Assembly: GCF_037975245.1 (NCBI RefSeq) | Contig: NC_092573.1 | Coordinates: 23,029,265 to 23,093,264 of the forward strand | From: Apostichopus japonicus | Taxonomy: Eukaryota; Echinodermata; Holothuroidea; Aspidochirotida; Stichopodidae | DNA length: 64,000 bases | Direction: 5' to 3' | Part shown: positions 1 to 64,000 of the stretch, one piece after another | Position numbering within the stretch: position 1 is the first letter of the stretch | Layout: each line of letters opens with the position of its first letter | Translations under genes and position numbers: made by a program | Notes under the pieces: generated by a model | Database searches by the model: none | What the model saw: only the letters and a program-made list of their open reading frames with translations | What the model was told of the DNA's origin: nothing

Positions 1-119
1 AATATGTATATACATATATATATTGTGTTCATGTTTATATTTGAATAGCATAACATCTGCGGGTGCACATGCACAATCAGCTGCTTAGGGAAACTGACTT
101 CATCATTGCTTTCACTCAC

Positions 120-815
120 CACTTTCAGTGACGCTGACATCTTGTTTTGACATTTCTTGCTGGTCACCATCTCCCCTCGTGGATCTCCTCCCACGCCTCC
201 TCCGGCCTCTTGTTTGTTTAGATGCCTTCGATTCGCTTTGTCTCCGTTTACTTTCCTCTTCAGCAACTTGGGCGCTATCCACCCCTGTCTTGTCGCCTAC
301 AGGGTCGGGCAGTTCTGTCAAACGAGAACTGTCTGTAACAGAAGGACTTGTATCCTGCAAAGTTAACCCCTGTCTACTCCGTTCTTTATCTTTGGAACTA
401 CCCTTCCCCTTATCTCTTCTCCCCTTTCTTGGGAGACTCTCTTCTTCGTGCACCTGTACCTCCGTCTCTTCCGTGACGTTCACAACAGAGGCCACTTTCG
501 TCCTCTTTGTTAAGTCCTTCCCTAGTCCACCCATCTCCCCATCCACCTGACTTTCCCCCTGGGTCACTCTACTCAGGTTAATTTCTGACTGATTTCCTTC
601 CTTCGGACTTACAGACTTCTTCCTGACCGATTTTTCGGGCTGCTTAAATTCGGAATCTTTACCACCCACACTTGAAGTTTTGGCTAACGGCGCTTCCAGC
701 TCCGGTGAAAAGTGGACCACACCGTGAGAGCTTTTTCCTGAGCTCGAGGAAGAACCGGTCCGGTTGAGAGATCTGCCTGTCTGAAGAGGAGGGACTTGAG
801 GACTTGGCGTTTTGG
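120..815 (-). CDS. TP53BP1: TP53BP1 exon with Arg-rich (GAR-like) tract, last in window
   Basis: This 696-nt exon begins AKTPSPQVPP after CGTTAG and ends in phase 1 at AGTG|GTGAGT. It is a disordered, charged segment with an Arg-rich QTRGRRRRGRRSTRGD stretch near residues 1170-1190. In human 53BP1 an RGRGRRGRPPSR motif methylated by PRMT1 lies in this position, directly before the tandem Tudor domain. The gene continues leftwards out of the window. Confidence 0.82.
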
Positions 816-3800
816 CTAACGAAGCAAGAAAAGAAAAAGATCGTAACGACAGGGTCACAAGATTCATTATCATAATTTAAACTTGGGTTAACAATTTTAA
901 AAGTTATTTCTTGGGGGAATTTTGTAGCTAAAAGTTCAAGTTAGATAGTTATAAAAGCACTGGTAATAGATGAATCAAGAACAACGCTGTCCAACAAAAT
1001 CCCCTGTGACTGGTGGACTAGTCACACCTAAACAATGCAAACAAAGGTCACGCCAGGGGGCACTACAGTACGCCACATCTAAGCGTCCTCCGCACTCAAC
1101 TATACAGATCCCCATTCATACAGCTCGGTGAACAATTCTGGGTGAAGAGCGGCAATTCAGATTAAGTGCCATGCTCAAGGACACAACATAACAACCTGGC
1201 CAGGTCCTTAGCCACTTGAACGCACAGTACTCTCTAAAATTGTATCAAACATAACCTGATGCCAACATTTTATACCTGGTGAAGAGTCTTTTCCTAGGCT
1301 GGTTGTAGATGACGAGCTCTTGCTCCCGATGCTGGCAGATTTCTGGAGGCTGCCTGTATTCGAAGAACTGCGACTGCCCATGGAGCTGACGTCACCGAGG
1401 TAACCAGAAAATGAGGAGGTGGGTGAGGCGGGCCACTCATCACTTTCGCTACTTTCAGCGGGTTCAACCACTCTACTCTGGAAGTAGGAAAACATACGAC
1501 ACCATCCATGTTATAAGCCTTGGCAGGGCCAAAAGAAAGAATCGGGCATAGAAACATTTTGAGTACGGTACGGTAAAAAGTTCTGCGCGCTAAACTAGCT
1601 AACATCACGCCACTTTGATGAGTGAGTCTTCGGTGCTGAATGGGTAGTTTGTGATCAATAAAAATGGTGTTCAAATACTGTACAATCTATCCTTCAAATG
1701 GTGTGTTTTTGAAATTTGTCATGAGAAAAGAAAACTTTGTAAAGCCTACACACTGTACATCTGGCCATAGTTAAAAATATATACAAGGTTACATTCTTCC
1801 GCCCTTCACTATCAGTGCAAGGAAAAATGAACTGATTAGCTAGCTGCGCAGACCCTTCACCATTGGTTGAGCGAGAGGGTCAAAATCCACCAATCACAAA
1901 GAGGCTTCTTCAAGAAGAAGAAAAATATGACTGGTTTTTGGTGAGTTTTGAAGTACTCATTATTACTCCTAGTTAAACTTCAAGGTAGGTATGGTTGATG
2001 AGAATGTGACTGTTGGCGAGTTCACTTCCGCTGATTATACGACTTAAAGTTAAAGCAATTATTCAACTTTTCACGATGACAGAGGAGAGGCGCGTGTTTA
2101 TCATCATATCGACTTACCAGTTCCCTGGTGTAGGTGTGTGCCAGTACTCCCCTGATGTAGACCTTCTTCATTTTCAAGTGGGTGGTCACCACTTCGTATT
2201 TAATCTCCATGTCTGTGTCGTCTTGCAGAGTCATACGGGACACATGCTGTACGAAAAAGGAAAGACCATGGATCCATAAATTCTCTCAAAGATTCTCTCG
2301 ATGAAATAAAACACATGACTTCTTAATTTTAAGGTAACGATCCGATCTGTCTGGCTCACTATGTTTGCCGAGATCATTCTTTTCTAGAATACTTCATTTT
2401 GTGACACTCTAAATTCTTTACAATGTCACACTTTTTGAATAAGAAAAACATGGTAAATGTAACATTTTGTAATAACCATCTCAGTATCTACTGCTTCTCA
2501 CCATAGTCAAAGATTCTTTGATGTTGTTGTACAGTAAGCGCAGTACACGATGGAAGTGTAAAGTGCAAGCATGATAATAATGGTGGATTTATAATGCGCG
2601 GTCATATCCACCCGGAAGGGTGGTCGTAGTAAGTCTTTGACGACCCAGAATAACTTGCTTTAAAAGTTAAGGATATTAAGCAGAATTTTAATATCGATAT
2701 GTCAAAATCAAAGAAAAAATGTTTAATGCTAGAAATGTTTCTATGGCTATTCTGGTTTTCGAGATATTCACTTTTAGAATATGTGCCATATTTCTGGAAA
2801 TACTCCTTTAAGGCTAAATTGACGATGATTGGTCGACTCCGCACGGTGCAGACCTAAATGTTATAGTTTATCCATTGTTTTACAGAGTCTAATAACAGGA
2901 ACCAAAAAAAGGTTCTTTTTAAACTTCCTATAAAAAAAACAGAGGACTATTGTTTGACATTCGACACCATTCGTCCATACCTGTTGGTGGCCACTGCTAC
3001 TACTACTACTGCTCTGTCTTACAAATGACAGGGTTCTCCTTGATTCAGATCTTGTGACCTTTGACCCACTTTGTTCCACTCCACCCTGGTTCTCCTTTTC
3101 AGAGGATGGATCTCCTTTCTGCTCCTCCTTGTTCCCTCCTTCTTTGACTCCGTTACCGCCTCTCGTCCGCTCTCTCTCGGCTGACGATGCGCCTCTGCGT
3201 CTACTGCTGCGAGGGGACTTTCCTAAGAAAGGAAAAAAACAAAAAAACAAAACACTATTAGCATTCTCCACCAATGCCACAAATATTTGCAACTTTTCTA
3301 TGACAAAAAGTAGCCTTTTTGATGGGAGTTCAAAAAGATGCAAAATTCCAAATTGATGGAAAAGGAAAATGGGTGTAGTTTGGGGATTGGAAGAAAAAAA
3401 ACACAAAAATCAACAGTTTGATAGAGTTTCATTGAGCCCAAGGATTAAGAAAACCAGAAAATGGACCATTTTGTAATCCTAACAGACTTTATGATCATCG
3501 ATAAATAGCAGCTTGTACCAGACCATCTTCTTGTACTCTACAAGTGATAAAGCTAATAAGAAATGTATGAATAATTGAATGATTGAATGAATGAATGAAT
3601 AATTGAATGAAAGAAGTCTTGGTTTAAAATCAAATGAAATGAAATGAATTAAAATAGATATTTCTTAAATTAAAATTCCAAATATTTACTCTTTTCTAAT
3701 CTGTCCGGTTCTGTCTTTGTCTTGCTGGCCACCACCATCAAATCATCGCCTCTCTGCTTTAAAGGCGATTGGACTCTATTCGATTGTGAATCGGTGAACT

Positions 3801-6800
3801 GGTACGGATCCCTGACCTCCGTGAACTTTCGCTTGGAAGATCTGCTCGGGCTCCGAGCATCACCGCTTCCTGACCCTCTCCCTCTCTGCTTCCTCTTACG
3901 ACCTTTCTTCTTTCCGAGAGATGGCTTCCTCAGCTCTGCCACATCTTCCGTTTCCATGGCCAACGAGTGATCCACAGTTTCGGTATTTCGGCTTGTATCG
4001 TCCATGCCCCCGTACTGTTCTGTTTCGGCCGTCAACTCGACGGGAAGCGTGTCAGTGCTGCTATTATTTTCTCTCTCTCTGTTTAGATTCAGAGGATCTG
4101 GAGGTTCGTTCTCGTGTTCCTCTGGCCTTTTATACACAGTTTCGTTGACACGTCGGTGACTTTGTGCAGAATCTTCGGGATGAGCCTCACTGGCAAATGG
4201 ATCCTCATCCCTGCAAGTAAAGTTTTTCATTTTTTTGTTTATCATTGATTAAACAGTAGTTTCCCATTTTTATATCAATTTTCCTTAATGTCTCCGGGTA
4301 TTCTTTAAAAATATGATTGTAAAGATTCTTAACATACCATACAATCTTCACCAAGAATTGATTTCATTAGCAAGCGACTAACAATTCCATTTAATTGTAG
4401 AAATTCTGTCACCAGACACTTCTGTTACCTTTAGTGATAATCAGAGCTCACAACATTTACTCACTCCCTATATGATACAAACTGTCTGAATTATTCGAAA
4501 GAAAATAAGAACTACCAGCTGATGAGTGTCATTGAGCTAGACCAAACCTGGCTGTCTCAAATCAAAATGTTTAAAGGAAATTTTTTAGTGGCAGTCTATT
4601 GGGTATATTAAAAAAAACTCTATATTTTTTTTAATCACAGCCATATGCAAAGTCTGTACACATTCCTGTGTATTGTATCAAGGCCAAGCTTAGAGTGGAA
4701 TCTTTTGTATTCACAGCCATATAGAGGTCTGTACACATTCCTGTGAGCTTATCAAGGCCAAGCTTAGAGTCTCAATATGCCGCACTGACGTCGCGACGTA
4801 AGTCAGTGTTAAGATTCACATATTCTAGCAGGACGGGCCAACAACCGGACAGGTGACATATTAAAGTGGATTACCTTTCAAAACCCAAAGAATTATATAG
4901 AAGGGTTGACATATTCTGGAAAAAAAGGGGTTTTATCTTATGAACTGTAAGTGTACAATAGAAAACTAACTCAGAAAATATATTAACAAAGTGGAAAGTG
5001 GAAATTATTTTTGGGGGACTAGAACAGGAATCAAACCAGTGACCTTAGGGTAATATAAGCCAGTTTTCAATATTTCTATTGTTGAACTTTGACAGAATAA
5101 GACTTAAATGCTCCCGTAAATATGAAGATAAATTTACTGGCCCATCTATGATGCAGTACAAAAGAACCAAATGGGAAGTTCTTACTGTCAGTTTTCAATC
5201 AAACACACTTTGTCGCCTTAAAGGTATGCTGTATTGGGCCTCAAATATGCTAGATATTCAAGGATGGTCACCTTTGGTGAAAATTCTTAAACTGTTTTTA
5301 TTACAATCTTGGAGGAAATTTTCCTCACTGGGACATTCAGCCATCTTGTGTGTCCCTTAAAAATGTCTGAGAACAATTTGGAGAGTAAAGACCTCCAGGA
5401 GACTAATTTTTTGACAACTTTTGGCAGTTATAGTGTGCTATAATTTGGAGCCTATACTGACTACCTTTAAAATGTCATCTATCAAGACTCAGGAACTTTG
5501 ATTTGAACTTACTGAGTGGATTCTTCTTTTTCGTCTTGCAGAGAGACTTGTCTTGCCTTTGACAAACTTGCCTGCTGGATACCGGAAAAGACGGTAACTT
5601 TCTTCCTGGTGGGACTTTCCCTAATAGCTTGAATCTCCTCCTTGGAAGGCACTGTTAAAAAAAAAGAAAATTAAAAAATTATGTTGCAATGCAAATAATT
5701 AAGACAAAACACAGCTGTCATACAGATTTTCTACAAACCTGAAAATTTTCTCGCGACAAATTCTTTTAACGTCAAGAACTAAAAAATTTACATAACGAAA
5801 GGTCTGTAAACTTATTCTGAGCTATTTAACTTGTTTCTTAGTTTGCAGTTACAGATAGCAATAATAAACTAATTTCTGTAATATTTTACCCATTTATAGG
5901 GAATGAGATGAAGAGGGTGGACCACTTACCGTTAAGATGGAAGGACATCTCCTTCTCCATCTCTGCAGGGATGGAATCTTGCTCAGATATCGTCAGCAAC
6001 GACTTACTCGAGCTGCTCTTTGACTGTTCCTAAGGTTTGCAATAAATTCAACCAAAAAATATAGTCAATTTTTTTCCTTTGATTTATCAAAAGAAATTGC
6101 AAGTACAGGGTTGGATTGGGGTAGTGTCCGGTAGCACTAACGTATCGGACACTCTGTAGGATCTGTTTTTTACATACAATCATGGTTTTATCTGGTACTT
6201 CCAATATTTAAATTAGCCCAATTCTGTTAGGGGATGACTATTTGGAGTGTCTGTTAAGACCAATACAGCAGACAATATGTCTGGCATTTGTCATTTAAAC
6301 AACTTTGTGAATGTATTTGTTCATTTTTTACTTGGATTTTTCTCTTGTAATCTAATGTTTGAGCTAGGGCAAATGTTCAGACCCTCTAGTGGGGTGACTG
6401 TCTAGTGGGGTGTATTGCAGCAGTTGGTGGGTCTGATAAACATGACCTGTTTATAAGTTTGATAGTGTCCACTACAGAGAAGCCGCCTGGAACGTTTGGA
6501 TAAGATCCACTCTTGGGACACTTTGAAGGGTCCGCACACTGCAGGCTTTTTTTTTTTTTTAATTTCCTGTTATTTCCTGTATGTGCATGTACTCACATAC
6601 TGGGAACCTACTTTACTAAAGCTAAAGGCCCTGAGCTTACAGGCAAACAACCACAATATGCATGTGTAGGGTAAATGTACAAAAGTGAGAGAGGCTGTTT
6701 GGGTCCTTCAGACTGTCACTTCAAGAAGATCCTGCATTCCTGCTATAACTAAAATGACAGGCCCATCCCAACTTTCATCCCTTTCTTAAGATTATTCATA

Positions 6801-9800
6801 CTTTCTCTGAATTCTTGCCCTGTTGTTCTTCTTCCTCCACTTCGGATACGATCGGTGTACTGTGGCGGAATTGCTTTGAGTTCAAAAGTCCCCCCTGAGC
6901 CTCAAATGGACTGATCCGACTGTTGTCTTTGATCATATTAAGATGGAAACTCAGTCCTGTTTGCAAACATAAGAATCGGTAAGAGCCTTTATTAGGTTTC
7001 TTTACAACAGAAAACAAAGGGAAATTATGAAATAAATTTGCTCTTTTTCTTTTCATTGGAAACAGGATGAAAAGTAAACTTCATCAAATAATCATTTCAA
7101 TAAATAAAAGGAAAACATTTTACAATGAAGGAAAAGAGGCTTATATTTAGATTTTGTTCGAGTCTCTATTCTTGCTCGTAAAGGAACATTAAGGAAGTGA
7201 CATCTCCCAGATGGAATAAGATTTCTCAGCTTGAGATGTTTTGGCGGACTCACCTGAGGGCTGCGATGTATTACTTTCAGATAACGAATCTTTGCTGTTC
7301 ACTTCTGCAATGCTACTCGGTGTTATGGACCGCTCAGCTTCTTGATTTGACCTTTGACTTTTGTCAAGCTGTTGTATGGTCGGTTGAGGTGTACTTTTAG
7401 TTTTACTTGCTATTTCTTTTTGAACGGTCCCTTCATCAGCGTCCAGTGATTTGGGAGGTTTCGTAGATTCAACAGTGCTGCTCTTTTCCTTTGAAGCAAG
7501 CTTTTCGACCTTTTCCTTTTCCGAGCTTGACGTTAAACCAGACGAAGAAATATCTCGTGGATCAGAGTGCTTTTTGGGGTGACGATGGGGTCTTTCATCA
7601 TCGCTGTAGGACCTAGTCTGAGATACCTGGTCAAGAGTGTATCTGTGGGTGCCTGCAGAGCTCTCCTTCTTCAAAGCAGCGTCCATATAAACACCGACGC
7701 CTTCTGCCTCCGTTTCCGTCTGCGACTGCGTCAGATGCAGACGAAAATCTTGGGATGAGGTCACATTTTCCATTCCGTGAATATCCTGTGCGACGTGTCT
7801 TGAAGCTCCAGAGGTCACTCCGCTCTCTGCGGTCGAGTGCGAGCTTTTCCCAGACTCCACCTCAGCGATTATTTGAACCGAATCTGTGAGCTGTTGGGAA
7901 TCGATGATTAGTTGCGGCGATGCAGAAGCTGATGCTTGGGCAGCAAAGTCTGAGAGGAGAGACAATTTCAATAGACTGAAATTTTTCTGGCCATCAACAG
8001 AAAATACTCTGCCCGTGGAAAATGAACACTAATTGAATGAAATGACATAATACTTTTCAGAAAGCATATGGATCTTAAGCCATATTTATGGATGTCATGT
8101 CTATGACGTTCACTTACCACGTTGTTGAATAAGTGATTGAGAAGAATCGACTTGGTTGGGGTCTTGCCAGTTCTGTAAAACATTTAGGAGGACAACAAAG
8201 ATATGGGTAAAATAAAGAAACATTAGAAGCAATGTGCTTACCACATATTTACTGATGTCAAGGTTTCCAAGCTAACATACATACTTTAACAAACTGAAGT
8301 CTACCTTAACTCCTCCCCATATCCATTCCTCTTCCGGCCATTCTCCGAAACACTATATCACTGTGAATCTGTGTTAATGTTTTCCATGATTTTTGTAAAA
8401 GTAGGCAGTTAAAAAAAAAGTGGAATTTATTGGGATGTTAATGTTATGGAATGAATGGCATCAGGCCATTTTTTTTTTTGATATGTTCACTTCCACCATC
8501 AAACTGAATTCACATTCGATATATATCGATTCCATCAAAATTGCACACAAAAAAAGCGTCCATCTAGAAAAGCAAAAACAAAAAACCCTCAACACTCATG
8601 GCCTCCATGGTATTACCAATATTTTCACCCATTTTGATGAATTTGTGGATTGACTAATAAAAGAAACATTTCTACCTTTTTAAAAAATGTTAAAAAATAT
8701 TGATGGCAAAAACCTGAAGCAGTTGTAGAGAAGGAGCAGAGTTAGAGGACTGAGAATTGACCGATTCGGACGTCGCTGAACTGTTGGAGGCGGACGATAC
8801 CTCCTTACTGCTGCTGGAGACTCGCTGTTCCACTTCGGAAGCATTTATCGCCTTCTGCCATTCTGGGACCTATCGGATCAAGAGAATTGCCACCCAAAGT
8901 TGGGTGTTGTAATGGAGGAAATCGATGGACATTACCATGTTACCAAAACAGGCATTTTGGGAAGTTTGAAGTTTTGCGGTTCATAGACTCATGAGCAAAG
9001 GTTAAATAATCACATTTCAAGGCATTTAGTGATACTTATGTATACATTGCATCTACAAAGGAATCACTCTCCATGACGATCACATCTATACACTGCTTCC
9101 TGATTCTATCTGTCGGTGGTACTTTTTAGGCATTTAGCAGTCTATGTCTGGACTTCCAAAAATTCCATTCAAAGGCAAGTTAACAGTTAATTTTTCTAAA
9201 GGGTATGGTATCTTAGTGTCATGAATGTAAATTCATCACCTTGCAAATAGAATTGATATTTTTAAGATGCATGTTCAAACATGTCTAGGAAAGTCTCAGT
9301 ATGGACAAATTCAATGAAAGAAACGTAATCTTGTACTGAACATATTTGCCCAAAGTATATATGACACATTACTCACTCTGTTCCCCTCTTTGATATTGCT
9401 CATGGGCTGTTCTGACAAAATTTAGTTAACTTTAAATGAAACAATCATATCTAGGCTAGGAGCAGGTCACTGAGAATATTTTATCCCTAAGACAACGTGG
9501 AATTATTTTACCATGCACAAACAACTATCGCAATTTGTGTATCTAAAAAAAATAAAAAAATTTAAAGACAAATATTTACCACCACTGCTGGGTGATGATG
9601 GGGCTCACCATTAAAGGGGAGGGGGAACAGGGCCTCTTGGCCTTATTAGTGGATTTACTTGTGGTTGGCTTATGAATTTGGAAAAGGATTTTCCTTGTTC
9701 TATCAACGAGGCAGAAGAAAATGATCACCACTCATGTAATGTAGTGACTGTGTAAACAGGGTACCTTCCCCTCCATCAGAATTTGAAGGAAAAAAATGTG

Positions 9801-12619
9801 GTCAGATACAGGTACTACCACCTGCAGGGTAGGTCCACCTGCAGGGGTGGTGACAGTCCTCAAAAACGAATCTGTATAATCTGAACATAACGTTAAACAA
9901 CGGTGAAAATGGTGTTCATTCCAAATCATCTCATATAGAGTTTCAAGATGAGTTGAAATGCAGCTCATTCTTGGATTCCAAAACCCAGACGATAAGACGA
10001 CCACATCATACAACGGCTTAGTAGTCCTCTCTCCTCTTACACAATATTGATGAACACTTGGGCCTCACCTGAAATTCTTCATCTTCCTCTTTCTTCGTTT
10101 CTTCCTTGGATGAATCTGAAAATTCAAAGATAGAAGAGTGAAATACAAGGTAAGTTTCAGGTCAAGACAAAACACACAAAACTGAAATCAGATAAAACAA
10201 AATACTCAAAACTAATACTTGGAAGTTGTTATGGCTAAAATTGGTTTCCCTAAAATGTTTGAACTTTTATATCTCTACATGATGTGCATGAGGTGAAGAG
10301 AGGGGTGGTTGATGGGGTTAAGGCAGAGGAAAGGGATATCAGTTTGGGTAATGACCTCCGGAGTGGTAGCAAGCTACCATGACATGCATCCAATGTTTCT
10401 ATTTTAACAGTTACATTTGTTGCAACCATCGTTTGTTGTTGACCCAGTACTATTATTAATATTTTTTGGTGGAGGGTAAATTAAGGTAGGAGGGGGAATA
10501 ATGTTATGTCAGTTTATTTTAAACCATCCAATTAAAAGAAGGACTACTGCAGTTCTTGAGTCGTGTTAACTGATTAACCAATAAGTACGTACAGTAACTA
10601 GTCAATAAATTACAGCAGCTAAGTTCATCTCACCAGCTAGTGTATTATCAGATGGAGAGTTAGAGATGATGGGGTGTGCCTCATCTGAAGTCTGTTGAGT
10701 TGAGAGGGTATCGTCTGAGGTCTCTGGTACCAGGATCCTACTGGATTCTCCAGAGAGATGAAGGATACCAACTGTCTCTGATGGAGTGCTGATGAAAGAT
10801 TGCAGTAACGTCTCGTTTGCTCTTGAGGGGGCTGTTGAGATAAAGGTAAAGGTTATCAGACAGCTGATTAACCAGCAAGGAGGATGTAGGAGAGGTTGAA
10901 GAAGAGTGGAAGGAATATAGTAAGTGAACAGGAGAAATCATCTCAAATGTAGCTCTTTTATATATCCTTAAATTCCCTGACAGAATCATTCATTTACCCA
11001 CAGAAGTGCAAAATATTAAGTCAACTGATGAAGGCTGATGTGCAAGTGTAGGGGGGTTGGGTGGAATTCACCATTTCTCAGTGCATACCTATAAGAGTGT
11101 TGTCACTCTGAAATGCAAAGTTAATTCAGGCCTAAAACCAAAACTTCATGAAATATCAAACTTGAAGCTTCAAGAAATAATCAAACTTTCTTAAAACAGA
11201 TTGTGTAAAAGTAAGTTGGCCTGACGTTTTTGATCCTAGCAGGATCTTCTTCAGAGGCTAAATGACAAGTAAAAACAGATTGCTCAGACACTCAACAAGC
11301 CATGAACATAGCATTGACATGGCAAGATGGGACCATCAAATTGCTACGTACTGACATTAAAACATTGAGGCACTTTTTGCTTAATATTAAGTTTTTCTTA
11401 TTGTACTGAAACTTGGGACCAATACTAATGAGCTTAAAGCTTTCCTTTGGTTGATGTACATTTGAAGAAGAGACAAAAAAGGAGAAATAAAAGAAGAAGA
11501 AGATAAAAGCATCGCTTAATAGGCAATATACAATGGTATTCGAAACTTGACATACAAGGTGGTACTGTATGTGTTATGTGGTCTTTCTGCTTGGATGTTA
11601 CCAAAAGTATCACAATTAAGAAACAAACAGTATACTGCTTGACTCAGAGAGGTTTTGCAGGTTTCACATTAATATTGTTATAATTTTTTCTTCAGTCAAA
11701 ATAAAAAAATTGTTTACAAAAAAACCTCTTGACATGAAAAACTGCTGTGCGACCCAAGTTTGTGTCATTGCCCAAAGGCAAAATTCACACGGGCCATGAA
11801 AAATATTTGATGAAGCTGGAAGATGGTTAATTGTGCCGTTGATATTCAAGGTCTTAAAACATCATGCACAACAGATTAAGTACTGCACCTTTCTCTTCTA
11901 ACATCTCATCAGCTTGACTGGGAGGAACAAATAGAACCTCATCTTCATCTGATGAATCATCGTCGTCTTCTTTCTCTCTGTGTTCTTCTTTTCCTTGTTC
12001 CTTCTCCTTTAATAGGTCAATGATAAGTTAAAAATGGGTCAAAATAATCTGAATTTTTTGAAGACTTACTGTAATGTTTTACTGTTGAAATTAATGTAAA
12101 CTGCAGTTAACTGTTAGTTAGTTAATCTACATACAGATGATTAGGAGTTAGGAGCAATTTTTATATCCCAACACTCAGAGGTTGACCTCTGTCAACCTCA
12201 AATGAACTATAACCTCCACACCAGAAAGCATATCACTGGCAATGAACCCTCATACTTTGAACAAGTTTTTTAAAAAATGTAGTGTTTTATATATTGTTCT
12301 TTTCTCAGCCAAGGCATGACCATAAACACACACCATCATGACTTCACATACATTTTGAAGTGTTTCGCCGAAGTTCTGCAAGACTTGGGACATGGGTCCG
12401 AGCCTGATTCCCAGCTTGAATGGATTATCCAATCTACAGCTATGCAGAAATACTGACCTGGTCGTTGGAACTACTGCTATCTTTCAGGGCAGCCAGTTGT
12501 TGCAGTCTTCTCACTCTGGTGTCTTCATTGTCAGGATCTTCAACTTGAGAGTTCATGACAATTAGGCAAGGGTTGGGCTCATCAATAACTTCATCTAAGT
12601 TAACTGAGTCAGGTTCCAT
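120..12619 (-). CDS. TP53BP1: TP53BP1 (53BP1) homologue, N-terminal part, runs off left edge
   Basis: Scaffold protein recruited to chromatin at DNA double-strand breaks. Exons in transcript order: 12458-12619, 11889-12006, 10634-10831, 10069-10115, (9377-9406 doubtful), 8714-8869, 8118-8172, 7254-7949, 6802-6956, 5930-6029, 5513-5651, 3690-4210, 2981-3222, 2118-2246, 1276-1477, 120-815. Phases join into one frame of about 1205 codons. Family matches seen: N-terminal NPCLIVMNSQ (vertebrate PCLIIEDSQ); TPSETVGILHLSGES in exon 3 (TPATTLHLLQLSGQ); RHSTPI in exon 9 (identical in human); a Ser-rich GYLGDVSSMGSRSSS stretch in exon 15 (GDLGDISSFSSKASS); an RGRRRRGRR basic tract in exon 16 in the place of the human GAR motif. 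The sequence is low-complexity, acidic and SQ/TQ-rich, as expected for an ATM/ATR target. Tandem Tudor, UDR and BRCT domains would lie beyond position 1. Gene identity is firm; individual small exons are less so. Confidence 0.88.
1276..1477 (-). CDS. TP53BP1: TP53BP1 Ser-rich exon before the GAR/Tudor part
   Basis: The exon encodes SRVVEPAESSESDEW, then GYLGDVSSMGSRSSSNTGS and further Ser-rich sequence. The GxLGDxSS core followed by Ser runs matches human GDLGDISSFSSKASSLH, found shortly before the Tudor domain. It has phase 0 in and phase 1 out at CCAG|GTATAA. Confidence 0.85.
2118..2246 (-). CDS. TP53BP1: TP53BP1 exon in the oligomerisation-region position
   Basis: This is a 43-codon phase 0-0 exon beginning HVSRMTLQDD and ending YTREL. 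It is the only hydrophobic, beta-prone block before the Ser-rich exon, and it occupies the place of the human oligomerisation segment (the HMRTIREVRTLVTRVITDVY region). The role is inferred from position; direct similarity is modest. Confidence 0.7.
3690..4210 (-). CDS. TP53BP1: TP53BP1 exon with Lys/Arg-rich tract
   Basis: This 521-nt exon (about residues 609-783) starts with DEDPFASEAH. Its middle is acidic, followed by a basic KKKGRKRKQRGRGSGSGD stretch and RSPSRSSKRKF. The basic tract could act as a nuclear localisation signal (inference). The donor is AAAAGA|GTAAAT. Confidence 0.78.
4630..4775 (+). repeat. Tandem duplication, about 75-bp units
   Basis: TCACAGCCATAT, GTCTGTACACATTCCTGTG and TATCAAGGCCAAGCTTAGAG occur twice in order. 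It is intronic in TP53BP1. Confidence 0.8.
5210..5396 (+). repeat. Dispersed repeat, copy in TP53BP1 intron
   Basis: The text from AAAGGTATGCTGTATTGGGC to GAGTAAAGACCTCCAGGAG is the reverse complement, with moderate divergence, of 51455-51645. Shared blocks include ATTTTCCTCACTGGGACATT and AAAATGTCTGAGAACAATTT. Confidence 0.8.
6802..6956 (-). CDS. TP53BP1: TP53BP1 exon with RHSTPI motif
   Basis: The exon encodes GLSFHLNMIKDNSRISPF, then KQFRHSTPIVSEVEEE. The human protein has PFHFTLPKEGDIIPP and RHSTPIG in the same order, so this is one of the best orthology markers in the window. It enters in phase 1 and leaves in phase 0 at GAGAAA|GTATGA. Confidence 0.85.
7254..7949 (-). CDS. TP53BP1: TP53BP1 large SQ/TQ-rich exon
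   Basis: This 696-nt exon (about residues 246-478) is flanked by CTCTCAG and TCAG|GTGAGT. It is rich in Ser, Thr, Lys and Glu and contains the clustered kinase-type sites LTQSQTETE, VSQTRS, TSSQDF and IDSQQLT. LTQSQTE resembles the SLTETQSQ element of human 53BP1. It is probably a disordered phosphorylation-target segment; no folded domain is visible. Confidence 0.82.
8714..8869 (-). CDS. TP53BP1: TP53BP1 coding exon (VPEWQK)
   Basis: This 156-nt phase 0-0 exon starts VPEWQKAINASEVEQ and continues as a Ser-rich low-complexity run with several SQ sites. The acceptor is CCGATAG and the donor is CAG|GTTTTT, a weak donor. It is placed here because frame and phase fit on both sides. Confidence 0.7.
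9377..9406 (-). CDS. TP53BP1: Possible TP53BP1 micro-exon (10 codons)
   Basis: A 30-nt phase 0-0 segment would encode PMSNIKEGNR. Two AGs lie five bases apart before it; using the first would put TGA as the fourth codon, so only the second AG leaves an open exon. The donor AACAGA|GTGAG is good. It is equally possible that this is plain intron, because skipping it also keeps the frame. Confidence 0.35.
10634..10831 (-). CDS. TP53BP1: TP53BP1 coding exon 3
   Basis: This 198-nt exon is flanked by CAACAG and G|GTGAG. It encodes a stretch with FISTPSETVGILHLSGES followed by acidic, Ser/Thr-rich sequence. The TPSxTVxxLHLSGxS core resembles TPATTLHLLQLSGQ of human 53BP1, one of the few conserved short motifs in this disordered region. 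Confidence 0.8.
11205..11272 (+). repeat. Dispersed repeat with GATCCTAGCAGGATC hairpin, copy 1
   Basis: Sequence GTAAGTTGGCCTGACGTTTT is followed by the perfect stem-loop GATCCT-AGC-AGGATC and TTCTTCAGAGGCTAAATGAC. A second copy is at 34929-34990 in the same orientation. Confidence 0.8.
11889..12006 (-). CDS. TP53BP1: TP53BP1 coding exon 2
   Basis: This is a very acidic exon encoding EKEQGKEEHREKEDDDDSSD and then VLFVPPSQADEM. The acceptor is TTAAAG and the donor is AAAG|GTGCAG. It enters in phase 0 and leaves in phase 1, fitting both neighbours. There is no domain; it is part of the disordered SQ/TQ-bearing N-terminus. Confidence 0.75.
12458..12619 (-). CDS. TP53BP1: TP53BP1 coding exon 1 (start codon)
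   Basis: The ATG is at 12619-12617, followed by 54 codons with phase 0 at a CAG|GTCAGT donor. The peptide begins MEPDSVNLDE and carries NPCLIVMNSQ, which aligns with the conserved extreme N-terminus of vertebrate 53BP1. The start is chosen because this conserved motif lies about 15 residues downstream, as in the human protein. A CTTCAG just upstream of the ATG could be the acceptor of a 5'UTR intron. Confidence 0.85.
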
Positions 12620-14906
12620 TCTGGATTATGGCTGAAGTGACATATTTTTCTGATAAATATGAAATATAAATATATAAATATCATAAATATATATAAATAT
12701 GAGATTTTTGAAAACTTTCCAAACATTCCCATACATATGTAGAATTTACCAAATATTGTGCAATATGCAATATTTACTAATAATGTTTTTGATTAATAGG
12801 CTCCTTGGAATTAGGAATCACCATCCTTCTAGAAGTAGACAAAATAGGCAAGACGTGTTTGGTTGTGGAACATAGTCATGTTCTGCTTCCATTAATACCA
12901 TATAATAAACTGTACACAGTGCATAATCAGTGCTTACAGGCTTAAATGACAGTAAAATTATAAAGTAGGCCCCAAGTCTGTGTAGAGAGGTTACATGATA
13001 TTACTTTCAAGGGCCTGCTGGCCTACATGTATACCTTTAGAAGTTCAGCTTACATCATTATTTTAATATTGGAAGTTGACATACCGTAATGCTCAACAAG
13101 AAATTGAATCAATACTACATCTTTCATCAATCTAGCCTACTTGAATCAACAAAGGTATGCTTGACAACTGATGTACTCACAGTGCTTGAGCTACGAAAAG
13201 TAGTGATAGGACCTTGGCTGTGTAATATATATCCTACTGAAAATAGGCCTACACATTTTCCTTGGAACTTACACTTGCCACAGACCGATTCTATTGGAAG
13301 TCACAACCTTCATTATTTCTTTCTACCACTGATATTTTTTTTATTTTGAATTTCAGAAAACCCTGCTGTAAATAGTAGAGAGCACATCTAAATTGTAGAT
13401 AAGTAATATTAATATTCCCCATACTACTTACTAGTACTAGGCCTAGCCTAGTACTTTCAGTAGTACAGTAAAGGCTTCGTAGTTGATGCACCTTCGTAAT
13501 TGACGCACCTTCGTAATTGACGCACTTTCAGATATTACTAGCAACACTACAGCAGGCAACCTAAACTTTTTGCAGCGAAGCAGAGGTACATATTTCATGA
13601 GTTTGAATGCATTTCAGGTATGTGCTGATCAAATTGTGTTTTTTGTTGTTGCTTTTAACACTATCATATTTTTGGTGTTTGGAAATCTTACTCCCTAAAA
13701 TAACCCAAATTACCTCAACATGATACCACTACTCTCTGGGACCTGACCTGTCTGAGCTTAGAGTTAGAGGCTCTGAGCATAGCAAACAGCATCCAGAGTC
13801 AATGGATGTATACTTACACAAAAGTTAGTTAGCTTATCAACGAATGTGTAAATTTCGGGGTATGAAAGAATTTTGAACAGCAGACATTCTGCTCAACTGT
13901 ACGTTGCGTAAGCAAAGAACAATGAATATTTTGAGATCATTACATTTCTGAGGAACTACACATATGAAAAATGTAAACTGTTGAGTGTTTGGATTTTCCC
14001 TTGATAGACATCGTTGATCAAATCCTTAATGCGTCAATTATGAGCCCACCATGCTACTATCTACTCATATTCACCTACACTAGAACATGAAAGCTTTTAA
14101 CCTAACGTTAGGCCTATATTTGGCATCTAGGCTATATAGCCCATACTAGCTACTGAGTTGAACTAACCTAGCCTAGGCCTAGGTCCTTAGTTAAGTTACG
14201 GTAAAACTAGGTAGCCTAAATCAGTATATGGTGTTTTTAAGCAGGATTTTAAGTGGAAAAAAAATAGAATGTCGTCAATTCACGACATTACTTATTTCAT
14301 ACATACCAGATATTGCAAGTGGTAAAGCTTTGATTGTGGCAGATGAGTTATCGACGTATGTCTTACAATAACGCACAATTCACGGAACGAAAGTCGTTCA
14401 TCTTTCACTTTCAATTCAGCAGACGAACAAAGTCGCTAGCACACAAATGTAAACAGTAAACTCAGATTGCAAGTCACAACATGAAATACAAATAACAGTG
14501 CGTAAGAGGAGACTCGCTACAGGGAAGTTTGTTTTGTCCTTTAAATTATTTTGCGGTTATCTAAGGTAGAAAAAAACAAATAATAATTGTCATTTGTTGA
14601 AAATTTGTGATAATTTGAAATGTACTTCGAGTTTTTTATTTTCATAAATAAATCTAAAAACATATCTCTTTGAACTATCTTATTTTATAACAGGTTTGAA
14701 AACCCCGCGAACACAATCAACTGACCATACCGTATCACTGTGTACTGCATACGTACGTACAGCAGAAATAAAGTTGGTCTGGTGAATGGTTCATGCATGA
14801 CGTACGTAACACTTATTCTACAGGAGTTGGCCTAGCCATGTATATATATACAAATACAACAATCGTGATCGTTGAGTTTAGTTTGTGACTTTTTCAACAT
14901 TGCAGT
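12620..14906. promoter_or_regulatory. Head-to-head intergenic region TP53BP1 / CENPH
   Basis: These 2.29 kb separate the two start codons and hold no convincing coding exon. They should contain the 5'UTRs and promoters of both genes, but I cannot fix a transcription start. There are CCTAGGCCTAGG-type tracts near 13440 and 14160 and a short repeated unit (cttcgtaattgacgca) near 13485-13530. Confidence 0.4.
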
Positions 14907-17900
14907 ATGGACGAAACAGAGGATACGCCACTCAATGAGAACATGACTACACTTGAACTGATCAGGTTGAACTTGAGTGATTCAATACTTCTACTTCTAA
15001 AGTTCTATACAGTCTAGGGCCTAGGCTATAGCATGTAATTCGTAAATTAGGCCAGACCCTAAGTAAGGCCTATCCTGCCTAGGCCAAAGTAAGTGACAAA
15101 TGGACATGCTTTGAAAATGTACCGGTCAATGTTTGTTGACCAGATCTACTGACATAAAAACTGCCAAACCAGCCGTTGTGTTAAAATAGTTTCTAACTTT
15201 CTCATGCATCCAAATGATGTTAAGAACCTATGTGAACAAAACTTGACCAAGGAGATTTCGATGTGCATTACATATTCAACCTGGCCAGTAAGTGAGCAGA
15301 CTTGGATGTTAATACTTTGGATATTTATCCGTTCATCGGCCATTCTAACTTCTAACCTTTTCTCTATAGGACTATATATTTACTGTGTGGCAGACGTAGG
15401 GACAGCTGTTGTTCTAGCTCAACCTTTCTTGTACCATAAGCATTGCCCTCCAACTTCGAAGTCTAATTTACCACCACGTTGCACAAAACATGACTAAAGT
15501 TCTCTCTTTCCTTAGAGGGTTAATTCAATTTGAAAGAACTGATGTCATTTACTTGGTTTATTACATGATAACTTTGCTCTTTCCCGTTGGTTATTTCAGG
15601 TACAAGGATCATCTTGAAGCTCTGAAATCTACACTCCAGGCTGCAATTGCCTCATCTCAACAAGATGTTGGCCAAGAAGAGAGAGATAATGTTGAGAGCA
15701 GGTAGCCTAGACTTTTGTAGCAAACTTTGCTCGCCAATTTATACCATCCATGAGAGAACCTCAATGCATGCTGCTATTTTAAAGTTACCACAACTTCCCT
15801 GTTTTAGCCCTCCATGTGAATGCCACTCCCTTTGTGGTGCTTTTTCTATTTAATGCACTTGTGAATATACACCAGTACTTGAAGACACTGAAATGATCAT
15901 GAACGAAGATTTCAAAGCAACATCTTGAAATCATCTCTATTTTCAAACATAACAGTTACCAAAGGAAGAATTATTAGCCTAATTGTGCCTAATTAAATTA
16001 TTGTGTTTCAATAGCCAAGAATGCAATTGAAGTGAAACTATTTAGACACAGCAAAGTGTATCTATTAGAAGAGGTCAGAAACAAGCCATCATGGTAGAGA
16101 TTACATGTTGGTAGTTACATAGATCATAGGTTTTTTTTTAAGGTATTTGTGTCATTCATTGTCAACTATTACATTTTTGTTTACCTTTCTTTCAGTATTC
16201 TGGAGTTGCAACAAGGACTTTTTAAGCAAACAAGTTTTAAATCTTCCCAATCATTAGCTTTACAAAGGTAAGACAGATTTTTACAAATTTCTATTTTTAT
16301 GACAAACAGTATTGTCCAATTTGTTGTATCATTGAGCAACAGGAAGGACCATTATAATGTCTGCATTTGGACCGTTCCATTTATTTTACAGGTTATTGAA
16401 GGGAATATTTTATCCAATGTTGCATCACTAAATTCTACACAATGTGTTCAAAGTGATATGCAAGTGCAAACATGCATAAAGCAATTTTTGTACACAGGAA
16501 GCATAGCATATTTTAAGAGACCAAATGCATAGCCTTCAAACCTGTTATATAAACTATGAACTGTGAATTATTCCTTGTATCGAATTCTGGAAAACAGGCT
16601 GACCTTGATGTTATGTCAATATTCTTTAAAAACTTCTTCAAAATTTAGTCATATATCAGAAACTGCAGTGTCATCGCTTTAACCATTTCAAACTCTTAAT
16701 GTGTAATGCAATAGAAAATATCTTAACATTTCTCTCGAAATTCCAGATTAAATGTTGAAATTACTCTTCACTTTACCCTACAAATAATCAAGTTCTTGTG
16801 ATATCAACAAAATGCATTATACCTGGAGGTCATCAGTATTGTCACCAAAAATGCTAGAAAGATTTAAAAAAAAACTAATAATCATGGCATTTAATTTTGT
16901 GCCATCTACAAAGTTTTTATCGTCTCAAGGATGTTTTCATAGTCAAATTGGAGTCTGATATTTTAAGCTCACATTTTGAGCATTGGAACATTTGACAAAG
17001 AAGTTTTGAAAACCTTGCAACCCATTTTAAGACAATTAAGATTTGCAAACAATACTGATAACCTGCGTGTGTTGTAATTTCTATTTTAAAACAGACTCCA
17101 GATGGGTGGATCACTATTGGAGGTGATGTTCAATGATGACGCTCCTATCGACAAAGGAGCAAAAGAGCAGATCAAGGCACTGATTGCCCAACAGAGGGAC
17201 CTGACAGCCGAAATCCTGGCCCACCAGAAGCACTGTGAGGAGTTGCAAGAGGAACAGGAAACCATTCAAGGGGAGAGAAGAGGTTGGTGGGAATACATTT
17301 TGAAAGGAAATTGCTTGGAAGTAAAAATTATGTTTCCCTTTCGAAAGTCATTAAGTTATAAGCAGGGGAGAGAAGAGGTTGGTGGAATACAGTTTGAAAG
17401 GAACTTTGCTTGGAAGTAAAAAATTAAGTTTCCCTTTTGAAAAGTCATTAAGTCATAAGCATTGGTTGCCTTTCCTTGCTAACATTTTTTCACTTAACCC
17501 CCTCACCATATTTTGCTGTTGAGATCCTTTTTTCCTGATACATTAGTGAACCTTATCTCTACAGCAACTTTAAATCGTGTAAGGGTAATGTTGCAGTGAA
17601 TTTCCACTCATCTAAAGGCCAACGGTTGGTAAATTATGGTAATAACCTGATGATGACAATAACCAGGGTTGAAAAATATTGCTTAAATTTTTGTTGCCTT
17701 GCACCACAGATTTCCCCAACTTTTCCTGCCCTGGCAACTTCAGCCAAGAGCTATATAACCAGTTAATGTTAGGCTTATAAATAGTGTTTACATGGGTTAT
17801 CCGGGTACCCGCCCGACCCAATACTACCCGGTTCCTAATTTATTACCCGAATCCTACGCAAAGTGTGATTTCAAAAAAGAAAATTCAAATCTACGGTTAG

Positions 17901-20900
17901 GCAGATTTCCCATTGACTTAGTGTGGTGTTAGGCTAAAATATGTGGTCGAAGATAACAGCAATAACGAAGGTACCCGCCCGACGAGATACTACCAGGTTC
18001 CTAATTTATTACTCGAATCCTACGCAAAGTGTGATTTAAAAAAAAAAAAAAATTGCAAATTGGTTAGGCAGATTTCCGATTGACTTAGTGTGGTGTTAGG
18101 CTACCATGTGGTTGAAGATAACAGCAATAACAAAAGTATTCCATGGATATCTTATAACTGCGTCACAATTTCAGCTAATAAACAAATGGCTATGCTAGCC
18201 TTACCCCCTTGACTTAGTGTGGTGTTAGGCAACCCTGGGTCGAACGTAACAGCAACAATAAATGTGTTCCATGGATATCTTATAACTGCGTCACAATTTC
18301 AGCGAATAAACAGATGGTTAGGCTTTGCTTGATTTCTCATGCATTGACTTAGTGTGGTGTTAGGCTACCATGTGGAAGAAATTATTATTTATTCATTGGT
18401 TTATTTCATAGAAGGAAAGGCTGACAAGGAATTTTACGACATGTTTATGGATTATAGACGGGATAACTAAACAAGAGCCCAAGGGCACTGTGGTTCCTTG
18501 CTTGGGGTATATGACAATACACATAATATTATCAAGCAAGATTGGGCTCAAATAGTCCAAGTAATTGTGGTCCTACATGTTCCCATAAAGTAACCAACAC
18601 TATAGCCAACACTTTTGTGATCACAAAATGTGATCGGATTTTTTATCAAAAGGCACTTTTGAGATCTAACTATGGCGTCGAAAATGTAAGAAATATAAGA
18701 GACCTACAAGCGCGTCAACAGATGTGATAACATTGGTGACCTCAGATGACATGACCTTTAAGTTTCAAAATGTTCCACCACCCCATTCACAACTTGTCCC
18801 AAAATATCAACCATGTCACACCTTGGCATTGAAATTTAATTGCATTAAATGTCAAAAAATTAACTTTGAACTTGTATACATAACTTCACACACAAAGGTC
18901 ACCCGGAGGTCAACCAATTGACATTTTTGATCGGTGAGACCTAAATAGAGCATGACTGTAAAAATTCAAACATTTTTTCTTTGCACATTTTCTCCCCCCC
19001 CCCCAAAATACTACTTTTTTAACATTAGCTGACCTTTGGTGACGTTGGATCACATGACCGTTAAGTTTGAAAATATTCCCCTATACCATTTGCAACTTGT
19101 CCAAAAAAATCAACCTTGTCACACCTTGGCACTGGGAGTTATTGCATTAAATGTGTGAAAATTAACTTTGACCTCATGTAACTTCGCACACGAAGGTCAC
19201 ACAGGGGTCAACCCATTGACATTTATGATCAGAAGGTACCTTTAACATCTGAAAATAGCATCGAAACTGTAAAAATCCACAAAACACGAAAAGGTCACCA
19301 GAGGTCAAGGGTCACCCAGATGCGGGTCGACAATTGGATTACATTGAAGCAACTCCCAACCCTAACGGACAATTTGTTCTCAAGTTATCGCAAAAATACT
19401 AGTTTTTTATCATTAATTGACCTTTGGTGACCTTGTATCACATGACCGTTAAGTTTGAAAATATTCCCCTATACCATTTGCAACTACTCCAAAAATATCA
19501 ACCTTGTCACACCTTGGAACCGGGAGTTATTGTATTAAATGTATGAAAATTAACTTTGACCTCATGTAACTTCGCACACGAAGGTCACACAGGGGTCAAC
19601 CCATCGACATTTATGATCAGAAGGTACCTTTAACATCTGAAAATAGCATCGAAACTGTAAAAATCCACAAAACATGAAAAGGTCACCAGAGGTCAAATTG
19701 AGGTCAAGGGTCACCCAGATGCAGGTCGACAATTGGATTACATTGAAGCAACTCCCAACCCTAACGGACAATTTGTTCTCAAGTTATCGCAAAAATACTA
19801 GTTTTTTATCATTAATTGACCTTTGGTGACCTCGGATCACATGACCATTAAATTTGAAAATGTTCCCCTATACCATTTGCAACTTGTCTCAAAATATCAA
19901 CTGTGTAACACCTTGGCACTGGGAGTTATTACACTAAATTAGGGTTGGGCGATATATCGACAAATATTATTATCGCGATAATTTTTTTTCAAGACGATAT
20001 TTTTTGAGGATTGAACAAATGACGATAATTTCTTGTGAAAGAAATTTGAAATAGACGTAGAAAAAAAAATTCTCCGTTTTATGTGTAAATGTTATTGTAG
20101 CATTCCATGGTTAAGAAAGTTGAAAAGAAATATTTTATCAACTTCATTTACTGACTTTTGAACTTAGTGAAAACCCGTTCTTTACAACATTGACTGTATA
20201 GAGAACAAAACTCTGAAAATCAGTAGAGAAATTTCCAATTGTGTACGAAAAGTAAGTTGGTACACCTTTCTAATTTTACGAAAGATCGAGCAAAATACTT
20301 TAGAAAAATTCACGCGAAACTGGCATATCGTGCTAAATGCAATAAGTGTCATGTAAACAAGGCTCTAGTACACCCATTTATGAATAAACCAGAAGACCAC
20401 ATCTGGTGTAAAGCGGGGGAAAGAAAGTATTTCAGGGGCGTATCCAGGATTTTCCAATAGGGGGGGCGCCAGGCATGAATGATGACGCCGTCCTGGGGGA
20501 TGGGTCTAAGCGTACAAGAAAATTTTGGGATTAACAAACCCTCTAGATGGCCGGAAACAGCACTTCCCGAGGTTTCCAAGCGGCATATACCCAACTTTAA
20601 AATAGGGATGTCATGTCCGAAATATCTCATAATCAGGATCCAAAATACTTTCTTTTTTTTAATTTCGGGTGTTATTTTGGGAAAATTGCCCCTGTCAATC
20701 TTGTTTCAGGCGCAACGTTAGAATGTTCGAGAGCTCTGTTATATTATTTGATGAAGAAAATGGCCTCATGCAGGCTATTATAGGCCTATACACATGCAAT
20801 ACACAATTACACATAGTTACATTCCTGGGTACCGATTGCTAGGGCATCCAGGTGAAACGTGTATTAAGCATTACCCTGGTTACATGAGATTCTCAGCTGT

Positions 20901-23900
20901 TCGAGGGAACATGTAAGTGTGTAGGCCTACTATAGGGCATGGGCGGAGAAACAGGGGGGGTTGGGGGGGTTTTAACCCCCCCACTTTTTGAAGAGGGGGG
21001 GTTGGCCCACACAATCAACCCCCCCTAGTTTTTGCCTGTAATGTTCTGTTGTAGCCTATGTTATGTGCTCCAAATGGCATAATAAATCAAATTATTAAAT
21101 TTGAAATTGTTAAAGTCATTTCAACCTTTTACCTGGTAGGCTACATCAACAATTAACGACCGAAAACCGAGTTAGAATTGACCCACACATTATTTCTAGC
21201 CCCTTTCCCCCACCTTGCGCATTGGAACTTGTAGCTCATAGCGCTAACTTCACCCCACAACAGACATACACAAAATAACGTTTTGTTGCTGTTGAATAGC
21301 TTTGGAACTGTATACACTTGCCAACTTCAACGAGGTGAAGGAAGGAAAAGAAAAAGCAGAAAGAGAGAAAAGGAGAAAAGGATGGAGTAGAAAATACGGC
21401 AAGAAAACGGGAAGAGAAAGAGGAACAGTGACAAAATTATTCGAATTTGTAAAGCAAACAGCAGATATCACATCATATCAGTGATCATGAAAATGGCGTT
21501 CCACGATAAACAGCCTCCAAACCATGGGCGCAGATCCTGGTGAGGACAGCGGGACGCGTCCCCACCAACTTTTTCAGTAGTGGGGACATGATATACCGTG
21601 TCCCCACCAATTTGTCTTGACCAATAGCTGCATTTCAAGTTCCCCTGTATTGAACTTTGGCGCAGTTTGATCCAGCATTGTGCAAATGACATGCAGCAGT
21701 TCTCATTTTATTGTATTTTATCCACAGTTGTTAAATATAGGACGGAAATCGCATTTGCGGCAGTCTATATTTGTTTTCTGGGAGAGGACCCCAGACCCAT
21801 CGTATATACAAAAGTCTACTTGGATTATTTGTCCCCTGATTTTCTTCTACAGACGCCCATGTATTTCTCCAAACTAAATTTCTAAGCCATGAGATCTAAA
21901 ACTTAAGGAGGTTTAGGAGCATCATTAGGTCTGGGAAGTGTTATTTCCGGCGATCTGGGAGGTATATTTGCCCCAAAAAATCGTACGCTACGCGCGAACC
22001 CATGGTCGCGCTCCGCTTAGATAGTGTCATAGGACAGCCACGCGTCCCCACCATTATCCAAGACTGATCTGCGCCCATGCTCAAAACTGTCGATGTGTGT
22101 AGTATTCGGTTTCGGAAATATTTTATTTTTATTTCCTTCAACGAAATATTTTAGTAGCTGTCTGAATTTTCGAAAATTCCCTAACCAACATTCTTCATCA
22201 TACTTCATCATACTCGTGCAATTTTGACCCGTCTGTTAGGGTTTGAAGAAGGTTTTTCTATATCGGTTGTCCATAGATGATATTTTGTGCAACATTATGG
22301 GTATGTTTTGAAGTGAATTTATTCACGAGAATTGTGAATTTTCTAATTCTGAACAGTGGGGCTGACGGATATTGTGGGCCGCGATGAAGAATCACCTACA
22401 AAAGCAATGATCCACAGGATATGTGATGAAGTCGAACATGATGTGTGACTGGTGACAATCTTCAAAAAGGTTATAGATGAGAAAAAAAGTATTTGGAAAA
22501 AACTTGGTTCTCAGGCAAAAGTGTACATATGGTTGGTCAGTTTCAGGCCCGAGAAGTGCCATTTCCGGTGATCTGGGGGTACCAAAACCAGAAATTTGCT
22601 TGTACGCTGCGCGCCAACCAATGGTGGTGCTCCGCTTAGATAGTAATTCGCGCCCCCCGGGTTAGAAAATCCTGCATACGCCCCTGGTTAAATGCAGCTT
22701 TTCAAGGCCTGGGCAGTGCCATTTACTGCAATCTGGGAGGCAATATTTGCCAAAAAATTCTTGTGCACTTCGTGCCAACTTATGGTCCACTTAGATAGTG
22801 AGCCAGCAGTTATGACTTTTTATTTCATCAATGGCCTGCAACCCCCCCACTTCTGACAAGAAATCTCCGCCACTGCTATAGGGCCTATATGAATACTATG
22901 AGGGTGCATATATGTACTATATCAATGCCGTGGGCGCAATAATACATTTTGTTGTTATAGGGCCAATGAAGCCTACAGTCAACTATTTTTGCTTTATAAA
23001 GACGCTTTATTTGAAAAGATCGCACTGCGTTTATGGTAGGCGAGAAATGAAGCTAAAAAAGAGCCGTACATTAACGAAGATGCATAAATGTAGGCATGAA
23101 AATATTCTTATCCCTGGCATTTGGTGGGGGGGGTATGGTGCATTACATCCCCTCCACCCATTTTCATGGGGGGATATATCCCCCCTCCACCCAGGATCGC
23201 CGCCCATGGCCATATGTGATCCATTTTTCGACCTTAATAATAAGCAACATTTCCAGTAAATATGGACACAAAATGCACAATTTAGTATGGCTGGCATGTC
23301 ATTTAGTGTTTATAGTGATAATACAAACACAATTACCATCTATGTTTCTAAAACTATTATGCCGCCGAACTTCGCCAGAGCCTTTTTTTGGCAAACAAAA
23401 AATAAAGCATATGGGAGGGGGGGGGGTTGAGCGATCACCGACATCTCACATAAAGGTCGTCATCAATTTTTTTTTTTTTTCTAAACTTTTTTTTTTTTGG
23501 TGACGGCCAATAGGGGGGGCGCGCGCCTGTTGCGCCCCCCCTGGATACGCCCCTGTATTTTCTAGAATTTCCCCCCAAAAATAATAATAATAATATCCTA
23601 CCATAGTTAAGTGCATAGTAAGTAGCCTAACCACTTCGTCGGTTACAGATCTCACGTAACAACAAAAACACAACTAATTGTATTTTGCGAAGTTGACGAT
23701 TTCTACAAGGACATGGAAACAATATTTAGCATTAAGTTAATCACGCCTGGTGGCCTAAAACATGGAATTACAAGGTTTACTTTCATAAAGATGGCCATAC
23801 TGTAGCTATTGGGGCCTTGATATCGTGCTACAGTATGTCTGTATGGTATAGACTGTGCCTCGTGTATCATGGGGAATAGTTTGTTTTGTTCATGCGGAGG

Positions 23901-26900
23901 AGTCGGTTGGCTTGAGGTGTGTTTTACTTACCTTAATGTTACGGGGATATTTACCTACTTTCCTTGAACGTCTAAGATAATATTTCGCATAACTTTACGG
24001 ATCCTTTACTGACTGACCTAATTAATTCTAGGGTGGAGCCAAAAAAGTTTACTCCATGAAAAGTTTTTTGGAACCGTGCCAAAAATGTTAACAAACAGGT
24101 GTTAGACAGGGGGGTTGTTTTGCAAGGTACCTGCGAAAATTTGAAGCACATTAGCCTACCGTGATATTTAAGTACGGTTAAACACTGCAATTGTAAACTG
24201 ATTGTTAGGCAGTCTAGAAACGGCCCCCGGGGCTTTGCCGAACGTAGTTTGTTTCATAATATCGACAGTTTTGTAAGTAAAACTTTATAAAGATTGTAAG
24301 ACAGATTAATTCTCTTTTCATTTTATCACATAATATACTGTAGCTACTCTAACTTGTCATTTTAAAACTTTCATAAGTTTCGTGACAATTTAAATTCATA
24401 AAGTTAGTCAGTATTTTGAATCCTCAATTGCGAATTTTTTATCGCCAGACACGCAAAAATACTTAACTTTTCCGGGGGCCTTCGCCCCTGGACCCCCACA
24501 AGGGGTTCCACCCCTTGACCCCAACGGGGCTCTAAGGCGGGCCCTGAACCCCACGCCGTTATACTCGGTGTGTTTGCTGCGTGAAAACACCGGTGGGAAA
24601 TCGGCAGTTGTTTTTAGTGTGTTCGCGAACACACTAAAATCTACAAGAAAATATTATCGTAATTATCGAAATATCGCGATAATTTTTGAACTATTTATCG
24701 TGACATTAAAAAGCAAATATCGCCCAACCCTACACTAAATGTCTGAAAATTAACTTTGACCTCATATAACTTAACATACAAAGGTCACCTTGGGTCAACT
24801 TATTGACATTTTTGATTGATGAGACCTAAATTAGAGCATCAAACTATACAAATTCAATCATTTTTTTCTTTGCCCATTTTCTACCCCCAAAATACTAGTT
24901 TTTTTACATTAATTGACCTTTGGTGACCTTGGATCACATGACTGTTAAGTTTGAAAAAGTTCCCCTATACCATTTGCAACTTGTCCAAAAATATCAACCA
25001 TGTCACACCTTGGAACTGGGAGTTGTTGCATTAAATGTCTGAAAATTAACTTTGACCTCGTATATTTTCGCACAGGAAGGTCACACGGGTGTCAACCAAT
25101 TGACATTTTTGATCGGAAGGTACCTTTGATATCCAAATCTAGCATCAAAACCAAACATTTTCTTTTTTGCTCGTTTCCTCCCAAAATAAGCACATTTTTT
25201 CTAATGTGACCTTTGACCTTTTGACCTTGGTTTCAGATGTAGTTTAATCTCCTGATTCCAAAAAACAAAACGACAAGTCTGTTCAACCATCCTAACTCTG
25301 ACCGAAAAACTTTGACCCCATATAACTTCGCACATAAAGGTCACACGGGGTCAACCTATTGACATTTATGATCAGAAGGTACCTTTGACATCTGAAAATA
25401 GCATCAAAACTGTAAAAATCCCCAAAACATGTAAAGGTCACCAGAGGTCAAATTGAGGTCAAAGGTCACCCAGATGCGGGTCAACAATTGGATAACATTG
25501 AAGCAACTCCCAACCCTAACGGACATTTCGTTCTCAAGTTATCGCAAAAATACTAGTTTTTTATCATTAATTGACCTTTGGTGACCTGGGATCACATGAC
25601 CATTAAATTTGAAAATGTTCCCCTAACCAGTTCACAACTTTTCCCAAAATATCAACCTTGTCGCACATTGGCACTGGGAGTTATTGCAGTTTTAATATTT
25701 TCGGTTTTTGGACCATAACTGACCTTTGGTGACCTTTGTGGGCACCAAAAACAATAGGGCACACCTTCTCCATATGGCGGATCTATAGTCCAAGTTAAGC
25801 CTCAATCCAACATTCCCTTATTGAGATAGAGCGTACCCAAGCAAGTGTCACAGACGCACACACACACACACATACACACGCACACACACACATACACACA
25901 CACGCCAACCTGACTGCATAGGTTCCTTTTGCTAAAGCAAGGAACCAAAAATAATAAGCGCAAGTGGCTTTTTAGAAATCGTGTATTCCAAATGCGATCA
26001 AATTGCGCGAATCGCGTAATCTCGCGGCTAATGCGAACCCGGGGCCTGCATGATAGATCTAGTAACAACTGAGCTAAAGTAAAGGGATATTTTATGGTCT
26101 GATCCAATAGACGTGGAGAGGAAGCATAAGCAGCGGCGGCAAGGCGATGTTAACAACATTACTACTAATTAGTAGTAATGTTAATTATATTAAGTAATTA
26201 ACAAGTTTATGACAGAAAAAAAGCAAATAGATATTATTGAGGAAGGTTTTATACCGTTTTTGAACATATTAAAAACATTGTCAGTAGAGAATATAATTCA
26301 TTTATTATAGCATTTAATATGTAATTTCTTGAAAATCGTGATACACGGGGGGAAAACAATTTTTTTCCCGGGTACCCGGATACCCGACGGGTAACGGCCC
26401 TCGGGTACCCGGTTCCCGATTTTTGGACCCGTGTAAACACTACTTATAAACCACTGCAATGAATGTAATATTGAAGGACAAGACAAAGCATTGATACTTT
26501 TTTTGAAAAGGAAAGTGATACTTAATAATGTTTAGGTTCTGTTATTGACCCTAATGCAACCAGCTTACATGTGATTCTGCTGTTTATTTCTCAGAAGTTA
26601 CGACACAGAATAGAGCCCTCATGAGTCAGTTGAAAGAGTTACAACGGAAATCACAACAGCCAAAGGAAGATGGCCATAAAAAGTAAGTGGCTGCCTTCCC
26701 AAACATATTTGCCATGGCAATCATAAACAGAAAAATGACTAGGAAAAATTGCTAAGATGTGCAGTAAAAATTTGTTGGCTTATCCACATGAAGTTACAGA
26801 AACCACACTGTAACACTTTCTACCAACCTCAAAGTTAGATTTGAACATTCACTGCTCAGCACTTAGTGATGTTGAAGTTCGTGGAACAAGAATAAATCAA

Positions 26901-27471
26901 AACTTCAGAATGAAATGTTTCCCCGAAAGGCAATGAGGGCGATATTGAAGAACTTAGCATGCATAGACTCTGGATGTGTGTCCTGATTAATTCACTCTGG
27001 CTTCGGCTTTGAGTGCAATGTGTCTATATGCTGCCGTGTTAGACGAATCTAACCGCAATAGTAAGAGTGACTCCATTGTTTTCCCTTTTGGGTAACCAAA
27101 AGATAGGTTGGACGAGTAGAAAATCATTTGCCCTGGTATTAATAGGGGTTTAAACATTACATCCTGGCCTGTAAGATAGGACCAATGCAAATAAAAGGTT
27201 ACAAAAGTGATTTTTTTTTCTTTCTATTTTCTACATGCTTTTCCACCCTTCACTGAATCTCCAAAATTTTGTTTGTAACAAACAATGTAGGAAGGTGAAT
27301 GTTCCTCTTTTTTTGCCTTCCAGACTTCAAGAGGATCTTGAGAAGACTGAAGGATACCTGAGCATTATTCGCAATGTTTTACAAGGACTTATAGTTGGCA
27401 GCAGTGTCAACTGGGCAGAAGATCCTAAACTGCAGGAGCTTTTACTCTCCCTAGGTGACAAATCTCCATAG
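14907..27471 (+). CDS. CENPH: CENPH, centromere protein H, complete six-exon gene
   Basis: Constitutive centromere-associated network subunit, a coiled-coil partner of CENP-K/I/M at the inner kinetochore. Exons: 14907-14965, 15600-15701, 16196-16267, 17095-17282, 26595-26682, 27324-27471. They total 657 nt with every phase matching, giving 218 aa plus stop; human CENP-H is 247 aa. The protein is helical and charged (residues about 20-190, e.g. YKDHLEALKSTLQAA, CEELQEEQETIQGERR, NRALMSQLKELQRK). The C-terminus GLIVGSSVNWAEDPKLQELL (about 191-210) matches human NLILGSKVNWAEDPALKEIV closely, which makes the identification. The start ATG is the first in the exon, MDETEDTPLN. Oddities: intron 4 is 9.3 kb of nested transposons, the exon 4 donor is duplicated, and the last exon has two decayed tandem copies downstream. 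Confidence 0.92.
17095..17282 (+). CDS. CENPH: CENPH exon 4 (central coiled coil)
   Basis: The exon opens RLQMGGSLLEVMFNDD and runs into a heptad-like helix with LIAQQRDLTAEILAHQKHC. It is the longest exon of the gene. It ends in phase 1 at AGAAGAG|GTTGGT. The same donor context recurs exactly 95 bp downstream because of a tandem duplication. Confidence 0.85.
17270..17459 (+). repeat. 95-bp tandem duplication spanning the CENPH exon 4 splice donor
   Basis: Unit 1 is 17270-17364 and unit 2 is 17365-17459, about 90% identical by eye. Each starts GGGGAGAGAAGAGGTTGGTGG, so the last 13 nt of exon 4 and its donor are present twice. Only the first donor keeps the frame to exon 5. Confidence 0.85.
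17830..18400 (+). repeat. Degenerate tandem repeats in the outer element, about 130-165 bp
   Basis: GACTTAGTGTGGTGTTAGGC recurs at about 17917, 18080, 18210 and 18346. Shared flanking text includes GATAACAGCAATAAC and CCATGGATATCTTATAACTG. The array sits just inside the left end of the outer transposon. Confidence 0.75.
20938..22875 (+). mobile_element. hAT-like non-autonomous element (level 5), copy A
   Basis: The ends CATGGGCGGAG and CTCCGCCACTG are near-perfect inverted repeats (consensus CAGTGGCGGAG). The exact 8-bp duplication CTATAGGG lies at 20930-20937 and 22876-22883. Length is 1938 bp. An inverted, nearly identical copy is at 32224-34159. Short open frames inside are shared by the copies simply because the copies are similar; no transposase is recognised. 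Confidence 0.92.
21523..22079 (+). mobile_element. Nested TIR element inside copy A (level 6)
   Basis: The ends CATGGGCGCAGATC and GATCTGCGCCCATG are perfect 14-bp inverted repeats. They are flanked by CTCCAAAC (21515-21522) and CTCAAAAC (22080-22087), an 8-bp duplication with one mismatch. GACGCGTCCCCACCA follows each end. The same nested insert is in copy B, so it predates the spread of the host element. Confidence 0.88.
25856..25903 (+). repeat. (CA)n microsatellite
   Basis: CACACACACACATACACACG-type run at the end of the GGTCA array. A similar CA-rich tract followed by a related GCCAACTTGTCTGCATATGT sequence is at 42160-42235. Confidence 0.9.
27324..27471 (+). CDS. CENPH: CENPH terminal exon (conserved C-terminus)
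   Basis: The acceptor is TGCCTTCCAG. The exon encodes KLQEDLEKTEGYLSIIRN, then GLIVGSSVNWAEDPKLQELL, ending LLSLGDKSP and TAG. The VNWAEDP block is the hallmark of the CENP-H C-terminus. Two degenerate copies of this exon follow immediately in the 3' region. Confidence 0.92.
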
Positions 27472-27492
27472 CAACAGCTTCCGATACCCTAG

Positions 27493-27636
27493 ACTTGAAG
27501 AGGATATTGAAACACTAGAGGCTGTTAGAGAGCATCGTCCCTAATGTTTGCAGGGTCTTATTGACTTATGGTCAACTGGGCAGAAGACCCTGAACTGCAG
27601 GAGCTTTTACTCTCCCTAGGTGACAAATCTCCATAG
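27493..27636 (+). pseudogene. Decayed tandem copy 1 of the CENPH terminal exon
   Basis: It starts with CCCTAG|ACTTGAAGAGGATATTG, mirroring the real CCAG|ACTTCAAGAGGATCTTG. It ends with the same TGACAAATCTCCATAG including the stop codon. The middle is shortened and has an in-frame TAA (GTCCCTAATG), so it cannot encode the CENP-H tail. It lies in the 3'UTR region, 22 nt after the real stop. Confidence 0.85.
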
Positions 27637-27657
27637 CAACAGCTTCTGATACCCTAG

Positions 27658-27812
27658 ACTTGAAGAGGATATTGAAACACTAGAGGCTATTAGAGGGCAT
27701 CATCCCTAATGTTTGCCAGGTCTTATTGTAGGCTACATGGTCAACTGGGCAGAAGACCCTGAACTGCAGCAGGAGCTTTTACTTACTCTCCCTAGGTGAC
27801 AAATCTCTCTCA
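27658..27812 (+). pseudogene. Decayed tandem copy 2 of the CENPH terminal exon
   Basis: This second copy starts 165 bp after the first. It shares the first copy's private changes (GATATTGAAACACTAGAGGC, CCCTAATGTTTGC) and adds small insertions (CAGCAGGAGC, TTACTTACTC). The shared changes imply that copy 1 was itself duplicated after decaying. It is non-coding. Confidence 0.82.
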
Positions 27813-29392
27813 ATGAGGATGCTAATGAACTCAAACTTAGATGGATGATCATGTTAGGATAAATGACAGACACTGTAAGTTAGCCTGAAGTCTACACTTA
27901 CAAACAACTTCACCAGCTAAGGTTTTTTTTCACATGTCAAATAGTAACAAATTGCCAAATGATTTTTATGATTATAATTTCCCTCAAAAATTTGTTATGA
28001 TGGTTTAAACAAAGAGCAGGTACATTTACTATGTCATAAATAGCACATACTGTGACCTATTGAAGACTTTCTAAACAGCAGGCAATTTCCTTGTAAACTA
28101 AATTCTCCACTACAGTCTAATGAATTATTCAGTTTGAAGTTGTCATGTTACCAACACAGATCCGCAGGAGTGGATAACAACAGGATGGTGGGTTGAGGCG
28201 AGGGGGGGGGGCAGGGGGGACTGTCAGGTCCGGCCAGACCAGTCAATTCATTTAAAGGTCATTACAGAGCAGAGTCACTCACTCATGGTATTACAATATT
28301 TCTACAAGTGAGACTTTGTTGGATTCATTTAAGGTTTGAGAATTTTTGGGCCAATAGGAGTGACTTATTATAATACTGTATCACGTAACAACTTATCACT
28401 TAACTACAACAACAGACACAATTGAGGTTTGAGTTTCATTTCACTGTTGTCCATCTGTGTAAATATTTGTACATTCATCAAATCATCAAAATATTAAACA
28501 TATTACTAAAAATATTCATATTTCACCAGTATATGTATAGTTTTTTTTTTCTGAGACTTTGTTGGTGTAAATATATATAAGCAAATACATGAATCTGTAA
28601 TATGATACTATGCAGATGTAAATGTGTACAACTTCTCTCCTGAAAAAAATAAGTGGAATGCTGAATTAAAATATTTCGCACCAACAAACCATGAAAGCCC
28701 TTGTTTGATTATTTATGTCTCTCTCTCTTACCTCCCCCCCCCCACCCCCAGGTGCTCTCTGCGATATGGTGAAACGAGAACAAGTCGCAGCTTGGAGGGA
28801 GGGGTCAAAGTTCTCCCCTTTAATGGGGAAAAATATGAATCTGAAAGGAACCTACATAAAAATGATTTGAATTTCAAAATCTCAACCACAATGTAAGGTC
28901 AGAATGGTTGAAGAACTGTTTCTATTGACAAATTGCCTTTCTGTGGTCAAATAACAGTTGCTAGGCTAAATTGCTAAAGTTTCCTACAACTTTTAACTCC
29001 AGGGAATTTTTGCAATCTTGTATATCCATCTTGAGGCTCATGTAAGATACAAGGGGGGAAAAGGAGGGGCGTATGACCTTGGTTTCAATCCCATTTAAGC
29101 CAATGATATCTGCTACTTCAAAAATTTAAATTTGAAGAAAAAGTATAAATATCGAAAAAATGGAATAAAAAATAATTCAATCATTCTCTTGCACATAAAC
29201 CAATTGTTATGAAATGTTCACCAGTTGTATAATTTCTTTGACAAAAGAAACTATGAAGCCCTTAGGTCTGCCACCAAGAAGAGAAAAATGTATAGATGAA
29301 AATAAGTATTCCAGGCTCTTGTGTGACTCTGACATAATAGATGCCTCCTCAATGGCTGGCAGATAAATCCAGCAATTTCTGAAAGCTTCCGT
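27813..29392. other. Tail-to-tail intergenic region CENPH / RING-UBR gene
   Basis: It holds the presumed CENPH 3'UTR end and that of the opposing gene. G- and C-homopolymer runs lie near 28200 and 28735. No further coding exon or structured element is recognised. Confidence 0.4.
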
Positions 29393-29410
29393 CTATTTCA
29401 CCAAACAACA
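29393..29410 (-). CDS. Terminal micro-exon of the RING-UBR gene
   Basis: A TTTCTTTCAG acceptor is followed in phase 0 by five codons (CCLVK) and TAG. It is assigned because the preceding exon ends in phase 0 and the two extra cysteines extend the zinc cluster. An alternative downstream acceptor cannot be excluded. Confidence 0.6.
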   Translation of the reverse strand, partial: CCLVK

Positions 29411-32400
29411 CTGAAAGAAAAGGAAACATTTCATGATACTTCAATGATAGTAAACTAGTATTACCTCCACCACTCACCCCCCTACCACCCCTTCATTATA
29501 ATGCATGATTACCTCCACCACTCACCCCCCCCCATACCACACCTTCATTATAATACATGAATACCACCACCACTCACCCCCCATACCACCCCTTCATTAT
29601 AATACATGAATACCTCCACCACTCACCCCCCCCATACCACCCCTTCATTATAATACATGATTACCTCCACCACTCACCCCCCCCCCATACCACCCCTTCA
29701 TTATAATACATGATTACCTCCACCACTCACCCTCCCCCCCCCCCTTCATTATAATACTGTCTTGACCATCCCATTCCAAAGAATTCAAGACTGGTGAAGA
29801 TCTTAAACAACTCATAAGTTTTGTTTCTTAAATTGGTCAAATAATAGTACTAAACACAGGTTGTGATGTTGCATGAACAAATAATAATGGGTATCCCAAA
29901 ATGCTGGTCTATTACTAGCTTTTGGCAGCCAGTCCTCAAAGGTAAAACTGTTATGGTTTGACGTGTTCAGTGACTTCATTGTTTCTGTATTAGGGGTTGT
30001 AGACATGGCACGATTAAGTATCAAACATGTTTAGTCCAGGTTTTTTTAAGTTTGGAGACAGGGTGACCTGAGTCGCAACTCGTACCAACAATAGTCCTCA
30101 GCAGTAACTGCCATAACACTGCTATTATCAGTACCACCTCAAAGAAGCACTACATTTTGTCATCAATCCCATGTTTGTACCACTTTTCCTACAATTTTCC
30201 TTTGATGCTCCCCTTACTATGGAAGCTTGTACTACTTTGTTATTTTTGCATCGAACAAATAAGACGATAAGAGTCTGATGTTATGGAATTCAACTGATAT
30301 ATTGATAGATCGACTGTAACGGAAAGTATCAACTAAATCAATTACGACTGCTCAAACCCCAGCGTTTCATCCCTTGTTCTGGCTCGTACAAACATGTAAT
30401 ATTAATGACATCGGGCTCGTACATACTACATAAACACTAACATAACACTACTGAACAGATAATATTTACTGAATTTAAAGTGCAGTAAATTTCCAATACT
30501 ACTGAACTTTGGGAAATGCTTCATGAACTGGGAAAAAGATATTTTAATCTTACCTGTTTCTTTTTACAATAGCAACACGCCCTGTGAAAGGAGAGAAATA
30601 AATTTGATTGAGAGAAATAGCAAAATAAAAATTCACCACGAGGAGTTTGCAACATTTATAAACCTACCATAGTGTAACTACTAACTAGCTTCCAATTCAA
30701 TTGGGAAAATGCAATATCGTCTGTCGACTATTCTCCATTAGGCCAAAGAGACTATCTCAACATGCCTCCATCCCTCCACCCCACCCCCCCTCCCCAACAC
30801 ATCCATACACAAACAAACATTCTCACTGACTGTCACAGGAACCCAAACGTAGGTTTCAAAATGGAGGGGAAGGGGGAAGGCATCAGATCGAGTTCGGTGT
30901 GGTGTTGAAATTGCCAACCACATATCATACCCCATTTTGAAAATCATTGCTGTTAAATTTATTGGAGACAACTGCCTTCCCCCATCCCCCAATGGCATCC
31001 GGGGATATATATAACACTTGTAATTCACTTTCGTATTGTCCTTTGAAGAATAAAATAGTTGTTTTTACCGAATGAGTAGCAGGAGGCCATTCCTTGAATC
31101 ACATTCACATACAGTAGTGTAGACTATCTACTTCTCCATAGACATTGGTTGTCAACTTACCATGCTGGAGTATGTTTCATAACATGACTTTTCACACTGT
31201 GGCCATCATGGCATGACTCTTTGCACGGTCTACAGATCCCTGATGGAGAAGTAAAAAAAGTATAGATAAAATAATGACCCAAGAATAATCCACACGTATA
31301 TTGATCAATCTTCAAACAATATATGGTCCAAATATCTTGCAACAAGAGAAACAATGACGTTGGCCAAAATCAATGTGTCACGTTAACTGCACATTAATTA
31401 TTAACTCAGCAACTGAATTAATATAAGTAGGCTAGGGGTGGAGAACCATCTCTGATCTATAGGTGTTATCTAAAGTGTCACACACCAACTAAACAATTAA
31501 TAACTAACACACCTCATGTTGAATCAGTAGTTATGGCTAATTTTGTACTGACACATGACATTTTCCAAAAATAACAAGTTTCTAGAAAAGACGAAACAAA
31601 AGTCGATGTCAGGTTACCACAGCATTTGCCCCGTTTTACTGCTGTCGTCATATATTGGATAAAGGATACATAATTTGGAAGGATTAGACAAAAACAAACA
31701 GGTTGGTCCATACCCAGGACGTTTTATCCAATAGGCTGATGTGGCAAGTTCTTGTCGGTTCTTCTAATAGCACAGTTTGCATTGCAGCAACTAGACAGAG
31801 ATTAGACGATGTATCCAGGGGGGTAGGAAGCTTCCAAAAGTGGGGGGGGGGGCACAACATCAGAGGGGCACTTTTTCATTCCACAACTACCACTAGTTAT
31901 GCTATAAACTGTTACACACCGGCCATATCACTTACAAATATATGATGTGTTAGTATGCTATCAATACTACTTATTGAGATTTTTTATTGTTAACCGTGCT
32001 ACAAAAACAAATGGGATGCCATTTTAAAAATAGCATGTACAGACTAAAAATAAATAATTAAAATAAAATATTAAAATTAACAAAGGCTTAAGATATCCAA
32101 AATACAGTTCTTCATCAAAGGGGCACATTTAATTGCCAGTAGGGCACATTTGCTTTTTTGGAAGAAAGTGGGGGAGGCATGTTCCCCCCCCCCGGCTCCT
32201 ACCCCCCTGGATGTACCTGGCATCAGTGGCGGAGATTTCTTGTCAGAAGTGGGGGGGTTGCAGGCCATTGATGAAATAAAAAGGTATAACTGCTGGCTCA
32301 CTATCTAAGTGGAGCGCCACCATGAGTTGGCGCGAAGTGCACAAGAATTTTTTGGCAAATATTGCCTCCCAGATTGCAGTAAATGGCACTGCCCAGGCCT

Positions 32401-35400
32401 TGAAAAGCTGCATTTAACCAGGGGTGTATGCAGGATTTTCTAACCCGGGGGGCGCGTATTACTATCTAAGCGGAGCGCCACCATTGGTTGGCTCGCAGCG
32501 TACAAGCAAATTCTGGTTTTGGTACCCCCAGATCACCGGAAATGGCACTTCTCGGGCTTGAAACTGACCAACCATATGTACATTTTTGTCTGAGAACCAA
32601 GTTTTTTCCAAATACTTTTTTTCTCATCTATAACCTTTTTGAAGATTGTCACCAGTCACACATCATGTTCGACTTCATCACATATCCTGTGGATCATTGC
32701 TTTTGTAGGTGATTCTTCATCGCGGCCCACAATATCCGTCAGCCCCACTGTTCAGAATTTGAAAATTCACAATTCTCGTGAATAAATTCACTTCAAAACA
32801 TACCCATAATGTTGCACAAAATATCATCTATGGACAACCGATATAGAAAAACCTCCTTCAAACCCTAACAGACGGGTCAAAATTGCACGAGTATGATGAA
32901 GTATGATGAAGAATGTTGGTTAGGGAATTTTCGAAAATTCAGACGGCTACTAAAAAATTTCGTTGAAGGAAATAAAAATATACCAGATATTTCCGAAACT
33001 GAACACTACACACATCGACAATTTTGAGCATGGGCGCAGATCAGTCTTGGATAATGGTGGGGACGCGTGTCTGTTCTATGCCATCTAAGCGGAGCGCGAC
33101 CATGGGTTCGCGCGTAGTGTACGATTTTATTGGGCAAATATACCTCCCAGATCGCCGGAAATAACACTTCCCAGACCTAATGATGCTCCTAAACCTCCTT
33201 AAGTTTTAGATGTCATGGCTTAGAAATTTAGTTTGGAGAAATACATGGGTGTCTGCAGAAAGAAACTCAGGGACAAATAATCCAAGTAGACTTTTGTATA
33301 TACGGTGGGTCTGGGGTCCTCTCCCAGAAAACAAATATAGACTGCCGCAAATGCGATTTCCGTCCTATATTTAACAACTATGGATAAAATACAATAAAAT
33401 GAGAACTGCTGCATGTCATTTGCACAATGCTGGATCAAACTGCGCCAAAGTTCAATACAGGGGAACTTGAAATGCAGCTATTGGTCAAGACAAATTGGTG
33501 GGGCCACGGTATATCATGTCCCCACTACTGAAAAAGTTGGTGGGGACGCGTCCCGCTGTCCTCACCAGGATCTGCGCCCATGGTTTGGAGGCTGTTTATC
33601 GTGGAACGCCATTTTCATGCTCACTGATATGATGTGATATCTGCTGTTTGCTTTACAAATTCGAATAATTTTGTCGCTGTTCCTCTTTCTCTTCCCGTTT
33701 TCTTGCCGTATTTTCTACTCCATCCTTTGGTCCTTTTCTCTCTTTCTTCTTCTTCTTTTCCTTCCTTCACCTCGTTGAAGTTGGCAAGTGTATACAGTTC
33801 CAAAGCTATTCAACAGCAACAAAACGTTATTTTGTGTATGTCTGTTGTGGGGTGAAGTTAGCGCTATGAGCTACAAGTTCCAATGCGCAAGGTGTGGGAA
33901 AGGGGCTAGAAATAATGTGTGGGTCAATTCTAACTCGGTTTTCGGTCGTTAATTGTTGATGTAGCCTACCAGGTAAAAGGTTGAAATGACTTTAACAATT
34001 TCAAATTTAATAATTTGATTTATTATGCCATTTGGAGCACATAACATAGGCTATAACAGAACATTACTGGCAAAAACTAGGGGGGGTTGATTGTGTGGGC
34101 CAACCCCCCCTCTTCAAAAAGTGGGGGGGGTTAAAACCCCCCCTGTTTCTCTGCCACTGCCTGGCATCACTTATATACTTACATGTCAAAGCACAATCAC
34201 TGCACGCAAAGTAGTCCATAACCATTCCAACATCCTTCCTAAATAACTGGATGAAGCATGATTTGGGAAGTTCGCTAAAAGAAATAAGAATAATCGGAAT
34301 AATCGTGTGACAATCAAAAAATGGAATAGTACTATACCAACATACATATGTCACAATATATGCAATATGTCACATTTTTTATTTTTCAATTTTTTTCTCA
34401 TGCCCAATAGATGCAATACATACATAAGTTTACGCTGTCCCAACAGTTGTACATGTTTAATCTATTGCTTCATTAGGTGAAAATAATAGAGGTTTTCACA
34501 ATCACAATTATGACCAGGCAGTCGGTCAAATTAAATGTATCAGCCAGCGAGTAAAAAAGTAGCTTCTAATATGGAAGTACAGTTGGGAAGAAAGGTTTGC
34601 AGGGAAAGACACTTTTTCTTCTTTTATGTCTTTTGGTGATGTTGATATCCACGGAAAGTATTGAGAATAGGTCAAAATCTCGTCGTTGACACCCAACGTC
34701 AGTTTTCTCATTATTTAGGATAAATAATATGTACTGCAGCAATATGCGTGTCTAGTTCAGCCTGTTTCATGTTTCATTAATTTTAAGTATTTTTGTAAAT
34801 TATATTTTTTGTCTTTGATCATGACATTAGTATGTACCTTTTCTTATTAATATTTTACTCTAAATGAAATAAAATGAAACTGTTAGCAAACTGCTTATAC
34901 ACTAGAGAGCCTGTGTAAGATAACGTGTTAAAGTAAGTTAGCCTGACGTTTCGATCCTAGCAGGATCTTCTTCAAAGGCTAAATGACAATATTTCACTCT
35001 GTAACATTTTCCTGCATGGCATTTAATAACGTATAACTAACATACTTACCTACTTACCACTTACTTACTTAACTGTTGTATGGAACATAGATGTGTGACA
35101 TAGATGCTAAACAGTCAAACTTTACCTTTGAAACTTCATATTTCCAAATACGATGACCTCTGACCCCGATGTTAGCTGATACGTCAACAGTGGGTAGGAG
35201 TTTTCACTCATTACGACCAGAGGGGCAGTGGACATCACATACTGCTCTGTAAGCTGCTGCAGGTAAATGCTGTTGACGAGGTCGGCGGTCAAACAGACTT
35301 GACCTACTGCAGATGGTCTGGATATCAAAATAAAGAAGCATATGAGCAGATATAAGTTTAAAGCTGCCAAACAGATGAGCACATTTTCACCCTTCTCCCT

Positions 35401-38400
35401 AAATATCTCATCTGATACTCACCTCCATGCTTTGTAACACACAACAGCACAACAACAAACTTAATTTAAAAAATTAAAACATTTAAAAAAAAATTAAAAA
35501 ACACTATACACTTGAAATGGCTTGGTTGATTGGAAAATTTTGAAAAGATTTTCGATTGTATCAATGGATAAATACGACACTAAGATCCCTGCAGATCTTT
35601 TTCAGACGAAGCTTGAGATGTTTTCAAACGTAAAAGAGTCAGAGAACTTCATTATCCACGGAGGAAGATCTTCACTAAGCAAAAGTTATAACTGGATCAC
35701 ATTCCAAAAATACCAATCGAGATGCAGGTGATTAAAGAGGACATTAAGTCTATTGCAGGGAATAATTTCTAAATTTTGTCTCGATTAAAATACTATTATT
35801 CCTGTGCACGAAAACAGCTGCACACCTTTCGCACTCGCATGGCAATTTGCCAACGTTGCATAGAAGTTTGCGATGCCATACGGGAAAAAATTATTCTCCA
35901 CTCCTCCTCTCCGATCGCCAATCTCCGATCGAAGACTCACACCACTTCAAAGTCACCTTGGAGACCACCTAACCTAGGAACGGAATAGACTTGACTAGGA
36001 GTTCTGGTATCTGCCGAATCATGCGATCTAAGCATTGGAGACCAAACTAAAATAGTAATACCACTACCTGTTGTACTATGTTACCATCGACCATGAGTTG
36101 ACAACTTAAAGGCATTGAAGACTCGCGCGCAAAGAAACGTCTCATGCCGGTAATCTGACCTAGTTTTGAATGAGGTGTAACAGAAGTGTTAGACACCACC
36201 ATCGATCCCAGAAAGTACACACTCAGCTTGCTACCGTCCGTAATTAGACTCTAGTGTACAGTCAATACATGCAGCTACGGTCAATACCCACAACACAGTG
36301 TACATAGCAGCGATCGACATCTCAGGTCCAGATAAAAGATAACAAGGTATCACGTTTCATTACTGTCTGCATTTTGTAGCGACAAGAAAAAAACTTCACT
36401 TGCAAGCAACGGAAAGTTAACTTTTTTTCGGAGGCGGCATTCGGTTTCGGGCGAGTCTTCAATGCCTTTAAGTAAATAAATAAAAGGAGACTTATCTGAA
36501 AAGGTATGTTACCAAAGTACACAAAACTTTGACAGAAAACACTCACCGCACTAAAATAAATGACAAACTGTTCCTTTCAAAATCGATCAAAGGATCTTTC
36601 CCGGAGGCAAGGTATTTAAAAATTGATTCATAGAGCCGCTCGATGCTAGAGAATAGAAGATATGTAATAAAAATATCGTTAAGAAGATGACGCACACATA
36701 TAAATCAGGGTGACGGCCCTCCCAGTGGTTACTTTCAATACAAATAAAAAATGAAAACCAGCATGTCATCTTGTATACACCTTACAGTATATCCAGGTAA
36801 GGAACTAATCCATGTTTTCAAATTGTAGTATTTTAACTTGTGCTTACAAGGTTTTTCAGACTTTTCATCCCTATTGACCTCGAGTGACCTTTGACCTTCA
36901 CATAAAATCCATGACGACACACCAAATACGAGATTCGACCACCAATTTTGCATAGGGTTTAACTTGCCTCTTTAAAGCGCAAATAATCTTAAAAATAGTG
37001 GGCGTACAGGTTGGATTGCAGATATGGCTCTTAACAAAAGGTCAAAAGTGATACAATTTGATCTGGTATCGCATCGTGAAATGCAGCATAAGCAGAAAAT
37101 CATGCACAAATGTGCTGCAATTTTCATTTTCATATACCAACAATTTGCTATAAATAATCTAAATTATCCTTTGCTTGTACTTATTTTAAAAAAAAATCAA
37201 AGAAACTGTTGATTGTTGATATTCAGAAATAGATTCTCACTAAATTCTGATTCAGCCCTTGTGGGGTGGTGGGCTTCCCAAGTTATACCTACATAGGGAA
37301 CTCAAATATCTAAATATATATAGTACTAATAATATGGAAAAAAACTTTGTGAATATGCTGCAATTTGATGTGATTAAAAGAAATGCATGCAGTTTTTTTA
37401 AGTACTCTATATGTGGGAGAATCGATCGCTCCTTCCCTTCCCCACACAGATCTTTTCCCCACAAGCACATGAAGTTTATCTCACACATTTACCACCAGAG
37501 CAACACCTGATATAACATTTTCCCACAACCCCCTTCCCGCACCAAATCGATTCAGAACCCTACAGTACCCTTGCTCGCATCAAAAGATAACACTACCTTG
37601 TCGATGGTTTGAAGGAGAAAGATGGCAATATCATGTGGTCCTTTCCATGAATTTTCACCTCAACTGTTACCGGTAGGAGGGTTAGTGGTGGCAGATTTTC
37701 AGATAAATACCTGAAAATTTTAAGAGAAAACAAATTGTTTTGCATAGGTATACTTTTTTGGGGGGGGGTGGGGATTATGCACTTTGAATTAATTTGATTA
37801 AATCTCCAATTTCAAATCATCAAGATAAAATTCTACACTTTGACACAATATATAAATATATAAGGCACTAGGTGGTTCAGTGGGTGGTACAGTCAGTGCT
37901 TGAATGTCATGCTTACTTAAACTGTAGGCTGCATTGCATCTGCTAATGTAAAACAATAACTATTAATTTACTAACGTAGAACTACCCTTGAATGAAACTG
38001 CACTCAAATAACAAGATTTCCATCTTAGTACACAAATGTGGTCAATCTATAAGCTGGAATTAGGAAGCCTTTGCACATCATACGCTGACTCTTATCTTAT
38101 GAATCCTTTTGAGAAGGAAAAAATGGTTTGAGGAGAGCAAAGAGGAGGAGGAGAGGGGGAAGGTAGGGAAAATGTTTGATCATTTTGAGTTAGTGTTTGA
38201 GGGACAGGATGCTATGAGGGTGGGGGAGGAGGGTATATGGAAAATCAAAATCTGACATTCAGATTGAAAATTCTATGTTGAAATGAACTGCACTCAAGAA
38301 CTCTTACTACTGTCTTTTAATAAGATTTCTTCCCTTTACCATCAATATGATATTTGTGCTAGCTTAAGACACAAGAATCCACAAAAGGATTCTCAAACAT

Positions 38401-41400
38401 TGACAAACGACGACAAATTTTTCGTAAAATTGCTTATCGAATGTGGATGGAGAATAAGTAACTTGCCTGTCGTAGGCATCGACGACAGAGGAAAGACATG
38501 TTTGCATTGTATCGGATGGAGATGGCATGGCTTCACCGCCTGGAGAGGGAAGACATAACATTGGTAATTGTTTTGGGTTGCTACCAATTAGCCTGTAAAC
38601 CACTGCCGACAATCGTCATTGGTTACAGTATGAAATGAAATAGGTAACATGTGATTGCAACGGAATGTCTCCCATTCAAAAAATATATGAAGGAACAATC
38701 ACTCGTATCATACAATTCAAATCGAATAACAACTTGAAACTCCTTGGAGTAACCGATCTGACAGACAAGTTCAAAATACGAAATGTAAAAAAGACTTGTT
38801 TTTGACCAACAGAAATAGTAAAAAACTTTAACAGTTGAGTATACTACACTGTACGATGTGCAACACTTTCTAAAGATTGACATACCACCTACCTGCTAGC
38901 GTAAGAGAAGACATCACTTGCTCCGATAAATCTCTTTGTAGCTTTTGAGAGAACAATTCAAATTCCAAAAGAGTCTTTTTGAGATGTTCTGAAAGAAAAA
39001 TAAAACACAAGATAAAGAGAAATACATACACCTCTTATTCTTAACTTTTACAAACAGCAACAAGAAAATACTTGGATACTTTATTAAGTGAATTTTTTTA
39101 TTTTTTTTTATTTATTATTATCAGCATATCCAATTTTATCCCTTTCAAGTTATTTGCAAGGTTGCATATATCACTGAGTTAACGCCTCATTTTGCATTCC
39201 AATATCAACAAAAACTAACCATCTCCCTCTATTCTTGGTACAACTGTGTCATTGATAAGCACACAATCATGACGATATCTTCTTTTCCTCAAATTTTGGC
39301 TCATTTGGAGAGGTGCAGCGAATGAAAAACTTCAAACCGAAACAGAGTCCCATCTTTGTTGTTTTAGCCGAAATGAAGACATAAATCTTGGCGAATGGGC
39401 CAGAAATTTGACACAAAAAAGGTCCCTCCCCAATATTTAAACCTTAAAAGTGCACTTTTCAGAATCTGATAAAGGAAGAAAATCATATTACGGACATACT
39501 TTGTAGTACAGGTTTAATAGCTGCATTTGGTATGATCACAGAACCTCCTTGGACAAGTTCACCTGCAAATAAGATTAAAGATATCATAAACAAACACAAT
39601 GCCTCAAACCCTTCATAACAAGAAGAAGGCAATTTTAACTGATAAAAAGACTAGGAACAATATTTCAATTAAATCCTCATCCCCCCTCCCCCCACCCTCC
39701 ACCAAAACCAATGCATTTTGCAAATCTAACCAATCAAATGAAGTTCTGCTTCAGATACTCTAAAATCATCTGGTGTATCAATTAATGTACTAAACTGACA
39801 ACTTATCTTCTTGCTCAATATATTGCAAACACAACAAGCTTCCTTATCATGTAATTCATTCTTTAACGTGCAGATCTATGAATTGAGCCCATCTCCTTGC
39901 AAAATACACTATCATTCTTGATATTGTTCACAACCAAAGATGAAACAAATATTTCAAAAGCTTTATAAACATTTTTTGTCATCCTCCACTCACTGGTAGT
40001 TTGATCTGCAGGTCAGATAGCTCTCAGATGAATTGTACAACACACTAGAGTTTACAGTCAAGTCGAGTCATTACCAGTGATTTTACTGACTCGAGTGGAG
40101 TCATGGACTGGAGTGGAGTCATGGACTGGAGTGGAGTCATGGACTGGAGTGGAGTTATGAACTCAAATGGAGTCATGGACTCGAGTGGAGTCATGGACTC
40201 GAGTGGAGTCATGGACTCGAGTGCAGTTATGGACTCAAATGGAATGGACATGAGTGGAGTCATGGACTCGAGTGGAGTCATGGACTGGAGTGGAGTCAAG
40301 GACTCAATGGAGTCATGGATTCGAGTGGAGTCATGGACTCGACTGGAGTCATGGACTCGAGTGGAGTCATTGACTCGAGTGGAGTCATGAACTCGAGTGG
40401 AGTCATGGACTCGAGTGGAGTCATGGATCCGAGTGGAGTCATTGACTCGAGTGGAGTCATGGACTCGAGTGGAGTCATGGACTCGAGTGGAGTCATGGAC
40501 TCGAGTGGAGTCATGGACTCGAGTGGAGTCATGGACTCCAATGGAGTCATGGACTTGAGTGGAGACATGGACTCAAACTGAGTCATGGACTTGAGTGGAG
40601 TCATGGACTCGAGTGGAGTCATGGACTTGAGTCACTGAATTACCACGATGGGGACAAATTCACAGGTCACTTCAAGTCATCTCACTTTTGACATTTAGTG
40701 ACTTGATTCACTGCTGGTTTTTAATACGACAGTGGCTTCTGGAGACTTACGTTCAGCATTAGCTGCTGCCTGATTGAAGTAGGTTGCTGCAGCTTCTTTC
40801 TTCTGTGTTTCGATGACCTGCACAAGATTGTTAAACCCCTTGTCCTGAATAAGTTGGTCTTGATTAAGTCTCTTATTGCAAACTGGACACTTCTTCCTGC
40901 AGTGTATAGATAGATAAGGAAGAATATTTTAACAAGTTTGTATAAAGACATGCAAATGTCATACTCAACAACGGAGAGTCCACCTCATATATGATGACAT
41001 ACACAACACTTAAAGGGTGTGAAGACTCGCACAAAAAGAAACGTCTAATGCCGGTAATCTGAGGTGTAACAGAAGCGTTAGACACCACCATCGATCCCAG
41101 AAAATACACACACAGCTTGCTACCGTCGGTAATTAGACACTAGTGTACAGTCAGTACATACAGCTGCAGTCAATACCCACAGCACATTATAAAAACAATA
41201 CAGCGATGGACATCTCAGGTCCAGCTAAAGATAACAAGGTATCACGTTTCACTACAGTCTGCATTTTGTAGCGACAAGAAGAAAACGTCATATGCAATCA
41301 ACGGAAAGTTAACTTTTTCGGAGCGCGGCACAGGGTTTGGGGCGAGTCTTCAATGCCTTTAACTCATAGATCATTTACATAAAAAAATAACCCAAAATAT

Positions 41401-43585
41401 TTAATGCATTATGGCAGACAGTTACTCATTGATATTAAAACATATACATTCTCTGTGTAACATGAAGACAACAAACTGACTGAAGGCCATATTGCTATGC
41501 CTCTGGGTCTCTATTAAACAAGATCACTTATTCAAAATTTTTTATACGATGCATATATAGATGTTTAATATTGCAAGTGTTCTCAATATATTTACCATTG
41601 TGAAACACTGGTTTGGATGCACTTTTCACAAAAGCGATGGCCACAGTAGGTTATCATCGCTGGGCACATCAAATTGCAACATATTGGACAATTCAGATCT
41701 TCTCCAAGGGCAGAAATCTGAGAAGAAGAAAGATCATATCTTGTAAAGTCAAGTATATTATGACTATATTATATTCTAACTCAAAACAGGAATGAAGAAA
41801 GAAAGAGCTAGAAAGGTGGATGGAAGAAAAATTGTTTCTATATATATATATATATATATATATTTCCGACCTAATGTGGCATACTTGTGTCGACCATAGC
41901 ATTCCAAAGACAGTGGAGACTGCATGGTATTACTCGGAATTCATAAGAAAGCTATGGAAACAAGTATGAACTAAATCGGACATACTATTGAAGAGATATT
42001 ACCACTTTAAGAATTTTATGTTAAGCCCTGCCCACCATTAATATGCATGAAAGTCCTACCACAAATGAGGGGATCTTTTACTGACCCTGACCAACATACA
42101 AGTATGACATCAATCACATTTTTCCTTCTTGAAATAATGTGTTCACAAGCTAAGGCGTCACATACACACACAGATAGCGCACACAGTCATACACCCACAC
42201 ATATACACACGCAGGCCAACTTGTCTGCATATGTTCGGATGGATGCAAAGCATTGGAACCAAAAAGTTTTAGATTTTCCTCCACAACCAAAGACCGAAAC
42301 TTTTTATTATTTGCACAAAAACAGCACTCCATTACACAAATGCTGTCTCAATTCATTGTACAACAATAAAAGGTTATTTTATGATTGCATAGTCACCAAA
42401 ACTGTGCAAATCAGTGATGTTGCTTTTGCTCAAGTGATGATTCTAATCTGCCAAAACTTGGGACTTTTATCAGTAACAGTAAGTACATATATACTGCAAT
42501 GAAATCCTGGGAAGAAGCTTCGTACAGTAGAATACAATGATAGAGAAATGAAAAAAAAAACATGTTCGATGTAAATTAAGGTGACCAGACGTCCCCGATT
42601 TTTGGGGACAGTCCCCGATAACAGTGTGCTGTCCCCGATGAACAAGTGTCCCGAAAATGTCTCAGGAATTTCGAAAATATCCCACATTATTAGTAAAATA
42701 ATTGTAAAAACAAATTTCCGAGGAGTAATGCAACAGTAGAAAGGGTGTCTCCTCTCATGAATGACATATAGAACTCAGCAAATCTCAGCTGAAGGTTGAA
42801 ACGGTGAAAGCCATGCTGCAAGTCAGAACCCATTTCAGTATGTCTTGTGTGGAATTCAGCAAAAGCTCAGTAGCACCAATGAAGTATTAATGAAAATACA
42901 CTCTTCAGAGAAGTACACTAAGACCAATTGATCACAAATTTATGACACAAGCAACTCAAAAGCTCTCAAAGAACCATGTTAAGTAAATGAATTTCATCTA
43001 GGAAAAAGCTAAATAAAAATTCATATAAAAAGTGCTTCTAAGTATCACCATTTTACATCTAAGCACCTGAGGCACTTGAAAATTTCCCAATGGGGAAGGG
43101 GGGACACCCCCTCCCCTTAGACCCCTCCCCCATTTCAGTCACGCAATAAATGTCCCTGATTCCAGTCAGGAAAAAATGGTCACCTTAATGTAAGTGTAAC
43201 ATTAAAACTGTCATCCTCATGGCCTAACGTTACTGTTTAACCCAAAGGCCAGACAATTTGATCAAGTAATGACAATTTTGTGGGAAACAGAACCGATGAG
43301 ACGCATATCCACTTTTCCAATTTGTATAACTACGTAAATCCTGACAGGAATATCCTTGTTTGGCATTGGCCATTCCAGTCAATTCTAACTTAAGTATTGT
43401 TTAAGGTTAGTTGTGCACTGTGGAGTGGGCTAGGCTAAGGTTAGGCTAGGCTTTCAAAATAATCGACACTGGAGCGAAACGATGCTTTTTCGTTTCCTCT
43501 GGAATAGGCTAATCACGAACAACCTTGCACTTACTGGTATCGAAATATGATCTATTACTTCAGCTGTAATTTCATCGTCGTCCAT
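29393..43585 (-). CDS. RING finger protein with C-terminal UBR-box-like zinc cluster, complete
   Basis: Putative E3 ubiquitin ligase, 319 aa from eleven exons: 43535-43585, 41596-41717, 40751-40896, 39500-39562, 38893-38988, 38467-38539, 35126-35317, 34183-34274, 31161-31239, 30554-30581, 29393-29410. The summed length is 960 nt and all phases agree. Residues 27-64 form a C3HC4 RING: C27-x2-C30-x11-C42-x-H44-x2-C47-x2-C50-x10-C61-x2-C64, followed by KRLNQDQLIQDKGFNNLVQV as after many RINGs. Residues about 80-247 are a helical middle of unknown fold (FELFSQKLQRDLSEQVM, then IYLQQLTEQYVMSTAPLVVM). Residues 272-316 hold C-x2-C-x5-C-x2-C-x3-CH-x2-H plus later H and CC-x-C, resembling a UBR box (compare UBR7 ICLACSYECHGSH). 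Intron 6 has a GC donor. I do not recognise an ortholog, so no symbol is given; the ligase role is inferred from the RING. Confidence 0.8.
29455..29755 (+). repeat. About 58-60-bp minisatellite, 5-6 units
   Basis: Units contain ACCTCCACCACTCACCCCCC, CATACCACCCCTTCATTATA and ATACATGATT, differing in C-run length. It lies in intergenic DNA just upstream (in transcript sense, downstream) of the RING-UBR stop region and its last intron. Confidence 0.9.
31161..31239 (-). CDS. UBR-box-like exon 2 (CxxC, CH, H core)
   Basis: It encodes ICRPCKESCHDGHSVKSHVM and then KHTPAW. C281, C284, C288, H289, H292, H297 and H301 are candidate zinc ligands. The cluster closes with ACCYCKKKQ from exon 30554-30581 and CCLVK from the final exon 29393-29410. 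Confidence 0.85.
31815..32210. mobile_element. Short TIR element (MITE) abutting copy B
   Basis: The left end CCAGGGGGGTAGGAAGC matches the inverted right end GGCTCCTACCCCCCTGG. Flanks ATGTAT and ATGTAC suggest a 6-bp duplication with one mismatch. The G-rich left subterminus (AAAAGTGGGGGGG) and C-rich right subterminus (GTTCCCCCCCCC) are also complementary. It ends 13 bp before copy B. Confidence 0.7.
32224..34159 (-). mobile_element. hAT-like non-autonomous element, copy B (inverted)
   Basis: It is a 1936-bp reverse-oriented copy of 20938-22875 with ends CAGTGGCGGAG and CTCTGCCACTG. The exact 8-bp duplication CCTGGCAT lies at 32216-32223 and 34160-34167. By eye it differs from copy A by only a few percent. 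It sits in intron 8 of the RING-UBR gene, beginning 23 nt after the exon 8 donor. Confidence 0.92.
33029..33582 (-). mobile_element. Nested TIR element inside copy B
   Basis: It is the counterpart of 21523-22079, with CATGGGCGCAGATC / GATCTGCGCCCATG ends. The flanks on the reverse strand are CTCCAAAC and CTCAAAAT. Confidence 0.88.
34183..34274 (-). CDS. UBR-box-like exon 1 (first CxxC)
   Basis: It encodes SELPKSCFIQLFRKDVGMV, then DYFACSDCALT, supplying the pair C272/C275. The donor is ACAT|GTAAGT. A 1.9 kb transposon lies only 23 nt into the following intron. Confidence 0.8.
34929..34990 (+). repeat. Dispersed repeat with GATCCTAGCAGGATC hairpin, copy 2
   Basis: It is nearly identical to 11205-11272, with AAGTAAGTTAGCCTGACGTT, the same 15-bp stem-loop and TTCTTCAAAGGCTAAATGAC. 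It is in an intron of the RING-UBR gene. Confidence 0.8.
36110..36467. mobile_element. piggyBac-like MITE, copy 1
   Basis: The ends AGGCATTGAAGACTCGC and GCGAGTCTTCAATGCCT are perfect inverted repeats bounded by TTAA on both sides (36106-36109, 36468-36471), the signature target of piggyBac elements. It is 358 bp with no coding potential and lies in intron 6 of the RING-UBR gene. Confidence 0.85.
40088..40634 (+). repeat. 18-bp minisatellite, about 30 units
   Basis: The unit is GGACTCGAGTGGAGTCAT with scattered variants (GGACTGGAG, GAACTCAAAT). Because 18 is a multiple of 3 and the unit has no stop in several frames, both strands show long spurious frames. It lies in intron 3 of the RING-UBR gene. 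Confidence 0.95.
40751..40896 (-). CDS. RING exon (last Cys pair and helix)
   Basis: It begins KKCPVCNKRLNQDQLIQDKG, giving C61 and C64, and continues with an amphipathic helix (VQVIETQKKEAAATYF). The acceptor is CACTGCAG and the donor is GAAC|GTAAGT. The phase fits both neighbours. Confidence 0.85.
41014..41358. mobile_element. piggyBac-like MITE, copy 2
   Basis: It is 345 bp and similar to 36110-36467 along its length (for example TAACAGAAGCGTTAGACACC, CAGGTCCAGCTAAAGATAAC). TTAA flanks both ends. The left terminus has drifted (AGGGTGTGAAGACTCG). It lies in intron 2 of the RING-UBR gene, in the same orientation as copy 1. Confidence 0.82.
41596..41717 (-). CDS. RING exon (first half of C3HC4)
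   Basis: It encodes ISALGEDLNCPICCNLMC, then TYCGHRFCEKCIQTSVSQ, supplying zinc ligands C27, C30, C42, H44, C47 and C50. The last pair, CPVC, is in the next exon (40751-40896). The acceptor is TTCTTCTCAG and the donor is CAATG|GTAAAT. Confidence 0.88.
41839..41862 (+). repeat. (TA)n microsatellite
   Basis: TATATATA run in intron 1 of the RING-UBR gene. A second (TA)n run is at about 58170-58196. Confidence 0.9.
42577..43187. mobile_element. hAT-like non-autonomous element with CCCCGA repeats
   Basis: The ends TAAGGTGACCA and TGGTCACCTTA are inverted repeats. They are flanked by ATGTAAAT (42569-42576) and ATGTAAGT (43188-43195), an 8-bp duplication with one mismatch. TCCCCGA motifs repeat near the left end. 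It is 611 bp, in intron 1 of the RING-UBR gene. Confidence 0.8.
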
Positions 43586-45612
43586 CGTCGGTCCTTTAAA
43601 GCGCCTAACGTTAGGGTGTATGCCTAGTACAGTTTTCTCAATATGCCGTTGTTATACTTTTAGAACATGCCCAGAGACTACAACTTATATCCTGCTCTAT
43701 GAACTTCCCACACTTCAAAGACGTAAACAACACATTACGCAATGTATCGAAATAGTCAGAGCCATAGTAATGTCACATTGGAAAAGGTCAAACAGTTTAC
43801 GGAGAGCGCCACCCAAACAGCTATCAAAAACCGGCTATCGAACAGAGAAAAAACAATTGTTGGCAAACTTACCTTCCAAAAGCCTGTGTAGGTAAATGTA
43901 GTATAAGAAATCTTCTGTCAGTCAGTTATAAGATATATTGCAAGAGTGTGGGTTGGTGATGGTATAGGGGCGTAGCCACAAAGCAGTCAGAGACGTAAGC
44001 AACACTTTTCAAACGCTATTCGTTATTTCATCAACCCCCAACCCCACCTAACCTTGTCCCCAACTCGAGATACATGATTGACTGAATGCGACCAGTATTG
44101 TTTACAACTTAAATTAATCCCACCACTTATTCCAGGAACTGGATCACAGAAGGTGGTCTGTTGATTTATCCTTCAAATGTTATCCAATCTGAAATGTTCA
44201 CATAGCTGCATGGTCTCTGAAGTGTATTTATGATTTCTTAAAAATCTTCAAAATATATAATGAGATCGAGGATGTGATTTTTACCTGTTAAGAGACAAAA
44301 AATGTCAACAACAAATTCAATTATAGTGAAGCAATCAAAACTCCATATAAATTCAGAAGATTCATTAAAATTATTACCATATTAAATTGTTTTCCATGCT
44401 TGTGAATAGGCCTACACCGCATTTTTAATATATATTAAACTAGCGATGAATAAGGCCTATATATCGTTTCATATTTTTTTCCCATTTTGTTTGTGTATGT
44501 GCATGTACATGTATCGGCATGATACCGGATTGCAAATTGGATAAGGGATGCATGTTCACTGCAGCGCCGGACTGACTTGTACCCACGGATGGAACAATTT
44601 ACTGTTCACTTTCAAGTTGAACCACATTGCAGCATTTGTCACTTTAATTCATCGAAGGCTTAAAAGGGCATTGGAACATAATTTTGACCTTGATTTGAGG
44701 GGCAAACTGACCACAAACACTGAGTTGCCTCAAAACGGAATCCGCCAAATGCATCATCCGTGCTTTCCGTATCTGAACTTGGGAATTGGGAGGGCATTTT
44801 TTTTCAAAAGGGATACTTCTTATTTATTAAAATATGCACTTTTGAGTTGTTGTTGCTGTTTTCTTAATATAAAACTGGTTGGGACCTGTTCCTATATGCA
44901 TGTTCCCATATGCGTATCACGTACCTTCCCACCCCATTCCCAAGTTCCACCTCGGTCCATGCATGCATGAGTTCGTTGAATAATACGCCAGTGTGATGTC
45001 ATGGATTTACGTTACGACACTATTTTCTACCGTTTTGTTGTTATTATCTGCTAAATAACTGTTTGCTTTGTGTCAAACCCATTTACATGTTATTTCGTGT
45101 TTATGACGACCGCCTGCCGTGGCCTACCGTATTCCTGCCATGTTCAAGCTCACATAAATTTCTGTATTTCAGTTTTGTTGTTTACTGTAAGGGCGCCGTT
45201 CTTAAATAAGTCTGCTCTACGAACCATGATTATAGTTGTCTAGCCTCTAGCTGGTTAGGCTTGCTATAAAAATTAGCACTATTCAAGTAGGAGGGAAATC
45301 GGCTTTTGACGTCTCTTGTTTGAATATAACAGTCGGCAAGTGGGATCGATCTTCATTGATTGCAAATATTTTAACAAATGCCACTTGTGCGAAATTTACT
45401 CACGACTGTGGCTGCATTGAGCAGACATACACTTGTACTGAAGAAATTCTTGACGAAGAAGACTGGAACAATACACGAATTATGTATTTTTTATGGCTCG
45501 TTGGGACGTAGTTATCACATACATGGCAGAAATGGACAATAGTTGATACTCACCGGTGCACTTGTACACCAAAATCATAAGAAAGTACTAATTGGCAATA
45601 AAAACATTAGCT
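43586..45612. promoter_or_regulatory. Head-to-head intergenic region RING-UBR gene / unknown gene
   Basis: About 2 kb between two divergent start codons. It should hold both promoters. The open frames inside it (up to 140 codons near 44548) have low-complexity, non-family-like translations and are not called. CCTAGG-rich tracts lie near 45640. Confidence 0.35.
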
Positions 45613-47345
45613 ATGGACTCCAAAAGGTGAGACTCACTTAGGCCTAGGTCTACTCACTTAGGCCTAACACAAACAGTAACACGAACATCAAAGTTGTCTA
45701 TAGACGTGTAGACTTAGCTTAGGCACGTCAAGAGAGCTTCATTCTCATAATGTTCAGTAGACCAAGCCTTTGACTTCAATTTAAATTGATTGTTTACTTT
45801 GGCCCCTGCAGTATTCATTCTTGGCCTAAAGACTTCACTCAAGACTTATTCAACATATACTTTTCACCCTCAATAAATTACATTTGTATGAAGACAATTT
45901 ATTTTGATATTTCAAATTGCCATTAATTTCCCCCCTCTTTTTCAGCAACAATGAATAATTTACATAGGTCTATTCTATGTTATAAGCATTTTTTGTTCAA
46001 TAAGTGTCATGTGTATTCTTGACAAGTTACAAATTCTTTCCACTCAAGGGATAATGTCTATATCTTGCAAATTATTGATATTGTCATGCTGTTATTAAGT
46101 AGCTGTCGGGCAAAAATCTCAATAGACAGGCCTACGGAATCGTGCCTGTAGAGCTGTAAATTTCTCCTGTTAGGTTACCTATACATACATGTATATAGTA
46201 TCGATGTCAGCAGATTCTAGCCGCTTTGTTTTGAATTGATCACAAGGTAGAAATGCAACAAGTTATATACATCTCCTTTCGCCTGCCTATGAAAGCGATT
46301 GTGGCACTCCCTCAAATCCTCGTTGGCTGTAGTGACAGTGCTTGAAGGTGCTACGATAGTGACCATACACAATTCATCACAATTTTTTTTTTTTTAATAT
46401 TTGTTTTTGGTTGTTGAAACATCTCTGGGATTTATTTCCATTGGACTCTTATTAGAGCCATAAGTCTTTGAACATAGAACCTAAGTGTCATCTGTACAAC
46501 AAGCATTTACAATCCATGGGTTTGTATGCTCCTCCTTAAAGCCTTTGTCAAGTGAAAATTTCACCCTTGTAATCTGATAATTGGGGAACTCACCCAGTTT
46601 CTCTGCCTTTAAAATCCAAAATGTGACTTGGTGAATATTATGGTGACTTGGTGAATACAGTATTATGGTCCAATTTCTTCCGCTTATTTTTATTCTGTCC
46701 TGATATCAGCACAAACAGTCATCAGTGCTTGGTTACCTAATGAGTTCTAAATTTTGCTATTGATATTGGTTTGCCATTTTTACTCCATTATGTACATGAC
46801 TTGTTCATCTCTTCCCAACTTTCAACACTTTTTGGGAGGAGGATGTTCAAAAGTCCTTTAAATGTAGCTTTAAATGTGTGTATTATTAGTAACCTTATTA
46901 AGAACTTTATATTTTTGCATTAAACATTGGTCAGGACTCCAATTCCCCCCCCCCCCAACTCCATTTTACAAAGCTTTTTCATGACAACCAGTTTTACCAT
47001 ACCAGCATTCACAGCACTTGCCCCCTCCCCCCACCCCCCCAAAAAAAATAAACTGTTATCAGAGAGATAACTGGTCAACAAAATTATTACAAAAGTAAGC
47101 CAAAAATTGAGATAGTAAAAGTTTCTGTGATTCTTGCAATTTATCTCTGGTGGTGCTTCAGTTCATGAATGTTAAATTGGTTTTGTCTTGGTAAAACATG
47201 ATCCATTTTTGATGAACATTGTTTTCAGGAGTACAAAAGATTTCACAGACTCACCTCTGAGGAGTTTGAGCAGCTTCAAAGATGAAATCCCTGGTGGCGA
47301 ATTTCCTCCGTCTAAGGATGGTGATGAGGACGATGCCGATAAGTC
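45613..47345 (+). CDS. N-terminal exons of an unidentified gene, continues past right edge
   Basis: Two exons are proposed. 45613-45626 is 14 nt (ATG GAC TCC AAA AG) before GTGAGA; 47229-47345 is 117 nt between TTTTCAG and GATAAGTC|GTAAGT. Only one frame of the second exon is open, and it needs a phase-2 partner, which the 14-nt exon supplies. The joined peptide starts MDSKRSTKDFTDSPLRSLSS and ends in an acidic tail (DGDEDDADKS), probably disordered and phosphorylatable. I recognise no family. The second exon is fairly convincing; the first is inferred from phase. The next exon is not found before 64000, so the following intron exceeds 16 kb. Confidence 0.5.
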
Positions 47346-50300
47346 GTAAGTATTCTGCTGTTTTTATATGTATGTGTTTATCCTCAAGTAGTTAGTTCAT
47401 TGCTTTGTGTTCATCAACATTAACCACATTGACCCCACATGTCGTTCCTCGGTCCTTTACTGGGCTGAGCTGTGTTGGTACAGAGTCCAACTTAGTCTGC
47501 TACCTTTCTCATTGGTTCCTAATGCTCTAGCTGTATTTTTCTGTTTTAATTTTGTACCACATATAACGAAAATCCATGTTTAATCCAAAGATAATATTAT
47601 TAGAGATACCCAGAGAAATAAGATATATGACTCATAATTGACAAGTAAGGAGTAATGTTTTAAAACATATATTGGAATTTTCGGCCCCCCGGGGACCCTC
47701 TTCAGCATTACTTGGCAGTCGAATGAAAAGTACAAAATGTAACACAATGAAAGTATATCGCTAAATAAGTGTAAGTTGCATTGATGGAAATAGAAGTTTA
47801 GAACCAATGCAACTGAAGAAAACAAAATCTTTAAAAACTGCATTTTGAGTCCATGGAATTACAAAAATTGGCCTGGACAACAGGCAGTGTGCAGGCCCCA
47901 GCCCAAAGAAAGCGTGTTGTATTCTACCCATCCCAAATTCATCGGGCCGGTTCATCAGTCAGCCAAAATTCACTCAGAGTCAGTTTTAGATCATAAATTA
48001 ATTATATCTGAAGTAAAAGCAATTAATTCCCCTATTTAGTTGACTATTTCCAACAACACTATATTCTATGTTACCTCTCTTACTTGGACTAAGAAATTGC
48101 ATTATTTGTAGATTTAAGATTTACAAAATTACAAGCAATCTCGATATTACTCTCTAGTATAATGTTTAGGATTTGTGTTTGGGTCCAGTCCTGGACAGTG
48201 TAGACCACGAACAAGGAGAACTTGAACGTTCATCAAAATTCAGGTGTGTCGACTACCGTATACATGTGAAACATATTTTTCAAAATTCCTGCAGATTGTG
48301 ATAAGACAATAAGAGAGTGCTTTGTTATGGTCATAAAGTAACAGTATATTCTAGTCTTATGTGTTACACAGAAGATGAAATTATTTGTGTAGCTTTAAAG
48401 AGAAGAAAAATAGGAATAAGACATTATTAAGTCTCATATAAATTATCTTTTCCAATATTCATTAACTGTTACAGCAGCTTAACTCCCACTGGGGTTGGAA
48501 GAGCTTTTCCAATGTCAGTAGCTGGATAATTTTTATTTGCATTAATTAAGTTGGCACTACAATTTGCGTTAACCGTACCCACAGTGTTTGTGTGTATAGC
48601 GCACAACACACCGTCATTTTAGCCCAATTGACTGACTTTTACTACATACGGAAAGAGTGTGTGGTATTAAAGCAGCACCATGCATTTTAGTTTTCAATGC
48701 ACTTATTTTTTGCAGCAGTTTAATTAATCATGTCGAGGATGGTCGATAATGCCATTGTGAGTTATCGAACTATTGGTAAACAGTGTCATACCTTTTGTTT
48801 TTATATTTTTTTTTCACGATCAGGTCACCATTTAATAATATATTAATGTGTTTAATCTGACAAACTTGTCGACCACGTACGCTTTCTGTATGTCAATTAG
48901 TCTTTGACAGATAAATTTTGAGATTAATGTACAGCACATGTTGTCTGTGTAATGCACAGAGCCAACTAGCTGTGAGAGCTTAAATTTATATAAAGAGCTA
49001 GTAGTGTACATCATTTAGCAATGTTTATATTACTTCTAGCTAACCTATACATCATTTTGGCAATGTTTATATTAATTCTATGCTAACCTATACATCTTTT
49101 TGGCTGGACGACACTTGTTGCTTTTACTCTAGCTGTTACTTTATATATAGTCAACGTAGTCGTTCCTAAAACATAGTGTAACGCAGTGTTGTGATTCAGT
49201 TCCTCGTGTCAAGTCTCAATGTCAGTCGAGTCAAGTCCAATTCAAGTCTCAAAGTCAGTCGAGTCAAGTCCGATTCAAGTCCCCAAGTCATAAAACTGAT
49301 ACGACTCAAGTTCGACTGAAACGAGCCTCTTAGCCGCCGACTTGAATTGCCAAGAATGGTGGTGTCACAGGAACACCAAACAGTTACAGAATTGTAACAC
49401 CGACTGCGAACTTAATCTATAAGTCATGGATGCATACTTAATCTCTTGTTTTCACACACTTGGTCCTATTGAGATCTCAGCCATATAATAGTTGATGGTC
49501 GTTTGATTTACTGTACTATACATACTGTACTGTACACAGTATAGACTAGGCTTAAAGCTCTTGAGTACATATGAACAATAGGCAAACAAATAGCTGTGCC
49601 AAACATGATCCCTTTGCTCTTTGGGATGCTAAAAGCTATTGATTCTCTTCCTTTATGCCCAACTGTCACTCCTATAACTTGGACAATACTGTACCTGGTT
49701 ACCAGATAGCAAACATTTATTCAGGCGTGCCATCATTTAGCCTTTTAAGTTGATCATCTGCTCTCATTGTGTCCTCTTTTGTTTTGGTGTCAGGGCCCTT
49801 TTACCCCTGCTGTAATCCTGTTGTGTTTGTGGAGTCGTGCAAAATAACTTGGTCATGACAGTGCTATCAATTTGTACTGTCTTCTGACTTTTATAATTTT
49901 ACAAGGCCGTGAGAGTAATTTCGTCTCTATGAGGGAGGGTTAATCAGTTTATCTAAAAGGTACACAGAGAGATATATAGAGAGAAATGAATGTGATCTTT
50001 TATTAATTTTTAATTTATGGATGTCTGTTATGCAATACCGGTCAGGAATTGGACAGCAAGGCACAGTATTCATTCATTCATTTCACGTAATGACTCAGTC
50101 CACTTTGGTGGTAAAATACTTTGTACTGTAATCTCTATAAGGAATCAATGTTGAGACCAACTTTAGGATTGAATTGACCAAAATGTGAGGATAAAAACCA
50201 ACAAGCCAACCCCGGATATCCGTTATTTATTACAAACTTTCAGGATGCAATAATACGCTATGCTGTTTCAAATCTTGTAGTATTATGAGTATTATGAATA

Positions 50301-51454
50301 CATGGATATTTCAGTAAATTTGTAAACAGTTTAGGGAACATATTAGGGGGCATTGGGGGGCAATACACTTATATGCTAGTTGTCAGTTACTGTACTTTGT
50401 CAAATAAGGGTTTTTTTCTTGTAAATTTAGTGCACTTAAAAAGAAATCACTTGGTTTGGTTTAATGTACCTATATACATAATCTCTTTATCATGTATTCA
50501 TGAACAAGTGAAAGTCAATGCTGCATACAGTATATTAAATTTATACTTTAAACATATTTTTGAAGTTTTATACATGACATTTATACATACAGCATGATCA
50601 TCAAATTTTTTAAACCTTACACAGACCATCAACCATGTGAAATTTAAAGAATACAAAAATGTTTATCATGGTTTTTTCAATTTTTTATTAATCTGCCTGC
50701 TTTTCCAATCTAACGATGGTTCATGCAAATACCACTTTAACAAGCAAATGCATGCTTGTGCGTGCATGCTCCTTAGTGCACATCAAACAGTGTGTGAAAT
50801 ATCAAAAGGGAATTCAATTACTCCAGAGTTGATTCTGAACATTGGCACAGACACACAGTAGGTCTACTATTTGTCCAGGTTTATACCAGCTTTGTAACAT
50901 AGAAATTATTGGCAGCAGTTTTGTGTATGAGAGATAAATCTAAATTCCTTTGTTGTTTACTTTGGTAGCAAGTGGACCATCTGTTTTTGACTTAATTGGT
51001 TCTGTGATATATATTGTACTGATAAAGCACATGCTTTGGATTATGTACACAAAATATAGGCTAAAAAAAATACAGTAGTATATTGAAATGTTTAGTGAAA
51101 TCTCATTTTCCTATCAATTCCTGGGAAGATTAATTGTACAGCATTGGTGCTTTTATATCATATCATTTCTAAGTGTACACAGTATATTTCTCTAATAGAT
51201 CTGTATTGTCCGGCAATGCTCTAGCATTTGTTTTCCAGAAAGCAACTTAAGCTGAAAATTTGATGAAGAGATGTCTGATTTTGAGGTACCATTTCGGATT
51301 GTCCATGGATGTCAGTGCATGTGAAGTTAAATTTACAATGTTAAATGCAAGTTTTGGGGGGGGGGGGAATTTAAGTGCAGTTTATTGTGTGTTAAAGGTA
51401 GTCAGTTATAGGTCCCAAAATATAGTAGGCTATAATTGCTAGAAGTTTTCAAAA

Positions 51455-51645
51455 CGTACCCTCCTGGAGGTCTTTACTCTTCAAATTGTTCTCAGACATT
51501 TTTAAGGAACACACAAGATGACTGAATGTCCCAGTGAGGAAAATTTCCTCGAAGGTTGTAATGAAAACAGTTCAAGAAATTTCACCAAAGGTGACCATAT
51601 TTGATTATCTAGCATAATTGGGGTCGATACAGCATACCTTGAAAG
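51455..51645 (-). repeat. Dispersed repeat, inverted copy in the right-hand intron
   Basis: It is the reverse-strand partner of 5210-5396, running CCTCCTGGAGGTCTTTACTC to ATACAGCATACCTTG. About 46 kb separates the copies, so this is an interspersed element; no terminal repeats or target duplication were resolved. Confidence 0.8.
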
Positions 51646-52309
51646 TATGAAGCTCTTTGAAATTACATGTACATGTATCTAGTACACTGTATAAACTCAT
51701 AATCTTGATCAGTTTTATAACGTTGTGTGTGCATATTACTATTACATGCACCTAGGCTATATATAAATTTTGTATATATTTCTCTAATAGTTACACTGTA
51801 AATATTGTCAGACAATGCTCATTTACATAGACAATATATATACAGGTACATTACTGTTGAGAGAGACAGTTCTTGTACTGTGTACATGGTATAAATAGCT
51901 CTATATTGCAGTTTTATTGGACGTAGGAGTCATGCTATTTCAACTTTAATTGCATTTATATTCCGTGTTCATTGGACCAATCGCATCAATACTTTGTTCA
52001 AAACAAAGTGTTGCTCGTCAGAGACTTTTCTTTTAGACCCATTATGTGGTAGATGATTCTTTTATTGCCTGTGAGCTGGTTCGTAGCCCTGGTTGAACTG
52101 TAGATGATCCTTTCAAACGATCTGTTAGAAAGTCTCAAAAGCGGGTATATTGAAATATTGACAAATTTGACAGTTTAATTGACTTTCTTTGTTCAGTTGT
52201 CTATATCTACTATGTGTCGTCAGTGCTATATATAGTAGATGCTTACAAGTCTGTTGTGGGGCTGAAATTACTTATGCAATTGTGTGCGTATTAAACTGTA
52301 TTTACTCTA

Positions 52310-52700
52310 TATGTCACAGCTAATTCAGTTTTTCGCATATATTACACTGTATATATTTACTGTACACAGCTAATTCAGTTGTAAGCATACTACACTGCAT
52401 TATACTACACAGCTAATTCAGTTGTAAGCATACTACACTGCATTATACTACACAGCTAATTCAGTTGTATACATGTATATTACACATATATTTACTATAC
52501 ACAGTTAATTTCAATTGTAAGCATATTATGATACTACACTATATATTTGCTGTACACAAATAATTTCAATTGTAAGCATATAACACTATTATTACTGTAC
52601 ACAATTAATTTCAATTGTAAGCATATTACACTACATTTACTATTCATAATTAATTTCAATTTTTAAGATATTACACTATATTTACTATACACAGTTAATT
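52310..52700 (+). repeat. Degenerate tandem repeat, about 50-60 bp
   Basis: CACAGCTAATTCAGTTGTAA, GCATACTACACTGCATTATA and later CAATTAATTTCAATTGTAAG recur seven or so times with increasing divergence rightwards. Confidence 0.8.
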
Positions 52701-55700
52701 TCATTCCATTCACAAAGACAGTGAGAACTAAATATTGTCTCTTCTCAAGTGAGTACTATAATAGTTATCACCAGCCGATTTGACTGTAATCCTGTAAAAC
52801 TCAAATTAAAATACAATCTTTCAAGTTAAGTAGCAGTAGACTTCAACATATGAACGACTGTAATTATGTATTAGACTGCATCGTTGTTGAATAGGAAAGT
52901 AGTTAATATTTGAAAACAGTCTGTCTAGCCCTACCATTAGACAAAATTACATGATTGCATGTAGTAGATCTATGATACTTAAACACTGTGTATTAATATA
53001 TGAAGTAGATAGCTTTGGTTTTTCATCTTCCTTTGAGATACGTGTGTTATTGGCTGCATTGATTGTTTAGTTTTACTGTGATGTGAGTAACTCTAGTAAC
53101 AGATTTCAGGGTAAGTCCTGTTTTCATTGTCCATCTTAATGCTAGATTTGTTCCGACACAAGCTGTGTGATGAAATCATGTACCTGTGTCTATGATTGGC
53201 TCCTCCATACATTACATGTTACGGGAGGATGTGGGGTTGAGGGCGCAGTGCGAAAATGTTACCAGATTGTAGTCTGTATGTAGATGAGGAAATGCCATAG
53301 TTGAGACTGGAGACAGGTAAGTATCGTTGCTGCTTTAACTATCCCAAAAATATTGGGGATTAAGTGAGTAATTTGAATCCAGGCTTAATCCTTTCTGCTT
53401 CTACTATATTCTTGTCATTTTAGCGAATGAAACTGTGATCAGAAATCCTGCAAGCACTGCTTCAAAATAGGAATACTTTTTGTGCCTTTCAAAAGCCACT
53501 GACATCTTCCTGGATACAGCAAGTCTCTCTCTAACCTTTTAAAGTTATTGAAATTTAAGAGAAAAATATTGCAAATGAAAAGAAACAAATGTAAATTTTC
53601 CAGTTCAAGGTAATAATCCTATGACCTGCCACAAATGAGGAAATAAAGTTAATAGGAACGAGTTCTTCATCGACAATTTGCAGATCTGCCTTTAAACTGT
53701 TCAAGCCGATAGAGTACCAAACATTGTTTGCAGTTGACTCTGTGTGCACTCAGACGAAACTAATCCTAAAACCAACTGTTTCTTGTGTTTTTTCTTCTTC
53801 TATCGAACCAAGACAGGATTTGCCCACAAACATCAGTTGGAATTATGCTGTTTGTTTCAAACACAATAAATAGATTAGTCATCAGCTTATCCTTCTGAAA
53901 TGCCAATTCCAAACTTTTGGGAGAAGCTTAAAATATGGTTTTCGATTGGACATAAAAGCTTTTGCATGACAGATACTTGATCTCGTTGTAACTAACAAGA
54001 CAAAGGTTGCGATGAAAGCATTAGAAAAACTTGAGATATTTTCTTAAATTGTTATATTTTATGTCTTGAACATGCAACTACTTATTTTCCATGGAAACTC
54101 TCATCAAACTGGCAAGTTTTTTTTTTCCCTAATAGACTGTAGATAATTCTCAATATTACGACAGTAAGATGAGAAAAGCGAATGCCACTGTGAGCGTTGT
54201 TTATCACCAGAAGGTAGCAGAGTTAGACACTTTCCTCTTTTATCAGTCTAGAACTGATTCAGTTCCCTAGAATATTGTTCCCCCCTCCCTCCCCCAGCAT
54301 CCACCCTACACCTCAATTCCTGGTTATACCCTTATACTCCAGTGCCATTGTGTTCCATACAAGCTCCATCCATTCATGCATGTTTGCGTCGTTCCTCCAT
54401 GGCCATCCCTTATCTAAGACAATTGTCTAGTTATTCCATCAATTTTTGCCTTTAAAACTATCACATGTAAGCTTTATCTGTTTTTGCATGTTATAGTTCT
54501 GAACTTCTAACTTAGCATTTTTTGTTTTACTTTCAAAGTCAATTTACCAAGACAAGATTGATAGATCATAAACTACTGTACTGTGGTTGCCTTTAATAAC
54601 TGTTACTTCTATGCAGACTAGTGTTACCTGCAATTTGACCAAACTGTGACTGTGATTTCGTGCAAAGCTTCGCAATCAATAAAGGCCAGTTTTGTGTGAC
54701 TTCTGCATCGTGAGTACTGCCACTTAGATGAGCACTCTTGTGATATTATAAGTACCTTTAATGCCAACCAGCCACAAAGAAGGTGATTTAAAAAACATTT
54801 TGAACCATCATGAGTGGTTGGCTGACCTCTGGAAAGCTTAAAATTATAGGTTTTAAAACAAAATGTTGACTGTTGGACAATGGATGCCATTGGCCTGCAG
54901 TTTGTCAATGTTACAACAGTAGTAACTTAGTGTTTTCAATAAACGGACTTGGTTACTTTAACATAGATTGCTCCTGATAAAAGTACCCTACAATAATGAC
55001 ATTTCTACCAATTTAAAGCCACCTTCTGCATTGGAAAATAAACTTGGACTTATTGATACTTTTCCTGACTGTCTCGTTCATAATTTCTAAACATACGTAG
55101 CAAACAAACACACAATACTTGTGAGCTGCTTTTGCCCTAAAATATTGGCCCCTACATAAAGATTGAGGAAAATTTACAAAGTACAAATCATGGTCCTTGC
55201 CCTGGGACATTACAAATAGACCAACCGGTTTCATTTTCAAAGTATTTATAAAATACTGAGATGCATGCTAAATGTACTGGTAAACGTTTGTTTTGACCTA
55301 CTACATACTGTACTTAATATTCATAAATGTAACACAGGCTTATTTTGCAGTAAAAGGGCCTTGATGATGAATTATGGCAGATAATTCTTGGACCGTGCTG
55401 TTATTGGTTAACTCAGGCCTTGGATCTTGGTGTGATGCATTCTTGTAATGATATATGTCAGGGCAAGCCCTGTGTATGTCGATGTTAAGACTCAATTTAT
55501 TCCGACACATTCTGTGATAAGAGCTTATACACTATGTGTATGTGTAGATACAGCCTGTACTGTACATTACGTATAGACGTTTGTGATTACGTGAATAAGA
55601 TATAACGACACACATTGAACATGATGCAGTATAGTTTCCCTATTGCATACATGTAGATAATAGAAAATGATAAAACAAAATTCGTAATCATCAAAGTTAC

Positions 55701-58164
55701 TATGCAAACACTTACTTAGTAAATTATACACTCAGGTGTTCATTTCTAACCGATAGCTGTCAGAGCAGAGTGAGCTATTAACATAACTGCACAGCTTTTC
55801 CATTAGAAATAACCTGTCAAATTGTTGGCACTCGTTGATACCAAGCTTATATTAAAGAGATGTATGCTAAGTTGCAATGTCGTGAATATTAATCAGTGGG
55901 TAGGTGTCAAAGCAGAGACAAATGCACAATTGTTTTGGTCGTCCTGTCACATTGTTGAAAGGCTCACTCTGTCAGGATCAAACACTTTGACCTGTAAAAC
56001 TAAATAAACTTTATACACTTTTTCAGATAAATAGCTTTGAATAAAAGCATTGGCTATATCCTGAAGGAAGAAAAACAGCAAATCCACCACCTCCCTTCCC
56101 CCCCCCCACCAAAAAAAAAATATGTATGTGATAATTTTATTAAACCATTGTGATAATGTGTCCATTATTTAAATTCCTTGATTAAACACCAAATGTTGTA
56201 AAACTTACTCCATTCTTCTATTACCTGTCTCCTATGCACTACCTAGCCTACAAACTGGTAACATTCTTGCACTGTGCTCCCCCCCCCCCCCCCCAAGTAC
56301 ACTCTTAGAGGTCATCACCCCACTCCTTCCAATTCTACCATTCGGAAGCTCCACGTAATACGTTCCGTCGTTCCTAATCAAGAACAGTTACTATCATTTT
56401 AGCATTGACATATATTGCATCGTAGCATTTGTTGGGTTTAAGAATTTAACTTATAGTAAAACTGTTTGATACTACTCACGTTGCGAGTATGCAGCTGCTA
56501 CACACCTTTGTGTTTGTTAATAGATATATTTACTTCGCTCCTCCCCTTTACCTGTCTCCCAGTCAACCTATACACTGTCCTATCTAGATACCTAAACTAC
56601 ATGATTGGAACGTTTTCATGCTATTTGCGATACTGTATAGTATTGGCTGCGCTTGTTAATAGCAACTACCATATGTACTGTATATTAATTGCCTAATGCA
56701 AATGCTCGCATCTATTCACAAACATGTTTACACTGTTAATTTCTGCTGTTTCATGGCTTTAGTTTCGTAAGTACTGTTGCATCACTGCTCTGCTCTCACG
56801 CATATTTACCACTTACTGTTTGAACAGACTCATGGTTTGTGCTGGAATGGCCAAACAATTTGACTCATTGATTAAACAAATTGGCTTTCGATTTTGCATA
56901 GTTTCCACAATGTAATGTTTATCTACATTATTAATGTGTGTTTCTAATGTGTCTCAGTTTGATGCAGCTTTGTCTTAATTTGAATGGTGTCTTGATCAAA
57001 TTTTAACTAATAAATGATTTTTCAAAACAAGATTGCAAGCGATTGCACTAGTTATCAACGACACCTAAGATCATTTTCACCATACTGTTACGAATGAGCA
57101 GGAAATACATAAAAATATATTAGAAAATATCATTTTTAATATATCTAAAAAATAAGAAGACTTTTTTATTATTTTTTATATTGCTGTCTGGATCAAATCT
57201 TAACTACTCAATTATGACTCAAAACAATATCGCAAGTGATTGCACTGGTTATCAACGACCCCTACAATAAGATCAATTTCTCTGAATGTGTATATAACTG
57301 TATTGAATATTAAATACTGATTAATTTGACTCTTATCGTCCCAGATCTGTGCTTGAATACATTTCAGTGAATGGACCATGAACAGCATAACAAAAGCCAA
57401 TCGATATATATTGTGTTAAAACTAGGTCACTATTAAAGTGTCTTCAAGTTAATTTAAATGAGAGGGTCTAGCTATGAAACCTACTGCAGTTATAGAAATA
57501 TATAGCATCCAAGATTTTTCAAAGCAAACAGATGCACTTTCTAGTCTAGTTAAATGTAGATCTATGCATTCAGTCATATATTTTTGAATTTTTATTATTG
57601 TCAACTTTAATGAGGGTAGTCCTGCTCAGTGCAGAAGCACTGCTTTCCAGAGGAGCCCTCAATACAAAATACATATACAATATTATGCAGTACAAAAACG
57701 GTAAACAGTTATAAATAGACTCACACTGTTACCAGGGAATAAAGTATTGGTATTGCATGATTTGCATCACAAAATGCCATGCTAAGTGGTTAAATTGATA
57801 TGCAAATATATCTAGACCTGTACATTTAGCAATTTTGTACACTGGCGCCTTCGTACTCGATGAGACAAAATTCAGAGATTCAAAACTGCAACACAAAAGT
57901 TTAACAATTAAGTTATCACTGTGTACCCACATAACTGTTTTCTCAGCCTTAGTCATGGTTTTCTTTATTAGTAGGTTTAGTAACTCTACTACAATCTCAT
58001 GCGTACTATGAGATTTTCCCAAAGTATGAGGAAATGAACACTTGATACGAAAATATATTTAGAATGTCTGCTTAGTGAACGCAGACATGACGAATACTAC
58101 AGTAAGTGCAACATTGTTGTGTTGGCTGTACATAATTTAGTAATGAATTAATTGTTTACAGTTG

Positions 58165-58196
<32 letters not shown>

Positions 58197-58269
58197 CTCT
58201 TTACTGATGCACATATGGTATGTGTATAGAAAGTCACATTGTCTTAATATAGCAGTATACATTAATAGC

Positions 58270-59760
58270 TGCAGTGAATGTTGCATTCATCCTACAGGTC
58301 AATAACAGTAATGGTAATAACTAAAACATCATCCTTCATGTGATTATTGCAGTGACTATAACATTTATCTTGCAGGATTGATAGCATTAAATTGCAATGG
58401 TGATAGCATTCATCCTGCAGGTCAATAACAGTAGTTGCAGTGACTATATTTGTCATCCTGCACGTGATTATAGCTGAACTACAATGACTATAATAATAAT
58501 AAATGAGACTTATATAGCGCCAAATCAGTAAACAAAAGTTACTGCTCAAAGCGCTTTACAAAGAAAGTAAATTAATTTAGCATTCATCCTGCAGGTGTTA
58601 TATATAGCAGTAAACTACAGTGATATAGCATTCATCCTACAGGTGTTATATATAGCAGTAAACTACAGTGATATAGCATTCATCCTACAGGTGTTATATA
58701 TATCAGTAAACTACAGTGACTATAACATTCATCCTACAGGTGTTATATATAGCAGTAAACTACAGTGACTATAGAATTCATCCTGCAGGTGTTATATATA
58801 GCAGTAAACTACAGTAACTATAGCATTCATCCTACAGGTGTTATATATAGCAGTAAACTGCAGTGACTATAGCATTCATCCTGCAGGTGTTATATATAGA
58901 AGTAAACTGCAGTGACTATACACTATAACATTCATCCTACAGGTGTTATATATAGCAGTAAACTACAGTGACTATAACATTCATCCTACATGTGTTATAT
59001 AGCAGTAAACTACAGTGACTATAGCATTTATCCTACAGGTGTTATAGCCGCAAACTACAGTGACTATAGCATCATCCTACATGTGTTATATAGCAGTAAA
59101 CTACAGTGACTATAGCATTCATCTTACAGGTGTTATACATAGCAGTAAACTACAGTGACTATACTGTAGCATTCATCCTATAGGTGTTATATATAGCAGT
59201 AAACTACAGTGACTATAGCATTCATCCTACAGGTGTTATATAGCAGTAAACTACAGTGACTATAGCATTCATCCTACAGGTGTTATACAGTACATAGCAG
59301 TAAACTACAGTGCCTATAGCATTCATGCTACATGTGTTATACATAGCAGTAAACTACAGTGCCTATAGCATTCATCCTACAGGTGTTATATAGCAGTAAA
59401 CTACAGTGCCTATAGCATTCATCCTACATGTGTTATACATAGCAGTAAACTACAGTGCCTATAGCATTCATCCTACAGGTGTTATATAGCAGTAAACTAC
59501 AGTGCCTATAGCATTCATCCTACATGTGTTATACATAGCAGTAAACTACAGTGACTATAGCATTCATCCTACAGGTGTTATATAGCAGTAAACTACAGTG
59601 ACTATAGCATTCATCCTGCAGGTGTTATATATAGCAATAAACTACAGTGACTATAGCATTCATCCTACAGGTGTTGTAGCAGCAAACTACAGTGACTATA
59701 GCATCATCCCACATGTGTTATATAGCAGTAAACTACAGTGATATAGCATTCATCATGCAG
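58270..59760 (+). repeat. About 49-bp minisatellite, roughly 30 units
   Basis: The consensus is AGCATTCATCCTACAGGTGT followed by TATATATAGCAGTAAACTACAGTGACTAT with 1-10 bp length variation, mainly in the TATATA part. It lies in the large first intron of the unidentified gene. Confidence 0.93.
58495..58570 (+). repeat. Short interspersed repeat fragment (TATATAGCGCC ... CAAAGCGCTTTACA)
   Basis: AATGAGACTTATATAGCGCC and CTGCTCAAAGCGCTTTACAA are a motif pair found widely in animal interspersed repeats. It interrupts the start of the 49-bp minisatellite. Confidence 0.55.
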
Positions 59761-60393
59761 ATGATCATTAGACCTACAGTGTGTATCCTGGTATGGCATT
59801 CATCCAACATAGCTTTAAACAGTAGCTATAGTGACCACATTGCTGGTAGGTAGTAAAATCAATTATATCAGTAATTACTAGATTTACTAAACAAAATCAA
59901 TCTTCTGGTTAGCAAAAACAAACCGATAAACACACAGTGTGACACAGAAAGTCAGGCGAATAGATGAGCATTACCATAGCGATGGCTATGAAGGTTGTTT
60001 GCTGAGGATCAGATAGTCAGTTCAAAGTAAAGCTATCATCTGCGGAGTGACCTTTTCTATATTACTGACATGTAAACAAAACTTGATAGTATTAAAAGAT
60101 ACAAATAGCTAGAATGGTCACATGATATGCTATCTATACATCTTAAAAGAGGAGAGACTAAGTTGCTGATCTTGTTACAAAATGCATTATAGATGCACAA
60201 CTGTCAGATTGAAATTGATATACATTGTATGTCCACAGATGTGTACGTGGGAAAGGATGGAATGGGTAAAGGTACGGGTAAAGTTGAGGTAAGAGGCAAG
60301 AGAGATAGAGAGATGGGAGACGAGGGCAAAGAAGGGGGAGTCAGAAAAATTGAAGAGGAGAAGTAGTTTACAAAAGTACAATATGTTCATAAG

Positions 60394-61065
60394 AGAGTAA
60401 ATATCCCCTTGTAATGAGTATGCGTACATATTCCTTTGTAATGAGTATCAGTAAATATCCCCTCAAGTACAGAGTATGAGTAAATATCCCCTTGTAATGA
60501 GTATGAGTAAATATCCCCTTGTAATGAGTATGAGCAAATATCCCCTTGTAGTGAGTATGAGTAAATATCACCTTGTAACGAGTATGAGTAATTATCCCCT
60601 TGTAATGAGCATGAGTAAATATCCCCTTGTAATGAGTATGAGTAAATATCCCCTTGTAATGAGTATGAGTAAATATCCCCTTGTAATGAGTACTGTATGA
60701 GTAAATATCCCCTTGTAATGAGTATGAGTAATTATCCCCTTGTAATGAGCATGAGTAAATATCCCCTTGTAATGAGTATGAGTAAATATCCCCTTGTAAT
60801 GAGTATGAGTAAATATCCCCTTGTAACGAGTATGAGTAATTATCACCTTGTAATGAGTATGAGTAAATATCCCCTTGTAATGAGTATGAGTAAATATCCC
60901 CTTGTAATGAGTATGAGAAAATATCCCCTTGTAATGAGTATGAGTAAATATCACCTTGTAATGAGTATGAGTAATTATCACCTTGTAGCAAGTATGAGTA
61001 AATATCACCTTGTTATGAGTATGAGTAAATATCCCCTTGTAATGAGTATGAGTAAATATCCCTCA
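60394..61065 (+). repeat. 27-bp minisatellite, about 25 units
   Basis: The unit is GAGTAAATATCCCCTTGTAA plus TGAGTAT. It is open in several frames on both strands for up to 207 codons because 27 is divisible by 3. Variant units (AATTATC, ATCACC) recur, suggesting higher-order amplification. Confidence 0.93.
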
Positions 61066-61834
61066 AATGATCCCTTGGTATCATTATGAGTAAATGCAAG
61101 GCTCTATGTGGAAGTACAAAACACCCTTTTTTGGGGGGAAAATATCTAGATAGTAGATTTTAAACTTGCTATGAGTCTAAATCCATTAGGGTGAGTACAA
61201 GCAAAGATGTATTAGCTAATGCTAGAAATTTAGAATACCAGTCGGAGTATGGACTCTTTAAAACTCTGGTGTAAACTGGTTAACTCTGGTATAAAGTGGG
61301 CGTTGCTATGATAGTATGGTGATTGGTAGTGACTTGTTTAAATTGTATCTGTAAATGTACCATGTAACAGGATAGCTCCATAATCATATGTACTTGGCAC
61401 AGTAGTTATAGTCACCTAACGCAAACTTTTGTCATAAAAAACGGTAACCGATCATGAACTCAAACCTAGCCTAGAGTGTATACAGAGTTAAGAGTTGATA
61501 TCCCATAGGACACATTAAACCAACCTACAGTCAGAAGGTCACTGCAATGTTAGAATGTTGGAATTTCATGATTCCATTAAAACCATCAGTTGGAGGAAAA
61601 TTCTATAATGATATGTAATTGAGGTCTTTACACTCGTAATTTTTATGCATTAACAAAAAATGAATAAAAAAAAGCCTTGATTGGAATTTTCAGAATGATA
61701 TGTGAATGATTTATGAATTAAGGCTGTCAACATTCTGTCTGTTGAAGTAAGTAAAGTTTGGAATGACACAATGACACATTACCAGCTAGTGATTGGTTAA
61801 TATTAATAAAGTATTTGCGGTGGCATTTGAAGCA

Positions 61835-62010
61835 GAGAGGCTTAGCGATTTGGGATGTTCGATTCCCGACCAGGTCATAGTAAGGTGGGTTTTTCATCCA
61901 ATAGCAATCTACGGTTTTCCCATCTGAATTCTGACTTCCTTGCGGGTTTCTCCCACATTTGTGGTCGCTTAAGTGTCGTAAAAATACCTGCTGATTATTA
62001 TTACAAGGAA
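61835..62010 (+). mobile_element. Possible tRNA-derived SINE fragment
   Basis: GTTCGATTCCCGACC (61858-61872) matches a pol III B box, preceded by a weak A-box-like AGAGGCTTAGCGATTTGG. The downstream body includes TGCGGGTTTCTCCCACATTT. No poly-A tail or target duplication was resolved, so this is tentative. Confidence 0.45.
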
Positions 62011-62559
62011 TTATATGGGCTGGGTCAAGATGTTACATGTACCAATGGTTGAAATTGATCCAAGAAGGCAAAAGGAAGTGGGGTCAGACGCTTTCAAAAA
62101 CTTACACTACTTTGAATGCAAAATCATTTTATGATTTTTATCTACTCTGAAGCAAGATTGAATATTTTGAGAGTGTGCAGTGTGCACCAGAACCAACTGG
62201 TGCTAAGTTTAATGAAATTACAGGCTAAAATCTTCAAAACTTCAAAACTGCTTACAACACATACGTGGGTATGCGAGCAATGAAACTGAAGCAGTTATGA
62301 AAATATTGACTGTTTTGTACAAGTGTATGATAAATGATGTTAATTATCATACCAGTATTTTTTGTAACAGTGCAGTTCAAGTCTGTACTACACTGTATGT
62401 TGACTGCTACTGTGCTACAGTCAATGTATACATGTACACTCAAAGTTAGTACTGTTTGAGATGAATCAAACATTAAAGTAAACAGTATATATTCTAGTAT
62501 ATGATTTACTCATAATGGATCTCATCCAGTCTTGACGTATTAGATACTTCAGTATATCA

Positions 62560-63330
62560 GGAGTTCCCAAGTCCACTTAGGTGATAATTATGTACATCAT
62601 TACACATTTTGTGGCGGTATGAAAGGTCGCGTACAATCACGTTATTAAGTACACATTACTATCAAAGACAATTGAAGTTAATGTGCAACTTATTTCATTC
62701 ATCTCTCACCCGCCTTATCATAGTTCTAAACAGGACACAGTACTAATAATCAATTGAACTTATGTGATATTTCTGTACGTCATGACTTATTTTGTGGTGG
62801 TATGACAGATTTACTTCGCTCCTCGGTTACCTGTCTCCCCACAAACTTAGCACTCTTGTTTTACCATGCCTTGAATGAACTGGTAACCTTCTAACACTGT
62901 GAGCCCTCTCTGATTGACTCCTCTGGTCAATGTCCTTACTTCTCATTCTACCACCCAAAGTGCCAACATCACTTGTTTTTACAATCACAGTACTATTAAG
63001 TGTACATTTCATTTTCTATCACAGACAATTAAAGTTAATGTGCAGTTTTATACATTTCTCTCTCATCTGTCTTATCATAGTTCTAAACAGGACATTGTGC
63101 AGTACTAATAATCAGTTGCACTTATGTGATATTTCTGAACATCATGACATATTTCGTGGCTGTACGACAGGTTGCGTACAATCACAATATTAAGTGTACC
63201 ATTATATACATACTATCACAGACAATTAAAGTTAATGTGCAGTTTTATACATTTCTCTCTCCTCTATCTTATAAGTGATCTAGGACATATTTCTAACTGG
63301 ACACACAGTTCTGTATTTAACCAGTTTTCA
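62560..63330 (+). repeat. Degenerate tandem repeat, about 400 bp units
   Basis: Two to three partial units share GTGATATTTCTGAACATCAT, GTGGCTGTACGACAGGTTGC, ACAGACAATTAAAGTTAATG and TTCTAAACAGGACA. Related fragments (TTTACTTCGCTCCTC, TACCTGTCTCC) also appear near 56215 and 56530. Confidence 0.7.
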
Positions 63331-64000
63331 AGTCTACTTCAAGTAGAGTGATTATTCCTTAATACATTATTATCATTTATAGCCTATGTTGTGGCAGTAC
63401 AGTATATTTAGAGGTGGGTCCCATACAATCATGTTTAATTACATGAAAACTATCACAAAAGAGTTACGGTACATTGAGGTAAAGCACAGGGTGTAGTTGC
63501 GTCAGCTAGAAACAGTGCCGAAGGTCGAAGGTCGTGATTGTGTACAACGGTATCTTGACAAGTGCATCGTGTCATGTTTTTGTGAGATAAGATTGTGGGA
63601 GGGAAGACATTATCTGGGAGATTTGCTGCTAATTAGTTAAGTACTTGTAAATGTACTGTGCATGTAGAGATTGGTATATTAGCCCCTGATAAGCTCAGTT
63701 TGCAAAAGGGCTCTAGTAATTTACAAAAGGGAATCAAGAAGTTTGCAAATAGGAGCAGGAGTGGGAAGAAAATTCTTACCAGTTTTGCAACATTGGTTTA
63801 TGACAGACAGAACAGGCTTAGGGCTCGTTGTCAAAGAATTGTCCACAAATCTGCAAATCCCTTCATAGTCTTAGAACTGTAGAAATGATGTCTAAAACAA
63901 TGATACAGTGACTGGAGTCCCTAGGGTGGGAACATCTAGGTTTCTTCTTCTGGAACCAAAAAAAACCCAACCTGAAATTTGGGGCATCTCAGGCCTTTTG

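Follow-up and report, generated by a model that had tools for sequence, protein, structure and literature searches.

A base-resolved stack of nested transposons in a CENP-H intron of Apostichopus japonicus

Nested transposons have enlarged a CENP-H intron of Apostichopus japonicus from approximately 0.6 to 9.3 kb, and comparison of their copies across the genome indicates that depth within the stack is not always a guide to which insertion came first. The best history, to which we assign a probability of roughly 0.86, has five arrivals – E1, a HINE-like element, E3, E4, and E5 already carrying E6 – together with an older insertion of E6 into E5 at another site. The stack lies in a 64,000-nucleotide stretch of contig NC_092573.1 (the window), and its features are listed in Table 1.

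The joined exons flanking the stack match CENP-H (Pfam PF05837; 80.8 bits, cut-off 29.9), and positions 17088-17285, which cover the upstream exon, have one genomic match; the coordinate 17096 is the start of the stretch translated, not necessarily the 5′ limit of that exon. The intron (17283-26594) spans 9,312 bp, of which 643 bp remain once E1 and a single duplication are removed, close to the approximately 650 bp estimated by an earlier sequence-only reading of this DNA. A duplicated donor-like site lies in the intron at about 17378. That reading had also described a real stack within one CENP-H intron, as the exact duplications, the matching ends and the PF05837 exons confirm.

Table 1. 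Positions of exons, transposable elements and target duplications in the window
Feature	Position	Strand	Remarks
CENP-H upstream exon	17096..17282	+	PF05837 match of joined exons; donor GT at 17283
CENP-H downstream exon	26595..26682	+	in frame with upstream exon; acceptor AG 26593-26594; donor GT 26683
E1, hAT-type non-autonomous	17782..26442		net 1,186 bp minus inserts; ends TAGTGTTTACAYGGGT; 15/16 terminal match
E1 target duplications CTTATAAA	17774-17781 / 26443-26450		exact
GGTCA-array element, HINE-like	18472..25946	-	net 2,674 bp without E3
E3, hAT-type non-autonomous	19940..24732		net 1,665 bp; ends TAGGGTTGGGCGATAT; 16/16 terminal match
E3 target duplications CACTAAAT	19932-19939 / 24733-24740		exact
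E4, CAGGGGCGTATCCAGG-ended, hAT5-like	20433..23555		net 1,177 bp; 5-bp duplication
E4 target duplications TATTT	20428-20432 / 23556-23560		exact 5 bp
E5, hAT-type, contains E6	20938..22875		composite multi-copy family, ~1.94 kb
E5 target duplications CTATAGGG	20930-20937 / 22876-22883		exact
E6, inside E5	21523..22079		557 bp; same base in 7/7 E5 copies read
E6 target duplications CTCCAAAC / CTCAAAAC	21515-21522 / 22080-22087		7/8 match
Second E5+E6 copy in window	32224..34159	-	own exact duplication ATGCCAGG, 32216-32223 and 34160-34167

Paired duplications directly flank inverted ends that agree at 15 (E1), 16 (E3), 10 (E5) and 14 (E6) of their first 16 bases, and we take these short ends to be of hAT type. 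Two given 8-mers match by chance with a probability of about 2e-5, and at seven or more of eight positions with about 6e-4. The three exact 8-mer duplications previously reported (CTTATAAA, CACTAAAT and CTATAGGG) are present where they had been placed, as is the CTCCAAAC/CTCAAAAC pair, and the insertion points are exact. With its inserts E1 spans 8,661 bp; elsewhere, exact 8-bp flanks occur in 16 of 18 plain E1 copies for which both ends were located (23 loci examined), although the simple ATATATAT of four of these 16 counts as weak evidence and two others share AATTACAT.

The GGTCA array had been read as enclosed by E1 and split by E3, as indeed it is, but it is also a mobile element in its own right, with its own ends, whose insertion had not been counted. 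Its 5′ end is at 25946 (GGTTCCTTGC...) and its 3′ end at 18472 (...GCCCTTGGGCTCTTG), each uncertain by a few bases owing to the flanking A-runs. Ten loci were inspected from among 39 other scored matches: the left end follows AA in all ten, and the right end precedes AAAAA in the eight for which a right end was found. At the array site in E1 there are six A residues when empty and 3 + 5 when filled, and the A-run masks whether two were duplicated or belong to the element. The element is probably of Helentron type: it has the TT, T-rich target of HINE or Helentron-associated elements, and subterminal inverted repeats in the three array copies printed (GGTTCCTTGC at the 5′ end, GCAAGGAACC close to the 3′ end). 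Its 5′ palindrome folds better than any of 200 shuffles (z -2.90), whereas 27 of 200 fold as well as the 3′ end (z -1.15, last three bases left off). The element is like HINE and DINE-1 (PMC4067079) in its A/T-run target, its inverted subterminal GGTTCCTTGC/GCAAGGAACC, its 5′ palindrome, its microsatellite and its tandem core, but its 3′ palindrome is not prominent in folding and its 3′ subterminal repeat is approximately 20 bp from the end, compared with 38-60 bp in the mite families described there.

Within the array, E3 belongs to a family with exact 8-bp duplications in five of six loci (L015 gave no right end). The CAGGGGCG-ended element inside it, E4, had likewise been recognised, and its ends match at 16/16 positions; its 5-bp duplication TATTT, however, had been left out. 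An 8-bp duplication fails here (AAGTATTT/TATTTTCT mismatch) where 5 bp matches, and the duplication is 5 bp in five of six sister loci and 6 bp in one. E4 also lacks approximately 159 bp that six aligned sister copies have. In duplication length, both in the window and at five of the six sister loci, it is like hAT5, a hAT group whose target duplications are 5 bp long (PMC12730594), the 6-bp locus being unlike.

Relatives free of the insert exist for all five inner junctions, and the excised hosts, rejoined and aligned as the sequence-only reading had proposed, match uninterrupted relatives elsewhere in the genome. Thirty-seven of 40 scored E1 matches are without the array, and a copy of E1 with the array (L028) lacks E3 and aligns across the E3 site (91.9% over 3,940 columns). 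All 40 scored relatives of E3 without E4 read through the E4 site at 95-97%, with 38 spanning all 412 bases, and all 40 scored E4 matches are without E5, full length and 99% identical. Moreover, in searches of the 671.6-Mb assembly made with left junctions, those of array/E3, E3/E4 and E4/E5 each occur once, allowing up to three mismatches.

E6 is different. The E5+E6 composite is full length at 38 of 40 scored places, namely the window's own and at least 37 others; of the remaining two, one is split by approximately 370 bp and one ends early yet includes E6. Because the query had E6 inside, this search says nothing on the number of E5 copies without it. All seven E5 copies read have exact 8-bp duplications, each different, and in all seven the left E6 duplication is altered, to CTCCAAAC in six and CTGCAAAC in one. 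E6 itself has an 8-bp duplication of hAT length at its position in E5, matching at 7/8 bases. The empty site was found at 250 places as against none for a reversed control, and those listed read CTCAAAAC, two excepted. The empty sites opened, at L019 and L020, sit within an E5 relative that is longer and rearranged, and in which contiguity to the right of the E6 junction covers only about 16 bp at 89-93%. A further locus (L010) has an E6-like piece with different flanks. The copies read thus indicate a single insertion of E6 into an ancestor of E5, elsewhere and before E5 arrived here. E6 is not the youngest event, since E5 with E6 forms a family with other copies and duplications of its own, and the order of E6 is shown to be reversed relative to the nesting.

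The sequence shows that a hAT-type E1 inserted in the CENP-H intron and that a HINE-like element lies in an A-run of E1. A hAT-type E3 lies in the tandem core of that element, E4 with its 5-bp duplication in E3, and a copy of E5 in E4, the E5+E6 pair having multiplied as a single unit using E5's ends. The order from E1 to E5, outside in, is inferred from the geometry and the private junctions, and to this extent the order formerly read from depth stands; it does not for the innermost level, E6 being already inside E5. The earlier count of at least five insertions holds, with E1, the HINE-like element, E3, E4 and E5-with-E6 here and E6 into E5 elsewhere. Scanning of nine of the 18 open frames lying wholly within the stack (at least 75 aa) detected no transposase and no recognisable coding remnant, the two matches both being to domains of unknown function below their cut-offs, and the elements, as non-autonomous DNA transposons, would presumably have been moved in trans by enzymes encoded elsewhere.

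Dating by divergence, which had also been suggested, yields counts that fall short of proving the order. Private substitutions number 13/1169 in E1, 6/1349 in the array, 17/1648 in E3, 9/1173 in E4 and 5/1938 in E5. The array's count does not fit the series, and for E5 and the array the low values hinge on close sisters (L002, L068). Measured from the family consensus, E5 (20/1938) and the array (24/1349) are no lower than E4 (10/1173).

Other histories were weighed. Repeats are a common source of assembly misjoins, but a joining of unrelated repeats by the assembler has a negligible chance of explaining a stack with paired duplications, exact at four levels, insert-free relatives elsewhere and a reading frame intact across the intron. 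Successive insertion of every level at this site, E6 included, agrees with the nesting geometry and with left junctions that are private for E3, E4 and E5, yet is extremely unlikely, as E5 copies that have other duplications, both genome-wide and in the window, contain E6 at the same base; for E6 itself, on-site insertion is refuted by the E5+E6 copies elsewhere. An unlikely but less remote alternative is that E1 came preloaded with the HINE-like element, and perhaps with E3 to E5, all built up at a single earlier site and then brought over in one cut-and-paste move. Such a move leaves no second copy and so is compatible with private junctions, and divergence counts fail to separate E1, E3 and E4; against it, an element of 1.2 kb would be more likely to move late than a load of 8.7 kb.

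E1 and the GGTCA element could instead make up a single composite family and, like E5+E6, have come here together. This was first suggested by an E1/array junction that is identical, with no mismatches, at three loci (the window, L027 and L028), L028 having its own exact duplication ATGAAAAC while the outer flanks of L027 mismatch each other. However, a clade of the three loci is rejected by both shell and cargo trees (p-AU 1e-5 for E1 shells, 21 rows; 3e-7 for array ends, 11 rows), as is pairing of the window with either other composite (shell 2.6e-8 and 4e-102; cargo 8e-8 and 3e-4). Moreover, the nearest relative of the window's shell is a plain E1 (L025, 97%), and that of its array is L068, a copy outside E1. 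It is therefore very improbable that the window's copy belongs to such a composite family. For L027 and L028, the cargo tree rejects their pairing (8e-6) and the shell tree does not (0.08), and these two could share an origin.

It is also doubtful, if a little less so than a preloaded E1, that a single A-run of E1 (the CTAAAAAATAAT run) is a homing site for the HINE-like element, with at least two and probably three independent insertions, in one orientation and at one base, in E1 copies from two subfamilies. Rough counts of 825 array and 2,222 E1 candidates (2,507 in another search), set against some 4.03 million A/T runs of at least five bases, as extrapolated from the window, give approximately 0.45 array insertions expected at that one run, an estimate biased also by the search of a single site. 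We do not claim a hot spot in E1 because two further matches have a chance probability near 0.08. If homing were true, a rolling-circle-type element would dock on an abundant cut-and-paste element.

The stack is ordinary in kind, although its resolution is unusually good. E1, E3, E5 and E6 resemble hAT non-autonomous elements, of which the Mar MITEs of Drosophila are reportedly an example, in their 8-bp duplications, short inverted ends, many dispersed copies and lack of recognised coding capacity, but differ in that E5 was amplified together with another element inside. Nested MITEs in plants are said to have been treated by Jiang and Wessler in 2001. Plant nested MITEs such as carrot DcSto (PMC3695323) are alike in having elements within elements, read via duplications, whereas here the nested pair, E5+E6, is itself a family with a high copy number, and the whole genome was searched to test the other inner levels. 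Open-access literature searched on nested MITEs, hAT elements and interruption dating yielded neither this locus nor these families.

The result is a transposon stack resolved to the base, with its inner levels tested against the whole genome, and in which a GGTCA minisatellite, easily mistaken for host satellite DNA, is identified as the core of a mobile element. Methods exist that order families by which interrupts which (PMC5657132, for example); such methods could score each E6-in-E5 copy as a separate late event, whereas the copies read point to a single E6 insertion that was then copied with E5. The second E5+E6 copy in the same window makes the trap of ordering by depth plain. With E6 in E5 before its arrival, nesting gives the order of arrival only for those levels that have a site-private junction.

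Joining the exons that flank the intron gives a match to CENP-H (PF05837, 80.8 bits against a cut-off of 29.9), and the intron itself measures 9,312 bp, or 643 bp after removal of E1 – the outermost, hAT-type element – and one duplication. The transposon stack previously read from the sequence stands together with its coordinates, on duplications, ends, and uninterrupted relatives. Genome-wide searches covered 671,581,487 bases in 35 contigs (with the window as G000:C13:23029265-23093264); for Apostichopus japonicus, an assembly of 671.60 Mb with 23 chromosomes and 34 scaffolds is reported (PMC10344927). Near the stack, at 17269-17461, a tandem duplication of the exon end and splice donor, 95 bp downstream and 90.9% identical, supplies the intron with another donor-like site. 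The long tandem repeats at 40045-40691 and 60368-61089 have several open frames, on both strands.

Nested elements of the CENP-H intron, outermost first (window positions)
Element	Position	Ends, duplication or setting	Length
E1	17782-26442	ends TAGTGTTTACAYGGGT; duplication CTTATAAA	net 1,186 bp without inserts
GGTCA element	18472-25946	within A-run of E1	net 2,674 bp without inserts
E3	19940-24732	ends TAGGGTTGGGCGATAT; duplication CACTAAAT	net 1,665 bp without inserts
E4	20433-23555	ends CAGGGGCGTATCCAGG; duplication TATTT	net 1,177 bp without inserts
E5	20938-22875	duplication CTATAGGG	net 1,373 bp without E6
E6	21523-22079	flanks CTCCAAAC/CTCAAAAC	557 bp

Hosts rejoined without their inserts match uninterrupted copies elsewhere in the genome. 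E4 without E5 does so at 99% over all 484 bases in 40/40 scored places (best 40 of 1,088 candidates), and E3 without E4 at 95-97% in all 40 scored places, 38 of them across all 412 bases (best 40 of 1,065 candidates). The array copy at C3 (L028), which lacks E3, aligns through the E3 site at 91.9% over 3,940 columns and has its own flanks, ATGAAAAC. Plain E1 without the array makes up 37 of 40 scored matches; of 23 such loci opened, 18 have both ends and 16 of these carry exact 8-bp duplications (four being ATATATAT), with no exact 8-bp duplication at L026 and L058. Two plain copies that cluster together, L055 (G000:C1:16970797) and L054 (G000:C1:21259617), have the duplication AATTACAT in common, perhaps through segmental duplication. 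Judged from left junctions, the array-E3, E3-E4, and E4-E5 insertions are private: with up to 3 mismatches allowed, each junction matches nothing but the window.

The GGTCA array is a mobile element in its own right, a level missed in the sequence-only reading: its borders recur at unrelated places. The left border CAAGAGCCC is preceded by AA in all ten unrelated loci opened (of 39 other scored matches), and the right border GGAACC is followed by AAAAA in the eight with a right end (all except L061 and L066). On the minus strand it begins with GGTTCCTTGC, which has a palindrome, and continues with (GT)n repeats, a tandem core of TGACC units, and then GCAAGGAACC, GCCCTTGGGC, and TCTTG, a plan near that of HINE/DINE-1 elements as described in PMC4067079. 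The 5′ palindrome folds better than 200/200 shuffles, and the 3′ end is not outstanding (27/200 shuffles fold equally well); we regard the array as HINE-like, not as a proven HINE member. Candidate half-sites of the AGGTCA type are numerous in its core, and several form closely spaced direct repeats, an arrangement to which nuclear receptors bind; the array with E3 removed has 46 RGKTCA-type sites.

A genome-wide search for the E1-array junction, allowing up to 3 mismatches, gave three hits, all of them without mismatch: the window and two other composites, L027 and L028. A composite family including the window copy is very unlikely on both parts, as a single clade is rejected for the three E1 shells (p-AU 1e-5; 21 rows, 1,192 columns, five loci without clear ends excluded) and for the three array cargoes (3e-7; array ends, 11 rows, 1,351 columns, two loci excluded). 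Because shell and cargo each separate the window composite from L027 and from L028, we infer that its array is an independent insertion into E1. The best shell tree has three changes, two of them forced by well-supported branches. L027 and L028 are separated from each other by cargo (8e-6), not by shell (0.08), and L044 is nearer to both than they are to one another. With the L028 shell plus junction as query, 39/40 scored matches end at the junction, so plain relatives exist. On rough numbers, repeated hits at one E1 site are not very surprising.

E5 and E6 travel together. A second copy of the pair lies in the window at 34159-32224 (minus strand; 95.9% by BLAST over 1,978 columns, including a few flanking) with its own exact duplication, ATGCCAGG, and the five loci opened, L002-L006, have the exact duplications AGCCTTTC, TCACCGGG, GTGGTTAA, GCTCCCCG, and ATGTGCGT, in that order. 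Among the best 40 of 6,300 candidates the pair is full length in 38, the window's own and 37 others including the second window copy; one of the remaining two is split by ~370 bp and one ends early, both with E6. With E6 as part of the query, these counts refer to copies that hold it, and E5 copies lacking E6 would rank lower. All seven copies read have E6 at the identical base, and in each of them its left duplication is changed, reading CTGCAAAC in L004 and CTCCAAAC in the other six; E6 would thus most simply have entered an E5 ancestor once, the pair then spreading under E5 ends. The E6 empty site occurs 250 times in E5-type DNA at up to 3 mismatches (reversed control pattern, 0); two opened, L019 and L020, lie in a longer, rearranged E5 relative, contiguous for only ~16 bp right of the junction. 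An E6-like piece with different flanks (L010; 90% over 176 columns) suggests that E6 is itself an element. A ~33-bp motif occurs three times in E5/E6 (21927-21959, 22545-22577, and 22705-22737), and the part of E6 holding it has weak matches in other loci. Within E5, 22550-22686 resembles an inverted E4 start (66.7% over 141 columns, terminating in ATACGCCCCTG), a putative E4-type end fragment.

The order previously read from the nesting holds outside-in from E1 to E5, but its innermost step, E6 into E5, was misplaced in time. Private substitutions, counted against comparison sets of unequal size, number 13/1,169 for E1 (1.11%, 0.59-1.90), 6/1,349 for the array ends (0.44%, 0.16-0.97), 17/1,648 for E3 (1.03%, 0.60-1.65), 9/1,173 for E4, and 5/1,938 for E5 (0.26%, 0.08-0.60), the low counts of E5 and the array reflecting one close sister each (L002 and L068). 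Against family consensus the array differs at 24/1,349, E3 at 29/1,648, E5 at 20/1,938, and E4 at 10/1,173 (12 with a consensus built without the window copy). Dates from these counts fit the nesting order without proving it, and E5 is the last arrival because it sits in E4, not from dates. In a repeat-rich genome – repeats are given as 47.33% of it (PMC10344927) – such a stack is an ordinary kind of feature.
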